DNA of 57,658 bases, taken from positions 1 through 57,658 of the forward strand of contig JAAFIR010000035.1 of the NCBI GenBank assembly GCA_013297885.1. The letters are read 5' to 3'. Source of the stretch: Leptospirales bacterium (lineage in GTDB: Bacteria; Spirochaetota; Leptospiria; Leptospirales; Leptospiraceae). Below, piece by piece: positions 1 to 57,658 of the stretch (its first letter is position 1; each line of letters opens with the position of its first letter). The notes below the pieces were generated by a model that worked only from the letters and a program-made list of their open reading frames with translations, was not told where the DNA came from and did no database searches. The position numbers and the translations under genes were made by a program.

Positions 1-2
1 AT

Positions 3-130
3 GCGATAGAGATACAAAATGTCCTGAAAGGAGTCTCAAGCCCGAAGGGTGCTGAGACCTAGCATTTTGTAGCTCGGGTCATTTTTGAGGATGTCTTTTA
101 AAATCCTCTAAAATGACATCGCCCAAAAAA
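3..130 (+). repeat. Structured intergenic repeat R1 (first copy of the R family)
   Basis: The 5' module GCGATAGAGATA at 3-14 pairs with the conserved 3' end ATCGCCC (118-124) through GCGAT/ATCGC. Arm A is ACAAAATG (14-21) against CATTTTGT (63-70), with a nested GTCTCA/TGAGAC stem. The middle contains TAGCTCGGGTCA. Arm B pairs TCATTTT and GAGGA with TCCTC and AAAATGA. It is closest to R8 (55659-55873), with which it shares the wording around TTTTGTAGCTCGGGTCA and TGACATCGCCCAAA. Its left edge may continue outside the window. Confidence 0.8.
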
Positions 131-228
131 GTGTGTTTGAAAAAATTCATTATTTTTAGCTTCTAATTTATTAGATTTAAGAAATTATTGAGTATAATAA
201 ATTAAATATAAATAAATTTGAGATAAAA

Positions 229-402
229 ATGTTCAAAAAAATTATTCTAACATATATTATATTTTTTTCTTATGAAATAATTTCGCAAGAAAAAGAAGTA
301 ATTAGTGAAATACCAAAGCCTAATCAAGCCGAGAAAAGAGTTCAAAAAAATGCAGCTTTTTCAAATAATAAAATTTACTTAACAGTCGGCTATTCATTTT
401 AA
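229..402 (+). CDS. Small exported protein, 57 aa, unknown function
   Basis: An ATG reading frame of 57 codons lies between repeat R1 and the convergent glycosyltransferase gene. The N-terminus (MFKKIILTYIIFFSYEIISQ) has the lysines and hydrophobic core of a signal peptide. The remainder is Lys/Glu-rich, and the C-terminus is YLTVGYSF. An aromatic residue at the very end preceded by alternating residues resembles the last strand of an outer-membrane barrel, so this may be the remnant of a longer outer-membrane protein. The ribosome-binding site is weak (TTTGAGA). I do not recognise a family. It ends 6 bases before the end of the opposing gene. Confidence 0.4.
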   Translation: MFKKIILTYIIFFSYEIISQEKEVISEIPKPNQAEKRVQKNAAFSNNKIYLTVGYSF

Positions 403-407
403 GAAAA

Positions 408-1421
408 TTATATTCCAATTAAACTTATTATACTTTTAAACATCTCAGTTATGTCCTGATCCAACATACATTTAAAATGTTTTTCAGGACAAAATTTTCC
501 GCCATGAATTCCACAAGGACGACAAGAAAGTCCACGAACTTCTGATATAAATTGTTTATCGGAAAGGGTTGAATAACCAAAATCAGGAATGGTTGCACCA
601 TAAATCATAATTGTTGGAATATTAAATGCAGATGCAAAATGAATTGGAGAAGAGTCATTTGAAATCACAAGTTTGGATTTTGAAATTAAAAATGCTAGTT
701 CAACCAGAGACGTTTTACCAGTAAAGTCGATTAGTTTTATTTCATTTGGGAAATGATTTAAAATTTCGTCAGATAAAATTTTGTCCTGTTTTGATCCTAC
801 AAGAAGAATTTTTTCATTTCTTGATTTTAAAATTTTTTGGATTAGATCATTAAATTTGGAAACAGGCATTCTTTTTGTTTCCCAAAGTGAAGATGGTGCG
901 ATCACAAAAAAATTTTCTTTTGGAATTTCATTTTTGATTTTAGAAATTTTTTGTTCATCAAAATAAATTTCTGGGCGTTTTTCTTGTAATGAATATTTTT
1001 TTTCTTGTTCTAGAAGTGAAAAAAGTTTATCTACTTCATGTGTATTTTTTAAAGGTCTAGGGATTTTTTTTGTATGTAAAAAAGAAAATCCAGATTCAGA
1101 ATATCCAATTCTAATTTTTGCTCCTGAAAAAAAAGAAAGCAGAGAACTTCTATGTGAAAAATGTGGTGAATAGGAAATATCAAATTTTTCCTTTTTTAAT
1201 TCTCGAATTAAGTTAATAAAATAAAAAAGTGATTTGGATTTTTTTTTATCAAATGTATGAATTTTTTTGATGTATGGATTTTTGTCTAAAATTTCTTCTG
1301 TTCCAGATTTGATTAAAATATGAATTTCTGCTTTGCCATGTTTTAAATAAACTTCTCTGATGAATGATGTAGTTAAAACTAAATCGCCAATAAAAGCTGT
1401 TTGGATAATTAATACTTTCAT
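408..1421 (-). CDS. Glycosyltransferase family 9 (lipopolysaccharide heptosyltransferase-like)
   Basis: Predicted to transfer a heptose or similar sugar from an ADP-activated donor to the LPS core at the inner face of the cytoplasmic membrane. The 337-aa length is normal for WaaF/WaaC-type GT9 enzymes. The N-terminal fold starts with MKVLIIQTAFIGDLVLTTS, the classical GT9 opening. The donor-binding half carries FFVIAPSSLWETKR near residue 172 and VISNDSSPIHFASAFNIPTI near residue 255. A Cys-rich tail (CRPCGIHGGKFCPEKHFKC) is typical of the WaaF branch. Its start overlaps the end of the upstream thiolase-like gene by 4 bases (ATGA), so the two are translationally coupled. The exact sugar acceptor cannot be read from sequence. 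Confidence 0.88.
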   Translation of the reverse strand: MKVLIIQTAFIGDLVLTTSFIREVYLKHGKAEIHILIKSGTEEILDKNPYIKKIHTFDKKKSKSLFYFINLIRELKKEKFDISYSPHFSHRSSLLSFFSGAKIRIGYSESGFSFLHTKKIPRPLKNTHEVDKLFSLLEQEKKYSLQEKRPEIYFDEQKISKIKNEIPKENFFVIAPSSLWETKRMPVSKFNDLIQKILKSRNEKILLVGSKQDKILSDEILNHFPNEIKLIDFTGKTSLVELAFLISKSKLVISNDSSPIHFASAFNIPTIMIYGATIPDFGYSTLSDKQFISEVRGLSCRPCGIHGGKFCPEKHFKCMLDQDITEMFKSIISLIGI

Positions 1422-2527
1422 GTTTGCTCAATGATGGTTGCAAAATTATTTGTGGCCAGTCCACCAATGGAATGAGTGAGACCAAGGGCTAAGTTTTTGT
1501 CTTTCATAAATCGGATGATTTCTACTATTTGAGCAAGCCCTGATGCTGCAATTGGATGACCACGAGTTTTTAATCCACCTGAAGCATTTATCGGCAAATC
1601 ACCATTAATCGAAGAAACTCCATCCATTACATTTTTTAATGCAAAACCTTCTTTACATAGTCCTGCATCTTCAGCACCAATCAATTCAAATGGGGTAAAA
1701 GCATCATGAAGCTCTGCAATTTGAATATCATTTGGTGATATTTTTGCATCTTTATAAGCTCGGCTATATGCTTTTTTGGAAGCAGAAAAACTTGTGTCCA
1801 AATCAAGTGAATCAACTGAAGAAGTTCCATGACCAATACCTTTGATTTCAAAATTGGATTTTGTTTCATTTGATAAAATCATGGAACAAGAACCATCAGA
1901 TAAAGGAGAAATATCATATAGTCCAAGTGGGCTAGAAAAGATCGGTGCGTTTATATAGTCTTCAAAACTAATTTCTTTTTTGATATGTGCATTTGGATTT
2001 TGAAAACCATTAAAATGTAGTTTTTTTGCTACATGAAATAAATCTTCTTTTTTATATCCAAATTTTTTAAAATACAAATTGGTTATCATTGCAGCACCTT
2101 GTGCCATTGACATAGAAAAATTTTGCATATTTTTGGACAAAACTCCACCAAGAACCAAATTACTTTCTTCGCGAGATAAGCGAGACATGATTTCTGTTCC
2201 AATTACAAGAGCATTTTTAAACCGATTTGATTGTAGTAGATTGCAAGCTAAATGAACTGCTGATGCTCCACTCGAAGAAGCAGTTTCTGAACGAATTGCA
2301 AATACATGATTTAGTTTTAGCCGATCTGCGATTTTAGTTGCTAAATGAAATTCTGAAGTATATTTTTCTGGTGCAAATGAAGTGAACACCAACAAATCAA
2401 TTTTATCTATATCAAAATTTTTTAATGATTCGTGTGCAGTTTCTATGGAAAGTGTCAATACATCTTTATCATGTTTTCCGAACTTGGAATGAAAAGGTGA
2501 GTGTATATAAATTTTTTTTTCTAACAT
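1418..2527 (-). CDS. Thiolase-superfamily protein lacking the usual nucleophilic Cys
   Basis: Shows the fold landmarks of SCP-x/acetyl-CoA acetyltransferase-type thiolases: HLACNLLQSNRFKNALVIGTE in the N-terminal half, ELHDAFTPFELIGAEDAGL, then GGLKTRGHPIAASG with the conserved GHP histidine, and a Gly-rich C-terminus (SIGGLATNNF). At the position where the family normally has Cys (EAACASG-like) this protein reads ETASSSG, with Ser at residue 84, so normal thiolase chemistry is doubtful. I place the start at the ATG at 2527 rather than the TTG at 2551; the eight extra residues look unlike family N-termini. It forms a two-gene unit with the GT9 gene. It could be a degradative, regulatory or lipid-binding paralogue. 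Confidence 0.8.
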   Translation of the reverse strand: MLEKKIYIHSPFHSKFGKHDKDVLTLSIETAHESLKNFDIDKIDLLVFTSFAPEKYTSEFHLATKIADRLKLNHVFAIRSETASSSGASAVHLACNLLQSNRFKNALVIGTEIMSRLSREESNLVLGGVLSKNMQNFSMSMAQGAAMITNLYFKKFGYKKEDLFHVAKKLHFNGFQNPNAHIKKEISFEDYINAPIFSSPLGLYDISPLSDGSCSMILSNETKSNFEIKGIGHGTSSVDSLDLDTSFSASKKAYSRAYKDAKISPNDIQIAELHDAFTPFELIGAEDAGLCKEGFALKNVMDGVSSINGDLPINASGGLKTRGHPIAASGLAQIVEIIRFMKDKNLALGLTHSIGGLATNNFATIIEQT

Positions 2528-2639
2528 GTTGAATTTGAAATTAAGTCTCAAATTAACAGATGAAAAAAATTCTCTGAATCGTAAATCAAAAAAACTTTTT
2601 AGTTGCTTTATAAATCTAAATTGTATAATGTTAAATTAT

Positions 2640-2824
2640 AACCTCACCTAAAGACCTCACCCAACTTGATATAAGTCGTGAAGTTTTTTTGGTAATGCCC
2701 CTCTCCAAGTTTGGCAACTTAGAGAAGGAAAGATTTCTCTTTTGTATTAGCAGTAGAGTGAATCAGTACAATTCTCCCCTTCTCTGTTGCTTCAGCAATG
2801 GAGAAGGGGTTGGGGGATGAGGTT
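2640..2824. repeat. MITE-like inverted-repeat element M1
   Basis: A 185-bp non-coding element begins AACCTCACC and ends GGATGAGGTT, which are imperfect terminal inverted repeats. It contains two strong hairpins: CTCTCCAAGTT/AACTTAGAGA in the left half and CCCCTTCTC/GAGAAGGGG enclosing TTGCTTCAGCAA in the right half. No coding capacity is visible. A partial relative follows the lipoprotein gene at 49030, and shorter relatives occur at 52282 and inside arm B of R5 and R6. It is immediately followed by R2. The layout is that of a non-autonomous element, but no transposase is in the window. Confidence 0.7.
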
Positions 2825-2827
2825 AAT

Positions 2828-2938
2828 GCGATAGAGATTGTAGCGTTTCTGAATAGCCTCGGACTTTAGTCCGAGGATTCAGAAGTAGCGTAAAGCTCGG
2901 TCATCGTTTAACAAGTGTTAAACGATGAATCGCCCAAA
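2828..2938 (+). repeat. Structured intergenic repeat R2
   Basis: The cleanest compact copy. The 5' module is GCGATAGAGATTGTAGC. Arm A is TTCTGAAT + CCTCGGACT paired with AGTCCGAGG + ATTCAGAA. The middle is GAAGTAGCGTAAAGCTCGG. Arm B is a perfect 13-bp stem, TCATCGTTTAACA/TGTTAAACGATGA, with a 2-base loop. The end is ATCGCCCAAA. GCGAT at the start pairs with ATCGC at the end. The copy ends 6 bases before the ribosome-binding site of the bacterioferritin gene, so if that gene is transcribed from upstream, R2 forms most of its leader. Confidence 0.88.
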
Positions 2939-2956
2939 GTTTTAAGGAGAAAGTTT

Positions 2957-3433
2957 ATGAAAGGTAATAAAGAAGTAATTGAAGTTCTCGGAGAAGTTTT
3001 AGCAGCTGAACTAACTGCTATTAACCAATACTTCATTCATGCAAAACTGAACAAGAACAAAGGTTATACCAAACTTGCAAAATATATGCAAGGTGAATCC
3101 ATTGATGAAATGAAACATGCTGATATGGTGATCGAAAGAATTTTATATCTGGATGGTGTGCCCGATTTACAAAAGTACATGAAAATTAAAGTGGGTGCGA
3201 ACATTGAAGAAATGTTGAAGTTTGATATGGAAGTGGAAATCGCTGCCGTAGAAAGACTTAATCGTGGAATTGAAATTGCAACTGCTGCAAAAGATAATGG
3301 CTCTCGTGATTTAATGGAAAGAATTTTAATCGCTGAAGAAGAACATATTGATTGGATCGAAGCTCAACAAAGTATCATCGCTGAAATTGGTGTGGCAAAT
3401 TATTTGGCACAACAATTTGATCCTCCAGCTTAG
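2957..3433 (+). CDS. bfr: Bacterioferritin
   Basis: Haem-containing iron-storage subunit, expected to form a 24-mer cage with a di-iron ferroxidase centre in each subunit. With the start at ATG 2957 (preceded by AAGGAGA at 2944-2950), the 158-aa protein carries every canonical residue at the E. coli Bfr number: Glu18, Glu51, His54, Glu94, Glu127 and His130 for the ferroxidase site, and Met52 as the haem ligand in DEMKHAD. This match also decides the start: a longer upstream reading frame runs into repeat R2 and should be ignored. Monocistronic, with a strong terminator directly downstream. The R2 leader could influence expression, but no regulatory site is evident. Confidence 0.97.
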   Translation: MKGNKEVIEVLGEVLAAELTAINQYFIHAKLNKNKGYTKLAKYMQGESIDEMKHADMVIERILYLDGVPDLQKYMKIKVGANIEEMLKFDMEVEIAAVERLNRGIEIATAAKDNGSRDLMERILIAEEEHIDWIEAQQSIIAEIGVANYLAQQFDPPA

Positions 3434-3446
3434 GAACAACACAGCC

Positions 3447-3476
3447 CAGGGGGGTCAAGACACCCCCTGTTTTTTT
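3447..3476 (+). terminator. Intrinsic terminator after bfr
   Basis: A GC-rich hairpin CAGGGGG (3447-3453) paired with CCCCCTG (3463-3469) is followed by a run of seven T. It begins 14 bases after the bfr stop codon and stands out in this A+T-rich context. Confidence 0.9.
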
Positions 3477-3555
3477 GATGAAGAACATTCTATTTTATTC
3501 ACTTTGCAATTTAAAACGAAATAACTTCTTTATAAAGTTTACAAAAAAACCATTT

Positions 3556-4854
3556 TTATAAATTTAATTTTTTTCTAATATTCAGACCAACTAAATAAAA
3601 AGTCAAAATAGTAATAAAAATAATTAATGCAATTAAAATTGGATTTCCTGTTGTGACAAGATATGGTAGTGCCAAAGTTAAAATCCCACCACCAATTAAT
3701 GGAGAAGTAAATGGAGCAGATTCAGCATAAACTTTTAATGCACGAGATTTACATTCAGGATCCACCATTTTGAGAAGCATCAAACCAATTCCTGTTGTTC
3801 CGTTTACCATTCCAAAATTGATGAGACTAATTTCAAAACTATATTCTTTGTTCATTAATTTTTTTCTAAAATAAAAATGACAAATTAAATTCCAGATAAA
3901 TCCAACTGCAAATAAAAAACATAATGGAATTAGTGCATCTGAAATTACTTTCATATCAATACTTGCAATTCCTGTAAAAATTAAAAATTCCATAAAAACA
4001 TTTGAAGCTAAATTGATAATTTCATTTTCAATCAAATAATCTTGTTTGATTAGCACCAAAAAAAATTTTAATGCAACACTCACAAGTAGTGTAAAAATAA
4101 AAAGAGGCAGGTCTTTGAGTCTAAGCACAAATGCAAATGGAGAATTGGAATCAATAACGGAAAGCAAATCTAAAAAATTATCTTTGATATAAGAGCCAAT
4201 TAAAAATGTAATAAAAATTAATGTTAATGTGATAATAACTTTTACAGGGTCTAATTCAATTTTGGATTTTTCTTCATCAGAGATGATGGATGCACCTTTT
4301 TCTTTTTTGATTAAAATAATTCCGCCGACTATTCCGAGAATGAGCCCAACAGTCGCACTAAACAAACCATATTCTTGACCGTTTAACAGTCCGTTGTCGA
4401 CAAATGATTTGTTCATCGCAACAGCTGTTCCATGTCCTCCAGCAAAACCTGTTTCCAATACTGAACCAAATGAAATTGGCAAATTAAAAAATGGTTTAAA
4501 AATTAAAATTGTCAATACTAAACCAATGAACATTTGTCCAAGAATAGTAATATAAACCAAAATAGTTTGAAGAACTGACTCTTTAAAATTTCTTCCATTT
4601 GAGGTTGATAATTTTTCTGAACGTTCCAAAAACAAAGCACCAAAAATTAATGCGATAAAAATACTTGGACCAGATTTCCAAAATTGATAAATTGTAAGAG
4701 TTTTTAAATCTGTTTGAACTGAAAATAAAATCAGCACAAGGATTGAAGAAGTGAGTGAAATTGGAATTCTGTAATTTTTTAATATAGAAATTTTATTGCT
4801 AATGACAGCAGTTATTCCAAGAATTACAATCGTAATAAAAAAATGACTCATCAT
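3556..4854 (-). CDS. Sodium/glutamate symporter-like carrier (ESS/GltS family)
   Basis: A polytopic membrane protein of about 432 aa with roughly ten or more hydrophobic segments. The diagnostic motif [13 protein letters not shown] near residue 145 and the following glycine-rich helix ([13 protein letters not shown]) match GltS-type sodium:glutamate carriers; a pseudo-symmetric second half repeats a Gly-rich loop ([13 protein letters not shown]). The start at ATG 4854 overlaps the ispG stop (ATGA) with GAAAGAG just upstream, so I prefer it to the ATG at 4866. Translationally coupled to ispG, although the functions are unrelated. Substrate specificity is inferred from the family only. Confidence 0.8.
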
Positions 4855-6875
4855 GGCTCTTTCCACATTCCTTTTTCTTTGATTAGCTCAACAAGTTTTT
4901 CTACTGCATTTTCTGAAGGAATGGATCTGCGAACAATTTCTTTTCCATAATAGAGATGAATTTTTCCGGGTCCAGCTCCCACATATCCAAAATCTGCATC
5001 AGCCATTTCCCCTGGTCCATTTACAATACAACCCATAATTGCAATTTTTACTCCATCTAAATGTGATGTGGATTTTTTAATCATAGCTGTCACATCTTGC
5101 AAATCAAATAAAGTTCTGCCACATGATGGACAAGATATAAATTCTGTTTTTGTGGTTCTTAGTCTGGTAGCTTGTAAAATATCATAAGACAAAAATAATG
5201 AATCTTCTGGTTTTGAATCTTCAATTACAATTCTCACAGCATCTCCGATTCCATCTAGCAATAGTCCACCAAGTCCAATAGAGGAGCCATATAATGCTTT
5301 TTCAGAATTTTCAAATTTTGAAAAAAGTAAAATTGGAAATTTTGTATCTTTGAGGAGAAAACCAAGTTTTCTATAATCCAATAAAATTTCATTTGTTTCA
5401 AGTGAAAAAATTATATTTTCAAAATTAGAGACTAATTTTAAAAGTTCAGGAAGTGAATCTAAATCTTCTTTAACTAATTTAAATTCTATAGATTTGTCAT
5501 TTTTGTCTAATTCCTGAATGAAACTTAAAAATTTATCATCTCTAAAATTATAATGAAATGGATTACAAACTACTTTTTCAAAGTTCATTAGTAAATTAGA
5601 ATATTCTAATATTCTACTATCAAATGTTCCTAGATTTGCTGAAATTACAAAATCTTTTGGAAGATTTTTTTTGAGTTGAACTAATCTTTCGAGTTCTATT
5701 TCATTTTGAATTAAAAAAGAAAAAATTTCAAATTTTAATTTGTCTTTTGCATTTTCTCTAGTTTGATAAATTTTTAATAAATCATCAGAATAAAAATCTG
5801 AAATATTTATTGCGGTTTCAATTCGAATTGGATATTTTTCACCTATTCTATATTTTCCCACTTTAATAGAAAAACTATCTCTTCTGGAATATTGAAATGG
5901 ATTTCTAAATTCAGAATAATTTGTATTTTCTTTTACTGAAATTTTATCAGGAACAGGAATTGATTTTTCTTTATCTAAATATTTTTTCCAGAGATCATTG
6001 TATTTTTTTACAATCTCTATTGCCACAGGAATTTCATGAACTGCATCTTCGGTGAGTGAAACTCTGATTGTATCTCCAATTCCATCTTCTAAAAGAGAAC
6101 CAATTCCAATGCTAGACTTAATTCTCCCATCAGTTCCATTTCCTGCTTCAGTCACTCCGAGATGTAGCGGATAATTCATATTAAACTGTATAAAATTGGA
6201 AACTAGAAGTCGATATGCTTCCACCATAACAACAGGATTGGATGATTTCATAGAGACTATAATGTCTTTGTAGCTCTCTGATTCAGCGATACGAATAAAT
6301 TCCAAAGCTGATTCACACATTCCAGCAGGAGTGTCACCATAACGATTCATAATTCTATCTGAAAGAGAACCGTGGTTAGTGCCAATTCTCATTGCAACTC
6401 CATTTTCTTTACAACGTTTAACAAGTGGAATAAAAGTTTCAGCAATTCTTTCTAGTTCCAATTTGTATTCAGTATCTGTATATTCTTTCACTGCAAATTT
6501 TTTTTTGTCTGCAAAATTTCCCGGATTAATTCTAATTTTTTCAACATAGTCAACAACATACAATGCAACTGTTGGAGTAAAATGAATGTCTGCAACAAGT
6601 GGAGTTTTTATATTTAATTTTTTCAATTCATTTCTAATAGAAGGAAGATTTTCTGCATCTTTCATAGATGGCACTGTTAAACGAACAATTTCACAACCTA
6701 CATTTGTTAGATCTAAAATTTGTTTTACAGTTGCTTCAGTGTTTGTTGTGTCTGAGGTAGTCATTGACTGCACACGAATTGGATTTAATCCTCCAATTCC
6801 AACATCACCCACTTTTACTTCTCTTGTGGGAAATCTTTTATATTCAAAAGGGGAATGATTATAAATTAAACTCAT
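4851..6875 (-). CDS. ispG: 4-hydroxy-3-methylbut-2-en-1-yl diphosphate synthase, long form
   Basis: Penultimate enzyme of the non-mevalonate isoprenoid pathway, reducing MEcPP to HMBPP with a [4Fe-4S] cluster. The TIM-barrel domain begins around residue 15 ([20 protein letters not shown]). The C-terminal cluster domain has Cys582, Cys585 ([10 protein letters not shown]), Cys616 ([18 protein letters not shown]) and Glu623, a spacing close to that of the E. coli enzyme. At 674 aa it is about 300 residues longer than the E. coli form because of a central domain at roughly 300-560, as known in Chlamydia, Leptospira and plants. First gene of an operon with the GltS-like carrier. Confidence 0.97.
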
Positions 6876-6919
6876 ATATTTTTAGAATGCAAACTCTGAG
6901 TTTAGAGTAAAGAAATTTT

Positions 6920-8443
6920 TTAAAAACGATATTCACATGCAATAAAAGCTTCTCTCAAATAAGAGCCCATTCTGGAATCGTTTAGAGCTTTTAAACCTTC
7001 ACCTGGAAGAAAAATTCCTGAACGAAAAATAATTTGAAAATCAGAAAAATAATTCCACCTCAAATTTAAATTAAATTCTCTTCCCATAAATGTAGAACTT
7101 TTTGTTGTACCGTTCCAAATATTTACTTCACGATTGTAAGTGATATTTGGAGATTTATTTGAATACATATGATAGTATCCAAAATTTAATTCTAACGGTC
7201 CAAAAAAAATCACTTTTGTAAATGCACCCACTTCATAAAGTCCACTCATATTTTGTGCATTAAATAAAGCATATCCCCCAGTAAAATCAATTGCGATATT
7301 TGAGATCGCAAAGTCAGGAAAAATTGTTCTGTAACCACCCCCACGATATGACTGTGGCACACCTTTATTATCATAACCTGCTTTGCCTGTTGTGCCAATT
7401 CCAATTAAGTTAAATGATAAACGATTATTATAATTGTATCCAAGTTGCAAATCCCAAAGTCCACCAGAAATTTTATAATCTTTACGTCTTTGGTATTTTT
7501 CATCTCCGTTCAAATCTCTTTCAGAATTTAAAACTCGCAAAGTTCCGTGATTAAAAATTCCATGAGTTACAATATTAAATGTTCCAAGATTCCATTCTGA
7601 ATGAAACCCATGCCAAAACAAATTTCCAGTTTCACGATTTATATCTGTTTGATCTGAATCTAATTTTACATAAGTATAAAATTCTAAATTATTTTTTACT
7701 GTGCGATTCCATTTGTATTTGAAATAAAAAACATTTGTATAAAATCTTTTATCGTTAAAAGTATTTCCATCTAAATCAGCAAAACTTCGTTCTCTACTTC
7801 TGATCCAACCAGATTCCAAAGTGATTTTTTTTGTTGGTATTCCTTTAGTTAAATGAATTCCAGACCCAACAGCAAAAACTAATCTTCCACCTGTTGAAGC
7901 AAAAAATTGCAAACCAACTCTAGAAGTAAAATCATATTGTTTTAATTTAAAATTCAAATATAAAAAATTGGTTCTAAGATTTACTGGTGTTTGTTGACCT
8001 AGTTCTCCACCAGTTCCATTTCCAGTTGTTGCAGGATTATTTCTATCAGCATTTGAAATTGACCTGCCACCAAAAACAACATCACCAATTTGAACTCCAA
8101 CAAGACCGTCAAAATACTGTGAGGTGAAAAATTCTAAATTTAACAAAACTCTGGTATCAAAATAATTTAAGTTTTCTTTTGGTTTGGAAATTGATGAAGG
8201 TCTTCCACCAAGTCTATTTGTGAGTTCCGTGTTCACTATTTGATTATTTTGATTTTGTAAATTTTTATATTCCAAAAATGGATTGTAATAAGGAGTGAAC
8301 GCAGTTGTTCTTTCAAGTTTTGTATCACGAGATAAATCAAATGCACGAAATCTCATTGTGCCAGTTAAATTAAATTTAGTTTGGGACTCAGAGTCTTGAG
8401 CAAAAATAGATATAGAAAAAATTAGGAAAAAAAGAAATTTCAT
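6920..8443 (-). CDS. Outer-membrane beta-barrel protein, 507 aa
   Basis: Begins with a signal peptide (MKFLFFLIFSISIFAQ) and ends in EYRF, the terminal Phe typical of outer-membrane barrels. The body alternates amphipathic strands rich in Tyr, Phe, Asn and Gly, with many short stretches such as LSFNLIGIG and GGYRTIFPDFAIS, consistent with a large porin or alginate-export-type barrel of about 16-18 strands. Its start overlaps the upstream solute-binding protein by 4 bases (ATGA), so a periplasmic binding protein and a pore are co-translated. I infer a joint uptake role. The substrate is unknown and the precise barrel family was not identified. Confidence 0.75.
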   Translation of the reverse strand: MKFLFFLIFSISIFAQDSESQTKFNLTGTMRFRAFDLSRDTKLERTTAFTPYYNPFLEYKNLQNQNNQIVNTELTNRLGGRPSSISKPKENLNYFDTRVLLNLEFFTSQYFDGLVGVQIGDVVFGGRSISNADRNNPATTGNGTGGELGQQTPVNLRTNFLYLNFKLKQYDFTSRVGLQFFASTGGRLVFAVGSGIHLTKGIPTKKITLESGWIRSRERSFADLDGNTFNDKRFYTNVFYFKYKWNRTVKNNLEFYTYVKLDSDQTDINRETGNLFWHGFHSEWNLGTFNIVTHGIFNHGTLRVLNSERDLNGDEKYQRRKDYKISGGLWDLQLGYNYNNRLSFNLIGIGTTGKAGYDNKGVPQSYRGGGYRTIFPDFAISNIAIDFTGGYALFNAQNMSGLYEVGAFTKVIFFGPLELNFGYYHMYSNKSPNITYNREVNIWNGTTKSSTFMGREFNLNLRWNYFSDFQIIFRSGIFLPGEGLKALNDSRMGSYLREAFIACEYRF

Positions 8444-9285
8444 TTTTTGGATTCATTCACCCATGCATTTGAATTAAAATATTTTTCTTTGAGTTTTTGA
8501 ATTTCTCCAGTGCGTTTCATTTCTCTTACAAAATAATTTAATTCGTTTAACATTAGTAAGTCGTTCTTTTTGGTTGTGATACTTAATTGTTTTTCAATCA
8601 CAGAGCCAAGTAGTGGCTGCATTCTCACTTTTAAAAAAGGATTTTTTTGTAACAAACCTTCTAGATACAAACTATCTGCTACATAACAATTTACATCATT
8701 TTTTTCCAATGCTTCCAAAGCTAAAATATCATTTTGATATGGTTTGATTTCTGCACGCGTAAAATTATTTTTTAAAAAATCAAAATTAGAAGTATTATTT
8801 TTTACTCCGATCACAAGAGCAGAAATGTTTTTTACATCGTTCAAATTTCTAAATTGTTTATTGATCACAATTTGACCTTCTTGTTCTGGAGGTAAAATAT
8901 GTTTTGAAACTAAAGCAGCAACGGTTGTAATAATATACGGTTCAGAAAATGAATGTGTCTTACCACGAGTGAGAGTAGTGGAATTTCCAAAACCTAAATC
9001 CACTCGTTCAGAAATAATCGCTTTTGAATGATCTGAAAAATTTTGAAGCGGGAGAACTTCTTTTAACTCCACACCTAAATAATCTGCAAAACCTTTTGCA
9101 AGCTCTACCTCAAAACCGGGATAATCTTTTTTTGGATTAGCAATATAATATGGCTCATAATTTGCACCAACTGAAACAACTAAAAATTTTTTATTTAAAA
9201 CTTTAGTTAGTGTAGATTCTTCAGAAAATAATATAGAACAGAAAAAAAATAAAAAATTTTTGAACACAAATAAACTAAAATTCAA
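8440..9285 (-). CDS. Periplasmic solute-binding protein, family 3 (polar amino acid type)
   Basis: After a hydrophobic signal sequence the mature part (from about residue 22) follows the SBP family 3 pattern: VSVGANYEPYYI, then PGFEVELAKGFADYLGVEL, ISERVDLGFGNSTTLTRGK and FSEPYIITTVAALVS. It ends with VREMKRTGEIQKLKEKYF, a typical last helix. It normally hands amino acids to an ABC permease, but no permease or ATPase gene is adjacent; instead it is coupled by a 4-base overlap to an outer-membrane barrel. No lipobox is seen, so it is probably soluble in the periplasm. A sensory role or partnership with a distant permease are alternatives. Confidence 0.82.
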   Translation of the reverse strand: MNFSLFVFKNFLFFFCSILFSEESTLTKVLNKKFLVVSVGANYEPYYIANPKKDYPGFEVELAKGFADYLGVELKEVLPLQNFSDHSKAIISERVDLGFGNSTTLTRGKTHSFSEPYIITTVAALVSKHILPPEQEGQIVINKQFRNLNDVKNISALVIGVKNNTSNFDFLKNNFTRAEIKPYQNDILALEALEKNDVNCYVADSLYLEGLLQKNPFLKVRMQPLLGSVIEKQLSITTKKNDLLMLNELNYFVREMKRTGEIQKLKEKYFNSNAWVNESKK

Positions 9286-9314
9286 ATGGAATACAGATAA
9301 AGCATTTTTTTTTA

Positions 9315-9433
9315 TTTTCGGGAGTTACCCATTTATTAATGAAGAATAAAAATAACTAACTCTTCTTTAATAAATGGGTCGTGCTAAAAAAAGCTAGATG
9401 CTTAGCACTACGTGCTGCATTCTCTTTGAGACT
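9315..9433 (-). repeat. Possible degenerate R-family repeat R9
   Basis: Read on the minus strand, CTCAAAGAGAATGCAGC resembles the 5' module. An arm-B-like stem is perfect over 13 bp (ACCCATTTATTAA at 9327-9339 with TTAATAAATGGGT at 9367-9379), followed by CGTGCT as in R7, and the far edge is GGGAG rather than GGGCGA. The closing helix is lost. It lies between the divergent solute-binding protein and rsmG genes. Confidence 0.4.
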
Positions 9434-9539
9434 TTTTTTATCACTAACTCTAGAGTTCAAAACTAATTGAAGTATTTTTAGTGATGGAGATTCTAAAAAA
9501 ATTACTTGGCTTAATAGATAGATTATATTTTTTAAAAAG

Positions 9540-10274
9540 ATGTTTTTAGATGAATTAAAAAAAAAAGCAATTGAATTAGAAATTCATACTTTTGAAAAAA
9601 TTTTAACTCTATTTGATTTGATTAAATTAGAAAAGTATTACAATTTTTTATGTTCAAAAAATGAAGAAGGTGGTTTTTTTTCTAAAAATGATGAATCCAA
9701 GATTTTACAAAGACATATTCTTGAACCATTAGTTTATATTTTTGAGATTCAAAATTTATATCCTATCAATGTAAATTCAAAAATATTAGATGTTGGGACT
9801 GGTCCTGGAATTCCAGGTTACTTTTTTTTCTGTTTAAAAATTTCACCAATTATTTTTTTAAACGATTCACAAATAAAAAGATTAAAGTTATTAAAAGAAT
9901 TTCATGAATTAAATTTTGATACAAAAATCCATTTTTTATTTGATAGGGCTGAAAATATAAAAAATTCTGAATTCGATTTTATTTTTATGAGATCTACAAT
10001 TCCTTATCCATGGTCAGCTGAATTAATTCATCAATTGATTTCAAAATCAAGTAAATTTATTCCTTTCTTAGCAAAGAACAAATTAGATTTTGGAATCGAA
10101 AAGGATTTTTTAAAAAAATTAGGTCTTATAACAACAAATGAAATTGAATTAACAGACTTAAAATTTCTAGGTGAAAGAAGATTTAAAGTTATTGAAAAAT
10201 TTTCTAACCCAGTGAAGGGTTTTCCTAGAACATGGGATAAAATTTCTAAGGAGATAAAAAAAATAAATGGCTAA
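9540..10274 (+). CDS. rsmG: 16S rRNA (guanine-N7)-methyltransferase RsmG
   Basis: S-adenosylmethionine-dependent enzyme (GidB) that methylates G527 of 16S rRNA. The SAM-binding motif [15 protein letters not shown] is near residue 83, followed by an acidic strand end ([17 protein letters not shown]) and [14 protein letters not shown], where RsmG proteins have their xARAvaP-like motif. At 244 aa it is slightly longer than the usual 205-220 aa. The stop overlaps the parA start by 8 bases; rsmG-parA-parB is a widespread gene order near chromosome replication and segregation functions. The start lacks a clear ribosome-binding site. Confidence 0.9.
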
Positions 10275-11031
10275 AATAATTTCGCTTAGTAATCAGAAAG
10301 GTGGGGTTGGTAAGACAACAACTTCCATTAATCTTTCTGCTATTTTAGCTTCACAAGGATTCAAAGTTCTTTTAATTGATATTGATCCTCAAGGAAATGC
10401 AGGTTCTGGATTAGGAATTGAAATAAATGAGTTAGAAAAAACAACTTATGAAGTTTTAATAGGTGAATCTTCAGCCTTAGAATCAATCTTTAAAACTGAT
10501 ATTGAAAATTTATCAATTATTCCATCTAATATCAATTTGTCTGGTGCAGAAATTGATTTGATGTCTGTAAATGAAAAAGAATACAAATTAAAAAATGCTT
10601 TAACAAATCTAAGAACAAGATTTGATTATATTTTTATTGATTGCCCTCCTTCACTCGGTGTATTAACAATCAATGCTTTGTCTGCATCAGACTCAGTTAT
10701 AATTACTTTACAGACAGAATATTTTGCTCTGGAAGGTCTTTCACAGTTAATGAAAATTATCTCGCTTGTTCAGAACAATTTGAATTCATCATTAGAATTA
10801 GAAGGTGTTTTACTAACTATGTTCGATAAAAGAACTAATCTTGCAAACCAAGTTGCAAATGATGTTCGTGAATATTTTAATGAAAAAGTTTATAAAACAG
10901 AAATTCCTAGGAATATAAAACTTGGAGAAGCTCCATCTTTTGGAAAACCAATTCATTTGTACGATAAAGAAGGGATAGGTCATTTAGCTTATCATAACTT
11001 TGCTAATGAGTTTGTAGAATCAAATAAGTAG
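10267..11031 (+). CDS. parA: Chromosome partitioning ATPase ParA (Soj)
   Basis: Deviant Walker-A P-loop ATPase that moves ParB-parS complexes along the nucleoid. The N-terminus [20 protein letters not shown] has the signature lysine-containing KGGVGKTT motif; Walker A' is [14 protein letters not shown] and Walker B-like [16 protein letters not shown] lies near residue 119. At 254 aa with no N-terminal extension this is the short chromosomal Soj type rather than a plasmid ParA with a helix-turn-helix. GGAG lies about 12 bases upstream inside rsmG. parB follows after 10 bases. Confidence 0.96.
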
Positions 11032-11041
11032 GGATAATGTA

Positions 11042-11896
11042 ATGGGAAAAGTTTTAGGTAAAGGTTTAGGAAACTTAATAAATAAGTCAGGAGAAGTAGA
11101 AGCTAAAGGTAATAATTCTTTTATTGAGATTAAATTAACTGAAATTAAAATGAACCCAAATCAGCCAAGAAAAACTTTTTCTAAGGAATCTATTTCTAGT
11201 TTAGCTGAAACAATTAAACTACATGGAGTTATACAACCTGTAGTTGTAAAAAAATCTGGTGAAGGGTATGAATTAGTTTCTGGTGAAAGAAGATATCGAG
11301 CTAGTAAAGAAGCTGGCTTTCACAAAATACCCGCAATTATAAAAAATTATTCTGAAAAAGAGTCACTTGAAATTGCCATTATTGAAAACATTCAAAGAGA
11401 AGATTTAAACCCTATCGAAGAAGCTTTAGCTTACCAAGAATTAGTAGAGAAGTTGTCTCTCAAAATTTCAGATGTTGCAGCAAGAGTTGGTAAAAATCGT
11501 TCCACAGTTTCAAATCTAATTCGAATATTGCAACTACCTGATTCTGTCAAGGAATTGATTCAAGAAGGAAAACTTTCTGAAGGACATGCAAGACCATTAC
11601 TTTCTATCGCAGATAAAAAAAAGTTAGAAAGTTATGCAAAACAAATTGTAGAAAAAAACTTAACTGTTAGAGAGGTTGAAGAATATGTTTCATCACTATG
11701 GGAATCGACTACAAAATTAAAAACAAAAAGAGATTCTGAAGACCCAGAGGTATTAGCTTATGAAACAAAAATTAGGAATAAACTATCTGCAAAAGTTAAA
11801 CTCATACATAATTCTAAAGTTGGTAAAGGAAAAATAATGATTCATTATAATAATTTGGAAGAAATGGAAAGAATTTTGACTAAAATGAATATTTGA
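11042..11896 (+). CDS. parB: Chromosome partitioning protein ParB (Spo0J)
   Basis: CTP-dependent DNA clamp that loads at parS and partners with ParA. The N-terminal ParB/Srx fold contains MNPNQPRKTFSKESISSLAE and YELVSGERRYRASKEAG (the GERRxRA CTP-binding box) near residue 80. NIQREDLNPIEEALAYQ follows, then the helix-turn-helix around 140-165 (DVAARVGKNRSTVSNLIRIL). The C-terminal dimerisation domain is short. At 284 aa it has normal length. Its 3' end overlaps the convergent XRE gene by 17 bases. No perfect parS-like TGTTTCACGTGAAACA was found in the window by eye. Confidence 0.95.
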   Translation: MGKVLGKGLGNLINKSGEVEAKGNNSFIEIKLTEIKMNPNQPRKTFSKESISSLAETIKLHGVIQPVVVKKSGEGYELVSGERRYRASKEAGFHKIPAIIKNYSEKESLEIAIIENIQREDLNPIEEALAYQELVEKLSLKISDVAARVGKNRSTVSNLIRILQLPDSVKELIQEGKLSEGHARPLLSIADKKKLESYAKQIVEKNLTVREVEEYVSSLWESTTKLKTKRDSEDPEVLAYETKIRNKLSAKVKLIHNSKVGKGKIMIHYNNLEEMERILTKMNI

Positions 11897-12344
11897 TGGA
11901 AGACTTTTTTTTTGCAGCTTTTAGTTGTTTAGATTCTAAGCTATAAACTTTTTTTAATTGATCTATTGCTTCAATTACTTTTTTTAGCTCTTCCAAAACT
12001 ACCTGATCAGCTGCATTATCTAAAATGATTGTAACAATATCTTTTACTAATTTGTTTTGTAAAAGTTTATTTTTATTATTTGGATTTTCATGAATCAAAA
12101 AATCCTTTAAAAAAAACTCCAAATCAATTTCAAAATACAAACAAATTTTTATAAAAGAATTCAAATTTATCGAAAACTCACCTCTTTCAATTTTTCCTAA
12201 CATATTAGGTCCAATTTTTACTTCAGCTTTTTTTTCTAATAATTTTGAAAAAGATTCTAGGGAATAACCTTTGCTTTCTCTCAATCTTCTGATTCCAAAA
12301 CCAATTAATTGTTGAATATTTATTCCAGAAAGACTTTGATTCAT
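11880..12344 (-). CDS. XRE-family transcriptional regulator
   Basis: DNA-binding protein of 154 aa with a lambda-repressor-type helix-turn-helix at about residues 12-70: LIGFGIRRLRESKGYSLESF, then PNMLGKIERGEFSINLNSFI. The remainder is a helical, Lys/Glu-rich extension (residues 95-145), probably for dimerisation. It is convergent with and slightly overlaps parB. A perfect 15-bp inverted repeat lies about 85 bp upstream of its start (12430-12471) and is a candidate autoregulatory operator. Its target genes are unknown. Confidence 0.8.
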   Translation of the reverse strand: MNQSLSGINIQQLIGFGIRRLRESKGYSLESFSKLLEKKAEVKIGPNMLGKIERGEFSINLNSFIKICLYFEIDLEFFLKDFLIHENPNNKNKLLQNKLVKDIVTIILDNAADQVVLEELKKVIEAIDQLKKVYSLESKQLKAAKKKSSIKYSF

Positions 12345-12429
12345 AGAATTTAAAATAAAAGGCTTAATTTTTTTGTCTTCAAGTTTTATTTCAAAAATAC
12401 TATAAATATAAAAAATTTTTTTATATTCA

Positions 12430-12471
12430 GTAATATAATTACTTATTTATTTTAAAAAGTAATTATATTAC
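12430..12471. promoter_or_regulatory. Perfect 15-bp inverted repeat upstream of the XRE gene
   Basis: GTAATATAATTACTT (12430-12444) and AAGTAATTATATTAC (12457-12471) are exact reverse complements separated by 12 bases. The half-site core TAATTACT is itself nearly palindromic, and another ATTACTG follows at 12486. The position upstream of a minus-strand helix-turn-helix gene suggests an operator; a hairpin with no terminator function is the alternative. Confidence 0.45.
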
Positions 12472-12899
12472 TTTTCGAAATCAAATTACTGATATAAAAT
12501 TCTTATTACTAGAGTTTAAAAATAAATATGATTTTCTGATTGAAAAAAAATAAAAAATTTTAAAACTATTTGTTTTAAAAAAATCTTAGAATTTGAGAAT
12601 TCAATAAAATAATTATTTATCATAACTCATATTTATTACTTCCTCTGTTAAGGAGAGGTAGTTTTTTTTCCCTATTACTGCGATAAAGAGCTGTTGGATT
12701 TATTAGTAAAAAAGAATTTTTAAATTTTTTTATTCATATAAAACTTAAAAAAAATAATTTTGTTTAATGTAAGTAGTATGAATTTTTTATAAAAAAAATA
12801 ATTTATTTCAATGACCCTCAAAATTAATTGTTTCATCACATTTAAAAAATTCTCTTAGAAAATTATATTTTTGAAAAAAAAATTTTCTAGTTTATTTTC

Positions 12900-12992
12900 C
12901 AACTGGCAAAAGTAATTATCCATTACTGTTGGCTAGTTGTATGTCACGATTGAATTTTGTTGTTTAAATTGAGTAATTATTGTTTTCAATCG
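12900..12992 (+). repeat. Two-copy repeat Q1
   Basis: Matches the reverse complement of 24208-24295 with scattered mismatches over about 90 bases. Shared words include CAAAAGTAA, TTGGCTAGTTGT, CGATTGAAT and TTGTTGTT. Inside it, GCAAAAGTAATTA and ATTACTGTTGGC form an imperfect hairpin. It is non-coding and unlike the R family except for a GATTGAA word. Confidence 0.6.
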
Positions 12993-13267
12993 GCATAAGA
13001 CTTCATGGTGACGAGATTTTATTAAAAGTAATTTCCAAAAAAAAATTATGCTAGAAATTATAAAATCAAAATTCAGATTAATAGAACAATTAGTATTTAA
13101 AATATATTAATATAATATAAATCATAAATTTTTATATTATATTAAATAATTGTTAATTAAAAATTTGGATTAGAAAATAACTAAAGACTTTTAAAAAATT
13201 GCTTTAGTTATTTTGCTAAACTCAAGTTAGTTTTGATAAAAATTAAAAGAATTTGAATTAGTCGAAA

Positions 13268-14740
13268 TTATTCGTCTTCGTCTTCAAGTTCGTATTCATC
13301 TTTAGAGGTAGCTTCTTTTTCTTTTTTAGCCTGAGTTTTTGTTGTGGTTTTTTTAGAAGAATCATCTAAATTAGTTGTATCTTTTTCATCTTCAGAATCT
13401 TCATCCATCAACTCTTCATCTGTCATACCTTTTTTAGCAGGGTTTAGAATGTTAAGTGTGTTTACTTTAGCTCCAAATACCCAACCTTCGATAATACCTT
13501 TTCTAGAACCTTCTTTGTCGGATAAAGCTTGAATTAAATAATAACGATCTTCAACAACCTGTCCGTTCATTTTTACTTTAAATCTTTTATCAGTTATTTT
13601 TTTTACCTTACTTACATCGTTTATGTTTAAAACAGTAACTTTTTCAGAACTTGCTTTTGGAGAGCGTCTCATGATTGCAGTATTTGTTTTTACAATTGCA
13701 TATTTTCCAAATGCTCTTCTTAAATTAATTTCTCTTTGAATGATAGCTTGGTAGTTTTCATTTTTATTTGTTTGAAGCATTTTCATTAGAAGTAAAGTTG
13801 CATTTAAAGATTTTTTCTTTGAAATAGCAAAGATAATTTCAGGCTCTAATCCAGGATTATTTGTCATAGCTTGGTTAAGTAATTCCAAAGATTCCGAAAT
13901 TTTTGAATTACCTAATCCCCTAATTGCTCCTGATTGGTGTTCTACTATATCTGATTTTAAATATTGTTTTAAAATTTCTAAATCATCTTTTCTTGAAAAA
14001 TTTCCAAGACCATCTAGCGCAGAGGCAACTATAGAAGGGTCCTTAGAATTTAAACCAATTTTTAAAATCATTTCTCTTCCAGAACTGCTTTTTGTTTTAC
14101 CAAGTCCTTTATAGGAAGCAATTTTAATATCTTTATCTGAAGACTTAATTCCTTTTAAAAAATACTTTAACGAAGTGCGTGAACCAATTTTTTCAAGAGC
14201 TTTATAAGCATGTTGTCTAACTTCATATCCATCAGTATCAATTGCACGATGAAGAGCTTTTGCACCTTTTCCCATTCTTCCTAATGCTCTTGCTGCTTCA
14301 GCTCTAACTTCAGGAATTGGATTTGTTAAAAGTAACCGAGCTATATTTTTTAAAGAAGTTTTTGTATTTTTTGTTTCATTGATTTCAATTTGTTTAAGAC
14401 CATCTTTAGTCATCGCTTTTTGTCTTTCTGGGTCAATATCATCAAGTGATGGAATTGTATATTGAGCGTTGTTTGCAGGGGGTGTAACTTTATAACTTTG
14501 GTTTGCTTTTCTAGGAAACTTTGGATTAGCTTTAGTATTAACACCTGCTTGAGATTTTGTGAGCTCATCAATATCTAAATCATCTTCAGCTTCATCATCA
14601 TCTAAACTTTTTGCGATTTGATCTATTTTTTTTGATATGGAATCAATTGAATTTATTTCTATAGGTTGGTTTGAATTTTCTGTAGAATAAATAAAAAAAA
14701 TTACTGTGAAAAATATTAAAATACTTGATTTTGCGAACAT
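13268..14740 (-). CDS. Exported HEAT-repeat protein with SH3-like domain
   Basis: A 490-aa protein with a signal sequence (MFAKSSILIFFTVIFFIYS). Residues about 125-330 are helical HEAT/PBS-lyase-type repeats, for example NPIPEVRAEAARALGRMG, DGYEVRQHAYKALEKIGS and SGAIRGLGNSKISESLELL. Residues about 345-430 look like a bacterial SH3 domain (IVKTNTAIMRRSPKASSEKV to EGWVFGAKVN). The C-terminal 60 residues are low-complexity and very acidic/Lys-rich. It is probably a periplasmic scaffold or cell-wall-interacting protein; no catalytic motif is seen. It is divergent from hflX, with 76 bases between the two starts. Confidence 0.78.
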   Translation of the reverse strand: MFAKSSILIFFTVIFFIYSTENSNQPIEINSIDSISKKIDQIAKSLDDDEAEDDLDIDELTKSQAGVNTKANPKFPRKANQSYKVTPPANNAQYTIPSLDDIDPERQKAMTKDGLKQIEINETKNTKTSLKNIARLLLTNPIPEVRAEAARALGRMGKGAKALHRAIDTDGYEVRQHAYKALEKIGSRTSLKYFLKGIKSSDKDIKIASYKGLGKTKSSSGREMILKIGLNSKDPSIVASALDGLGNFSRKDDLEILKQYLKSDIVEHQSGAIRGLGNSKISESLELLNQAMTNNPGLEPEIIFAISKKKSLNATLLLMKMLQTNKNENYQAIIQREINLRRAFGKYAIVKTNTAIMRRSPKASSEKVTVLNINDVSKVKKITDKRFKVKMNGQVVEDRYYLIQALSDKEGSRKGIIEGWVFGAKVNTLNILNPAKKGMTDEELMDEDSEDEKDTTNLDDSSKKTTTKTQAKKEKEATSKDEYELEDEDE

Positions 14741-14816
14741 ATTAAAACCCCTATTTAAGATAAATACTTAAAACCTATTTTTGTCAATTTTTTTCCTAGA
14801 ATTAAAACATAAAAAT

Positions 14817-16454
14817 ATGGAAGGATGCAATATTAGTAAACTGAGCGGAAATTTAGGTGGTTTAAAAGCTAACCAAATACAAAGATTAAAGAGTATAAGT
14901 GAAAAAAGACTCAAAGAAAATTCAATTATTAGCTTAGACTTAGCAAGAAATATGGGAGAATTATCCCGAGAAATTAATCGTCAAATTGGAATTTTAATAG
15001 ATAGAGCGGGTTATGTACAATATGCTGTAGTTGGTGATACAAAATCTATTGAAATTCCAAGTTTAGATAGAACTAGATCAACCAGTACAAGACTTCGTGG
15101 TTTGAGACTAATTCATACTCATTTAAAAGAAGAAATTTTAAATGAAGAAGATTTAGCAGATTTGGTTTTATTAAGACTAGATTATATCACAGCAATTATT
15201 TCTGATGAACAAGGCATTCCAAAATATTTTTATTCTGCTTATGTTAATGATGATGAAAAAGAAAAACAACTTTGGAAAATTAAAGAAAAAGAATTTCCTG
15301 GACAGCTAAACCAAAATTTTTCAGAAGAAATAGAAGAGCTTGAATTTAATTTAAATAAATTCCAATCAAACTTAAAAGAATCATCAAAAAAAAATCGAGC
15401 TTTTTTAATTGGTGTTTATCTTAGAAATAAAAAATATACTCGTTCAATTGAAAGTTCTCTTTCAGAATTAAAAGAACTTTGTACTACTGCTGAAATCTCA
15501 GTAGTAGATTCTTTCTATCAGAAAAAAAATTCCTTAGATCCAGCTACAGTAATTGGTGTAGGGAAGATAAAAGAGATATTATTAGAAGCAGTAAAAAATC
15601 AAATTGAGTTATTGATTTTTGATTTAGAACTTTCTCCTTCTCAGGCAAAAAAAATTTCAGATTTTTGTGATTTAAAAGTAATTGATAGAACTCAATTGAT
15701 CTTAGATATATTTGCACGAAACGCTAAAAGTAGAGATGGTAAACTTCAAGTTGAATTAGCTCAATTAAAATATTTAAAAGGAAGACTTTCAGAATTAGAT
15801 GATAATATGTCTAGGCTTACTGGAGGAATTGGAGGAAGAGGTCCTGGAGAAACAAAACTAGAAATTGGTAAACGTAGGGTTGAAGAAAAAATTTCTTATC
15901 TAGAACGTGAATTAAAATCCCTTAGAAATAGAAGAGAACTAAATCGTAAAAGAAGAAAAAGAAATGAAATTCCTGTAGTGGCTATTGTAGGTTATACAAA
16001 CGCTGGAAAATCAACCTTACTAAATACACTTACGAATTCAGATGTTATTGCGGAAAATAAATTATTTGCAACTCTTGATCCAACTACAAGAAGAATTCGT
16101 TTTCCTGAAGAAAGAGAAATTATTCTTTCAGACACTGTTGGATTTATTCATGATCTTCCACCTGAACTTTCAAATGCTTTTAAAGCAACTTTGGAAGAAC
16201 TAGGAGATGCAGATTTATTATTACATGTTATTGATATTTCTAATCCAAATTATGAAGAACAAATTTCTGCAGTTGAATCAATTCTGGACTCGCTTAATTT
16301 ACAAGAAATCAAAAAAATTAATGTCTATAATAAAATTGATAGTTTAAGCGAAGGAATTTATTTACCAGATGATGGACTTGCTGTTTCTGCAATTAACAAA
16401 ATCGGACTTGAAGAGTTATTGAATATTATTGAAGAAACTCTTTGGGTTAATTAA
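14817..16454 (+). CDS. hflX: GTPase HflX
   Basis: Ribosome-associated GTPase that splits or rescues stalled ribosomes. An N-terminal extension of about 200 aa precedes the HflX domain ([20 protein letters not shown] near residue 235), then the glycine-rich linker [15 protein letters not shown] and the G domain: G1 [14 protein letters not shown]2 region [11 protein letters not shown]3 [12 protein letters not shown]4 NKID. I chose ATG 14817 over the TTG at 14781 because [17 protein letters not shown] matches the family's start. At 545 aa it is longer than E. coli HflX (426), like other long-form members. It ends convergently with a 4-base overlap against the STAS gene. Confidence 0.94.
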
Positions 16455-16819
16455 AATTCTTTAATTGCCTGATCAATACTAGAAAAAATTTGGTGTTTGG
16501 TTTCTAAATCTAAAAGCTGAATAATAATTTCAATTTTGGGGTTTATAACACCAATACAAATTTTTGAAGAATGTTGTTCCACTTTTTCAAATAAGGATAA
16601 TAAAAATGCAAGTCCAATACTATTTATATACATTAACGAACCTAAATCTAATATTGTATTAAATGTATCATGTGGAAAAAAAGCTGACATATCCTCAGAT
16701 AAATAATAAGCATTTTCGTGATTAATTTGACCAATAAAAGATAAAATAGAAATTTTTTTATTATCTTTCGCAATAAGTTTCGTTTTTATTTCTAATGAAG
16801 GAAATTTTATTTCAGACAT
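16451..16819 (-). CDS. STAS-domain protein (anti-sigma factor antagonist-like)
   Basis: A single 122-aa STAS domain of the SpoIIAA/RsbV type: [13 protein letters not shown], then [20 protein letters not shown] at about residues 55-74. The Ser of INSIG aligns with the regulatory phosphorylated Ser of the DSSG motif. Expected to work by partner switching with a histidine-kinase-like ATPase; one such ATPase gene lies in this window (45123-45797), but no direct link is shown. Last gene of the hom operon, 2 bases after the preceding gene. Confidence 0.85.
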
Positions 16820-16821
16820 GT

Positions 16822-17145
16822 CTAATAGAATCTAATTAAAGTATCCTCAATTTTTTGCATATACATTTTTTCTAGAAAATTGAAGTTTTCTATAATACAA
16901 AAACCTTTCCACATAACTTCAATTTTACCTCTATCACCAGAAATTTTTCCTGTGTAATCTAGATAAATTTTTCTATGAGGATTTTTTTTTGTAACAATTA
17001 GGATTTCTCCTAGTACAAATAAATCAAACAATTTTGAATCACAAGAATAAGTTTCTAAATATTCTTCTTGATCAATAAATATATCTAAATGTGAATCCAA
17101 ATTCCAGTCATGTTTTGAAATAGTTAAAGAAAATTTTTCATTCAA
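16822..17145 (-). CDS. Conserved-looking hypothetical protein, 107 aa
   Basis: No family recognised. It is a soluble, aromatic-rich protein with a beta-rich centre (ILIVTKKNPHRKIYLDYTGK, then KIEVMWKGFCIIENF) and a helical end (LEKMYMQKIEDTLIRFY). It lies between hom and the STAS gene, overlapping hom by 4 bases and preceding the STAS gene by 2, so the three form one transcription unit. The tight spacing with a STAS protein suggests, but does not show, a role in the same regulatory pathway. Confidence 0.7.
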   Translation of the reverse strand: MNEKFSLTISKHDWNLDSHLDIFIDQEEYLETYSCDSKLFDLFVLGEILIVTKKNPHRKIYLDYTGKISGDRGKIEVMWKGFCIIENFNFLEKMYMQKIEDTLIRFY

Positions 17146-18425
17146 TTAAAATCTTCTAGCCTTAAATAAATTGACTTTTCTTTAATAATATCTTTGTGTT
17201 TATCAATTTCATCGATTGAAGAAATTACATTTCCAGCTTTTGATTTATGAGTGAGAATAATTAATTCAACTGGTTCATTTAGTGATTCATTTTGTCGTAT
17301 ACTAGAAATTGAAACATAATTTTTTCCTAAAATATTTGTAATTAGTCCTAGGACTCCGGGCTTATCTACTGTTTTTAAGCGAATGTAAAATCTTGCTTCT
17401 GTTTCTTTTGAAGATGCAATTTTTCCTTTTTCAAACAAATTATTTTCTAAAGCAGAATTTTTATTTATCTTACGCTCCGCATAATATAGAATATCCGCTA
17501 TTACAGCTGAAGCTGTGGGTAATGAGCCAGCACCTTTTCCCATTAACATAGAAGGACCTGAATAAGATGTTTCAAAATAAATTGTGTTCATTTCAAATTT
17601 TACAGAAGCCAATGGATGATCAAGTGGAATCATTATTGGACTAACTCTTAATTCCAAACCCTGTTCAGTTTTTTTTGCAATTCCAAGAAGTTTGATTCTC
17701 AAACCAAGCGATTTAGCTTGTTTAATTTCTGATTTGGAAATTTTTGAAATTCCTTCAATTGAAATATCTTCAATTGAAACTTTTTGTTTAAAAGCAAGAC
17801 CACATAATAAAGAAAGTTTATGAGCAGCATCAATTCCTTCGACATCAAAAGTTGGGTCTTGTTCAGCAAATCCAAGTTTTTGTGCAAGACTTAGTGCTTC
17901 AAAATAATCCATATCTTCTTCTTCCATTTTTGTCAAAATGAAATTTGTTGTGCCGTTTAATATTCCATATAAAGATAAAAATTCATTACTAACTAAACCT
18001 GTTTTGATAGAGCGGATAACAGGGATTGCCCCACCAACTGAGGCTTCAAATCCGATTTCTACATTTTTGGATTTAGCAAGTGCAAATAGCTCTTGCCCTT
18101 TTTCAGAAAGTAGAGCTTTATTTGCAGTGATTAGAAATTTTGAATTTTCTAATGCTGATTTTTGAACTTCATAAGCAACTGTGTTTCCTCCAATTAACTC
18201 AACTACAGTATCAATCTCTTTGGATTCGGTAATTTCTTTCCAGTTGGAAGTGAACATTGAGTGGAACTTTGAATCAAGTTTGGAATTATCTTTATCACAA
18301 ATTTTTACAATATTAACTTGAATTCCTGTTTCTGTAAATAGTTTTTCTTTTTCTTTATTTATAATCTCTAAAACTCCAGAACCAACAGTTCCAAGTCCAA
18401 TTATTCCAATATTAATATGATTCAT
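17142..18425 (-). CDS. hom: Homoserine dehydrogenase
   Basis: NAD(P)H-dependent reduction of aspartate semialdehyde to homoserine for threonine and methionine synthesis. Rossmann motif INIGIIGLGTVGSGVLEII at the N-terminus; the catalytic core includes FEASVGGAIPVIRSI, GILNGTTNFILTKMEEE and DPTFDVEGIDAAHKLSLL. The C-terminal ACT domain (about residues 345-425, FYIRLKTVDKPGVLGLIT) implies allosteric feedback, usually by threonine. I use ATG 18425, preceded by AAAGAG at 5 bases, rather than the GTG at 18431. The length of about 427 aa is typical. First gene of a three-gene operon. Confidence 0.95.
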   Translation of the reverse strand: MNHINIGIIGLGTVGSGVLEIINKEKEKLFTETGIQVNIVKICDKDNSKLDSKFHSMFTSNWKEITESKEIDTVVELIGGNTVAYEVQKSALENSKFLITANKALLSEKGQELFALAKSKNVEIGFEASVGGAIPVIRSIKTGLVSNEFLSLYGILNGTTNFILTKMEEEDMDYFEALSLAQKLGFAEQDPTFDVEGIDAAHKLSLLCGLAFKQKVSIEDISIEGISKISKSEIKQAKSLGLRIKLLGIAKKTEQGLELRVSPIMIPLDHPLASVKFEMNTIYFETSYSGPSMLMGKGAGSLPTASAVIADILYYAERKINKNSALENNLFEKGKIASSKETEARFYIRLKTVDKPGVLGLITNILGKNYVSISSIRQNESLNEPVELIILTHKSKAGNVISSIDEIDKHKDIIKEKSIYLRLEDFN

Positions 18426-18503
18426 AAGCACTCTTTAGCAATTTCTTTTTACAAGACTAATTCAATTCTAAAATTGTCTAGTATTCTTTGAATGCGTTAG
18501 TAA

Positions 18504-18613
18504 GTTAAGAAAAGTCATTTTTTTTAACAGAGAATTAAAGTATGTTAAGAAAAGTCATTTTTTTTAACAGAGAATTAAAGTATGTTAAGAAAAGTCATTT
18601 TTTTTAACAGAGA
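18504..18613. repeat. Tandem 40-bp repeat copied from the end of the Fic gene
   Basis: Two full 40-bp units (18504-18543, 18544-18583) and a 30-bp partial unit (18584-18613), identical as far as each runs. The unit starts GTTAAGAAAAGTCATT. The partial unit is the 3' end of the minus-strand Fic gene, including its stop codon, so the array is a downstream duplication of the gene's last codons. The self-complementary GTTAA...TTAAC ends make each unit a weak hairpin. Confidence 0.95.
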
Positions 18614-19700
18614 TTTCTTCAATACTTATAAAACCTTTTAAAAAAAGTTCAAATAGTTCAATATTGACATAATAATTTCTATTTCCTAATTTTTCTTTAT
18701 TTAAAAATCCGTTTAGAGTAAGTTCATCTAAATATTTAGCTGCAGTTTGACGGGAAACGTTTAGGTCTTTTTCTATAAATTCTATTTTGGTATAAGGATG
18801 AAAAAATAAATTATTTAATAAATCCTGAGAATAAAAATTAAAATTATCCCTTATCTTGATTTTTTGTGCTGACATTAGCTCTCGTATTCTATCAATTAAA
18901 TCAATTGTCTCAATGGAAGTTTGCTCAACACCTTTTAGTAAAAATAAAATCCATTCTTCCCAATTTTCTTTTTCACGCACTTCTTGTAAAAGTCTATAAT
19001 AATCACTTTTGTGTTGATTGATGTATCTACTCAAATACAAAACAGGAATATCTAAAAGCCCTTTCAAAACTAAATAAAGGATATTAATGATTCTACCTGC
19101 TCTACCATTTCCATCATAAAAAGGATGAATCGATTCAAATTGATAATGAATAATTGCCATTTTAATTAAAGGATCAATTTGATGAAACTTTTCATCATTA
19201 ATATAAGTTTCAAGATTATTCATTAACAGAATTACCTCAGTTGGATTTTGAGGTGGTGTATAAATTATTTGTCCAGTATGTAAATTTTTTAACTCCGTTC
19301 CAACTTGTTTTCTGAAACCAGAATTATCTTTTTTTATTATAGATTGAATTTCTAATATTTGGTTATTTGTAAAAAGTTTTTTTTCTTTGATAGACTGAAA
19401 ACCAGTTCTTAATGCATTTGAATAATTTTGAACTTCTTTAGCTGATATATTATGGATAAAATCTTCGTATAAAGATTCTTTAAACAATTCATCATGAGTG
19501 GTAATAATATTTTCAATTTCCGAACTATCTTTTGCTTCTAAAAGCGGAAGATTATTAATTAAAATATTTTGATTTGGAATTGTTTTTGAAACACCTTTTA
19601 ATTCAGCTAAATAGCGATTAGCTTGAATAGTTTGTTTATAAATTGATCTAGTTTCAAAATCAAATTTTGGAGGAAGATGTTTTAGGATAAATTCTTTCAT
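18585..19700 (-). CDS. Fic-domain protein (AMPylase-type) with C-terminal winged helix
   Basis: Predicted nucleotidyl (AMP) transferase. The catalytic motif HPFYDGNGRAGR is at residues 192-203, matching HxFxxGNGRxxR. An N-terminal inhibitory motif SSEIEN (residues 59-64) fits (S/T)xxxE(G/N), so this is a self-inhibited class II Fic protein. Residues about 290-360 form a winged-helix domain (FIEKDLNVSRQTAAKYLDEL), common in Fic-wHTH proteins that regulate their own genes. Length 371 aa is normal. No antitoxin gene is adjacent, as expected when inhibition is internal. The gene end is tandemly duplicated downstream. Confidence 0.93.
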   Translation of the reverse strand: MKEFILKHLPPKFDFETRSIYKQTIQANRYLAELKGVSKTIPNQNILINNLPLLEAKDSSEIENIITTHDELFKESLYEDFIHNISAKEVQNYSNALRTGFQSIKEKKLFTNNQILEIQSIIKKDNSGFRKQVGTELKNLHTGQIIYTPPQNPTEVILLMNNLETYINDEKFHQIDPLIKMAIIHYQFESIHPFYDGNGRAGRIINILYLVLKGLLDIPVLYLSRYINQHKSDYYRLLQEVREKENWEEWILFLLKGVEQTSIETIDLIDRIRELMSAQKIKIRDNFNFYSQDLLNNLFFHPYTKIEFIEKDLNVSRQTAAKYLDELTLNGFLNKEKLGNRNYYVNIELFELFLKGFISIEEISVKKNDFS

Positions 19701-19857
19701 TGAATAAATTGATTATTAAAGCAAAGAAAAAATTCATTAGAAAGTCAATAAAATTTCAATTTTAAAAAACAATAAAATAATTAAACTTTTATAGGTAAAA
19801 ACCCTAATGCGGTATTCCCCTATTGCAAATTAAAAAAATTTTTGTCATAATCAATTT

Positions 19858-20712
19858 ATGAGATATTTGATTTTATTAATTTTATTTACTAATTGCAGTT
19901 ATTATTTTTATCCTGATGCAACTCTATACAAACTAACAGAACAAGAAAAACAAATTTTTAATTCCAAAAAAATTTTATATATTGGATTTGATTATTTGGA
20001 AATTAGACGAATCAGAGTTAGCGAAATTCTATATCAAGATAAAGTTGTAACCAACAAAGAACATTTAAAAATAATAGAATTTTTAAATTCAAAAGAAATA
20101 AATAAGTCTGTAACCTCCTTCCAGAAAAATTATTATTCAAGTAAAGGTGCTGATACAATTGATGAAGGGTATTTAAGTAAAAAGTTTGATTTTCAAAGTT
20201 ATGAATTAAATCCAACCAAACTAAATCAATTTGTAAAAGGTGAAAATGAAAATATTGAAGAAAAAAACTTAAAAGAGTTTTTAATTAATTATCTTAAATT
20301 TACCAAACATTTGGGTTTATACAAAATGAATTCGACTTTAGCAATTAAAGATTCAGAAATAAAATTTAATCTTCAAGATTTTGATTATGTTCTAGTGGGT
20401 TTTGGAAAAGAAATTAAAAATCCAAATATTAGTAATGATATGGGAAAACTAGTTTTATTAGCTTATTCAAATATTATTTCAGTGGGAACATTGGGAGTTT
20501 ATCCAATGTATTTATATTCTGCTTTTCAGAGCAATTTATATTTATATGATAAAAAATTAAATCTAATCAAAAAATCTGAATCTGAAATATTAATACCTTC
20601 ACTCAGTTCAGTTTGGATGTTTTTATTTTCAAATTCAAATGACTATGAAAAAAAAGCTCATGCTAAAGATATTAGTCAGTTTTTAAAAGAGTCTGTTGAT
20701 GGTATTAAATGA
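19858..20712 (+). CDS. Lipoprotein of unknown function, 284 aa
   Basis: The signal peptide MRYLILLILFTNC ends in a spirochaete-like lipobox (LFTNC), so lipidation at Cys13 is predicted. The rest is soluble and Lys/Tyr/Leu-rich with no recognised motif; a hydrophobic segment near residues 195-225 (LVLLAYSNIISVGTLGVYPM) could be a membrane-associated helix. It stands alone between the divergent Fic gene and repeat R3. Function unknown. Confidence 0.7.
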   Translation: MRYLILLILFTNCSYYFYPDATLYKLTEQEKQIFNSKKILYIGFDYLEIRRIRVSEILYQDKVVTNKEHLKIIEFLNSKEINKSVTSFQKNYYSSKGADTIDEGYLSKKFDFQSYELNPTKLNQFVKGENENIEEKNLKEFLINYLKFTKHLGLYKMNSTLAIKDSEIKFNLQDFDYVLVGFGKEIKNPNISNDMGKLVLLAYSNIISVGTLGVYPMYLYSAFQSNLYLYDKKLNLIKKSESEILIPSLSSVWMFLFSNSNDYEKKAHAKDISQFLKESVDGIK

Positions 20713-20738
20713 ATTAATGTTTAGTTTCTCAATACCAA

Positions 20739-20860
20739 GCGAAACTGATCAGCGAAGCGAAGCGTTTCTTTTAATAACATTAGACTTAAGTCTAGTATTA
20801 TTAAAAAGAAGTAGCTGAGAGCAGGTTTTTTCCCGTAGGGAAAAATTCGCCCAAAAAAAA
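20739..20860 (+). repeat. Structured intergenic repeat R3
   Basis: The closing helix is GCGAA (20739-20743) with TTCGC (20846-20850). Arm A is TTCTTTTAATA and CATTAGACTT paired with AAGTCTAGT and TTATTAAAAAGAA. The middle is GAAGTAGCTGAGAGCAGG. Arm B is short, TTTTTTCCC/GGGAAAAA. The end is TTCGCCCAAAA. The 5' module is the most divergent (GCGAAACTGATCAGCGAAG). Lies between a lipoprotein gene and clpC. Confidence 0.8.
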
Positions 20861-20999
20861 CAATCAATCTAATTTAAGAAACAAAATCAAAAACCCTTAA
20901 CCATGTACAAAACTTTTTTTTAACACTGGTTTGCCTATAAATTTTTAAAAATTCTCATAATTCAAAAATCAAAAATCATTCTAAAAAATTTATTTTTAC

Positions 21000-21028
21000 T
21001 TGCTTAAATTTGCTATAAAGTTTAGATA
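21000..21028 (+). promoter_or_regulatory. Candidate sigma-70-type promoter of clpC
   Basis: TTGCTT (21000-21005) and TAGATA (21023-21028) are separated by 17 bases, 60 bases before the clpC start. It resembles a sigma-70 promoter, but A+T-rich sequence makes chance matches common. No CtsR-like or CIRCE heat-shock operator was recognised. Confidence 0.35.
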
Positions 21029-21087
21029 TATCTGTTTAAGATTTTGCTTAAATTTTCAGTCTAATCTTATGGAATAAAGGAAGGAAT

Positions 21088-23622
21088 ATGTCGTCTGATT
21101 TTACAAAAAGAGCTAAAAAAGTAATTAACGAATTAGCAGGTGAAGAAGCAAAAAGACTTGGTCATGATTTTGTTGGACCTGAGCATATATTCTTGGGACT
21201 GCTCAAAGAAGATGATTCTGTTGCTGTAAAAATTATTGATGTATTAAATATAAACAAATCAGAATTAAAAAAAGAAATCGAAAGAAAATCAAGAGAAGAA
21301 AATATTCTCATGGATTTACCCACTTCACAAGAAAGATACCAGCGAGTAATCGAAACTTCTAAAGAAGAAGCAAAACGTATGAAGCATAATTATGTTGGAA
21401 CTGAACACATCCTTCTTGCTCTTGTTCGTGATAATAATAATATCGCTGCTGCTGTATTATCATCATTTGGTGTAAACTATAATGTTATCAAAAGTGAAAT
21501 TTTAAGACTACTTGGTTTAATGGGACCAACTGCTGGAGTAGCTTCTGGTGGTGGACAAACATCCGGGAGCACTACATCCCAATCAACAAAAGGAAATGAA
21601 AAGTCCAAAACCCCAATCTTAGATGAATTTGCTCGTGACTTGACCCTTCTTGCAAAAGATAAAAAATTAGATCCAGTGATTGGAAGATCAAAAGAAATTG
21701 AAAGAGTTATTCAAATTCTTTCACGTAAAACAAAAAACAATCCTGTTCTCATCGGTGAATCTGGTGTGGGTAAAACTGCCATTGTAGAAGGACTTGCAAT
21801 TTCAATTTATGAAAAAACTGTTCCTGAATTATTATTTGATAAAAGAGTTTTATCTCTTGATCTAGCAAGTTTAATTGCCGGAACAAAATATCGTGGTGAG
21901 TTTGAAGAAAGACTCAAAAAAATCATGAAAGAAATTACTTCCAATACAAATATAATTATCTTTATAGATGAGCTTCATACTTTGATTGGAGCAGGTGCTG
22001 CTGAGGGTGCTGTTGATGCAGCAAATATTTTAAAACCAGCTCTTGCTCGTGGAGAACTTCAATGTATTGGTGCAACTACCAATAACGAATACAGAAAATA
22101 CATTGAAAAAGATTCTGCATTAGAAAGAAGATTTCAAACTGTAAAAGTTCTAGAACCTTCAGTTGAAGATGCAATTTTAATTATGGAAGGTTTAAAAAAA
22201 GCTTACGAATCTCATCACAAAGTTCGTTACACTACACGAGCAATTGAACAATCTGTAAAACTTTCTCATCGTTATATCAATGATCGTTATTTACCAGATA
22301 AAGCAATTGATATTATTGATGAAGCTGGTTCAAAAGTTAGACTTGCAAATTGTGGAAGACCAGACAACATCAAGTTAGCTGAAGAAGAAATTAAAAATTT
22401 ATCAGTTAAAAAAGAAGATTTAGTTCGTTCACAAGAATATGAACAAGCAGCTGCGATAAGAGATGAAGTAAATCGCAAAAAAACTGCTTTAGAAGAGTTG
22501 GTTCGCAATTGGCAAGAAAGACTTGAAACTCAAGCAGTTACAATTGATGAAGACCAAATTCTTTCTGTAATTTCCAATTGGACTGGAATTCCATTAGAAA
22601 AAATGGAAGAAAAGGAAAACGAAAAATTAATCAATATGGAAACAATTCTCAAAGAAAGAATTGTGGGTCAAAAGTCTGCAATTGAAACTATTGCTCGTGC
22701 TGTGAGACGTTCAAGAACTGGTTTTAAATCTGAAAAAAGACCAACTGGTTCATTTATATTCCTTGGACCAACAGGTGTTGGAAAAACTGAACTTGCAAAA
22801 GCACTTGCATTATTTTTATTTGGCAAAGATGACCAAATGTTAAGAATTGATATGAGTGAATACATGGAACCACATGCTGTGTCAAGATTAATTGGTGCTC
22901 CTCCTGGTTATGTTGGATATGATGATGGTGGTCAACTCACAGAATTTGTCCGAAGAAAACCTTACTCAGTAATCTTACTTGATGAAATTGAAAAAGCTCA
23001 CCATGATTTGTTTAATATTTTACTTCAAATTATGGAAGAAGGAAATTTAACAGACACAAAAGGACGCAAAGTAAATTTTAGAGACACAATCATTATCATG
23101 ACTTCTAATATTGGAGCAAAAGAAATTCAAAAAGGTGGAAGGATGGGATTTGATGAAGAAACTTCTAAAGAAAAAATCAAATCTGAAATGGCTCGTGACG
23201 AACTAAAAAAATACTTTAACCCAGAATTTTTAAATCGTGTTGACGAAGTAATTTATTTTCAACCACTCCAAAAAGAAGAAATTGTTCAAATTGTAGAAAT
23301 CATGTTAAAAGATTTTAACAAAAGATTGGTTGAGAAAAAAATTATGGTTTCAATGACTCCTGAAGCAAAAGAGCATATGGCTGAAATTGGTTATGATCCT
23401 GCATTTGGTGCTAGACCTCTCAGAAGAATTTTCCAAAAAGAATTGGAAGATTATATGGCTACTCAACTTCTTGCTGGTTCATACAAAATGCCAACTGTTA
23501 TCAGAATGGATGCAAAAGAAAAAACTTTTGTATTTGCTGAAGAGCCTTGGGAAGATTTTGGAATGGATGACAAACCAAAAGAAATTGGCGAAAGTTCAAA
23601 AGAAGTTGCAACGATTTCTTAA
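21088..23622 (+). CDS. clpC: ATP-dependent unfoldase ClpC (Clp/Hsp100 class I)
   Basis: AAA+ chaperone that unfolds substrates for the ClpP protease. The N-terminal double Clp-N repeat (residues 1-145: [18 protein letters not shown] and [17 protein letters not shown]) is followed by a Gly/Ser/Thr linker. D1 has Walker [14 protein letters not shown] and Walker [15 protein letters not shown]; a UVR/coiled-coil middle region (about 425-460) marks ClpC rather than ClpA or ClpB. D2 has Walker [16 protein letters not shown]. Length 844 aa is typical. Ribosome-binding site AAAGGAAGG. The stop TAATG overlaps the start of the next gene. Confidence 0.96.
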
Positions 23623-24062
23623 TGTTTACAATTTACCTTTTTACTTTTCTTATAATAGTTCTGCTTTTTTTCATGAGCAGACTATTATCCGATAAAAGAA
23701 AGGTAATCATCTCGGCTGATATTGAAAAGATAAGTTTAGGCATCATCAAACCTGGACTTATAGTTCCTGAAATTTCTGTTGAATACAAATATTATTTTGG
23801 AAATGGAGTTTACCTTGGAAAAGGTTTTTTGTTATTTAGTGATTTTTTAAATGACGATTTTGAAACAGGATTTAATGAACATGAAATTCCTTTTTTAATT
23901 TATGAAGGAAATGCTTTTGTTTCAATTGAACATATCGAATCTTTTTTACTAACAAAATTTGATCAGATACAAATTTTAGTTGATCCAAAATTTCCCTACA
24001 TTTCAGAAATTCTTCTCACTCCAGATAATCCAAAAGAAATCAAAAATAGAAATTTTCTTTAA
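23622..24062 (+). CDS. Membrane-anchored hypothetical protein, 146 aa
   Basis: One N-terminal transmembrane helix (YLFTFLIIVLLFFMSRLL, residues 5-22) followed by a mostly beta-strand domain of about 115 aa. It begins ADIEKISLGIIKPGLIVPEI and continues through YKYYFGNGVYLGKGFLLFSD to KFDQIQILVDPKFPYIS. No family recognised. Its start shares one base with the clpC stop (TAATG), so translation is coupled. Association with Clp proteolysis at the membrane is an inference from position only. Confidence 0.7.
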   Translation: MFTIYLFTFLIIVLLFFMSRLLSDKRKVIISADIEKISLGIIKPGLIVPEISVEYKYYFGNGVYLGKGFLLFSDFLNDDFETGFNEHEIPFLIYEGNAFVSIEHIESFLLTKFDQIQILVDPKFPYISEILLTPDNPKEIKNRNFL

Positions 24063-24496
24063 ACTTTGTGAATTTCTAAGGACAAATTTTTTTGAGGGAA
24101 AAAATTCAAGTTATTCAAAAAAAAATTCAGAAATAATTCCCACAAAAAAACCGTGCTTTCCACTACAATCTTTTGTGACTTATTTAAGTTCTTTATCTTC
24201 TTATAAAGATTAACAATAATAATAACCTATTTTAACAACAATATTCAATCGGGACAAACAACTAGCCAAAAGTAATTTGTATTTACTTTTGGCAGTTTTT
24301 AGATAAACACAAAAGGATTTTCGTTTCAATCACTTTTGCTGCTTCGCTTTATTTTTTAACAACTTCTTTTTATAGAAACAATTCCCAGCCCAGCTATTAT
24401 TCTAGGTACAATTATTATTTGTAGAGATTTGAAACATGAATTAAAACTAAAGAATAATTCTTGGCACAAAAAATAAATATTAAGTAATTTATTATT
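24063..24496. other. 434-bp intergenic region with repeat fragments
   Basis: Lies between convergent genes. It contains repeat Q2 (24208-24295) and, at 24322-24339 on the minus strand, GCAAAAGTGATTGAAAC, which matches the 5' module of the R family without a recognisable remainder. No gene is credible here. Confidence 0.5.
24208..24295 (-). repeat. Two-copy repeat Q2
   Basis: The reverse complement matches 12900-12992 over about 90 bases with scattered differences. The hairpin inside it is stronger than in Q1: CCAAAAGTAA (24266-24275) with TTACTTTTGG (24283-24292), 10 bp. Pairing is thus preserved despite divergence. Confidence 0.6.
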
Positions 24497-25444
24497 TTAA
24501 AATGCTCCGAAACTATCTCCAAATGAATCAAAAATTTGATCGAATACAGATGAAGTTTTATTCAATGGAATATCTTGAATTTGTGCATAATCAATTTCAC
24601 CTTGAAAGCTAATTGATTCAGAAAGGTATTTGTAAAAAATTATCTTACTAATTGGTATTCCAATTCCTAAAGTGAAAATTGTAATTCCTACACATTTTAA
24701 AAATGTAATAAATACTTCTCCACCTTTTAAACTTGCACTAAATTTTCCATTTGCAAAATGAAGATTATTCCATTTGTAATTTGTAGTGTCTGCAATGAAC
24801 CAAGCAAAGTAAATTCCCAAAGTAATAGCTGATAAAAAAAAACCTTTTAAACAAATTAAAAAATATTCTTTTCCATCCATTCTAGAATCAAATGCGAAAT
24901 TTCCATAAATTGTGTTTGAAGAAATAAATTTTCTGAGATCAACAAAAAACCATGGAAAATAAATTCCAAAAGTTATTGCAGTAAGTAAAAAACCTTTTGC
25001 AAACATAATAAAAAATTCTTGTGAATTCGCTATAAATTGAAATCTTCTACCTTTATAACTTGTTCTAGATAAACTAAATCGAATTGCAGAAAATACAATT
25101 AACGGAACTAAAATTATCTCAAGTGGTAAAATTAAAAAACCTGTAAAAGAAGCTAAAGTTAATGAAATATTTCCTAAAACCCATCCAAGAATACTAATTA
25201 TAACAAAAACACCAACTATAATTCCCATTAATTTTAAAAAACCAATAAATAATTCTTTTCCAGTTGAATGGTAATCAAATGCTTCATTATCAAATTTTGT
25301 ATTGTTATAAAAAAATTTTTTGAATTCGACTTTTCCCCAAAAATAGTAAATACCAAATGTAAAAAAAGACAATAAAACAACTTTTAGAAACAATAAAAGA
25401 AAGTTTAAACCATCTCCAATAAAACTAATTTTTTTTTCGTTCAT
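24497..25444 (-). CDS. DUF898 family inner-membrane protein
   Basis: A polytopic membrane protein with three internal repeats, each having the DUF898/YjgN pattern: FTFGIYYFWGKVEFKKFF, AITFGIYFPWFFVDLRKF and AITLGIYFAWFIADTTNY, each followed by a YxxxxF soluble stretch. I start at ATG 25444, which has GGGGAG exactly 6 bases upstream, rather than the ATG at 25477. About 315 aa. The family is widespread, but its function is unknown. Monocistronic, divergent from the holin-like gene. Confidence 0.85.
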   Translation of the reverse strand: MNEKKISFIGDGLNFLLLFLKVVLLSFFTFGIYYFWGKVEFKKFFYNNTKFDNEAFDYHSTGKELFIGFLKLMGIIVGVFVIISILGWVLGNISLTLASFTGFLILPLEIILVPLIVFSAIRFSLSRTSYKGRRFQFIANSQEFFIMFAKGFLLTAITFGIYFPWFFVDLRKFISSNTIYGNFAFDSRMDGKEYFLICLKGFFLSAITLGIYFAWFIADTTNYKWNNLHFANGKFSASLKGGEVFITFLKCVGITIFTLGIGIPISKIIFYKYLSESISFQGEIDYAQIQDIPLNKTSSVFDQIFDSFGDSFGAF

Positions 25445-25535
25445 TAAATACTCCCCTGTGGCAGATTTTTTAAACATACTTTAAATCTGTCAATTAAGAA
25501 TTGAAAGATTTAGAATATAATTTTACTTGGTGAAC

Positions 25536-25886
25536 ATGATTAGTTTAATTTTACCGATTGTGTTACAAATTTTAGTTGTTCAGTTTATTTTTCCAATTAT
25601 TCACAAAGATTTTCATGTGATTGGTGATTTTCAAAATTCTGTTTTGATAGTAATTATTTTTATTGTATTCAATTTTTTTGCCAGAAAACTTATAGTGATT
25701 CTAACATTAGGAGTTGGTGCTTTAATTTTCTTTTTAACATTAGGAATAGCAGGACTAGTTTTAAATGCAGGAATTTTAATTGGAATGAAACATCTTTTTC
25801 CACAAATGCTTTCTGTTCCAGGATTTGCAGAAGCATTCTTAGGTGGAATTTGTTTAGCTATTGCAAATTATTTAGGTGGTAAATAG
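25536..25886 (+). CDS. Small four-helix membrane protein (phage holin superfamily IV-like)
   Basis: A protein of about 116 aa made almost entirely of hydrophobic segments (roughly residues 3-22, 33-50, 54-75 and 95-113). The pattern of RKLIVILTLGVGALIFFLTL followed by a Gly-rich fourth helix (FLGGICLAIANYLGG) resembles the PF04020-type chromosomal holin-like family. This family name does not imply phage origin. ATG 25536 is preferred to the upstream TTG and GTG. No obvious ribosome-binding site. Function unknown. Confidence 0.7.
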   Translation: MISLILPIVLQILVVQFIFPIIHKDFHVIGDFQNSVLIVIIFIVFNFFARKLIVILTLGVGALIFFLTLGIAGLVLNAGILIGMKHLFPQMLSVPGFAEAFLGGICLAIANYLGGK

Positions 25887-25954
25887 TTTTACTGTTTAAT
25901 AAAATTCTTGATACTTTTAAAAATTTTCAAATTAAAAGATTTTACTACTAAATA

Positions 25955-26083
25955 TTTTTTGGGCAAATTTTTTTGTTTGCGAAGATAACTTGGAGTTTTC
26001 TTCACAAACAAAAAAACCGAGCTTTTCGCTCTTGTCATAAAATTTCATACGAAATTTTATGACACCGCTTCAATCTCTTTTGC
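25955..26083 (-). repeat. Structured intergenic repeat R4
   Basis: Read on the minus strand: 5' module GCAAAAGAGATTGAAGCGG, arm A TGTCATAAAATTTC/GAAATTTTATGACA (perfect 14 bp, loop GTAT), middle AGAGCGAAAAGCTCGG (a GAGC-GAAAA-GCTC hairpin), arm B TTTTTTTGTTTG and GAAGA paired with TCTTC and CAAACAAAAAAA, end TTTGCCCAAAAAA. The closing helix is GCAAA/TTTGC, differing from other copies by compensated changes. Confidence 0.88.
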
Positions 26084-26235
26084 GTTGTGTTGGGGAATTT
26101 TATTTTATAGACTCATGTTACGCAAAATTAATTTCTTTTAAGTTTTATATGGATAAAAAAATTTAAAAGTTTCTTTTTACTAATAAATCCATGAGCTTGC
26201 GGCAGCAAACCCCCCGTTAGGGGCATATCAAAGAC

Positions 26236-26265
26236 CTCACCTGAGCACGAAGTGCGTAAGGTGAG
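26236..26265. repeat. Hairpin CTCACC/GGTGAG with inner GCAC/GTGC stem
   Basis: A 30-bp near-perfect palindrome: CTCACC at 26236-26241 with GGTGAG at 26260-26265, and GCAC with GTGC inside around a GAA loop. The wording CCTCACC links it to the M elements. A C-rich CCCCCCGTTAGGGG lies just upstream. Probably a fragment of an M-type element; it lies before the DUF805 gene. Confidence 0.5.
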
Positions 26266-26334
26266 TTATTGATAAAATTTTTATTCTTCCATAAATAGTA
26301 TTTTGAAATTGTATTTTAAGTTGAATGTAAACAT

Positions 26335-26676
26335 ATGAAATATTATTTAATGGCATTTAAAAATTATTTTCATTTTGAGGGAAGAGCTTGTAGAAAAGAA
26401 TTTTGTTATTTCATTTTATTTCATCTAATAATTTTATTTATTCTTGGGATAATTTCTGAAAAATACCCTCAATTATGGAATTTATTTGCTACATATACAT
26501 TTATTGCAATTATCCCCGGAATAGCTATTGTATTTAGAAGATTGCATGATGTAGGAAAAACTGATTTATTATGGTTTACTCCATTTTGGATTTTTGTCAT
26601 TTTTCGTAAAGGGATGAGAGGAGCAAATTATTATGGACAATATCCATTGGAAGAGATTGAAAAAGTCCCAAAATAA
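26335..26676 (+). CDS. DUF805 family membrane protein
   Basis: A 113-aa membrane protein with the DUF805 pattern: N-terminal MAFKNYFHFEGRACRKEF, where the conserved G-R-x-x-R-x-E/F motif precedes the first membrane helix. Further helices follow near residues 27-40, 51-64 and 76-86, with RRLHDVGKTDLLWF between them. The family is common near the ends of operons and has no established function. Single gene; an 88-90-bp inverted-repeat element follows 8 bases after the stop. Confidence 0.88.
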   Translation: MKYYLMAFKNYFHFEGRACRKEFCYFILFHLIILFILGIISEKYPQLWNLFATYTFIAIIPGIAIVFRRLHDVGKTDLLWFTPFWIFVIFRKGMRGANYYGQYPLEEIEKVPK

Positions 26677-26684
26677 AAGAAAAA

Positions 26685-26774
26685 TAATGACACTCCAAAA
26701 CCCTACTTCCAAGATTAATTCAAAACTAAAATAAGCTATTTTCATTTCTGCAAATATGGAATGGAGTGTCATTA
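26685..26774. repeat. Small element with perfect 13-bp terminal inverted repeats
   Basis: TAATGACACTCCA (26685-26697) and TGGAGTGTCATTA (26762-26774) are exact reverse complements separated by 64 A+T-rich bases without coding capacity. The outer TA at both ends could be part of the repeat or a target duplication. Lies just after the DUF805 gene. A transcription terminator is unlikely because the arms are far apart and no T-run follows. Confidence 0.6.
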
Positions 26775-26903
26775 GGAAGTTTTATCGAAATGAAGAATAT
26801 AAAAATTCAGTTTGAGATGAATATTTTTTTACAAATATTCTGAATCAAAAAAAATATTGTTAAAAAACTTTCTTCTTAGAAAAATGAATGAGAGGAGAAT
26901 TAT

Positions 26904-27185
26904 ATGCCTGTTTTTGAATACAAATGTGATACATGTGAAAAAACATTTGAAGTGTTACAAAAAAATTCTACACCGTTTACAACTTGTAAAGAAGTAAATT
27001 TAGATTGTGAAAAAGATTCTAAAATTGAAAAATTAATTTCAGGATTTAGCTTTAGTGGTTTTTCTTCTTCAACTGAATCTAGTTATTCCAGCTCGATGAC
27101 AGAGTCACCAAAAGTTGGTTGTGGTTGTCATGGAACTTCTTCTTGTCCAGGAACAAACATTCGATCAAAGTATGGAATAGAATAA
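26904..27185 (+). CDS. FmdB-like zinc-ribbon protein
   Basis: A 93-aa protein opening MPVFEYKCDTCEKTFEVLQK, the FmdB/CxxC zinc-ribbon signature, with a second Cys pair spaced apart (TTCKEVNLDCEKD). The C-terminal half is Ser-rich and ends with extra cysteines (GCGCHGTSSCPG). Strong ribosome-binding site AGGAG at 26893-26897. First gene of an operon with alr and meaB, which follow with no spacing. A regulatory or metal-binding role is typical of the family but not proven. Confidence 0.85.
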   Translation: MPVFEYKCDTCEKTFEVLQKNSTPFTTCKEVNLDCEKDSKIEKLISGFSFSGFSSSTESSYSSSMTESPKVGCGCHGTSSCPGTNIRSKYGIE

Positions 27186-28304
27186 TTGAAACTTGAAATT
27201 TCAAGAGAAGCTTTAAAAAATAATATTGAAGTTTTTAAAAGTTTAATAAAACCCAATGTAAAATTTGCAGCAGTTGTAAAATCAAATGCTTATGGTCATG
27301 GGATTCTAGAAATTTCAAAATTAGGTTTAGAACTAGGTGCAGATTTACTTGCTGTAAATTCAATTGAAGAAGCCATTCTACTCAGAAAAAATTTTCAAAA
27401 AACAATTATAATGATTATGGGTGAAATCCAAAATATCGAATTGTATTCAGAAGAATTAAATGATGAAAATTTTTGGGTTGTGGTTTCAAGATTTGAGTCA
27501 GTAAAATTTTTAAATTCATTAAATAAAAATCCAAAAGTTCATTTAAAAGTGGATACTGGAATGGGAAGGCTAGGTTTTTCAAAAGAAGATTTTTTTTCTA
27601 ATTTAGAAAAAATCAAAAAAGAGAATTTAGTAATTCATGGGATTCTAACTCACTTTGCTCAAGCTGAAGATTATACTGAGCATTCTTTTTCCAAAAAACA
27701 GGTGGATGAATTTTTAAAAGCTATCAGTTTTGCGACTAATCTTGGTTATACGAATTTAATTAAACATGCTTCAGCATCTGCTTCCACAATGTTATTTAAA
27801 GAAGCTCATTTTGATTTAGTGCGAATTGGAATTTCTCTTTATGGTCTTTGGCCAAGTATTCAAACCAAATTATCTCTGAGCATAAGAGGAGAAAAATTAA
27901 ACAAATTAGAACCTGTTCTTTCTTGGAAAACAAATATTGTTCATATTCAAAATTTACCAAGTAATACTTATATTGGCTATGGTTCAACTTTTAAAACAAC
28001 TTCACCCACTAAACTAGCAGTAATTCCCGTTGGTTATTTTGAAGGATATGATAGACGACTTTCAAATCTTGGTTATGTTTTGATAAAAGGAGAACGTGCT
28101 AGAATTCTTGGAAGAGTTTGTATGAATATGACTATGATTGATATTACTCAAATTAAAAATATTGAAATTGGAGAAGAAGTTGTACTGATTGGTAAATCTG
28201 GTAATGAAGAAATTTTAGCTGATACACTTGCCGAAATGACTGGGACAATTAATTACCAAATTGTAACAAATATCAATTCATCAATTCAAAGAGTTGTAGT
28301 TTGA
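27186..28304 (+). CDS. alr: Alanine racemase
   Basis: PLP enzyme making D-alanine for peptidoglycan. The PLP lysine is Lys32 in KFAAVVKSNAYGHG, and the catalytic tyrosine lies in YIGYGSTFKT around residue 260. The expected HLKVDTGMGRLGF and RVCMNMTMIDIT segments are also present. Length 372 aa is normal. It starts with TTG directly after the stop codon of the FmdB-like gene, so translation is coupled. It ends in a 4-base overlap (TTGA) with meaB. Confidence 0.95.
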   Translation: MKLEISREALKNNIEVFKSLIKPNVKFAAVVKSNAYGHGILEISKLGLELGADLLAVNSIEEAILLRKNFQKTIIMIMGEIQNIELYSEELNDENFWVVVSRFESVKFLNSLNKNPKVHLKVDTGMGRLGFSKEDFFSNLEKIKKENLVIHGILTHFAQAEDYTEHSFSKKQVDEFLKAISFATNLGYTNLIKHASASASTMLFKEAHFDLVRIGISLYGLWPSIQTKLSLSIRGEKLNKLEPVLSWKTNIVHIQNLPSNTYIGYGSTFKTTSPTKLAVIPVGYFEGYDRRLSNLGYVLIKGERARILGRVCMNMTMIDITQIKNIEIGEEVVLIGKSGNEEILADTLAEMTGTINYQIVTNINSSIQRVVV

Positions 28305-29251
28305 ATTTAGAAGAATTAATTTCAGGTCTAGAAAATTTTAATAAACGAGCATTAGCCAAATCAATTACTTTAATTGAGAGTACAAATTCAAGAGATCAAG
28401 AAAAAGCAAAAAATTTACTTTCAAAATTAAAACCAAAGAATCACTCGATTCGAATTGGAATATCCGGAGTTCCCGGTGTTGGCAAATCTACTTTTATCGA
28501 AAGTTTTGGTTTGTATTTAATTTCACTTGGAAAAAAAATTGCTGTCCTTGCAATTGATCCAACTTCTCCAGTTACTGGAGGAAGTATCCTTGGTGACAAA
28601 ACTAGGATGATTGAACTTAGCATGAAAGAAGAAGCTTTTATCAGACCTTCACCTTCAAGTGGAACTCTTGGTGGAGTTGCAAAAAAAACAAGAGATACAA
28701 TTTTACTTTGTGAAGCATTTGGGTTTGATGTGATTTTAGTTGAAACTGTTGGCGTGGGTCAATCTGAAATTGCCGTTGAAAGTATGAGTGATTTTTTTTT
28801 ATTATTACTTTTAGCAAATGCTGGAGACGAGCTTCAAGGAATCAAAAAAGGAATTATGGAAATGGCTGATATGATTCTAATTAATAAAGCAGATGGGGCT
28901 GGGTTTATTCAAGCTAAAAATTCTAGAACAGAATTTGAAAATACAATTAAATTATTTAAACCAAAAAATAAAAATTGGAACGCTCCAGTGCTTGCCATCA
29001 GTTCCATTGAAAAAAAAGGTATTGATGAAGTCTGGAACAAAATTGAAAATTTTCAATCCTCACAAAAAACTTATATTTTTGAAAAAAGAGAAAAACAGAA
29101 TGAAGACTGGATTTGGACAAATTTAAAATCCGAGCTTGAAGATAAATTAGCAGTTTTTAAATTTAGTGAAGTTGTAAAAATAATTTTAGAAGACCAAACT
29201 CTTTCTTCAATTGAAAAAGAAAAAAAAATTTCAGAATTGTTTTTTAGCTAG
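28301..29251 (+). CDS. meaB: MeaB-type GTPase (methylmalonyl-CoA mutase chaperone family)
   Basis: G3E-family GTPase that protects and loads cobalamin-dependent acyl-CoA mutases. G1 is ISGVPGVGKSTFIESFG near residue 52; the MeaB switch region LAIDPTSPVTGGSILGDKTR is followed by FIRPSPSSGTLGGVAKKTRD and the G3 segment VETVGVGQSE; base recognition is NKADG. Length 316 aa is typical. The start is TTG, overlapping the alr stop. No mutase gene is in the window. Older annotations name the family ArgK/LAO transport ATPase. Confidence 0.93.
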   Translation: MNLEELISGLENFNKRALAKSITLIESTNSRDQEKAKNLLSKLKPKNHSIRIGISGVPGVGKSTFIESFGLYLISLGKKIAVLAIDPTSPVTGGSILGDKTRMIELSMKEEAFIRPSPSSGTLGGVAKKTRDTILLCEAFGFDVILVETVGVGQSEIAVESMSDFFLLLLLANAGDELQGIKKGIMEMADMILINKADGAGFIQAKNSRTEFENTIKLFKPKNKNWNAPVLAISSIEKKGIDEVWNKIENFQSSQKTYIFEKREKQNEDWIWTNLKSELEDKLAVFKFSEVVKIILEDQTLSSIEKEKKISELFFS

Positions 29252-29808
29252 TCTTCAAATAAATCTTTTAAATTTATTTTTTGTTCAAAAATAGAAATTG
29301 ATTCTGTTTTTGAATATAAAGTTTTTTGTTTATAAGAATTTTCAAATGGAGTAGTGTAAACTTCTATTTGCATCTTATCAATATCCAAAATCCAGTAGTT
29401 TAAAACATTTGCAGAAGCATAAATTGGAATTTTTTGTCTATCTGAACTGAGAGAAGTTTTTGCGATTTCAATAACTAAAACTGCAGTTTTTGGGTTTGTT
29501 TTTTTAAAATCACTTAGTTTACCTTCTAACACCATAATATCTGGTTCAGGTTCTGAATTGAATATCGAAATTGGATTTTCTTTTCTGATAAAAAATTTTT
29601 TTGGTAAAATTTTAGTAATCAATTCTAAAATTTTATCTGAAAAATAAGAATGTTTTTGGCTTTTTGTCATTTTTTCAATTATAACTCCTTCAATTAATTC
29701 AGTTTTTTTTGAAACAATTCCTTCATCTAACATTTTATGATAATTTTCTAAAGTAACTAAATTTAGATTTTGGGTTAAAATTGAATTATCTAATACATTT
29801 GATTTCAT
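29248..29808 (-). CDS. Uma2 family (DUF820) putative restriction-type endonuclease
   Basis: A 186-aa PD-(D/E)XK fold protein. TKKTELIEGVIIEKM-like residues (SKKTELIEGVIIEKMTKSQ, about 34-52) give the first acidic residue, EPEPDIMVLEG near residue 92 the PD, and AVLVIEIAKTSLSSDRQKI the E-x-(A/K). The end (VLNYWILDIDKMQIEVY) is typical. Uma2 proteins are numerous in cyanobacteria and some spirochaetes; function unclear. Its 3' end overlaps the convergent meaB gene by 4 bases. Confidence 0.88.
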   Translation of the reverse strand: MKSNVLDNSILTQNLNLVTLENYHKMLDEGIVSKKTELIEGVIIEKMTKSQKHSYFSDKILELITKILPKKFFIRKENPISIFNSEPEPDIMVLEGKLSDFKKTNPKTAVLVIEIAKTSLSSDRQKIPIYASANVLNYWILDIDKMQIEVYTTPFENSYKQKTLYSKTESISIFEQKINLKDLFED

Positions 29809-29886
29809 AATAGAATTATTCCATTAAATAAAAAAATAGTCAACAGAAATTTTTCAGTATAATTTTAGTTTTTGATTTGAATAAAT

Positions 29887-30498
29887 TTAATTTTCTATTT
29901 TAAAAAAAAGTCTTTTTTCATTAATTTTAATTTCTGGTGATTTGTGAATAATTCCTTTTCCCAAATTTTTTGGATATGCTTCACCTTTTAAAATAGAAAT
30001 AGAATAAGTTTCTAATTGTTTAATTTCTTTTTGGCAAATTGGAACTTTTAAATTGTTTCCAAGACCAAGCTCTTTGCGGTTTGAATTTTGATTTTCTAAA
30101 TAAATAGTTCCAACCCCAGAATAAGTTGAGATCAGTCTCAATGAAACAAAATCAACATGAAATTTTGGGCATTGAACTTTATCAATAATAGCCAGTTGAA
30201 TTTTTAACTTTTTTGATTTAGAGATTTTTTTAAATTCTTCTATAATCATTTTAAGGTCTTGTATAAATTCATTTTTTCCAAAGTTTTCAGGAAGAGATTG
30301 GAATTCTTTTAGAAAGTTTATTTCATTTGTGTTGAATTCAAATTTTTGTTTTTCTAATAAAAATTTTGTATAAATTTTAATTTTTTCTTCTAAAGTTCTA
30401 ACATATGATACTAAATTAATTTCCTGATCTAAAATTTTATTTAATACTGAAATTTGGTCAGAAATTAGAACATTTGATCTAATTAAACTTGAATTCAT
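29887..30498 (-). CDS. DUF1826 family protein, candidate metal-stress gene
   Basis: A 203-aa protein. Residues about 115-150 carry the DUF1826 core CPKFHVDFVSLRLISTYSGV followed by GTIYL; the Cys and His-x-Asp are conserved and look like metal ligands. An N-terminal helical region precedes it. From memory, DUF1826 genes in proteobacteria often sit in Zur (zinc-repressor) regulons. A perfect 21-bp palindrome lies immediately before the start codon (30499-30519), consistent with control by a Fur/Zur-type repressor. No ribosome-binding site is visible, since the palindrome occupies that position; the transcript may be leaderless. Confidence 0.78.
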   Translation of the reverse strand: MNSSLIRSNVLISDQISVLNKILDQEINLVSYVRTLEEKIKIYTKFLLEKQKFEFNTNEINFLKEFQSLPENFGKNEFIQDLKMIIEEFKKISKSKKLKIQLAIIDKVQCPKFHVDFVSLRLISTYSGVGTIYLENQNSNRKELGLGNNLKVPICQKEIKQLETYSISILKGEAYPKNLGKGIIHKSPEIKINEKRLFFKIEN

Positions 30499-30519
30499 AA
30501 ATGCAACATAGTTGCATTT
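30499..30519. promoter_or_regulatory. Palindromic operator candidate at the DUF1826 start
   Basis: AAATGCAAC-ATA-GTTGCATTT is a perfect 9-bp inverted repeat with a 3-base centre that abuts the start codon of the DUF1826 gene. Its size and symmetry fit Fur-superfamily operators (Zur, Fur, PerR). A bound repressor would cover the start of transcription and translation. The regulator is not identified here. Confidence 0.55.
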
Positions 30520-30556
30520 GTTTTTTTGTAAACTAGAAAATTATTACCTACACAAA

Positions 30557-30723
30557 GCGAAAGAGATTGAAACGGCGTTAAAAAATTTTGATAGAAATTT
30601 TTTAACAAGAGTTGAAAGCTCGTTTTTTTTTCACCTAATTCAGTTTTAATTAAATTTTATTTTTTTAATTATATTCCTTTACAAACTAACAGGGTTAGGT
30701 GGAAAAAAATTCGCCCAAAAAAA
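30557..30723 (+). repeat. Structured intergenic repeat R5 with M-type ends inside arm B
   Basis: 5' module GCGAAAGAGATTGAAACGG; arm A GTTAAAAAATTT/AAATTTTTTAAC; middle AGAGTTGAAAGCTCG, in which GAGT pairs with GCTC through a G-U-type pair; arm B TTTTTTTTCACCTAA/TTAGGTGGAAAAAAA; end TTCGCCCAAAAA. The closing helix is GCGAA (30557-30561) with TTCGC (30710-30714). The CACCTAA/TTAGGTG at the arm B base resembles the ends of the M elements. Confidence 0.88.
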
Positions 30724-30734
30724 TATAAAAAAAA

Positions 30735-31181
30735 TTAATTTGAATAATCCTCTGATAATGCGATTCGATTTCCTTCTGAATCTTCAAACTCTGCGACATA
30801 ACCAATTCCATTATCAGTTTTGGGATATAAAATTTTTGAATTTTGGGAGATTACTTTTTTTAGAGTTTCTTCAATATTATCTGTTTTGAAATATAAAATC
30901 ACTCCATCTTTAGTGGGTTTATAAACATCACCTTTAGCTAAACTTCCAGTAATTCCAGAATCTTCTTTTTTAAATGGAAATAAAGCCATTTCATAATTAT
31001 CAATTGTTTTCCTTTCGAATTCAAAACCAAAAACTGTTTGATAAAATTTTACTGCTCTATTCATTTCTAAAACTGGAATTTCAAAATATACTACAGGGTT
31101 AGTTTTCATTTTGTCATTTTTTTTATTTTTTAAAATATCACAAGAAAGATATAACATTAATAGCATTAGAAGGATTTTCAT
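30735..31181 (-). CDS. Lipoprotein with VOC (glyoxalase/bleomycin-resistance) domain
   Basis: The signal peptide MKILLMLLMLYLSC ends in a lipobox (LYLSC, Cys14), followed by a charged linker and a VOC domain from about residue 28: NPVVYFEIPVLEMNRAVKFY, then FGFEF, EMALFPF, GVILYFKTDNIEETL and VAEFEDSEGNRIALSE. VOC enzymes are normally cytoplasmic, so a lipidated copy is unusual. A start at the internal Met25 (MKTNPVVYF) would give an ordinary cytoplasmic VOC protein, but no ribosome-binding site distinguishes them. Substrate unknown. Confidence 0.78.
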   Translation of the reverse strand: MKILLMLLMLYLSCDILKNKKNDKMKTNPVVYFEIPVLEMNRAVKFYQTVFGFEFERKTIDNYEMALFPFKKEDSGITGSLAKGDVYKPTKDGVILYFKTDNIEETLKKVISQNSKILYPKTDNGIGYVAEFEDSEGNRIALSEDYSN

Positions 31182-31278
31182 TTTAATTAGACTTGTGAAT
31201 TAAATTCTAAATTGATAAATTATTTTGAAGTTTAAAAAAAATTCTTGAATACCAATTCAAAATCCAGAACATATTCAC

Positions 31279-32025
31279 ATGATGGTAAAAAAAATAATAT
31301 TTTCTCTAACAATTCTATTCACAATATCATGTAGTAATAAAAACGATAATAAAGTAAGTTTGGCTTCACCAGAAATTTCAGCAATTTTAAATGCAAGTCA
31401 AACTAATGGACAATATCTATTTGTTGTTCGTGAAATTGATACTGATTTGACAACTAGTTGTGGTGTTGCAACTCCCGGCACTGTAGCTACTCAACCAGGT
31501 GCAGGTCAAACAAATCCAACACCTCAACCAGATCAATCTGGTGGTGGGAACGCAAATTCAAGATTCACAATCCTTTCCCAATTGACTATGAAAAATACAG
31601 GTGAAACTCTGACTATGAAATTTCAATATGACTCTGCTCAAACTCAAGGCAATTTAGATCAGCAACAAGGATTTACTTTAACTGGTGGAGTTTTTAATAA
31701 AACAATTACTGGCAAGTTGGGAAATGTAAAATGGCAAGGACAAGGAGCAGGCTATTTAGATGAATCTGGTCAAGCTAGAGGTGCTCAACAATTAACTTTT
31801 ATGAATGTTGAAGTAAATTTTAGAGGTTTTATTACTGATTCTGCTGCCAATACTGCAACTCCTTTAGAATGTTTTACCCAAGATGGAGCAAATTGTACAA
31901 CAGTAACTACAACCACAAAATGTTTTACTCAAGACAACATAAAATGTTTAGTCACAACTAACACTGGCACTCAATATAATATTACTGGTAAAATTAAATG
32001 TACAGCAAAAAATATTATCCCATAA
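31279..32025 (+). CDS. Lipoprotein of unknown function, 248 aa
   Basis: Signal peptide MMVKKIIFSLTILFTISC with lipobox FTISC. After a Pro/Gly/Gln-rich low-complexity segment (residues about 70-95), the body is Thr- and Gln-rich and beta-like, for example LTMKNTGETLTMKFQYDSAQ. Two near-identical ECFTQDGANC / KCFTQDNIKC motifs near the C-terminus suggest disulphide-linked loops. It ends two bases before the GT2-GtrA gene, so probably co-transcribed. No family recognised. Confidence 0.7.
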   Translation: MMVKKIIFSLTILFTISCSNKNDNKVSLASPEISAILNASQTNGQYLFVVREIDTDLTTSCGVATPGTVATQPGAGQTNPTPQPDQSGGGNANSRFTILSQLTMKNTGETLTMKFQYDSAQTQGNLDQQQGFTLTGGVFNKTITGKLGNVKWQGQGAGYLDESGQARGAQQLTFMNVEVNFRGFITDSAANTATPLECFTQDGANCTTVTTTTKCFTQDNIKCLVTTNTGTQYNITGKIKCTAKNIIP

Positions 32026-32026
32026 A

Positions 32027-33172
32027 ATGATTAATTTTTCACTGATTATTCCAACTTATAACGAATCACAAAATATTTTAATTTTAATAGACAGAATAAT
32101 TAATCTTCTTGAAAAGAATAAAATTTCATTTGAAGTTATTGTTGTTGATGATGATTCTAAAGATCTAACTTGGAAAATTGTTGGTGAAAAATTTAATTCA
32201 GATTCTCGCATAAGAGTTGTTAGGCGAGTAAATGAAAAAGGATTAAGTTCTGCTGTTTTAAAAGGAATGTCAATTGCTAAAGGAAAGTATTTTGGAGTGA
32301 TTGATGCTGATCTTCAACATGATGAACAAATTTTACCTGAAATGTTAAAACAAATTGAATCCCATGATGTTGTTGTTGGAAGTAGAGTTGTGGGTGATGG
32401 TGGTTATGGTGAGTGGGGTTTCACTCGTAAACTTATGAGCAAAATAGCTACACTACTCGCAAAAATCATGCTTCCAATAAATATTGGTGATCCAATGTCA
32501 GGTTTTTTTATTTTAAAAAAAGAAATTTTTGAAGAAGTTTTACCTAAAGTAAATCCAATTGGTTTTAAAATCTTACTAGAATTTATAGCTCGTAAAAAAG
32601 GAATTAAAACAACAGAAGTAGGTTATGTTTTTAAAAATAGAATTTATGGTGAAACAAAAATGTCTTCTTCAGTTATTCAAAATTATTTAGTAGCATTATA
32701 TGATATTCGATTTGGAGAAGTTATTTCTCTAAAATTTTTAAAATATGCTTTTATTGGATTTCTAGGAGTATTTGTAAATTTATTTGGACAATTTCTTGCA
32801 AAAAGTTTTTTAAATTTGACAGAACCTGAAATTTATCGTCAAAACTTTACAAAACCATTTTATGCTGTTTGTTTTGGTTTTGAAATTAGTGTATTAAGTA
32901 ATTATATCTTTAATAATATCTGGACTTTTAAAGAATCAAGAAAATTTGGATTTAGAGAAAATGTTTTAGGTTTTATTAAATTTAATTTAATTTCGATATT
33001 AGGTTTCTTAATTCAAGTATCTGTTTGGAGATTTAGCTTTGAATTAATTCAAAAGTTTTCACCAGAATTGATGTTTAATGGAATTGATTATATTTGTAAT
33101 TTTTTTGGAATAATGCTTGCCACTGCTGGTAACTATTTTTTAAATAAAAATTTCACTTGGAGCGAGAAATGA
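32027..33172 (+). CDS. GT2 polyprenyl-phosphate glycosyltransferase fused to a GtrA domain
   Basis: Residues 1-235 are a DPM1-like GT-A enzyme: FSLIIPTYNESQNILILIDR, VIVVDDDSKDLTW, the DADLQHDE metal-binding motif near residue 95 and GDPMSGFFILKK. Residues about 240-380 form a GtrA-like four-helix membrane domain (LKYAFIGFLGVFVNLFGQF to AGNYFLNKNFTWSEK), likely to flip or retain the lipid-linked sugar. The fusion links donor synthesis to membrane translocation. Follows the lipoprotein gene by 1 base and overlaps the next gene by 4 (ATGA). Confidence 0.92.
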   Translation: MINFSLIIPTYNESQNILILIDRIINLLEKNKISFEVIVVDDDSKDLTWKIVGEKFNSDSRIRVVRRVNEKGLSSAVLKGMSIAKGKYFGVIDADLQHDEQILPEMLKQIESHDVVVGSRVVGDGGYGEWGFTRKLMSKIATLLAKIMLPINIGDPMSGFFILKKEIFEEVLPKVNPIGFKILLEFIARKKGIKTTEVGYVFKNRIYGETKMSSSVIQNYLVALYDIRFGEVISLKFLKYAFIGFLGVFVNLFGQFLAKSFLNLTEPEIYRQNFTKPFYAVCFGFEISVLSNYIFNNIWTFKESRKFGFRENVLGFIKFNLISILGFLIQVSVWRFSFELIQKFSPELMFNGIDYICNFFGIMLATAGNYFLNKNFTWSEK

Positions 33173-34254
33173 AATTTCTTTTTAAATTTATTGTATTACC
33201 TATTATTTTTTTGGTTTTAATTTTACTTCTTTTAGTTCGTTTTATAAATTATTTTCCAGATAAAATTGAAAAACAAAAAGTAGTTTGTCCTCTAGATACT
33301 CCTGTTTTACCATCAGACAAAAAAGTTAAAATTCTAAACTGGAATGTTCAATATATGGCTAGTAAAAATTATATTTTTTTCTACGACCTTCCAGATTTTA
33401 AAGGAAAAGATATTAGGCCTTCATTGGAACATGTAAATGAAACTATCAATGAAGTAGCAAAAGTTATAACTGATGAAAAACCAGACATACTTTTACTACA
33501 AGAATTTAATGAAGGTTCAAGCCAATCTCACGGTGAAGACCAATTGGCAAAATTAATGGCAATTCTGCCTTCGGAATATCGCTGTTATACTGATGCATTT
33601 TATTTTAAATCAAAATTTATTCCTCAATATTATTATGGACCAGTAGGAATGAAATTAGTTATTCTAAGCAAATATAAAATTACTGAAGGAACTAGATTTC
33701 AACTCGCTCAAATTCCAAGTGATTTTGTTACTCAAAGTTTTGGTTTTAAAAGAGCAGTTTTACAAGCTGAAATTCCAACTACTTCAGGAAAAAACTTATA
33801 TGCTATGAGTACACATCTTGATGCATTTTCTGCTGGAACAAATACAATGGAAGTTCAAGTGAAAGAAGTTGCGTCTATTCTTCAAAATTTAAATAACGAA
33901 AAAAAAGCTTGGGTCATTTCGGGAGACTTTAATTTACTTCCAATGAATTGGGACAAAACAAAACTTAATTTAGATAGTCAAACTTTTTATAACCCAAAAT
34001 CTGAAATGGAGTTTTTAAAAGATTTTAAAACATCTGTAAGTAATTCAGAATTAAATGGAAAAAATCAAGACCAATTCTATACTCATTTTCCAAATAATCC
34101 TGAAGCAAAGGGTCCAGATAGAACAATTGATTATTATTTTTATTCAGATAATCTAATTCAAAAAAATTATTTTATCAGACGTAAAGATACTTTAAAAATT
34201 TCAGATCATTTACCAATGATTTTTGAGTTTGAATTCGAAAAATCTAAAAACTAA
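33169..34254 (+). CDS. Membrane-anchored endonuclease/exonuclease/phosphatase (EEP) family hydrolase
   Basis: One N-terminal membrane helix (FIVLPIIFLVLILLLLVRF) precedes an EEP domain: KILNWNVQYMA (Asn), KPDILLLQEFNEG (catalytic Glu), MSTHLDAF, WVISGDFNLLP (Asp/Asn) and ISDHLPMIFEF (Asp-His). All expected catalytic residues are present, so it should be an active metal-dependent phosphodiesterase facing the periplasm. The substrate may be lipid, nucleotide or nucleic acid. I use ATG 33169 (GGAGCGAGA just upstream), overlapping the GT2-GtrA stop. Confidence 0.88.
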   Translation: MKFLFKFIVLPIIFLVLILLLLVRFINYFPDKIEKQKVVCPLDTPVLPSDKKVKILNWNVQYMASKNYIFFYDLPDFKGKDIRPSLEHVNETINEVAKVITDEKPDILLLQEFNEGSSQSHGEDQLAKLMAILPSEYRCYTDAFYFKSKFIPQYYYGPVGMKLVILSKYKITEGTRFQLAQIPSDFVTQSFGFKRAVLQAEIPTTSGKNLYAMSTHLDAFSAGTNTMEVQVKEVASILQNLNNEKKAWVISGDFNLLPMNWDKTKLNLDSQTFYNPKSEMEFLKDFKTSVSNSELNGKNQDQFYTHFPNNPEAKGPDRTIDYYFYSDNLIQKNYFIRRKDTLKISDHLPMIFEFEFEKSKN

Positions 34255-34369
34255 ATCCATATGAATGTCAAAAAATTGTTTTTTAGTTTTGGTTTAGAAT
34301 TTTTTTTGACGATATTTTAATTGACTAAATAAGCTAAAAAGGTATTATCATTATCTAATTGGAGATTTT

Positions 34370-34645
34370 ATGGAATGGGAAAAAGTTCTTAGAGATGCAG
34401 TAAAAGATAACACAATCAAAGAATTGTACCTCAGAAAAGTACCTTCCTTAAAAACTTGTGAAGATTGGAAACTTGTAAAAGAAGTTGGTCTCATCGACCA
34501 CAAAACTAAATATGCACATTACAAAGGTGGTCTAGTTAAATATGGTGATAGACTTTTTTTTGTAATCGACCAAAGACTTGAAGCAATAGCACCGTTTAGA
34601 ACATGGAATTTCAAAACTAAAATCAAAGTTACTGATCCTGAATAA
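34370..34645 (+). CDS. Small soluble hypothetical protein, 91 aa
   Basis: No family recognised. The protein has a helical, charged N-terminus (MEWEKVLRDAVKDNTIKEL) and a beta-rich C-terminal half with aromatic residues (YAHYKGGLVKYGDRLFFVID). GGAG lies 8 bases upstream. Codon use and clean start suggest a real, expressed gene. Single gene between the EEP hydrolase and the NHL lipoprotein. Confidence 0.7.
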   Translation: MEWEKVLRDAVKDNTIKELYLRKVPSLKTCEDWKLVKEVGLIDHKTKYAHYKGGLVKYGDRLFFVIDQRLEAIAPFRTWNFKTKIKVTDPE

Positions 34646-34949
34646 ATACTTTAAACTACAATATTCATTTTTTAAACACCCTTTCTTTAATATCGTTTGT
34701 CAGTTTTAATAGATTTGAGTTGTAACAGTATCTAATGAAATTGACTAAGAGAAAAGGCAACAAAATGTTTAGTTTTTTCGTGATTTAGAATAGAGTTTAT
34801 ATTTCCTTCTACTATACAAGAGCACTGAAATTTATTTTAAATCCAAAAAACTAGGAAAACTCCTAGCTAATTTCAAAATGAAAGGATTAATTTATTAGTT
34901 TCGAATTCATCTTCTTGACTTAATAATTATTTTTTTTATAATAATTATA
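34646..34949. other. 304-bp intergenic region
   Basis: No gene seen. The one structured feature is a hairpin CTAGGA/TCCTAG at 34851-34866 with a run of six A before it, which on the minus strand would read as a weak terminator, though no minus-strand gene needs it. Presumably contains the promoter of the following lipoprotein gene. Confidence 0.4.
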
Positions 34950-36575
34950 ATGATTCGAATAATTTTTATTATTTTTATTATTCTTAATTGTGTTCCCTCA
35001 CTTAAAACAAATAAATTTTGTGATACTAAATCCAAGGATTTTATAAATACTTTAATACTATTGCAATTGAGAGGTGATAATTCTGCTTATTGTTTTTTTC
35101 CTGCAAGAAATATAAGCCCTAGCAATAATCAACCTAGTCCAAGTCCAAGTCCAAGCCCAAGTCCTTCTCCAAATCAAACACCACCAAGTAATGTTGTAAA
35201 CAAATTTGAATATTCTAAAACCACTTTTAACTACTTACAAAATTCCCCGATTGTTTTATTAAAACCAACTATAACTGGAAGCTTTAGTAGCTTTTCAACT
35301 AGTGGTGGAGCTTTACCAACGGGTATTAGTTTTAATACAACTAATGGCGAATTTACAGGAACACCAACAGCTTTGTATTCTAGAGCTACAATCAAAGTAA
35401 CTGCAACTGAATCAAACGGAAATATTCAAAGCCAAGATTTGAGTTTTAAAGTATTTGGTACAACTGCTTCAAGAGTTTACGGTCAATTTGGAAATTTTGC
35501 ATGTGAGGATTTGAATAGCACAGGACCAAGTTGCTTAGGTGGAGGACCTCCTACTGGAAGTAATTTAAATACACCACTTGGAGTTACAACAGATGATGCT
35601 GGTGTTTATATTGCGGAAAGTTCAAATAATCGTGTTGTATTTTATCCTGGAATAAGCACTACTGCTGCGACAAGAGTTTATGGGCAATTTGATGATTTGA
35701 ATTGTGGAAATGTAAATCGAGCAGCTGGTTCATGTGCAGGGGGAACAGTTGCAAATAGATCAGCTTCGAATATCAGTAGTGTGTATTATTCCAATTTTTC
35801 TAAAAGTCTTTATTTATCCGACACAAACAATCATAGAATTTTAACTTTTAAAAATAATTCCACAATTCCAGATGCTGCATTACTTTATGGACAATCAAAT
35901 TTTACTACAAACACAAGTGGGGCTACAGTTTTAAAATTCAATTCTCCTGGAAGTGTAGTGGAAGATTCAACTGGCGGGCTTTTTGTAGCAGATAGAACAA
36001 ATCATAGATTACAATATTTTGCACCAGGTCAAACTACTTCATCAAGGACAATTGGAACTACTGGAACTGCAGGAACAACAAATGCTTTATTCAATCAACC
36101 AATAGCTCTTGCAACAGATAAAGAAGATGGACTATATGTTGTTGATTTTATAAATAGTAGAGTTTTGTATTTTAAGAAAAATGATTCTGTTGCTACAAGA
36201 GTATATGGTCAATTTGGAAGTTTTAATTGTGGTGTTGCGAATAGATCTTCAGGAAGTTGTGTTGCAGGAACAATGAGCGCACAAACATTAAATCAACCAT
36301 CTGGAGTAGCAATAGACTCTGATAATAATTTATATATTGCTGATACTTTTAATTATAGAATATTATATTATCCTTCAGGTTCAACAACAGCAACTGCAGT
36401 CTTTGGACAGTTTGGAGATTTTACTTGTTCAGTACCCAATCGTGTATCAGGTGGAAGTTGTACAGGTGGTTTACCAAGTGCTCAAAATATGCAAGGTCCA
36501 GCAAGAATTCATTTAGATAAAGATGGAAATTTATTTCTAGCAGATGAAAGTAATCATCGTGTTCTAATGTATTAA
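34950..36575 (+). CDS. Surface lipoprotein with putative Ig domain and NHL-type repeats
   Basis: Signal peptide MIRIIFIIFIILNC with lipobox IILNC. A Ser-Pro repeat linker (about residues 58-75) is followed by a He_PIG-type Ig domain (FEYSKTTFNYLQNSPIVLLK to FNTTNGEFTGTPTALYS), then about six NHL-like beta-propeller repeats. Each repeat has RVYGQFG...C.NR..GSC.GG, LN.P.GVA.D..GLYIAD and NHRVLYY elements; paired cysteines recur in several blades. Similar in architecture to the gene at 46590. Likely a cell-surface binding protein; the ligand is unknown. Convergent with the next gene by a 4-base overlap. Confidence 0.88.
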   Translation: MIRIIFIIFIILNCVPSLKTNKFCDTKSKDFINTLILLQLRGDNSAYCFFPARNISPSNNQPSPSPSPSPSPSPNQTPPSNVVNKFEYSKTTFNYLQNSPIVLLKPTITGSFSSFSTSGGALPTGISFNTTNGEFTGTPTALYSRATIKVTATESNGNIQSQDLSFKVFGTTASRVYGQFGNFACEDLNSTGPSCLGGGPPTGSNLNTPLGVTTDDAGVYIAESSNNRVVFYPGISTTAATRVYGQFDDLNCGNVNRAAGSCAGGTVANRSASNISSVYYSNFSKSLYLSDTNNHRILTFKNNSTIPDAALLYGQSNFTTNTSGATVLKFNSPGSVVEDSTGGLFVADRTNHRLQYFAPGQTTSSRTIGTTGTAGTTNALFNQPIALATDKEDGLYVVDFINSRVLYFKKNDSVATRVYGQFGSFNCGVANRSSGSCVAGTMSAQTLNQPSGVAIDSDNNLYIADTFNYRILYYPSGSTTATAVFGQFGDFTCSVPNRVSGGSCTGGLPSAQNMQGPARIHLDKDGNLFLADESNHRVLMY

Positions 36576-37660
36576 TTAAAGTATTTTGTTAAAATTTTTC
36601 TACAGGCTTCTTCTTGTTGTTTTAACTTATTTGCTTTTTCATTTTCAGTTGTAGAATTTGCTTTTAAAAATTCAATTTTATTTGCTTCTTTTGATTTGTC
36701 TTTTGGATTTAAATCATCATCATTTAAGTCATAAGTTGTGAATCCCAAAATAAAATCTAAGAACTCTGATGGATTAATACCTACTCTTAGTCCATAATAA
36801 ATTCCTATTGTAAATTCAATTTGATAAAGATAAGTTTTTGGATAACCAAATGGTTTTATTTTTTCCTTTGGCAGATAAGATTCAAGTTCTGCAACTTGTG
36901 CTGGATTGGATTCTTTTTTTTGCTCAATTAAATCTTTTATAAAATCTCTGCGGATTTGTTCTTTTTGTCTTTTTTGTCTTTCTTTTGGTTTATCATTAAA
37001 AATACTTACATATTTTAAATCATGAGATTTTAAATAATTTCTTTCATGGAAGTAAACAATTAACTCAGAATCTTTTTCAAATAATTCATAAAATTTATAC
37101 TCCTCAAATTGTTTATCTTTTTCAATATATAGACAAGTATCTGAAGATAAAAAATTAGGTGTGTAGAAACTTTCACCACCCAAAATCCCATACACTAATT
37201 GATCTGAATGATAAGAACCAAATTTTCCTCCACGTAATCCAAATCCATTTAAATGATTGAACCGCACAAGAGATTTATCCTTGAGAGAAATTTTAGTTTC
37301 ATTAATAGCATAATCCAAATTTTCAACAACAGATTCATCACCTTCTTCCTCTGAGGCTTTTTTTTCTGTAAAATTAATTATACCTTGTTCAAAAGAAATT
37401 TGTGAATCATTTGAACCAATTTTTTTTTTAAATTTTTTAGAATCAAATTCTTTGTATACTTTTCCGTTTTGAAATTGAAATCCTAAATTAAAAGGCATTA
37501 ATTTTAAACTAGTTCCATACATTTTTTTTTCTATCCCAATATTAAATATATCTAAAAAATCACTGGTCCTACTTTTAAAATAATTACTTAAAGAAGAATC
37601 TTTTTTTTCAACACTTGAACAGGAAAATAAAATCAATAAGATAAAAAAAATTTTACTCAT
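36572..37660 (-). CDS. Lipoprotein of unknown function, 362 aa
   Basis: Signal peptide MSKIFFILLILFSC with lipobox ILFSC. The mature protein is beta-rich in its first two thirds, with several FGLRGGKFGS- and YGILGGESFYT-like turns. It has a charged Lys/Arg/Glu stretch (about residues 225-265, with KERQKRQKEQIRRDF) and an aromatic segment YLYQIEFTIGIYYGLRVGIN. The C-terminus is helical and Lys/Glu-rich. No family recognised. Its start overlaps the queC end by 8 bases, so it shares a transcript with the queD-queC group. Confidence 0.68.
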   Translation of the reverse strand: MSKIFFILLILFSCSSVEKKDSSLSNYFKSRTSDFLDIFNIGIEKKMYGTSLKLMPFNLGFQFQNGKVYKEFDSKKFKKKIGSNDSQISFEQGIINFTEKKASEEEGDESVVENLDYAINETKISLKDKSLVRFNHLNGFGLRGGKFGSYHSDQLVYGILGGESFYTPNFLSSDTCLYIEKDKQFEEYKFYELFEKDSELIVYFHERNYLKSHDLKYVSIFNDKPKERQKRQKEQIRRDFIKDLIEQKKESNPAQVAELESYLPKEKIKPFGYPKTYLYQIEFTIGIYYGLRVGINPSEFLDFILGFTTYDLNDDDLNPKDKSKEANKIEFLKANSTTENEKANKLKQQEEACRKILTKYFN

Positions 37661-38318
37661 CTAAAATTCCTGCTTCATCAAATCCTTTTTTCCTAAGTAA
37701 ACAAGAATCACAAACATTACAAGGTTTATTTCCAATTGGATCATAACAAGAATGAGTTAAACTAAAAGGAACATTTAATTTTTTAGCTAGTAAAATAATT
37801 TCTTTTTTAGAGAAATCTACTAAAGGAGTTTTGATTAAAATAGTTTTTTTTTCTTCACCAGATTTAGTTCCAATCGAAATCATGTCCTGAAATGATTGAA
37901 TAAACTCAGGACGACAATCTGGATAACCAGAATAATCTAAAACATTTACTCCAATAAAAATATTTTCTATATGTTTACTTTCAGCAAATGATGTTGCAAA
38001 AGATAAAAATAAAATATTTCTTCCTGGTACATAAGTGTTTGGAATTTTCTCTTTTGAAGAAAAATTTTTTGGTACTTTTATTTTTTTATCTGTTAAAGAT
38101 GAGTTTTGAAAAATTCCTGTTTGAAGTTTGATGATTTTATGCTCAATGTTTAATTTTTTACTTAAAAGTTTTGCTTTTTTTAATTCTACTTTATGCCTTT
38201 GAGAATAATCAAATGAAATTGCAAAAACTTTTTTGGAATTTTTTTTTGCTAAATACAAACAAGTAGCTGAATCTAAACCACCAGATAATAAAACTAAAGA
38301 AGAATTAAGTTCTTTCAT
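37653..38318 (-). CDS. queC: 7-cyano-7-deazaguanine synthase QueC
   Basis: ATP-dependent conversion of CDG to preQ0 in queuosine biosynthesis. PP-loop motif LVLLSGGLDSATCLYLA at the N-terminus; the C-terminal zinc site is CYDPIGNKPCNVCDSC. The segment VPGRNILFLSFATSFAES is characteristic. I use ATG 38318, which overlaps the queD end by 14 bases, rather than the GTG at 38336. Together with queD this supplies two steps of the preQ0 pathway; queE and folE are not in the window. Confidence 0.95.
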   Translation of the reverse strand: MKELNSSLVLLSGGLDSATCLYLAKKNSKKVFAISFDYSQRHKVELKKAKLLSKKLNIEHKIIKLQTGIFQNSSLTDKKIKVPKNFSSKEKIPNTYVPGRNILFLSFATSFAESKHIENIFIGVNVLDYSGYPDCRPEFIQSFQDMISIGTKSGEEKKTILIKTPLVDFSKKEIILLAKKLNVPFSLTHSCYDPIGNKPCNVCDSCLLRKKGFDEAGILDE

Positions 38319-38688
38319 TTGGTCCAAGATACACACAAGCAGAAGTGCAAGTTTCGTGTAATGTGATTTTGTATAAAAGTGGAAGCTCTGGTTTTAATTT
38401 ATTCCAAAGCCAAATAGCAATATTTTCAGAAGTTGGATTTTCCAGTCCAGCTACATCATTTAAATAATAATGATCTAAAAAATTTTCAATTAAAGGTTTT
38501 ACAACTTTTTTTATATCAGCAAAATCAATTAACCAACCAAGTTTAGGATCTACTTTTCCTTTAAGATGAATTTTAAATCTGAATGAATGTCCATGAAGTC
38601 TTTTACATTTATGTCCATCTGGAACATTCGGAAGTAAATGGGCTGCATCAAAACTAAATTCTTTTACTAGTTCAATTTCTTCTTGCAC
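38305..38688 (-). CDS. queD: 6-carboxy-5,6,7,8-tetrahydropterin synthase QueD
   Basis: Converts dihydroneopterin triphosphate to CPH4, the step before QueE in queuosine synthesis. Zinc ligands are His17 in FDAAHLLPN and the pair in LHGHSFRF; the catalytic Cys lies in GHKCKRLHGHS. The typical end EIALxWLW-like segment appears as SENIAIWLWNKLKPELP. The 127-aa length fits. Overlaps the GH13 stop by 1 base upstream and queC downstream. Confidence 0.94.
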   Translation of the reverse strand: MQEEIELVKEFSFDAAHLLPNVPDGHKCKRLHGHSFRFKIHLKGKVDPKLGWLIDFADIKKVVKPLIENFLDHYYLNDVAGLENPTSENIAIWLWNKLKPELPLLYKITLHETCTSACVYLGPNERT

Positions 38689-40298
38689 TAGATTACCTTT
38701 CCAATAATTCCTTGATTTGGATATAAATAAAAGTCAGAAATTTTTTCTTTAATAAATTTATTATGTGTATCAAAAATTATCTCTAATTTTTTTGTATCTA
38801 ATTTTTTTAAATTACAATCTTGATCAGAGTTAGTAAAATTAATCAGCACAAGGATTCTTTCTGATTTGTATGTTCTTAAATAAGCCAAAATTTCTTTATT
38901 TGATTTTAAAATTTCAATATCACCTTTTTTTAAAGTTTTAGACTCTCTTCTAATTTCTAATAAATTTTTATAAGTATAAAATAAAGAATTTTTATCTTCT
39001 AAAGAATTTTCAACATTAACTTCTTTATAATTTCGATTTAAAGGAAGCCAAGGCTCAACTTCAGAAAAACCAGCATATTTACTACCATCCCAACACATTG
39101 GAAGTCTTGTACGATCTCTTCCAGAAAAAATGGGCCAATACTTTTTTCCAAGTGGATCTTGGATTTTTTCTTTAGGCAAGGGCTGATCTTCCATTCCAAT
39201 TTCTTCACCATAATATAAAAATGGTGTACCTCTCAAACTTAGCAAGAGTAAAGCAGCAAGTTTTGCTCGAGGAACTGTTTCTTTTCCTTTTTTGTATCTA
39301 CTAATGTGACGAATTTGATCGTGATTACTTAAGGTGTAATTTGGCCAACCATTCTGGTCTAATGCTTTTTCCCAAGCAATAATTTCATCTCTAAAAGAAA
39401 ATGCATTCCAAGAAGAATATAAAAAAGCAAAATTAAACGCCATATGAAGTTCATCGTTTTCTCCAAGATAAGAATTAGCAAGCTTGGGATTACCAGGTGG
39501 TTCAATAAAAACTTCCCCAATCGAAACTCGATTACCATTATAAGAATCTAAAATCTTTCTGAACTTTTTTAAAATACTATGTGTTTCTTTTCTATCTCTA
39601 TCATATTTATGAATTTGTACATCATAAGGTCTTAAACCTTTTAACAAATCGATAGGATTAGATCTTAACTTTTCATCTTTAAAATAGTAATTTACCACAT
39701 CTAATCTAAAACCATCAACACCTAAATCTAACCAAAATTTGATTACATCCTGGATTTCTTTTTGGACATCTTTATTTCTCCAATTTAAATCAGGTTGTTC
39801 AACAGTGAATCCGTGGTAATAATATTGATGGGTTTCAGTATCGAATTCCCAAGCATTTCCACCAAAAGCTCCTAACCAATTATTTGGAGGTTTACCATTT
39901 ACTGGATCAACCCAAATATAATAATCTCTTTTGGGATTTTCTAAAGAAGATCGAGATTCAATGAACCAAGGATGTTGATCTGAAGTATGATTTACAACCA
40001 AGTCCATTAAGATTTTTATATTTCTTTTTTTAGATTCTTTAATTAATTTTTTAAAAACTTCTAAATTTCCAAAAATTGAATCAATATCTTTATAGTCTGA
40101 AATATCATAACCAAAATCAATCATTGGCGATGGATTAATTGGAGACAACCATATTGCATCAATTCCCAGAGAATCTTTTTTTCCATTTAAATAATCAAGC
40201 TTTTCAATAATACCAGCTAAATCACCAATACCATCCCCATTTGAGTCATAAAAACTTCTTGGATAAATTTGATATACTACTGCTTCTTTCCACCACAT
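38688..40298 (-). CDS. GH13 alpha-glucosidase (oligo-1,6-glucosidase type)
   Basis: A cytoplasmic alpha-glucosidase of 536 aa hydrolysing short alpha-glucans or disaccharides such as trehalose or sucrose; there is no signal peptide. Opening WKEAVVYQIYPRSFYDSNGD is typical. Conserved regions are LMDLVVNHTSDQHPWF, GFRLDVVNYYF (nucleophile Asp), SIGEVFIEPPG (acid/base Glu) and YTLSNHDQIRHISRY (transition-state Asp). Contains GDGIGDLAGI, the calcium-type loop. Between glnD (1 base upstream) and queD, so transcribed with them. Confidence 0.93.
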   Translation of the reverse strand: MWWKEAVVYQIYPRSFYDSNGDGIGDLAGIIEKLDYLNGKKDSLGIDAIWLSPINPSPMIDFGYDISDYKDIDSIFGNLEVFKKLIKESKKRNIKILMDLVVNHTSDQHPWFIESRSSLENPKRDYYIWVDPVNGKPPNNWLGAFGGNAWEFDTETHQYYYHGFTVEQPDLNWRNKDVQKEIQDVIKFWLDLGVDGFRLDVVNYYFKDEKLRSNPIDLLKGLRPYDVQIHKYDRDRKETHSILKKFRKILDSYNGNRVSIGEVFIEPPGNPKLANSYLGENDELHMAFNFAFLYSSWNAFSFRDEIIAWEKALDQNGWPNYTLSNHDQIRHISRYKKGKETVPRAKLAALLLLSLRGTPFLYYGEEIGMEDQPLPKEKIQDPLGKKYWPIFSGRDRTRLPMCWDGSKYAGFSEVEPWLPLNRNYKEVNVENSLEDKNSLFYTYKNLLEIRRESKTLKKGDIEILKSNKEILAYLRTYKSERILVLINFTNSDQDCNLKKLDTKKLEIIFDTHNKFIKEKISDFYLYPNQGIIGKVI

Positions 40299-40299
40299 A

Positions 40300-42918
40300 T
40301 TAAAATTCTATATAATTTATTTCAGAAACTTTATTTGATAAATTTAAAATCTCTGATTCCACTTTTTTTTGAATCACAGTCTCTTCAATTTTATTTCCTT
40401 TTAAAGTTTTGATATAAAAAGAGTCATAAGCATAATCTGCACTTGTTGATACTCTTAGGTAATGAAGTTGTAAATCATTTGATAAAATGATTTTAATTAA
40501 ATTATATAATAATCCAAGACTGTCTGGTAATAAAATATCTAGTACAGTATATTCATCTGATATAATATTATTGTACTCAACTTTTTTTTCTACCATACCA
40601 TATGGAATATTATGATAAGATCCCCAAGAACCACCTGATTCCAATAATTTTTCAACATCTGTTTTTTTGGAAAGAACTGATTCTAGATTTTGTTTTAACT
40701 TCTCTAATTTTTCTTCTTCAATATTTTCAGAACCATAAGAATCTGATAGTTGAATAAAAGTAATTACAAAATCAGAATCTTTTTTAAACGATCTCATCCC
40801 AATTACATTTAATGATTCTGCAGTGACTGTACCAGTTATATCAGAAAGTAAAAAACGATTATCTTTTGAATATACTGTAATATTAACAAAAGAAGGCTCT
40901 CTTTCAAATTCGATAAAAGATTCAAAGTCAGATTTTTTCTGACATTCGATATAATACAAGAAATGCTGCATAATTCTTCTTGGAGTAAAATAATTTACGT
41001 ATTGTTTTGGATTTAAAGATTTAATAAAATTTAAAATTAAATTTAAAATATCTTCAGATAAATTTTCTTTTTGTTTAAGATGAATTTTTAATAACTCTAA
41101 AGATTGTTCAGTATGGTTTAAACTTTGAATTTGGTTTCTATTTTTTAAATAGTCCAAAGTTTTTATAAATAAAGAATGTAAATTTGCTTTTTTCCAATTA
41201 GTTAAAACATTTGGTCCAACTGATTTAGTATCAATAATTGTTAAAATATAAAGTAACCTAAGCCTATTTTCATCAGCCATTAAATTTCCAAAATCTGAAA
41301 TTAATTTAGGATCAGAAATATCTCTTTTAGTTGTTAGTTCAGACATATGAATATGAATTTCAACTAAAAAACGAAGTAGGTTAATATCCTTTTCCACAAG
41401 TCCAAGTCTCTCTCCAACTGCAAATGCTAATTCAGATCCGTATTGACAATGATCTCCTTGTTTAACTTTTCCTGCATCATGTAATAAAATAGCTAAAGCC
41501 AAAATATCAACCTTGTCAATTTTGTTAAATATTTCTTGAACTTCGTTATCTCCAAATTGAATTAGTAAAAGTAGATCTAACTCCCTTAAGATGAATAGTG
41601 AATGTTCATCCACAGGATATTCATGATGATAACTAAACAAAGAAAAATTTGTACAAGCACCAAATTCAGGAATAAATTTTCCAAGCACATTACATCTATG
41701 CATATCAGTTAATAATTTTCCTGGAGTTTTTGATTCTCGAAGAATTTTCAAAAAGAAATCAATTGCAATAGGTGAATTTTTAAAATCTTCTTGTAAAAAA
41801 TTGGATGCGAATTTTATTTCTGCAATTAAAGTTTGTGATAAATCTAAATTTAATTTATGTGAAATATAAAAAATATGCAATACATCTCCATATAAAGTTT
41901 CAGGATTTGAAAATAAATTTCCAATTGAAGGTGGATATAAAAATTTATTCTCTTCTACAAGATTTAATTCATTTGTGGTTAAATTTTTTGAATTAGTTTT
42001 TTGCTTTTTATAATCTAAATAAATTCCAATAAAAGATAAAATTTCTTTTTGATGAAGATATAATGTATTCATCATTGACTCGATCGACTGAAGGTTTCCT
42101 TTTGGACCAAATCCAAGATACTCAGCAAGTTCAGGCTGGAGTGTTAATCCCATTCTATCCGATTGATGGTTTTCCAAATAATGAAGACCTATTCTTGCTC
42201 TTAATAAAAAATCATAAGCAGATTCTAATTCTCGAACTTCACCTCTAGTAAAAATTGGAATCATAGCTAATCCACTTAATGAAGGAATAAAATTTAAAGA
42301 TTTTTCTATCCAATAAATTGCTTGTACATCCCTTAATCCTAATGCTCCATGTTTGAGATTTGGTTCTGCTACTAAAAGTGGTTTTTTTGATTGAATTATA
42401 TTTTCTAAATTTTTTAATTTGGTAGAATTATAAAACTCAGTAGTTTCAGTAGGTAATTTTTTTAAAAAAGAATCTTGGTATTCCTTAAATAACTTTTCAG
42501 AACCAACTATAAATCTAGAATCAATCATTGCATAAAATGAATTAATATTATCTAAGTTTTCAAAACATTCTTGAATAGTTCTACAAGAATGTCCAACCAC
42601 TTTTCCAGCATCAAAAAGAGATGTGTTTATTTCAGAGATCACTTCAATTAAAATTTGATCAGAAAGATCATTGTGTAAATATAGAATATCGATATCAGAA
42701 TGAGGAACTAACTCCATTCTACCATATCCACCAATTGCTAAAATGCAAAAATTATCTTTTAGAGTTGGAAATTTATCTTTAAGCTGAGAATGAAAAATTC
42801 TTAAAATTTCAGCATCTACAATATAAGTTAATTGTCTTGAAATTAATTTTCCACTAACTAAGTTATTTTTTTCAAGAACTCTCTGAAATCTAGATTTTAA
42901 GTCTAATTTAATTGGCAT
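40300..42918 (-). CDS. glnD: Bifunctional PII uridylyltransferase/uridylyl-removing enzyme
   Basis: Nitrogen sensor that modifies PII proteins. The N-terminal nucleotidyltransferase domain has ILAIGGYGRMELVPHSDIDI at about residues 60-79. A GlnD helical domain contains KHGALGLRDVQAIYWIEK. The HD domain has LAILLHDAGKVKQGDHCQYG near residue 470. Two C-terminal ACT domains (from about residues 690 and 800: NITVYSKDNRFLLSDITG and YTVLDILLPDSLGLLYNLI) bind glutamine. Full length, 872 aa. First gene of a unit with GH13, queD, queC and a lipoprotein. Confidence 0.95.
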   Translation of the reverse strand: MPIKLDLKSRFQRVLEKNNLVSGKLISRQLTYIVDAEILRIFHSQLKDKFPTLKDNFCILAIGGYGRMELVPHSDIDILYLHNDLSDQILIEVISEINTSLFDAGKVVGHSCRTIQECFENLDNINSFYAMIDSRFIVGSEKLFKEYQDSFLKKLPTETTEFYNSTKLKNLENIIQSKKPLLVAEPNLKHGALGLRDVQAIYWIEKSLNFIPSLSGLAMIPIFTRGEVRELESAYDFLLRARIGLHYLENHQSDRMGLTLQPELAEYLGFGPKGNLQSIESMMNTLYLHQKEILSFIGIYLDYKKQKTNSKNLTTNELNLVEENKFLYPPSIGNLFSNPETLYGDVLHIFYISHKLNLDLSQTLIAEIKFASNFLQEDFKNSPIAIDFFLKILRESKTPGKLLTDMHRCNVLGKFIPEFGACTNFSLFSYHHEYPVDEHSLFILRELDLLLLIQFGDNEVQEIFNKIDKVDILALAILLHDAGKVKQGDHCQYGSELAFAVGERLGLVEKDINLLRFLVEIHIHMSELTTKRDISDPKLISDFGNLMADENRLRLLYILTIIDTKSVGPNVLTNWKKANLHSLFIKTLDYLKNRNQIQSLNHTEQSLELLKIHLKQKENLSEDILNLILNFIKSLNPKQYVNYFTPRRIMQHFLYYIECQKKSDFESFIEFEREPSFVNITVYSKDNRFLLSDITGTVTAESLNVIGMRSFKKDSDFVITFIQLSDSYGSENIEEEKLEKLKQNLESVLSKKTDVEKLLESGGSWGSYHNIPYGMVEKKVEYNNIISDEYTVLDILLPDSLGLLYNLIKIILSNDLQLHYLRVSTSADYAYDSFYIKTLKGNKIEETVIQKKVESEILNLSNKVSEINYIEF

Positions 42919-42957
42919 ATTTTTAATTTTTACTTCAAAGTATATTTTGAAATAAAT

Positions 42958-43635
42958 TTAATTTCCTTTGATTTTCCATGTTTGACTCCCATCACCATCT
43001 ATTGGGAAAATTTGACCTTCATGCTTATAATTTGAATAAAAAAAATACAAATCAAGTATAGCTAAATTTCTAGCAAGGTATTCTCTTAATATATTTTTTA
43101 ATTCATCTTTATAAGTATGTAAATCTGCTTCAAACGATATCACTTGAATTCCAAGTTGCTCTGCAATAAATGAAGCTCTTGCTTGATGAAATTTTTGGGT
43201 AACGATAATTGCGTCTTTAATTTGATAAATATGTTTTGCTCTAAGTAAAGTATCAAAAGTCCTGAATCCTGAATTATCCACAAAAATATCTTCATTTTTA
43301 ACTTCAAACTTTTGCATGAAGTTTATCATAACTTTTAATTCATTGTATTTTGAATCTCCAGAATCACCTGACAAAAGAATTTTTTTTACTTTTTTGTATT
43401 TGTATAATATAAGAGCTGATTTTAATCTATCTTCCAAAATTGGTGAGGGAGTGTTTCCGTAAACTGCTGCACCAGGAACAATTGCAACTGTCTTAGGTTC
43501 AATTTCTCTATAATCGGAAGTAGAATTTACTTTTCCATAATTAAGTTCAATCAAAAAATAAGAAACTAAACTCAATACAAAAATCAAGCTCAGTAAAACA
43601 AAAATAATTTTGACAAAATTAAATAGGATTTTCAT
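42958..43635 (-). CDS. SanA/YdcF-like DUF218 membrane protein
   Basis: One N-terminal membrane helix (IIFVLLSLIFVLSLVSYFLI), then a periplasmic DUF218 domain: AIVPGAAVYGNTPSPILEDR, KILLSGDSGD, EDIFVDNSGFRTFDTLLRAK and AIIVTQKFHQARASFIAEQL. This matches SanA-type proteins linked to envelope barrier function (vancomycin exclusion in E. coli). 225 aa. Its start lies inside the end of the methyltransferase gene (17-base overlap). Function inferred from family. Confidence 0.88.
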   Translation of the reverse strand: MKILFNFVKIIFVLLSLIFVLSLVSYFLIELNYGKVNSTSDYREIEPKTVAIVPGAAVYGNTPSPILEDRLKSALILYKYKKVKKILLSGDSGDSKYNELKVMINFMQKFEVKNEDIFVDNSGFRTFDTLLRAKHIYQIKDAIIVTQKFHQARASFIAEQLGIQVISFEADLHTYKDELKNILREYLARNLAILDLYFFYSNYKHEGQIFPIDGDGSQTWKIKGN

Positions 43636-44326
43636 TCCCGTTTCCTATTCTAGAGTCGATGGTTTGAAAAATTTTATATAAAAAATCAGAATCATTTTTT
43701 GTGGAAATTCCACTTTCTAAAATTTTTTTTAGTCTTTTGACTCCTAAGTTTTTTCGATTATGAAATTTTGACATTTCAGTTTTATCAAAAACTTTTTCGA
43801 TTAATTTATTTAACGAATTTGGTACAGAAAAATTTTCTTTCAAATCAGAATCTGCTTTTTTTTGATTAAAATAAAATCCAAGAACGTATGCAACAGAATT
43901 TGCCAAATTCATTGAAGGTTGTTTTTCGGATAAATTAAAATGAATCATATAATCAGAATTATCTACTGCTAAATTGGATAACCCTTTATCTTCTCTTCCA
44001 AATAATACTGCAAAATTCTTATTTGTATCAGAGATTTTGGAATTCAAATCATGAAGATTCAAAATTTCACCACGATTCGATCCTTTGATCATTCCCGTTC
44101 CAAAAACTACATCTACATCTTTTCTTGCATCAACTAAATTTTCAAAATATTGAATTTTATCTAATTCAAATTTTGAATTATATGCCATCCATTCCATTTC
44201 ATCTTTGCTTTCTAATTTGTTTCCAATAATTCGAAGAGGTTCTAAATCTAAATTTGCAACAAGTCTGCAAATCATCCCAACATTTCCAGAATATTTTGGG
44301 TTTTCCAAAATTATTATTGGTTTCAT
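43619..44326 (-). CDS. trmJ: SpoU/TrmH-family RNA methyltransferase (TrmJ-like)
   Basis: SAM-dependent 2'-O-methyltransferase with the SPOUT trefoil knot. N-terminal ILENPKYSGNVGMICRLVAN carries the conserved Asn-Gly and Arg; FAVLFGREDKGLSN and IHFNLSEKQPSMNLANSVAY are SPOUT motifs 2 and 3. The length of 235 aa and start resemble TrmJ, which methylates position 32 of tRNA. An rRNA target cannot be excluded. Overlaps the upstream GT2 gene by 4 bases. Confidence 0.88.
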   Translation of the reverse strand: MKPIIILENPKYSGNVGMICRLVANLDLEPLRIIGNKLESKDEMEWMAYNSKFELDKIQYFENLVDARKDVDVVFGTGMIKGSNRGEILNLHDLNSKISDTNKNFAVLFGREDKGLSNLAVDNSDYMIHFNLSEKQPSMNLANSVAYVLGFYFNQKKADSDLKENFSVPNSLNKLIEKVFDKTEMSKFHNRKNLGVKRLKKILESGISTKNDSDFLYKIFQTIDSRIGNGNENPI

Positions 44327-45126
44327 TTTGAATTTAAAATTTCAACTGTGGTTTTATGAATTACTTTTTTTACTTTTTGATTTAAACCTAATTCATAAAT
44401 TTTAATGTATTTTAAAAAATTATAATAAGAACCAAGAATAGAAATGATTAAGCCAACTTTTCCATCCAAAAACCCAAATTTAACAAAATACATAAAAAAG
44501 AATTTCCAAGCTGATTTAACAATCGCTAGAAATACGCCAGATTTTTTTCCTTTTTTAAATTTTTCATCAGCACAAAGATCAGAATATCTATCTATAAATT
44601 TTAAATGATCAGAAATATTTTTATATGAATAATGATGAAGTGGATTTTTTAAATTAAAAACTTGTCCTGAAATCTGAACAGTTTCATGTACTAAAATTCC
44701 AGAAAATTTACCTTTTGTTTTTTTAAAAAAACGAAGTTGATAATTTGGATACCAGCCAGAATGATAAATCCATTTCCCTAGATAAAAAGTTAATCTTGGA
44801 ATAAAAAATCCATCAACTGTTTCACTAAAATTTAAATTTTGAATTTCTAATTTTAGCTTTTCAGAAACTTCCTCATCTGCATCAAGAGATAAAATCCAAT
44901 CATAAGAAGCTTGTTCAATACAAAAATTTTTTTGGTTAATATAATTATCAAACTTTCTGAAAAAAACTTTTACTTTAGGAAATTCTTCAGCAATTTTTAA
45001 TGTGTTATCTGTAGAACCTGAATCCAATAAAATTATTTCATCAGCAAAATCTAAACTTATTAGACAAGTCCTTATATTATCTTCTTCATTTAGAGTGATG
45101 ATACAAGCAGAAATTTTTTGATTCAA
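44323..45126 (-). CDS. Family 2 glycosyltransferase (WaaE/KdtX-like LPS core)
   Basis: A GT-A enzyme of 267 aa starting ISACIITLNEEDNIRTCLIS, with EIILLDSGSTDNTLKIAEEF and YDWILSLDADEEVSEKL (DxD metal motif) and, further on, the acceptor-side segment HSGWYPNYQLRFFKKTKGKF. This is the pattern of beta-1,4-glucosyltransferases acting on the LPS core heptose. A hydrophobic amphipathic stretch near residues 205-225 may attach it to the membrane. Overlaps neighbours by 4 bases on both sides (minus-strand operon). Confidence 0.9.
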   Translation of the reverse strand: MNQKISACIITLNEEDNIRTCLISLDFADEIILLDSGSTDNTLKIAEEFPKVKVFFRKFDNYINQKNFCIEQASYDWILSLDADEEVSEKLKLEIQNLNFSETVDGFFIPRLTFYLGKWIYHSGWYPNYQLRFFKKTKGKFSGILVHETVQISGQVFNLKNPLHHYSYKNISDHLKFIDRYSDLCADEKFKKGKKSGVFLAIVKSAWKFFFMYFVKFGFLDGKVGLIISILGSYYNFLKYIKIYELGLNQKVKKVIHKTTVEILNSK

Positions 45127-45797
45127 TCTCTCTGACTCTTAAATTGATTATTAAATGGTAATTCCAATCTAGCAGAAGTGTAAGTTTCAGTCACAGATAT
45201 TCTAAAAAAATTTGGATCTATATTTTCACTTTTTAACATAATCACAATTAATGCAAGACCTAGTCCAGCACCTTCAGTATTATCAGCACATTCCATATAG
45301 TATTTTGCTAAGTCGTCATATTTCATTGCCATAGCAAGTTTTTCACGAATAGATTTTTCTTCTTCTGGTGCAATTAAAGAACTATTTCTAATTTCAATCT
45401 TAATTCCGTTTTTATCTATATCAAAAATAATTAAACAGTAATAATCTTTTTGTTTGCATAAAGGTCCAAATTTATCACCCATCGACTCAGAAAAAATTTT
45501 TTTAAATTCTTTAATACCTTTTTTATAATCTTCTGGATTAGTTATGTTATAATTATTTTCTTCAAAAAAAATTCTTTTTTGATTTGCTTTACAAGCATTA
45601 ATAATTAGTTCTTTAAGAACTGTAAAAAGAATTGGAACAAAATTTAGTTTGTTAAAATTTTCTAAAATATCATTTAAAGATTCTAAAAGTAAAATTTCTA
45701 AATCTTTAGAAATTTTATAGATTTTAATTTCTACATGTGAGTCTGTATTTGTATAACTCTCAATTTGTTGAAATTCAGTTGGTTTCTCCAAAGACAT
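45123..45797 (-). CDS. Histidine-kinase-like ATPase, stand-alone
   Basis: A 224-aa soluble protein with a GHKL ATP-binding fold: N-box LKELIINACKANQKRIFF around residues 62-79, an insertion of about 60 residues, the IEIRNSS strand, and the G2 box TEGAGLGLALIVIMLKSE near residue 170. There is no dimerisation/phosphorylation domain or sensor. Such proteins can act as anti-sigma/serine kinases or regulate cyclases. The first gene of the minus-strand group that runs through GT2, TrmJ-like and SanA-like genes. Its partner is unknown; the STAS protein at 16451-16819 is a conceivable one. Confidence 0.8.
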   Translation of the reverse strand: MSLEKPTEFQQIESYTNTDSHVEIKIYKISKDLEILLLESLNDILENFNKLNFVPILFTVLKELIINACKANQKRIFFEENNYNITNPEDYKKGIKEFKKIFSESMGDKFGPLCKQKDYYCLIIFDIDKNGIKIEIRNSSLIAPEEEKSIREKLAMAMKYDDLAKYYMECADNTEGAGLGLALIVIMLKSENIDPNFFRISVTETYTSARLELPFNNQFKSQRD

Positions 45798-45912
45798 ACC
45801 CTTAGTCTAATTACAATTAATCTTTGTCAAACTGAAATTTTTATGCTAATTTTCTAGTAAATGACATAAGTTTGAATCAATTCCCTAATGAATTTTAAAT
45901 TTTAGATTTTGG

Positions 45913-46089
45913 TTTGGGCGAATTTTTTTACCTAACCCCCGTTAGCCTATCAGGGAAGAGGCTTAAGAGAAACTTTATTTAATACAATAGAACTGGGTTA
46001 GGTAAAAAAAACACGCTTTACGCTACTTCTTCTAATAACGTGAGACTGAAGACTCACGTTATTAGAAGAAAAGCTTCAATCGTTTTCGC
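45913..46089 (-). repeat. Structured intergenic repeat R6 with M-type element inside arm B
   Basis: Read on the minus strand: 5' module GCGAAAACGATTGAAGC, arm A TTCTTCTAATAACGTGAG + TCT paired with AGTCTCACGTTATTAGAAGAA, middle GAAGTAGCGTAAAGCGTG, arm B TTTTTTTTACCTAACCC/GGGTTAGGTAAAAAAA, end TTCGCCCAAA. The closing helix is GCGAA/TTCGC. About 75 bases within arm B have M-like ends ACCTAACCC/GGGTTAGGT, suggesting an insertion that preserved pairing. Confidence 0.88.
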
Positions 46090-46589
46090 AGCGACATGGT
46101 CGCATTGGAATAATGATTAGTTTAGAAATAAATTTTTTTTGACAAGGATTTTTTTTAAGTGAAAAATTTGATTTGCACACTAGACTTTATCATTGTTGAA
46201 CTTTTTTGTTTCGAGAAATCTTTCTGTCTTGAAAAACTTTTTTTGCCAAATGAATAGTTATGCAAAATTTTTTTGTGTAGTGAAACTTCCTGAAATTGCA
46301 AAAAAGCGAACTTAACAGGAACTCCTTTAGTTTAAGTAGTATAGTTTTTCAAAAAAATTTCTAAAAAAAAATTTTCTCTTAAAAAGTTTGGTTACTAGAG
46401 TTCATTTTTAATTAAAAAAAGTCTAAATCTTATCAAAATAAATTTTGCTAATTGCAATAAATTTATTGACAAGTTTATTCAATTTATGAAAATTTAACAA
46501 AAGCTTATATCATTTTATCTTCATTTTTTAACATAAAGCTTAATTGGTATCAATTCATTTTTACTATGCAAAAGCTTTAGGAGTTAATT
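46090..46589. other. 500-bp A+T-rich upstream region of the large lipoprotein gene
   Basis: No reading frame with coding character. Poly-T and poly-A runs are frequent. TTGACA occurs twice (46139 and 46468 regions), but a convincing -10 at proper spacing was not found. The ribosome-binding site AGGAG lies at 46579-46583, 6 bases before the start codon of the next gene. Confidence 0.4.
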
Positions 46590-49031
46590 ATGATAAAAAA
46601 AAATTCATTTATTTTTTTATTTTCACTTATTACAATTTCAAATTGTAAACAATTTACCACCCAGCCCGATGATTCCCAATCTCTTCTTCCATCAGCACTA
46701 CTTTTTTGGAGAAATTCAAACCTAATTTCTATTTCAGGACAAGCAGTTAAAGGTGTTATCAGAAACGGAATTGTTCAAGTTACACCGATCAACAACCAAG
46801 GTGTTTGTGATAAAGGAAATATTTTAGCAACTGAAAACACAAATGCACTAGGTGTTTACAATCTCAGATATACCAAAACAGGTAAATCAGTTTGTGTAAT
46901 TGTTTCCGGAAATTCATCTGGCACAAGCACCATGTATGATGAAAAAACTTTATCTGAAATTTCAGTTCCATCTAATTTTGAAATAACAAACATTATTTCA
47001 GAATCTACTATCAAAAACCAAGATAAGAAAAATACAATTGTCTCTTTATTTTCAAGAATGGTTTCTTCACGTTTGCAAAGTTTACAAAAAGCAAATCCGA
47101 ACCAAGATTTGAATACTTCATTAAGAAAAGCAGGTAAAGAAATAACCATTCGGTTTGGATTAAATACTGGAATTGGTGGAGCTTTAGGAAGAACAAATTT
47201 AACAGAATTAAAAAACTTAAATGATGGAGCTTTTCCTGAATACAATGATATTGCTTTTGATTTGAACAATCCATCCAGTCCACTTGCCAGCAAATTTATA
47301 GCTATCAGTGGCGGGTTTTCTCATTTAGCAAATCGATTTAAAACTGGAAACAGAACAAGAACTGAAGATATTGAAACTGTTATCAATGCGTTTGCATCTG
47401 ATTTTGAAGATGGAGCATTTGATGGTCAAACTGTAAATGGTGATTCTATCACACTTGGAACAGGAACAAATAGAATTACATTCCCAAGCGATCCACTAAC
47501 TAGAATTTTATATCCTGCAATCCAAGCTTATTTTGCAGAAGGTGGAACTTTGTCAGTTGGTGCTCCATTACCTTCAGGCACAAGACCACCAACTTTAACA
47601 ACTGCTCAACTGGGAACAGTTCAATTTGTTGACAGTGCAACAATAGTTGTTCAACCCCTTCCAGGATCACCAGCTCCTCAAGCACCACCATCTGTTCCCC
47701 CAACTTTATCTTATACTGGAAGTCCATATACTTTTGCAACTGGCTATGCAATTACTCCAATTACTCCCGTAACCTCAGGAGTGATTTCTAATTGTACTTC
47801 AAGTCCAAGTTTACCGTCAGGGCTTGTTATTAATCCAACTACTTGTGTGATTAGTGGAAATCCAAGTGTATTTTCAGGGGCAACTAATTACACAATCACA
47901 GCTTCTAATTCAGTCGGAAATGCAACTGCTACTATAAACATTACACTTTCATTAACACAACCTGCAACAACTGCAACCAGAGTTTATGGTCAAAATAATA
48001 ATTTTGGTACAACTGCATCAGGCATCACTGCAACATCTTTTTATACCCCAACTGCTGTGGCAGTTGACTCGTCCGGAGTGTATGTTGCAGAATCGACAAA
48101 TCACAGAGTGCTGTTTTTTGCTACAGGAAGCACCACTGCCACAAGGGTTTATGGACAGGGTGGAAGTTTTGTAACAGCGACACAAAACAATGGTGGTGTT
48201 AGTGCAAATAGTTTAAATGGCCCCGAAGGAGTTGCCGTTGACTCAACGGGTGTATATATTTCTGATACACTTAATTCTAGAGTTTTATTTTATCCTGGTA
48301 CTTCCACTACTGCAACTCGTGTTTATGGTCAAGGAGGTAGTTTCGGTACGCCAACATCAAATAATGGAGGCGTTTCTGCAAATAGCTTAAATGTACCTAG
48401 AGGAATTTTTGCAGATGGCACTGGTCTTTATGTCGCAGATGATATTAATTACAGAGTTTTATATTATGCTGGAACTTCAACAACTGCTTCTCGTGTTTAT
48501 GGGCAATTTAATAACTTCACTTGTAATTTGGCGAACAATAATGGTGTATGTGTGGCAGGCACAACTTCTGCTAACAATCTATCAAACGTTACGGGAGTAT
48601 TTGCAGATACTTCTGGTGTTTATATAGTTGATATTGGGAGTCAACGTGCACTTTTTTTCCCAGGTACTTCTACAACTGCTACAAGGGCATATGGTCAAAG
48701 CAACAACTTTACAACCGTTGCTACAGGGACTACTGCAAGTCAAGTATATGGTCCTAGAAATATTGTAGCTGATGCAAATGGTGTTTATCTTTCTGAAACC
48801 GTGAATCGCAGAGTTTTATTTTTTCCTGGCACATCTACTACAGCATCCATTGTTTATGGGCAACCCACTGGCAATTTCGCCTGTAACGTTTCCTATCACA
48901 ATGGAACTTGCGCAGTAGGTTCAGCAGCAGCGAATAACATGACTACACCTAATGGCTTGACAATTGATGCAACAGGGCTTTATGTGTCAGATAATTTAGC
49001 AAATAGGGTGCTTTTTTTTCCTAGACCTTAA
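46590..49031 (+). CDS. Large surface lipoprotein with Ig-like and NHL-type repeats
   Basis: 813 aa. Signal peptide MIKKNSFIFLFSLITISNC with lipobox TISNC. Residues about 50-330 form a domain of unknown family with a beta-rich start (SISGQAVKGVIRNGIVQVTP) and helices. A He_PIG-type Ig domain follows (LSYTGSPYTFATGYAITPIT to SNSVGNATATIN). From residue about 460 there are six tandem NHL blades with ATRVYGQ, GVYVAES.NHRVLFF and PGTSTTATR wording, repeated nearly identically in DNA as well. Architecture parallels the gene at 34950. Probably surface-exposed; ligand unknown. Strong ribosome-binding site. Confidence 0.88.
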   Translation: MIKKNSFIFLFSLITISNCKQFTTQPDDSQSLLPSALLFWRNSNLISISGQAVKGVIRNGIVQVTPINNQGVCDKGNILATENTNALGVYNLRYTKTGKSVCVIVSGNSSGTSTMYDEKTLSEISVPSNFEITNIISESTIKNQDKKNTIVSLFSRMVSSRLQSLQKANPNQDLNTSLRKAGKEITIRFGLNTGIGGALGRTNLTELKNLNDGAFPEYNDIAFDLNNPSSPLASKFIAISGGFSHLANRFKTGNRTRTEDIETVINAFASDFEDGAFDGQTVNGDSITLGTGTNRITFPSDPLTRILYPAIQAYFAEGGTLSVGAPLPSGTRPPTLTTAQLGTVQFVDSATIVVQPLPGSPAPQAPPSVPPTLSYTGSPYTFATGYAITPITPVTSGVISNCTSSPSLPSGLVINPTTCVISGNPSVFSGATNYTITASNSVGNATATINITLSLTQPATTATRVYGQNNNFGTTASGITATSFYTPTAVAVDSSGVYVAESTNHRVLFFATGSTTATRVYGQGGSFVTATQNNGGVSANSLNGPEGVAVDSTGVYISDTLNSRVLFYPGTSTTATRVYGQGGSFGTPTSNNGGVSANSLNVPRGIFADGTGLYVADDINYRVLYYAGTSTTASRVYGQFNNFTCNLANNNGVCVAGTTSANNLSNVTGVFADTSGVYIVDIGSQRALFFPGTSTTATRAYGQSNNFTTVATGTTASQVYGPRNIVADANGVYLSETVNRRVLFFPGTSTTASIVYGQPTGNFACNVSYHNGTCAVGSAAANNMTTPNGLTIDATGLYVSDNLANRVLFFPRP

Positions 49032-49110
49032 TCTCACCCCAATTTGATTTGTGTTGAAGCGTTTGTTGGTAAAGTCCCCTCTCCATTGCTTAAGCAACAG
49101 AGAGGGTAGA
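49030..49110 (+). repeat. Partial M-type element M2 directly after the lipoprotein gene
   Basis: AATCTCACCCCAATTTGAT and the following 60 bases match the left half of M1 (2640-2730) with substitutions. The hairpin CCCTCTC/GAGAGGG (49077-49106) enclosing TTGCTTAAGCAA is strong and may also stop transcription of the lipoprotein gene, although only a short T-run is near. The right half of the element is absent. Confidence 0.6.
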
Positions 49111-49267
49111 GTTTGTATTTTCGAGTTTTAGTTTTGTTTGGAACATAGAGGAATATTAAAAGGCAAATTTATTTTTATAAAAGCTTTAAAAGAGAAGTTG
49201 ACTATTCAAAATAATTTTATTATACTATTTTCAAAACAAGAAAGGCATAATTAAAATAGTAAATTCT

Positions 49268-49570
49268 ATGAAAAAAATTGATAAAAAATTAATTTTTGAA
49301 ATTCTAAAAAATCATGAGAATAAAATAAATTTTTTTGGGGTAAAAAAAATTGGACTTTTTGGTTCTTTTGCATATGGGATAGAAAATGAAAATTCGGATA
49401 TTGATTTTTTAGTTGAATTTTATGAAAATCAAGTAACATTTGATAATTATTTTGATCTAAAGTTTTTTTTAGAAAATATTTTTCAAAGAAAAATTGATCT
49501 GGTCACTTCAAAAAGTATAAAAATTCCACTTAGAGAATCTATATTAAAATCAGTAATCTATGTCTCGTGA
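49268..49570 (+). CDS. mntA: MNT-domain nucleotidyltransferase, MntA antitoxin type
   Basis: A 100-aa minimal nucleotidyltransferase with GLFGSFAYGIENENSDIDFL, the GSFARG-x9-DxD signature, at about residues 26-45, and a third acidic residue in KIDLVTSKSI. In MntA-HepT systems this enzyme AMPylates and silences the HEPN toxin. It overlaps the hepT start by 11 bases, the standard arrangement. Its partner is interrupted by a stop codon. Confidence 0.92.
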   Translation: MKKIDKKLIFEILKNHENKINFFGVKKIGLFGSFAYGIENENSDIDFLVEFYENQVTFDNYFDLKFFLENIFQRKIDLVTSKSIKIPLRESILKSVIYVS

Positions 49571-49904
49571 AATTAAAATTTTTATTTTAGATATTCTTTC
49601 CTCAATTAATGAAATTGAAATTTTTACTTTGGATATTAAAAATCTTGAAGCTTATTCAAATGATTACAAAACAAAAAGAGCAGTTGAAAGAAATTTAGAG
49701 ATTATTGGTGAAGCAGTAAAAAATATTCCTGATAATTTTAAAAATGAATATTTAGAAGTTGAATGGAAAAAAATTTCAGGACTGAGGGATATGTTAGCAC
49801 ATGCATATTTTAACATTGAAGATGAAATTGTTTAGAATGCTGTTAAGTTAAAAATTCCAGAACTAAAAATAGTTTGTGAAAAAATTTTATCAACATTACG
49901 TTAA
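49560..49904 (+). pseudogene. hepT: HepT-type HEPN toxin gene interrupted by a TAG codon
   Basis: Frame 49560-49835 encodes a 91-aa HEPN/DUF86 protein with the RNase motif RDMLAH (RxxxxH) near residue 75. It stops at TAG 49833-49835, exactly where family members have Trp (usual pattern HxYFxID..IVWN). The same frame continues without break for 22 codons, reading NAVKLKIPELKIVCEKIL up to TAA at 49904, which is the normal C-terminus. So a TGG-to-TAG change truncates the last helix. The catalytic motif survives; the truncated protein may be inactive, or the change may be a sequencing error. Confidence 0.88.
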
Positions 49905-50082
49905 GAATTTAAGATTTAAACGAACTAACCAAAAAAATTACTTGACAGAAACCTATTAAGGGGGGGGGAATACTCTAGTGATTTTAATGAAGAATGAAGA
50001 ATGAACACTTCGACTTCGCTCATTGCAAGAAATGAAAAATTTTAGTTTTAAAGAATTTAGTAAAGATAGATAGGTAATGTAA

Positions 50083-50850
50083 ATGAAAAAAGTAGGTTTA
50101 ATAATTGGAATGTTTTTTTTGATAAATTGTGGAGACACAAAAATTCTAAAGCCATTTAGGATTCAGTATGCTAAATTTGATAGCATGGGAAATTTGCCAA
50201 CCATTCTTGCTACATCTAACCTAGTTTGTGAAACACTCATTTGAAAAAGATTTTACAATGTGCTTTTTTATTTGCCATTAAATAAATATTCTCCAGAGGA
50301 ATTAGAAAAAATTCATTCTTCTAACTCCATTAAATTCAGAACAGTTTTTAGACCCCTAGATTTATTTTTAACATTTATCGGATTTTTAACATCAGTGACT
50401 GTGAATACTGTGGAAATTGATTCTTGTGCAAAACCAGTCACATCCAAAACTGTAAATACAAAACTCGCTGAAGAATATATCGAAGCTCCAATGCTTTCAG
50501 GATATTCCAATTATCGAAAAGATATTTCTACAAATGGTGCAAAACAATTTTATATTTCTTTTTTACCAAAACAAAATAAATATTTAGAAACAGAAGAAAA
50601 CAAGTTTGAAAATTTTGTAAATATTTATAAAACAAAATATTCCAGTTTTAAAATATTTTTATTATCTCATTCAGACGACCAAGATTTTAAAATTTCTTCT
50701 GAAAGATTAAAAATAGTAAAAGATAATTTAGTAAAAAAAGGTATCAGCAAAGATTTAATTTTTTCTGCAATAGACGTTGGAACCATCACAAGCGAAATAG
50801 ATAAAAAAAATAAAGTGACAAATAGAGTAGATATACTCGTATTAGATTAG
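50083..50850 (+). pseudogene. OmpA-domain-like lipoprotein split by an in-frame TGA
   Basis: The first segment (50083-50244, 53 aa) has a lipoprotein signal (MKKVGLIIGMFFLINC). After TGA at 50242-50244 the same frame continues KRFYNVLFYLPLNKYSPEEL and runs to 50850. The second part carries a hydrophobic stretch near FRPLDLFLTFIGFLTS and an OmpA/MotB-like C-terminal domain (FKIFLLSHSDDQDF, SSERLKIVKDNLVKKGI, NRVDILVLD). Without the stop it is one 255-aa lipoprotein. TGA for TGG (Trp) is the simplest explanation. Alternatively, two separate proteins are made, the second from GTG at 50260 without a clear ribosome-binding site. Confidence 0.65.
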
Positions 50851-50859
50851 GAGAAAAAT

Positions 50860-52227
50860 ATATTAAGAAAAATTAGTTTTTTGTTTATAGGATTATTCAT
50901 TTTTGAGTCTTGTGGATTTGTGATGCTTAGCCAAAATAACGAAAAGAAAAAATCTTTGTTTCCGTTCCCTTTAGGGTTAATAGGATTGAGACAGACTAGT
51001 GAAGGTGGATCAACTCCAACTGGAACAGCAACAGGAAATATTTCTGGAACAGGAACAGGCTCTGGAGTTGCGACTGACACTGGGACGGGAACAGTGACTC
51101 CTCCTGGTGCACCAAGTGGGCTAAATTATACAAACAGTCCTTTTGCATTTTTGCAAGGCTCAGCTATAACTACAGTAACACCAACAATTAATGGAGCACT
51201 TACTAGCTGTAGTTCAATTCCAGCATTACCAACAGGTTTAACCTTAAACAGTACTACTTGTGCAATTAGTGGAACACCCACAACTTGGCAAGCATCTTCA
51301 AGTTATACAATCACTGCCACAAACTCAAGCGGAAACACATCAGCAAACATAAATATCCAAGTAATATCAAATGGTTCTAGCTGGACAGCAAGAACAATGC
51401 CAAGCTCACAAGTGTGGACCTCCGTGACATTTGGAAATGGTCTTTATGTGACAGTTTCAAGAAATAGCAATGTAGCAGCCTCATCTCTTGATGGAATTAA
51501 TTGGACTGCGAGAACATTACCTAGTTCACAAGGGTGGATTTCGGTGACATATGGAAATGGTCTCTATGTGGCAATCGCACAAGGTAGCAGTGTAGCAGCT
51601 TCATCACTCGATGGAATCACATGGACTTCTATAACACTACCAAGTTCTCAGCAATGGTCTTGTGTAACATTTGGAAATGGCATTTTTGTAGCTGTTTCAA
51701 CTGGTAGTAATGTTGCGGCTTCAACTACTGATGGAATGACTTGGACTTCAAGAACTCTATCTAGTTCAACTAATTGGAATTCCGTAACATTTGGAAATGG
51801 AGTTTTTGTAGCTGTTTCTCAGGTTGGTAATGTAGCAGCCTCATCTCTTGATGGAATTACTTGGACGGCAAGAACCCTTCCTAGTTCACAACAATGGCAG
51901 TCGGTGACTTATGGAAATGGTCTCTTTGTGACAATTGCACTAGGTAGTAATTTTGCTGCTACATCACTAGATGGAATCACATGGACTTCTAGGAGCCTCG
52001 CAAATTTTGGTTCTTGGTATTCAATAATACATGGAAATGGGGTTTTTATTGCAATAAGTACTCAGGGTACATTAGGCAATAGTTCAATAGATGGAATCAA
52101 CTGGATAGAAAGAACTTTACCAAGTAATACACTTTGGTCATCCATTGCATATGGAAACGGAATTTTTGTAGTAGTTGCAGGTACAAATCCAATGATGCCA
52201 ACCAATATATCCGCAAGTTCCCCTTAA
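50860..52227 (+). CDS. Lipoprotein with Ig-like domain and W-x-S-V-x-x-G-N-G repeats; apparent ATA start
   Basis: The best-placed start is ATA at 50860, 6 bases after AGGAG; reading from there gives ILRKISFLFIGLFIFESC, a proper lipoprotein signal with Cys18. The first usual start, TTG 50881, would remove the positive charges. A Gly/Thr-rich linker (residues 60-85) leads to a He_PIG-type domain (SGLNYTNSPFAFLQGSAITT). Then come eight tandem repeats of about 40 aa with WTSVTFGNGLYVTVS and SSLDGINWTARTLPSS wording, like a YCF48/sialidase-type propeller. Probably surface-exposed. Either initiation from ATA is weak or the start has been mutated. Confidence 0.75.
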   Translation: MLRKISFLFIGLFIFESCGFVMLSQNNEKKKSLFPFPLGLIGLRQTSEGGSTPTGTATGNISGTGTGSGVATDTGTGTVTPPGAPSGLNYTNSPFAFLQGSAITTVTPTINGALTSCSSIPALPTGLTLNSTTCAISGTPTTWQASSSYTITATNSSGNTSANINIQVISNGSSWTARTMPSSQVWTSVTFGNGLYVTVSRNSNVAASSLDGINWTARTLPSSQGWISVTYGNGLYVAIAQGSSVAASSLDGITWTSITLPSSQQWSCVTFGNGIFVAVSTGSNVAASTTDGMTWTSRTLSSSTNWNSVTFGNGVFVAVSQVGNVAASSLDGITWTARTLPSSQQWQSVTYGNGLFVTIALGSNFAATSLDGITWTSRSLANFGSWYSIIHGNGVFIAISTQGTLGNSSIDGINWIERTLPSNTLWSSIAYGNGIFVVVAGTNPMMPTNISASSP

Positions 52228-52281
52228 AATTTATTTTAACTTTTTGATATTTGACTTACTTTGTGTTTCGAGACTGTAATG

Positions 52282-52330
52282 ACCTAACCACCTAACCCAA
52301 TTTTATTTGTATTGTTGTGTTTGTTAGTAG
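52282..52330 (+). repeat. M-type element fragment M3
   Basis: ACCTAACCCAATTTTATTTG and the following bases match the left part of M2 (CTCACCCCAATTTGATTTG, then GTTTGTTGGTA against GTTTGTTAGTA). It directly precedes the direct repeat at 52334. Confidence 0.45.
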
Positions 52331-52333
52331 AGA

Positions 52334-52369
52334 GAGATTGAGTAAAAATGGAATTGACAAAACTCCATT
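52334..52369 (+). repeat. 36-bp direct repeat, left copy
   Basis: GAGATTGAGTAAAAATGGAA then TTGACAAAACTCCATT. It differs at one base from the copy at 54318-54353. AAATGGA and TCCATTT inside and at its edge form a hairpin. It brackets, with the right copy, 1984 bp holding two toxin-antitoxin modules. Confidence 0.88.
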
Positions 52370-52573
52370 TCAAACGAAATATATGTTTCAAGTATCACAG
52401 AAATAGAAATTGTTTCAACTTTCAAAAGACTATTTATAGAAAATAAAATTTCTAATTCTCAATTTATTGTATTTGATGAAAAATTATATAACTCTGCTTT
52501 AAAAGAATCTGATAATGTTTTTAAACCTTATGTAAATAATTTTTTTCATCTTTCATTTTGCATTCAAAATTAG
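52358..52573 (+). pseudogene. VapC (PIN toxin) C-terminal fragment
   Basis: An open frame with no start codon reads NEIYVSSITEIEIVSTFKRL, then SQFIVFDEKLYNSALKESDN up to TAG at 52571. The pattern SSIT-x-EIVS-x-x-x-R is the second conserved block of VapC-type PIN proteins; the LDTS-containing N-terminus is missing and is replaced by the direct repeat. The fragment is about 71 codons. Confidence 0.65.
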
Positions 52574-52591
52574 TCTTGACATGGTCTTCTC

Positions 52592-52861
52592 ATGACTAGA
52601 ATAGAAATCATGGACTCTATTTCAATTTCAAATTTAAAAACTCATTTAAGTGCTACTTTAAAAAAAGTAATAAATGGAATTCATTTTACTATTATGGACA
52701 GAGAAAATCCTGTTGCAACTCTAATTCCATATTTGGATAAAGAAGTATTAATCATTCATAAACCAATTAAAATTTCTAAAATCAAAAATTCTTTTAAAAG
52801 CAAAATCAACTTTGATCCTGTTGATTATTTATTAGAAGATAGAAATGGAAATAGATTTTGA
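52592..52861 (+). CDS. Phd/YefM-type antitoxin
   Basis: An 89-aa antitoxin: ISISNLKTHLSATLKKVINGIHFTIMDRENPVATLIPY follows the Phd fold (residues 9-47), which dimerises and binds the operator; the C-terminal half is the toxin-binding tail. The start at 52592 or the Met at 52610 are both possible. It overlaps the VapC gene by 4 bases (TTGA). Confidence 0.88.
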   Translation: MTRIEIMDSISISNLKTHLSATLKKVINGIHFTIMDRENPVATLIPYLDKEVLIIHKPIKISKIKNSFKSKINFDPVDYLLEDRNGNRF

Positions 52862-53280
52862 ACGTTTATTTAGATACTTCTGTTTTTTTAAGATGGTTAT
52901 TGAATAATCAAAAAATCTATTCTGGATTTCAAAAATGGAAATCTTGTTATACCTCGGAACTTTTTTATATTGAAGTTTCTCGTGTTTTGAATCGTCTTCG
53001 TCTAGAAAAAGTAATAAATGATAAAGATTATACAAATCTAATTAAAACATTTTCAGAATTTTATAAAACAATTTATGTCGTTGAAATGAATAAAACTATT
53101 AAAGAAAAATCTGCTGAATTTTTTCCAACAATTATTGGAACATTAGATGCAATCCATTTAAGCACAGCAATTACTCTTAGAAGTGAAAATCCAAAATTAG
53201 AATTAGTTTTTTTAACCCATGATAAACAACTTTCAAATTCAGCAGAAGCTCTGGGGTTTAGGGTTAATTTTGAATTGTGA
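52858..53280 (+). CDS. vapC: VapC-type PIN-domain ribonuclease toxin
   Basis: A 140-aa PIN toxin with all four acidic positions: VYLDTSVFLRWLL (Asp5), SELFYIEVSRVLNRL (Glu), GTLDAIHLSTAI (Asp) and FLTHDKQLSNSAEALG (Asp). Complete and probably active. TTG start overlapping the antitoxin stop. In VapBC systems the toxin cleaves tRNA or rRNA when the antitoxin is degraded. Confidence 0.92.
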   Translation: MNVYLDTSVFLRWLLNNQKIYSGFQKWKSCYTSELFYIEVSRVLNRLRLEKVINDKDYTNLIKTFSEFYKTIYVVEMNKTIKEKSAEFFPTIIGTLDAIHLSTAITLRSENPKLELVFLTHDKQLSNSAEALGFRVNFEL

Positions 53281-53333
53281 ATTAGGAATGTTGAATTATG
53301 AATTTAATTTTCGGAATAAATTTTAATTGCTTC

Positions 53334-53789
53334 TTAGATTATTCTATCACTGATCCAAATTCCATTTTCTTTTAATTTAAAAATTAAATCTTTTATTGGT
53401 GCAATATCAAAATTTAATTTCCTAGCTTTGATGAGAATTCTAATCGAACCTGTGACATCCAATTTTTGAATTCTTGCAAATCTTCTTCCTTCAGTTTCAT
53501 CAATTGCAACTAAATTAATTTTTTGTTCTAAAGCAGTTGCTATAACTGATGCTTCTCCACTATCTAAAAAATCAGATAGATGATTAGGGATAAAAACTTT
53601 AGATTTTGAAATTTTTAAAAAATTTGAATTCGAAAATATTTCAATTCCAAAGCCGAATTTACAACCTTTGAGAATTTCTTCATAGACAATTATTTCGGAA
53701 TATAATTTTTCTAGTATTTCCAAACTATTTAATGCAGTTATTAAAGAAAGAATCGGAGTAGTGTTAATTACAATCTTTTTTTCAAACAT
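53334..53789 (-). CDS. DUF3368-type PIN-like toxin
   Basis: A 151-aa PIN-like protein: KIVINTTPILSLITAL at the N-terminus with Asn in place of the first Asp (common in this family), then LDSGEASVIATALEQ and LVAIDETEGRRFAR with the later acidic residues, and a C-terminal helix (LIFKLKENGIWISDRII). It overlaps the UPF0175 antitoxin start region by 8 bases. The pair is a recognised toxin-antitoxin-like arrangement; activity is not demonstrated for most members. Confidence 0.87.
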   Translation of the reverse strand: MFEKKIVINTTPILSLITALNSLEILEKLYSEIIVYEEILKGCKFGFGIEIFSNSNFLKISKSKVFIPNHLSDFLDSGEASVIATALEQKINLVAIDETEGRRFARIQKLDVTGSIRILIKARKLNFDIAPIKDLIFKLKENGIWISDRII

Positions 53790-54030
53790 TTAAAATATCA
53801 GATTCCAATTCATCTTTTTCATAATCAATCACTGGAATTTTATAAATTTTTAACATAAACAAAAATTCAATTCTTGAAATATTTAGCATAGTTGCTGCTA
53901 TACCTGAAGATATTTTTTTTAATTCATATAATTTAAGTAACATTGCAAGTTTTGCTTCTTCTCTGAATTCTTCCTTTGTTAAGTGAAGTGAATCAGGTAA
54001 AGTATCAGGAAAATCAAAAATTAACTTCAT
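53782..54030 (-). CDS. UPF0175 family antitoxin
   Basis: An 82-aa protein. FPDTLPDSLHLTKEEFREEA is the UPF0175 signature, followed by AKLAMLLKLYELKKISSGIA and AATMLNISRIEFLFMLKIY, a helix-turn-helix-like region. I use ATG 54030, which has AAGGTG 6 bases upstream, rather than the GTG at 54039. Partner of the DUF3368 gene downstream. Confidence 0.88.
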   Translation of the reverse strand: MKLIFDFPDTLPDSLHLTKEEFREEAKLAMLLKLYELKKISSGIAATMLNISRIEFLFMLKIYKIPVIDYEKDELESDILNV

Positions 54031-54039
54031 TACTTGCAC

Positions 54040-54317
54040 CTTTTTTAATATAGAAAATTAAATTAAATCAAAGAAAGAAAATAAATTTTTATAAATTTGA
54101 AACTTCAATATATGTATAAATTAAAATTAGTCAAGAAATTTTTAACTGTACTTTAATTTTCAAAACTCTTAAATTTTTTTTGAAAAGGCTTTTAACGAAA
54201 TGAAATAGTTTAAATAGTGGGAATGTGATTTTTGAAACTTTTTCAATTGGCATTCCAAAATTTCTGAGAACTAAAGAAGTTTTTAATTTTTTGAAATCTA
54301 TAAAATTTGGTGAAGTT
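54040..54317. other. Intergenic sequence between UPF0175 and the right direct repeat
   Basis: A+T-rich, no convincing gene. A minus-strand frame here has poor composition and no ribosome-binding site. The UPF0175 promoter must lie in the left part. Confidence 0.35.
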
Positions 54318-54353
54318 GAGATTGAGTAAAAATGGAATTGACAAAAATCCATT
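54318..54353 (+). repeat. 36-bp direct repeat, right copy
   Basis: Matches 52334-52369 at 35 of 36 bases (C-to-A at position 30 of the repeat). It is followed at once by a Phd-like fragment in the same frame relation as the VapC fragment has to the left copy. Confidence 0.88.
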
Positions 54354-54527
54354 AAATCTTATTTTTTAAGAAAGCAATCAATTTCGATCGATGATTTTCT
54401 CCAAGACTATGTAGTTGTTCTTGAAAGAATCAAAAAAGGTGATTCTATTGTTATTATGAAAAATAATAAACCAATGGCAGAACTTTTACCTTTATCAACT
54501 AAAATTAAAAAATGGAGATGGCGATAA
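54342..54527 (+). pseudogene. Phd-type antitoxin fragment without a start codon
   Basis: An open frame reads SISIDDFLQDYVVVLERIKK then GDSIVIMKNNKPMAELLPL and stops at TAA 54525. The last 25 residues are typical Phd/YefM (G-x-x-I-x-x-x-x-x-x-P-x-A-x-L-x-P). No ATG, GTG or TTG precedes the conserved part in frame apart from TTA and ATT codons. No toxin gene follows. Likely a remnant joined to the direct repeat. Confidence 0.7.
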
Positions 54528-54606
54528 ACTTTCTAGTCTTCCAATTCAAATATGTGGGTGAGGTGTTTTTCTTAAAAATTGGATGAGGTTCTTTTGTTGG
54601 GTGTGG

Positions 54607-55491
54607 TTATGAATCAAAATCAGAAATGATTTTTTTGATTTCAGTTTCTGGAATACTCAGCATATTAGAAATTTCTAATATAGATTTCCCTTCTTGAAAT
54701 AGCTTAATCACTTTTAGAACAATTTGTTTCCCTTTTTCAATACCAATTTGTTCACCTTTTTTGGTTGCTGTTTCAATTGCTGTTTCAATACTACTTTGAG
54801 CATCCCAATATTGCATTAAACTTTGAGTATAAGAATCATATTCCAATTTACTTAAAGAACCAAGACTTGAAGATTCAAATGCTTTTGTAAAAATTGGTTC
54901 TTGTAAAATTTTTGGTATATCATCAAATGTTGCTAAATTTTTTAAAAAATAACACCATTTATCAAATCTTGAAGTTAGATCATTTTCTGTTTTTGTGAAC
55001 AAAGGCATTTGTAAAAATTTAAAATGCAATTTATCATAAAAAATTTCACCATCTTGATCTTTTAATTGAACATATCTTTAAAGTTTTTTTTGCTCTTCTT
55101 TTTCATCATAAATAAAATCTAAAATTGCAACTAAATACACATGAGATAATTGATAATTCCAATTTCCTTTTTTTGCTTGTTCCTGAATTGGAAAACTAAC
55201 TGCAAACAAAGAACGATCTTTAAAAAATTTCAATTTTTCTTTTTGCATTTCTACAATAAAGTTTTCACCGTTTACACCTTTACAATAAATATCAAAAATT
55301 GCTGATCTCAAAAACGGGAGTGGTGGTAAATTTTCTGAATTGCGAAAAGATAATTCTGCAATCGTATGCTTACTTGGTAAAACCTGATTTAAAAAATCTA
55401 TTAACAAATCCTTATTTGCTTCAGTTCCAAATAGTCTTTTAAAACCAAAATCAGTATATGGATTTAGATATTTTGGAGTTTTTTCAAACAT
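54607..55491 (-). pseudogene. Rpn-type PD-(D/E)XK nuclease/transposase-like gene split by a TAA
   Basis: From ATG 55491: MFEKTPKYLNPYTDFGFKRL is the usual start of PD-(D/E)XK family transposases, followed by RSAIFDIYCKGVNGENFIVE and MQKEKLKFFKDRSLF with the D...E-x-Q core. It stops at TAA 55078-55080 after DEKEEQKKL. The same frame then resumes RYVQLKDQDGEIFYDKLHFK and runs through the family's second half, including a helical GEQIGIEKGKQI segment, to 54607. The total of 294 codons equals the normal full length, so one nonsense codon explains the split. Confidence 0.88.
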
Positions 55492-55553
55492 AAGTTATTT
55501 TGGGGTTTGATAATCCTTTAGTCAAGAATTTTTTATGCTGAGTTCAGTTGGAC

Positions 55554-55635
55554 TGGGACACATTGTTGGATGAAGTTAATTTAGACAGTGGGTCTTGACC
55601 CAATGAACAACAAAAAAATCCAACAATGCGTCCCA
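55554..55635. repeat. 82-bp element with 18-bp terminal inverted repeats
   Basis: TGGGACACATTGTTGGAT (55554-55571) and ATCCAACAATGCGTCCCA (55618-55635) are inverted repeats with one mismatch. The interior contains a small hairpin GGGTC/GACCC. Non-coding, and lies between the Rpn gene start and R8. Confidence 0.65.
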
Positions 55636-55658
55636 ACCCACTGATTTTTTCAACATTA

Positions 55659-55873
55659 GCGATAGAGATATATTCGAGCTACCACAAAGGAGCAAAGAAT
55701 GGCTTTCGCTTCGCTTAATGCCAGAGGCTAAACCAAAAGTGATGGAAAGTCGCTTGCGAGTCTCGAAGAGCCTAGCTTTTTGTAGCTCGGGTCAGTTTTA
55801 GAATTTTATTCATTTAGAAAAAAATATATATATTTAAGTATATATAAAATTCTAAAACTGACATCGCCCAAAA
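55659..55873 (+). repeat. Structured intergenic repeat R8, longest copy
   Basis: 5' module GCGATAGAGATATATT, closing helix GCGAT (55659-55663) with ATCGC (55863-55867). Arm A starts CGAGCTAC and ends GTAGCTCG, with a branched interior containing further short stems. Arm B is an 18-bp stem TCAGTTTTAGAATTTTAT paired with ATAAAATTCTAAAACTGA around an A+T-rich loop. The end is GACATCGCCCAAAAT. Most similar to R1. Confidence 0.82.
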
Positions 55874-56051
55874 TAAACTTAAATACTCAAATATAGAATG
55901 AGAACCTGACAAAAAAGTTTTTCCAAAGAAAAATTTATAAATTTTCTTTTTGAATTTGTGTTTTTCGATGAAAAACTTTTTTCTCAGGGTTTTAACATGG
56001 TGTGATGTTTTTATAAAAGTAAAATTTTTTATCAAAGCTAATAAAATCAGT

Positions 56052-56100
56052 CCCAGATTTAGAATCGAACGCAGTAGCGAAGCGAGATTCTAAATTTGGG
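56052..56100. repeat. Hairpin at the 3' side of the amylase gene
   Basis: CCCAGATTTAGAATC (56052-56066) pairs with GATTCTAAATTTGGG (56086-56100), one mismatch, around a loop that includes GCAGTAGCGAAGCGA, similar to the R-family middle. It lies 12 bases beyond the end of the amylase gene but has no T-run, so it is not a standard terminator. Confidence 0.55.
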
Positions 56101-56112
56101 TAATAACTATAA

Positions 56113-57363
56113 TTATTTTTTTAACCAAACAGACCAGCCTTCTTTACTTACTTCTAATTTCCAAATGGAAAGATCAGGTGTAAAATTGGAGTAAATGGAA
56201 ATCGCTAGTGCTTCTTCATTCAATTCATTTTTTACAATTGCTGCAAATCCTGAATATTTATCAGTTAAATCAATCCATTCAGAACCAGAAACAATTCCGG
56301 CTTTTTTTCTTGCCTTAACTAAATCTGCAATTTCAGTTAGTCCCCAATCAAAAAAATCAGGCCAATAAATACAAGGTGTTCCTGGCATAGATAAAATAAA
56401 TGCATATGCATGAGATTTGAATTCAGCAGGACATTCCCAAACTTTTTGTCCCCAACCATTTGCAACAGAATAAGGTGATGCTCCTGTGTCGTGATTGTCG
56501 ACAAGTGTCACTGACATTTTTCTTTCTTCGATATTTGAACTACAATTAATTCCATATTTAAAATTTGCAGGGTTTCCAGTGTTTAATTCTTTTTTTAAGA
56601 TCATATCAAAAACAGCACAACCAGAATCATTTGCCCAACCAATAATTCTAGATTTTTCAGAGCCACCATAACGTAAAAACATTGGATCATCAGAAATGCT
56701 TGCTGATTGCCAATATTCTCCAACAGAAAAATATTCTTCTTTAGCAGTATCTTTAATTAATGACATCACATCTTTTGGATGATAACCCCAAACAAAATCC
56801 CATCTCCATCCATCAATTTTACAATCATCTAAAAGTTCGTTTAATGCAATTTTAAAACGTGAATAAACTTCTTCGTGTTCAATTCTTAAATCACATGAAC
56901 CATCTAAAAACGCACCACCATTTTCTTTTCCACCCGCTCTCCAATGTGGACCGGGGTATGCCCAAAGATCAGACTTCATTTTATTTTTATCTCTATGATT
57001 TAATACAATATCAATTATTACTTTTACATTTACTTTGTGAAGTGCATCAACTAATTCAATTAGTTCTGTCTTAGTTCCATAATTAGAATTCAAATCAAAA
57101 TCATGCCAGAAGTAACCTTCCCCCCCGCCATGTTTTCCGTTCCCTTCCCAATGAGATTCATCAATCCAAGGTGGTGGCAAATACAAAATAGTAAAACCAA
57201 GTTCAGAAATTTCTTTTGCTTTATCTGTTAAAACTTTGTACCAAGAAATTTCTCGATTATCCATTGTTCCAGTTTTTTTTGTCTTCACTAAATTCCAATG
57301 AAAGCCTTGAAGTAAAATATCTTTTCCATTTCCTCGAGTGATTTGTAATTCTGATTTGTCCAT
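56113..57363 (-). CDS. Cytoplasmic GH13 alpha-amylase
   Basis: An alpha-amylase of about 416 aa without signal peptide, so it should act on intracellular glucan. KDILLQGFHWNLVKTKKTG opens the barrel; conserved regions are VKVIIDIVLNHRDKNK, IDGWRWDFVWGYHPKDV (nucleophile Asp), YFSVGEYWQSA (acid/base Glu) and VTLVDNHDTGASP (transition-state Asp). The GW-R-WD-F-V wording and the short C-terminal beta domain fit plant-type/maltotetraose-forming amylases. ATG 57363 preferred to GTG 57369. Single gene; together with the GH13 at 38688 it implies storage-glucan use. Confidence 0.92.
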   Translation of the reverse strand: MDKSELQITRGNGKDILLQGFHWNLVKTKKTGTMDNREISWYKVLTDKAKEISELGFTILYLPPPWIDESHWEGNGKHGGGEGYFWHDFDLNSNYGTKTELIELVDALHKVNVKVIIDIVLNHRDKNKMKSDLWAYPGPHWRAGGKENGGAFLDGSCDLRIEHEEVYSRFKIALNELLDDCKIDGWRWDFVWGYHPKDVMSLIKDTAKEEYFSVGEYWQSASISDDPMFLRYGGSEKSRIIGWANDSGCAVFDMILKKELNTGNPANFKYGINCSSNIEERKMSVTLVDNHDTGASPYSVANGWGQKVWECPAEFKSHAYAFILSMPGTPCIYWPDFFDWGLTEIADLVKARKKAGIVSGSEWIDLTDKYSGFAAIVKNELNEEALAISIYSNFTPDLSIWKLEVSKEGWSVWLKK

Positions 57364-57432
57364 ACTCACAAAATGAAATTATATAGAAAAAGGAATATTA
57401 CTTTTTTATAATATAAGATTTTTTTTAAAAAA

Positions 57433-57535
57433 TTTTTTGGGCGATTCATCGCTTCGCGATGATCGTGCTTTTCGCTACTTCTGAATCGGCGGGCTAAAGA
57501 CCGCCGCTATTCAGAAACGCTGCAATCACTATCCA
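57433..57535 (-). repeat. Structured intergenic repeat R7
   Basis: Read on the minus strand: 5' module GGATAGTGATTGCAGCG, arm A TTCTGAATAGCGGCGG with CCGCCGATTCAGAA, middle GAAGTAGCGAAAAGCACG, arm B TCATCGC-GAA-GCGATGA, end ATCGCCCAAAAAA. Arm A has the same outer stem as R2 (TTCTGAAT/ATTCAGAA), but its inner stem changes from CCTCGG/CCGAGG to GGCGG/CCGCC with pairing kept. One base of the closing helix is lost. Confidence 0.82.
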
Positions 57536-57546
57536 TTAGATAAAAA

Positions 57547-57590
57547 GGTGACTTTTTTCCTGTTTTAAATTATCAGTAAAAAAGTTCACC
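57547..57590. repeat. Imperfect inverted repeat near the window edge
   Basis: GGTGACTTTTTT (57547-57558) and AAAAAAGTTCACC (57578-57590) are inverted with one inserted base. Non-coding; may be a further small element. The last 68 bases hold nothing recognisable. Confidence 0.35.
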
Positions 57591-57658
57591 GAACAAACTG
57601 TAGAAGAAGCCTACCATCACTTTCAAGGTTTACAACCTAACTAGCGAACAAGGCTCTA

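Follow-up and report, generated by a model that had tools for sequence, protein, structure and literature searches.

The perfect palindrome beside the start codon of a DUF1826 gene in the stretch of DNA studied here (the window, 57,658 nucleotides, which is the whole contig C39 of the 4.6-Mb genome G000) is very probably the operator of a zinc-responsive repressor of the Fur family, which would work like Zur through a variant box. With sufficient zinc, a zinc-loaded repressor dimer would sit on the 21-bp palindrome, cover the -10-like hexamer TATGTT and touch the start codon, and the DUF1826 promoter would be shut off. When zinc is scarce, the repressor would release the DNA, and DUF1826, zigA, znuACB and an operon headed by a lipoprotein gene would be turned on together. 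The repressor in this scheme would be the Fur paralogue encoded on contig C19, and the DUF1826 product, a predicted iron enzyme, would be made during zinc shortage.

The palindrome and the predicted DUF1826 promoter

The letters of the palindrome are AAATGCAACATAGTTGCATTT, laid out as AAATGCAAC-ATA-GTTGCATTT (Table 1). The earlier note had described it as a perfect palindrome that covers the start of the DUF1826 gene; it is indeed perfect and adjoins the ATG, which itself lies just outside it. The DUF1826 start is well placed, since inspection of the DNA revealed no ATG, GTG or TTG in the open frame upstream of it. The reading frame matches PF08856 with 139.7 bits (1.5e-40), exceeding the gathering cut-off of 22.

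Table 1. Features of the window around the start of the DUF1826 gene
Feature	Position	Strand	Remark
21-bp palindrome, proposed zinc-repressor operator	30499..30519	.	Perfectly matched 9-base arms around a 3-base centre (9-3-9)
15-bp core TGCAAC-N3-GTTGCA	30502-30516		Inside the palindrome
ATG start codon of the DUF1826 gene	30496..30498	-	Directly adjoins the palindrome
DUF1826 gene, 203 aa	29887..30498	-	PF08856 match
-10-like hexamer TATGTT	30505..30510	-	Inside the palindrome; 3' end 7 nt from the A of ATG
-35-like hexamer TTTACA	30527..30532	-	16-nt spacer to TATGTT

By itself, the palindrome is not significant. The window holds 15 perfect palindromes with arms of at least 9 and a centre of at most 5 bases, whereas 60 first-order Markov simulations of this AT-rich window gave 7.4 on average and 16 at most; palindromes with at least six G/C had a simulated mean of 0.98 per window. 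One such palindrome is therefore expected anyway, and it was rejected as stand-alone evidence. No second copy with up to three mismatches was found within the window on either strand. The case for an operator rests on recurrence at zinc genes, and it is by this recurrence that the palindrome becomes significant. At 2857-2876 and 2905-2924, separated by 28 bases, the window also holds two perfect inverted repeats of higher GC content.

Since the -10-like TATGTT sits inside the palindrome, a block of transcription by the bound palindrome is plausible, and the short distance from this hexamer to the A of ATG predicts a transcript start at or near the start codon; a leaderless DUF1826 mRNA is likewise plausible. 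The palindrome lies at the predicted promoter of the gene that it would regulate. This promoter, TTTACA-16-TATGTT, has the same register on the box as the promoters of three merC genes of related genomes, TTGACA-17-TATGTT, in which TATGTT consists of the palindrome centre and the first bases of the right arm. The promoter-like sequence of the DUF1826 gene in the related genome G006, TTGACA-17-CATCGT, is one base off this register, and at znuA of G000 TTGACA follows immediately after the core. No good promoter in the register of merC and DUF1826 was found at the remaining box-bearing genes, and repression at the -10 element is thus supported for merC and DUF1826 only.

These promoters also bear on the idea that the palindrome acts as a hairpin in an RNA leader, hiding the start codon, and not as a DNA operator. 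A transcript that included the palindrome could fold into a 9-bp stem right beside the ATG, but the predicted DUF1826 promoter puts the palindrome upstream of the transcript start, the distance between box and start codon varies at other genes, and at the three merC-like genes the box overlaps TTGACA-17-TATGTT, so that it would act at the promoter there. A leader hairpin is thus very improbable, and the DNA operator is the preferred reading.

A repeat element about 75-84 bp long, its ends inverted, is dispersed in the genome and occurs at 30547-30630 and 26010-26093 of the window. Further copies were found at the loci L044, L042, L004, L026, L006, L035 and L005 of the same genome (E < 1e-5), and the element looks like a MITE or REP element. 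The repeat is present upstream of both zigA and DUF1826, but a common origin of these two upstream regions was rejected because of its dispersal.

The box in genome G000 and in its family

The core TGCAACNNNGTTGCA has two exact copies in the genome, one at the DUF1826 site and the other at C51:129902, where it ends 35 nt upstream of the ATG of zigA, which encodes a COG0523 GTPase (NCBIfam ZigA, 680.8 bits vs the cut-off of 600). The extended pattern AATGCAACNNNGTTGCATT with up to three mismatches was found at 30 places genome-wide, as compared with 2 for the backwards pattern; controls of the latter type are lenient because the backwards pattern holds CpG, and a control with permuted palindromes was therefore added at the zigA loci discussed below. 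Most of the 30 places (24) are inside ORFs and 2 are elsewhere, while 4 precede start codons, namely those of DUF1826, zigA, znuACB and the lipoprotein-headed operon. The window site ranks best. The second, C17:149225, heads znuA-znuC-znuB, as identified by PF01297, an ABC transporter ATPase and PF00950. Two mismatches are present at three places: zigA, C20:17171 and a third inside an ORF. C20:17171 heads the gene of a 94-aa protein with HIHKSHSECELC, followed by genes of a 260-aa lipoprotein-like protein and a 545-aa protein. The box thus recurs upstream of genes of zinc uptake and allocation in the same genome.

When the core alone was sought with at most one mismatch, G000 yielded six places, three of which are inside unrelated ORFs; these (on C1, C5 and C33) were dropped as targets for that reason, and the C17 place at znuA was retained. 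Core places with two mismatches include C28:79908, C43:2525 and C34:18067, none of which was counted as a target. A mechanical extension of the zigA ORF to a GTG would cover the site upstream of zigA in G000. Here, as at merC of G001 and the znu operon of G003, a later start was adopted on the basis of the beginning of the family match (for G003, the beginning of related proteins), and the sites were counted as upstream.

In the eight genomes of the family, all eight exact cores precede genes, and they are present in six of the genomes. Their targets are DUF1826 and zigA in G000, zigA and the znu operon in G006, the znu operon in G007 and one merC-like gene each in G001-G003, the latter being identified by PF03203, which the G002 protein matches and which was found in all three genomes. 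It is the box itself that suggests a zinc link of the merC-like genes. This MerC-family membrane protein (L161 3040-3447) stands under the box in three sister species lacking zigA and DUF1826; G000 has no MerC-family gene.

A weight matrix of 23 bp was built from 11 sites, with the znu operons of G001-G005 left out of the training. All five of these held-out operons turned out to be headed by the box (17.5-22.8 bits), their sites having one degraded half, TGAAAT or TGACAC. The box was thereby found at a znu operon in all seven other family genomes; one of the two znuA copies of G002 (L216) is on a contig that begins too close upstream for the box to be judged. The merC site of G005 is weak (11.5 bits). 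The operon order in G001-G005 is a small protein (absent in G005), a lipoprotein-like protein, a large secreted-looking protein and znuA, while its counterpart in G000 is divided into two halves, each with its own box in front.

A small protein with HxH...CxxC is encoded at the front of the znu operon, or of one half where the operon is split (L221 219-503, L215 1868-2212, L217 3893-4237, L219 2657-3007). The pattern was found in at least G001, G002 and G004; the small protein of G000 had no Pfam match. It is perhaps a periplasmic or membrane zinc-binding protein. Genes of lipoprotein-like and large secreted- or outer-membrane-like proteins come before znuA (L221 609-3148, L215 2415-4946), in G000 on another contig, and the G000 lipoprotein had no match in Pfam or NCBIfam. 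These two proteins are candidates for outer-membrane zinc uptake.

The other family genomes yielded 24 one-mismatch cores, of which 22 are inside ORFs of at least 80 aa, some of these ORFs being doubtful. The intergenic ones are at DUF1826 of G006 and at G004:C2:763039; that at G004:C2:1020334 is 33 bp before a 452-aa membrane-protein ORF, yet within a short opposite ORF. The core of G006 lies 3 nt from the DUF1826 ATG, which is the same position as in the window, and the two proteins are 42% identical. The zigA (E <= 1e-60) and DUF1826 genes co-occur in the same three of the eight genomes, G000, G006 and G007. In G007 they are adjacent on one strand, and the contig ends inside DUF1826, which hides the upstream site. 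The box is conserved at orthologous genes in relatives.

It is hardly credible that the palindrome arose by chance and has no function. The abundance of palindromes of this size in the window and in the simulations given above is what speaks for chance, which is contradicted by the exact cores at gene starts in six of the eight family genomes, by the identical position in G006 and by the box at named zigA loci of other bacteria. The earlier proposal of a Zur/Fur-type operator, in contrast, is borne out by the box at znuACB, zigA, the lipoprotein-headed operon and the znu operons of the family. The earlier note had proposed a search for the motif at zinc transporters, ribosomal-protein paralogues and a fur-family gene, and copies at the first of these were found, at znuACB of G000 and at the znu operons of the seven relatives. 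No motif at the start of a ribosomal-protein paralogue was recognised among the 30 best places in the genome; a three-mismatch place on C68 is inside an ssb-like ORF, with an S18-like gene 223 bp downstream, and was taken for chance. Nor did the weight matrix reveal a site above 10.5 bits, as autoregulation would need, at any of the 27 fur-family loci of the family.

A candidate repressor and the zigA loci of other bacteria

Outside the family, the exact core was found in 2 of 40 class genomes (G019 and G032). These copies were rejected as zinc sites, since their neighbours resemble a flavin oxidoreductase, enolase and flagellin. G032, a relative from the class, encodes a flagellin that has an entry called FlaB1 among its best PDB matches, which would suit a spirochaete. 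No box was found in the 330 bp upstream of the match at the four DUF1826 genes of class relatives outside the family (L013, L016, L017 and L018; 61 genomes). In the order relative G023 (L013), zigA is located directly upstream of DUF1826.

In addition, 80 named zigA loci were compared. A DUF1826 match (E <= 1e-5) was present on the examined stretch in 14 of them, the weakest being that of L106 (44.4 bits), which overlaps zigA itself. The TGCAAC core with at most one mismatch was found upstream of zigA at 11 of the 80 loci, as compared with a simulated mean of 0.27 and a maximum of 2. The search covered 1300 bp, less at short loci; three of the 80 had under 300 bp of upstream DNA. In the permuted half-site control with 180 palindromes, the TGCAAC box came first with its 11 loci, the next palindrome had 4, and the mean of the others was 0.21. 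The GTTATA-type box, which was counted under looser rules than the TGCAAC core, was found at 36 of the 80 loci; no locus had both types, and 33 had neither.

Three Fur-family genes were found in G000, and each kind is present in all eight family genomes. They are a Fur-like gene on C51, a PerR-like gene on C55 and a third on C19, with ISKATIYR, LSFATVYN and WDRVTIYR in the regions of their recognition helices, respectively; the names Fur-like and PerR-like denote best scores, which are below curated cut-offs. The C19 paralogue is a protein of 153 aa with DRVTIYR in the recognition-helix region and CNECGKIECL. All eight family members of the C19 type have WDRVT[IV]YR, as well as Cys where the Fur-like paralogue has Glu after the first CxxC. 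Its FUR domain passes the Pfam cut-off (51.5 bits vs 23.1), and it fails the E. coli-type Zur model NCBIfam NF008646 (26.1 bits vs 167). Its nine matches among solved structures comprise seven ferric uptake regulation proteins, one peroxide operon regulator and one Fur-family regulator, none of the nine being called a zinc regulator. No zinc gene was recognised around the C19 gene.

In a quick tree built from 27 family sequences and 18 of the named zigA loci (45 in all, some rows having false N-terminal extensions), C19 was grouped with seven named Fur proteins encoded near zigA with a support of 0.952. These belong to Methylophilus, Methylotenera, two Variovorax, Pseudacidovorax, a MAG labelled Bordetella and a deltaproteobacterial MAG. 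At their loci, the box is upstream of zigA in six cases out of seven, and the TGTTATA type in none. Eight named Fur proteins have a D[RQ][VS] helix, four of them with the Cys. Seven of the eight are grouped with C19, and the eighth, L123, is elsewhere in the tree without support; this group, Fur near zigA with the D[RQ][VS] helix, was defined after the tree was seen.

At the loci compared, the type of helix went together with the type of box. A single box type, together with a local Fur whose helix could be read, was present at twelve loci. All seven with the TGCAAC box (L066, L076, L077, L080, L097, L122 and L123) had the D[RQ][VS] helix, and none of the five with the GTTATA box (L068, L073, L081, L105 and L126) did. 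Fisher's test gave p = 0.0013, a value which is optimistic because the loci are partly related (two Variovorax; Methylophilus and Methylotenera), and the helix pattern was chosen after inspection of the tree. The locus L083, with a Fur match lacking a readable helix, was set aside. L092 has the D[RQ][VS] helix and no box upstream of zigA, with a one-mismatch copy elsewhere on the contig.

The C19 paralogue is most likely the repressor of the TGCAAC box, as judged from its helix and its place in the tree. The box might instead be a zinc-gene operator read by the Fur-like protein of C51, by the PerR-like protein of C55 or by a repressor that does not belong to the Fur proteins. Each of the three paralogue types is present in all eight genomes, the Fur-like gene is about 12.5 kb from zigA, and the zinc dependence is deduced from gene content only, all of which would suit such a repressor. 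Against it, the D[RQ][VS] helix was found at every readable box locus and, among the paralogues, is shared by C19 only, and the tree joins C19, and not C51 or C55, to the seven named Fur proteins, six of which have the box. A repressor other than C19 is therefore unlikely.

The DUF1826 protein, known zinc regulons and biological meaning

Fe(II)/2-oxoglutarate oxygenases are recognised by an HxD...H iron triad and a following Arg. The DUF1826 sequence contains this motif as H114-x-D116, H185 and R196, which are invariant in 12 of 12 sequences of one alignment and 7 of 7 of another. In its AlphaFold model (pLDDT 89.5), the fold appears to be the same as that of solved Fe(II)/2-oxoglutarate oxygenases. 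The best 50 of 112 Foldseek matches (E <= 0.001) carry titles of non-haem iron oxygenases, mostly 2-oxoglutarate-dependent ones, and have a probability of 1.00. Structural matches include VIA (Z up to 10.9, rmsd 5.0, 170 aligned) and PHD2 6yvx (Z 10.6, rmsd 3.2, 152 aligned). The best guess for DUF1826 is thus an Fe(II)/2-oxoglutarate oxygenase, since fold and motif combine here, the fold alone showing no function; if so, the cell would make an iron enzyme under zinc shortage. The word 'dioxygenase' was found in none of the papers mentioning DUF1826 in a literature search of mainly open-access papers, and the accessible part of PMC5786701 relates DUF1826 to succinylglutamate desuccinylases instead.

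The tie of DUF1826 to zinc-limitation regulons, which the earlier note had mentioned, agrees with the same source, in whose accessible part the DUF1826 gene FTN_1758 of Francisella novicida is more than 30-fold up in a zur mutant and under zinc chelation with TPEN (PMC5786701). Similarly to the window, a palindrome is upstream of DUF1826 in this bacterium, there 56 bp from the start; its repeats are described as heptameric, and the comparison is by this description only (PMC5786701). Haas et al. 2009 present DUF1826 in a figure of gene clusters of Zur-regulated COG0523 members, the COG0523-DUF1826 clusters being under predicted Zur control, and report Zur sites mainly for Firmicutes and proteobacteria, with some for cyanobacteria; the accessible text does not contain the spelling 'spirochaet' (PMC2770081).

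According to the accessible part of a review, Zur regulons are known from proteobacteria, actinobacteria, Bacillales and cyanobacteria, and 'spirochaet' or 'leptospira' is not mentioned there (PMC6103462). The system described here resembles them in the logic of a Fur-family repressor, in the palindromic site at the promoter and in targets including znuABC, COG0523 GTPases and outer-membrane uptake. It differs in its core TGCAAC-N3-GTTGCA from the E. coli motif TRWNAYRWTATAWYRTNWCA, and also in that no ribosomal-protein paralogue or fur target was recognised (PMC6103462). The GTTATA ... TATAAC core of the TGTTATA-class proteobacterial Zur box is absent from the palindrome. The system was not filed as an E. 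coli-type Zur because of this difference in motif and because C19 fails the corresponding model.

The accessible parts of PMC10882993 and PMC13192273 report cobW genes as targets of Zur in Cupriavidus metallidurans, with two boxes before the cobW1 operon. The regulon is likened to the present one by its targets and not by box letters, and this bacterium may offer an experimental example of the same box. In Leptospira interrogans, the Fur paralogue LIMLP18590 (Ffr2) clusters with Zur/Nur, its function being left open in the accessible part of PMC8638967; it carries Asp at position 103, apparently a Cys position in the C19 type (PMC8638967). A literature search of mainly open-access papers returned no paper linking a Zur box, zinc and TGCAAC.

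On balance, we lean towards a wider interpretation of these sequence comparisons, with some reserve. A second zinc-sensing Fur lineage, having the D-R-V-T helix and in part Cys at the Fur sensor Glu, would read TGCAAC-N3-GTTGCA, control zinc-starvation genes and replace the TGTTATA-type Zur in this spirochaete-like family, and likewise in certain beta-, delta- and other bacteria. Its conserved target DUF1826 would be an unrecognised iron/2-oxoglutarate oxygenase made at low zinc, possibly leaderless here.

The palindrome thus offers a readable operator, and C19 a candidate regulator, for zinc control in a probably spirochaetal lineage. The pairing of helices and boxes suggests a simple code in which the recognition helix of a Fur protein corresponds to one of two zinc boxes, and such a code would allow regulons to be predicted across phyla. 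For DUF1826, formerly an uncharacterised gene, the analysis suggests an enzyme that can be put to the test, namely an oxygenase that has a predicted iron site and would be induced by zinc starvation.
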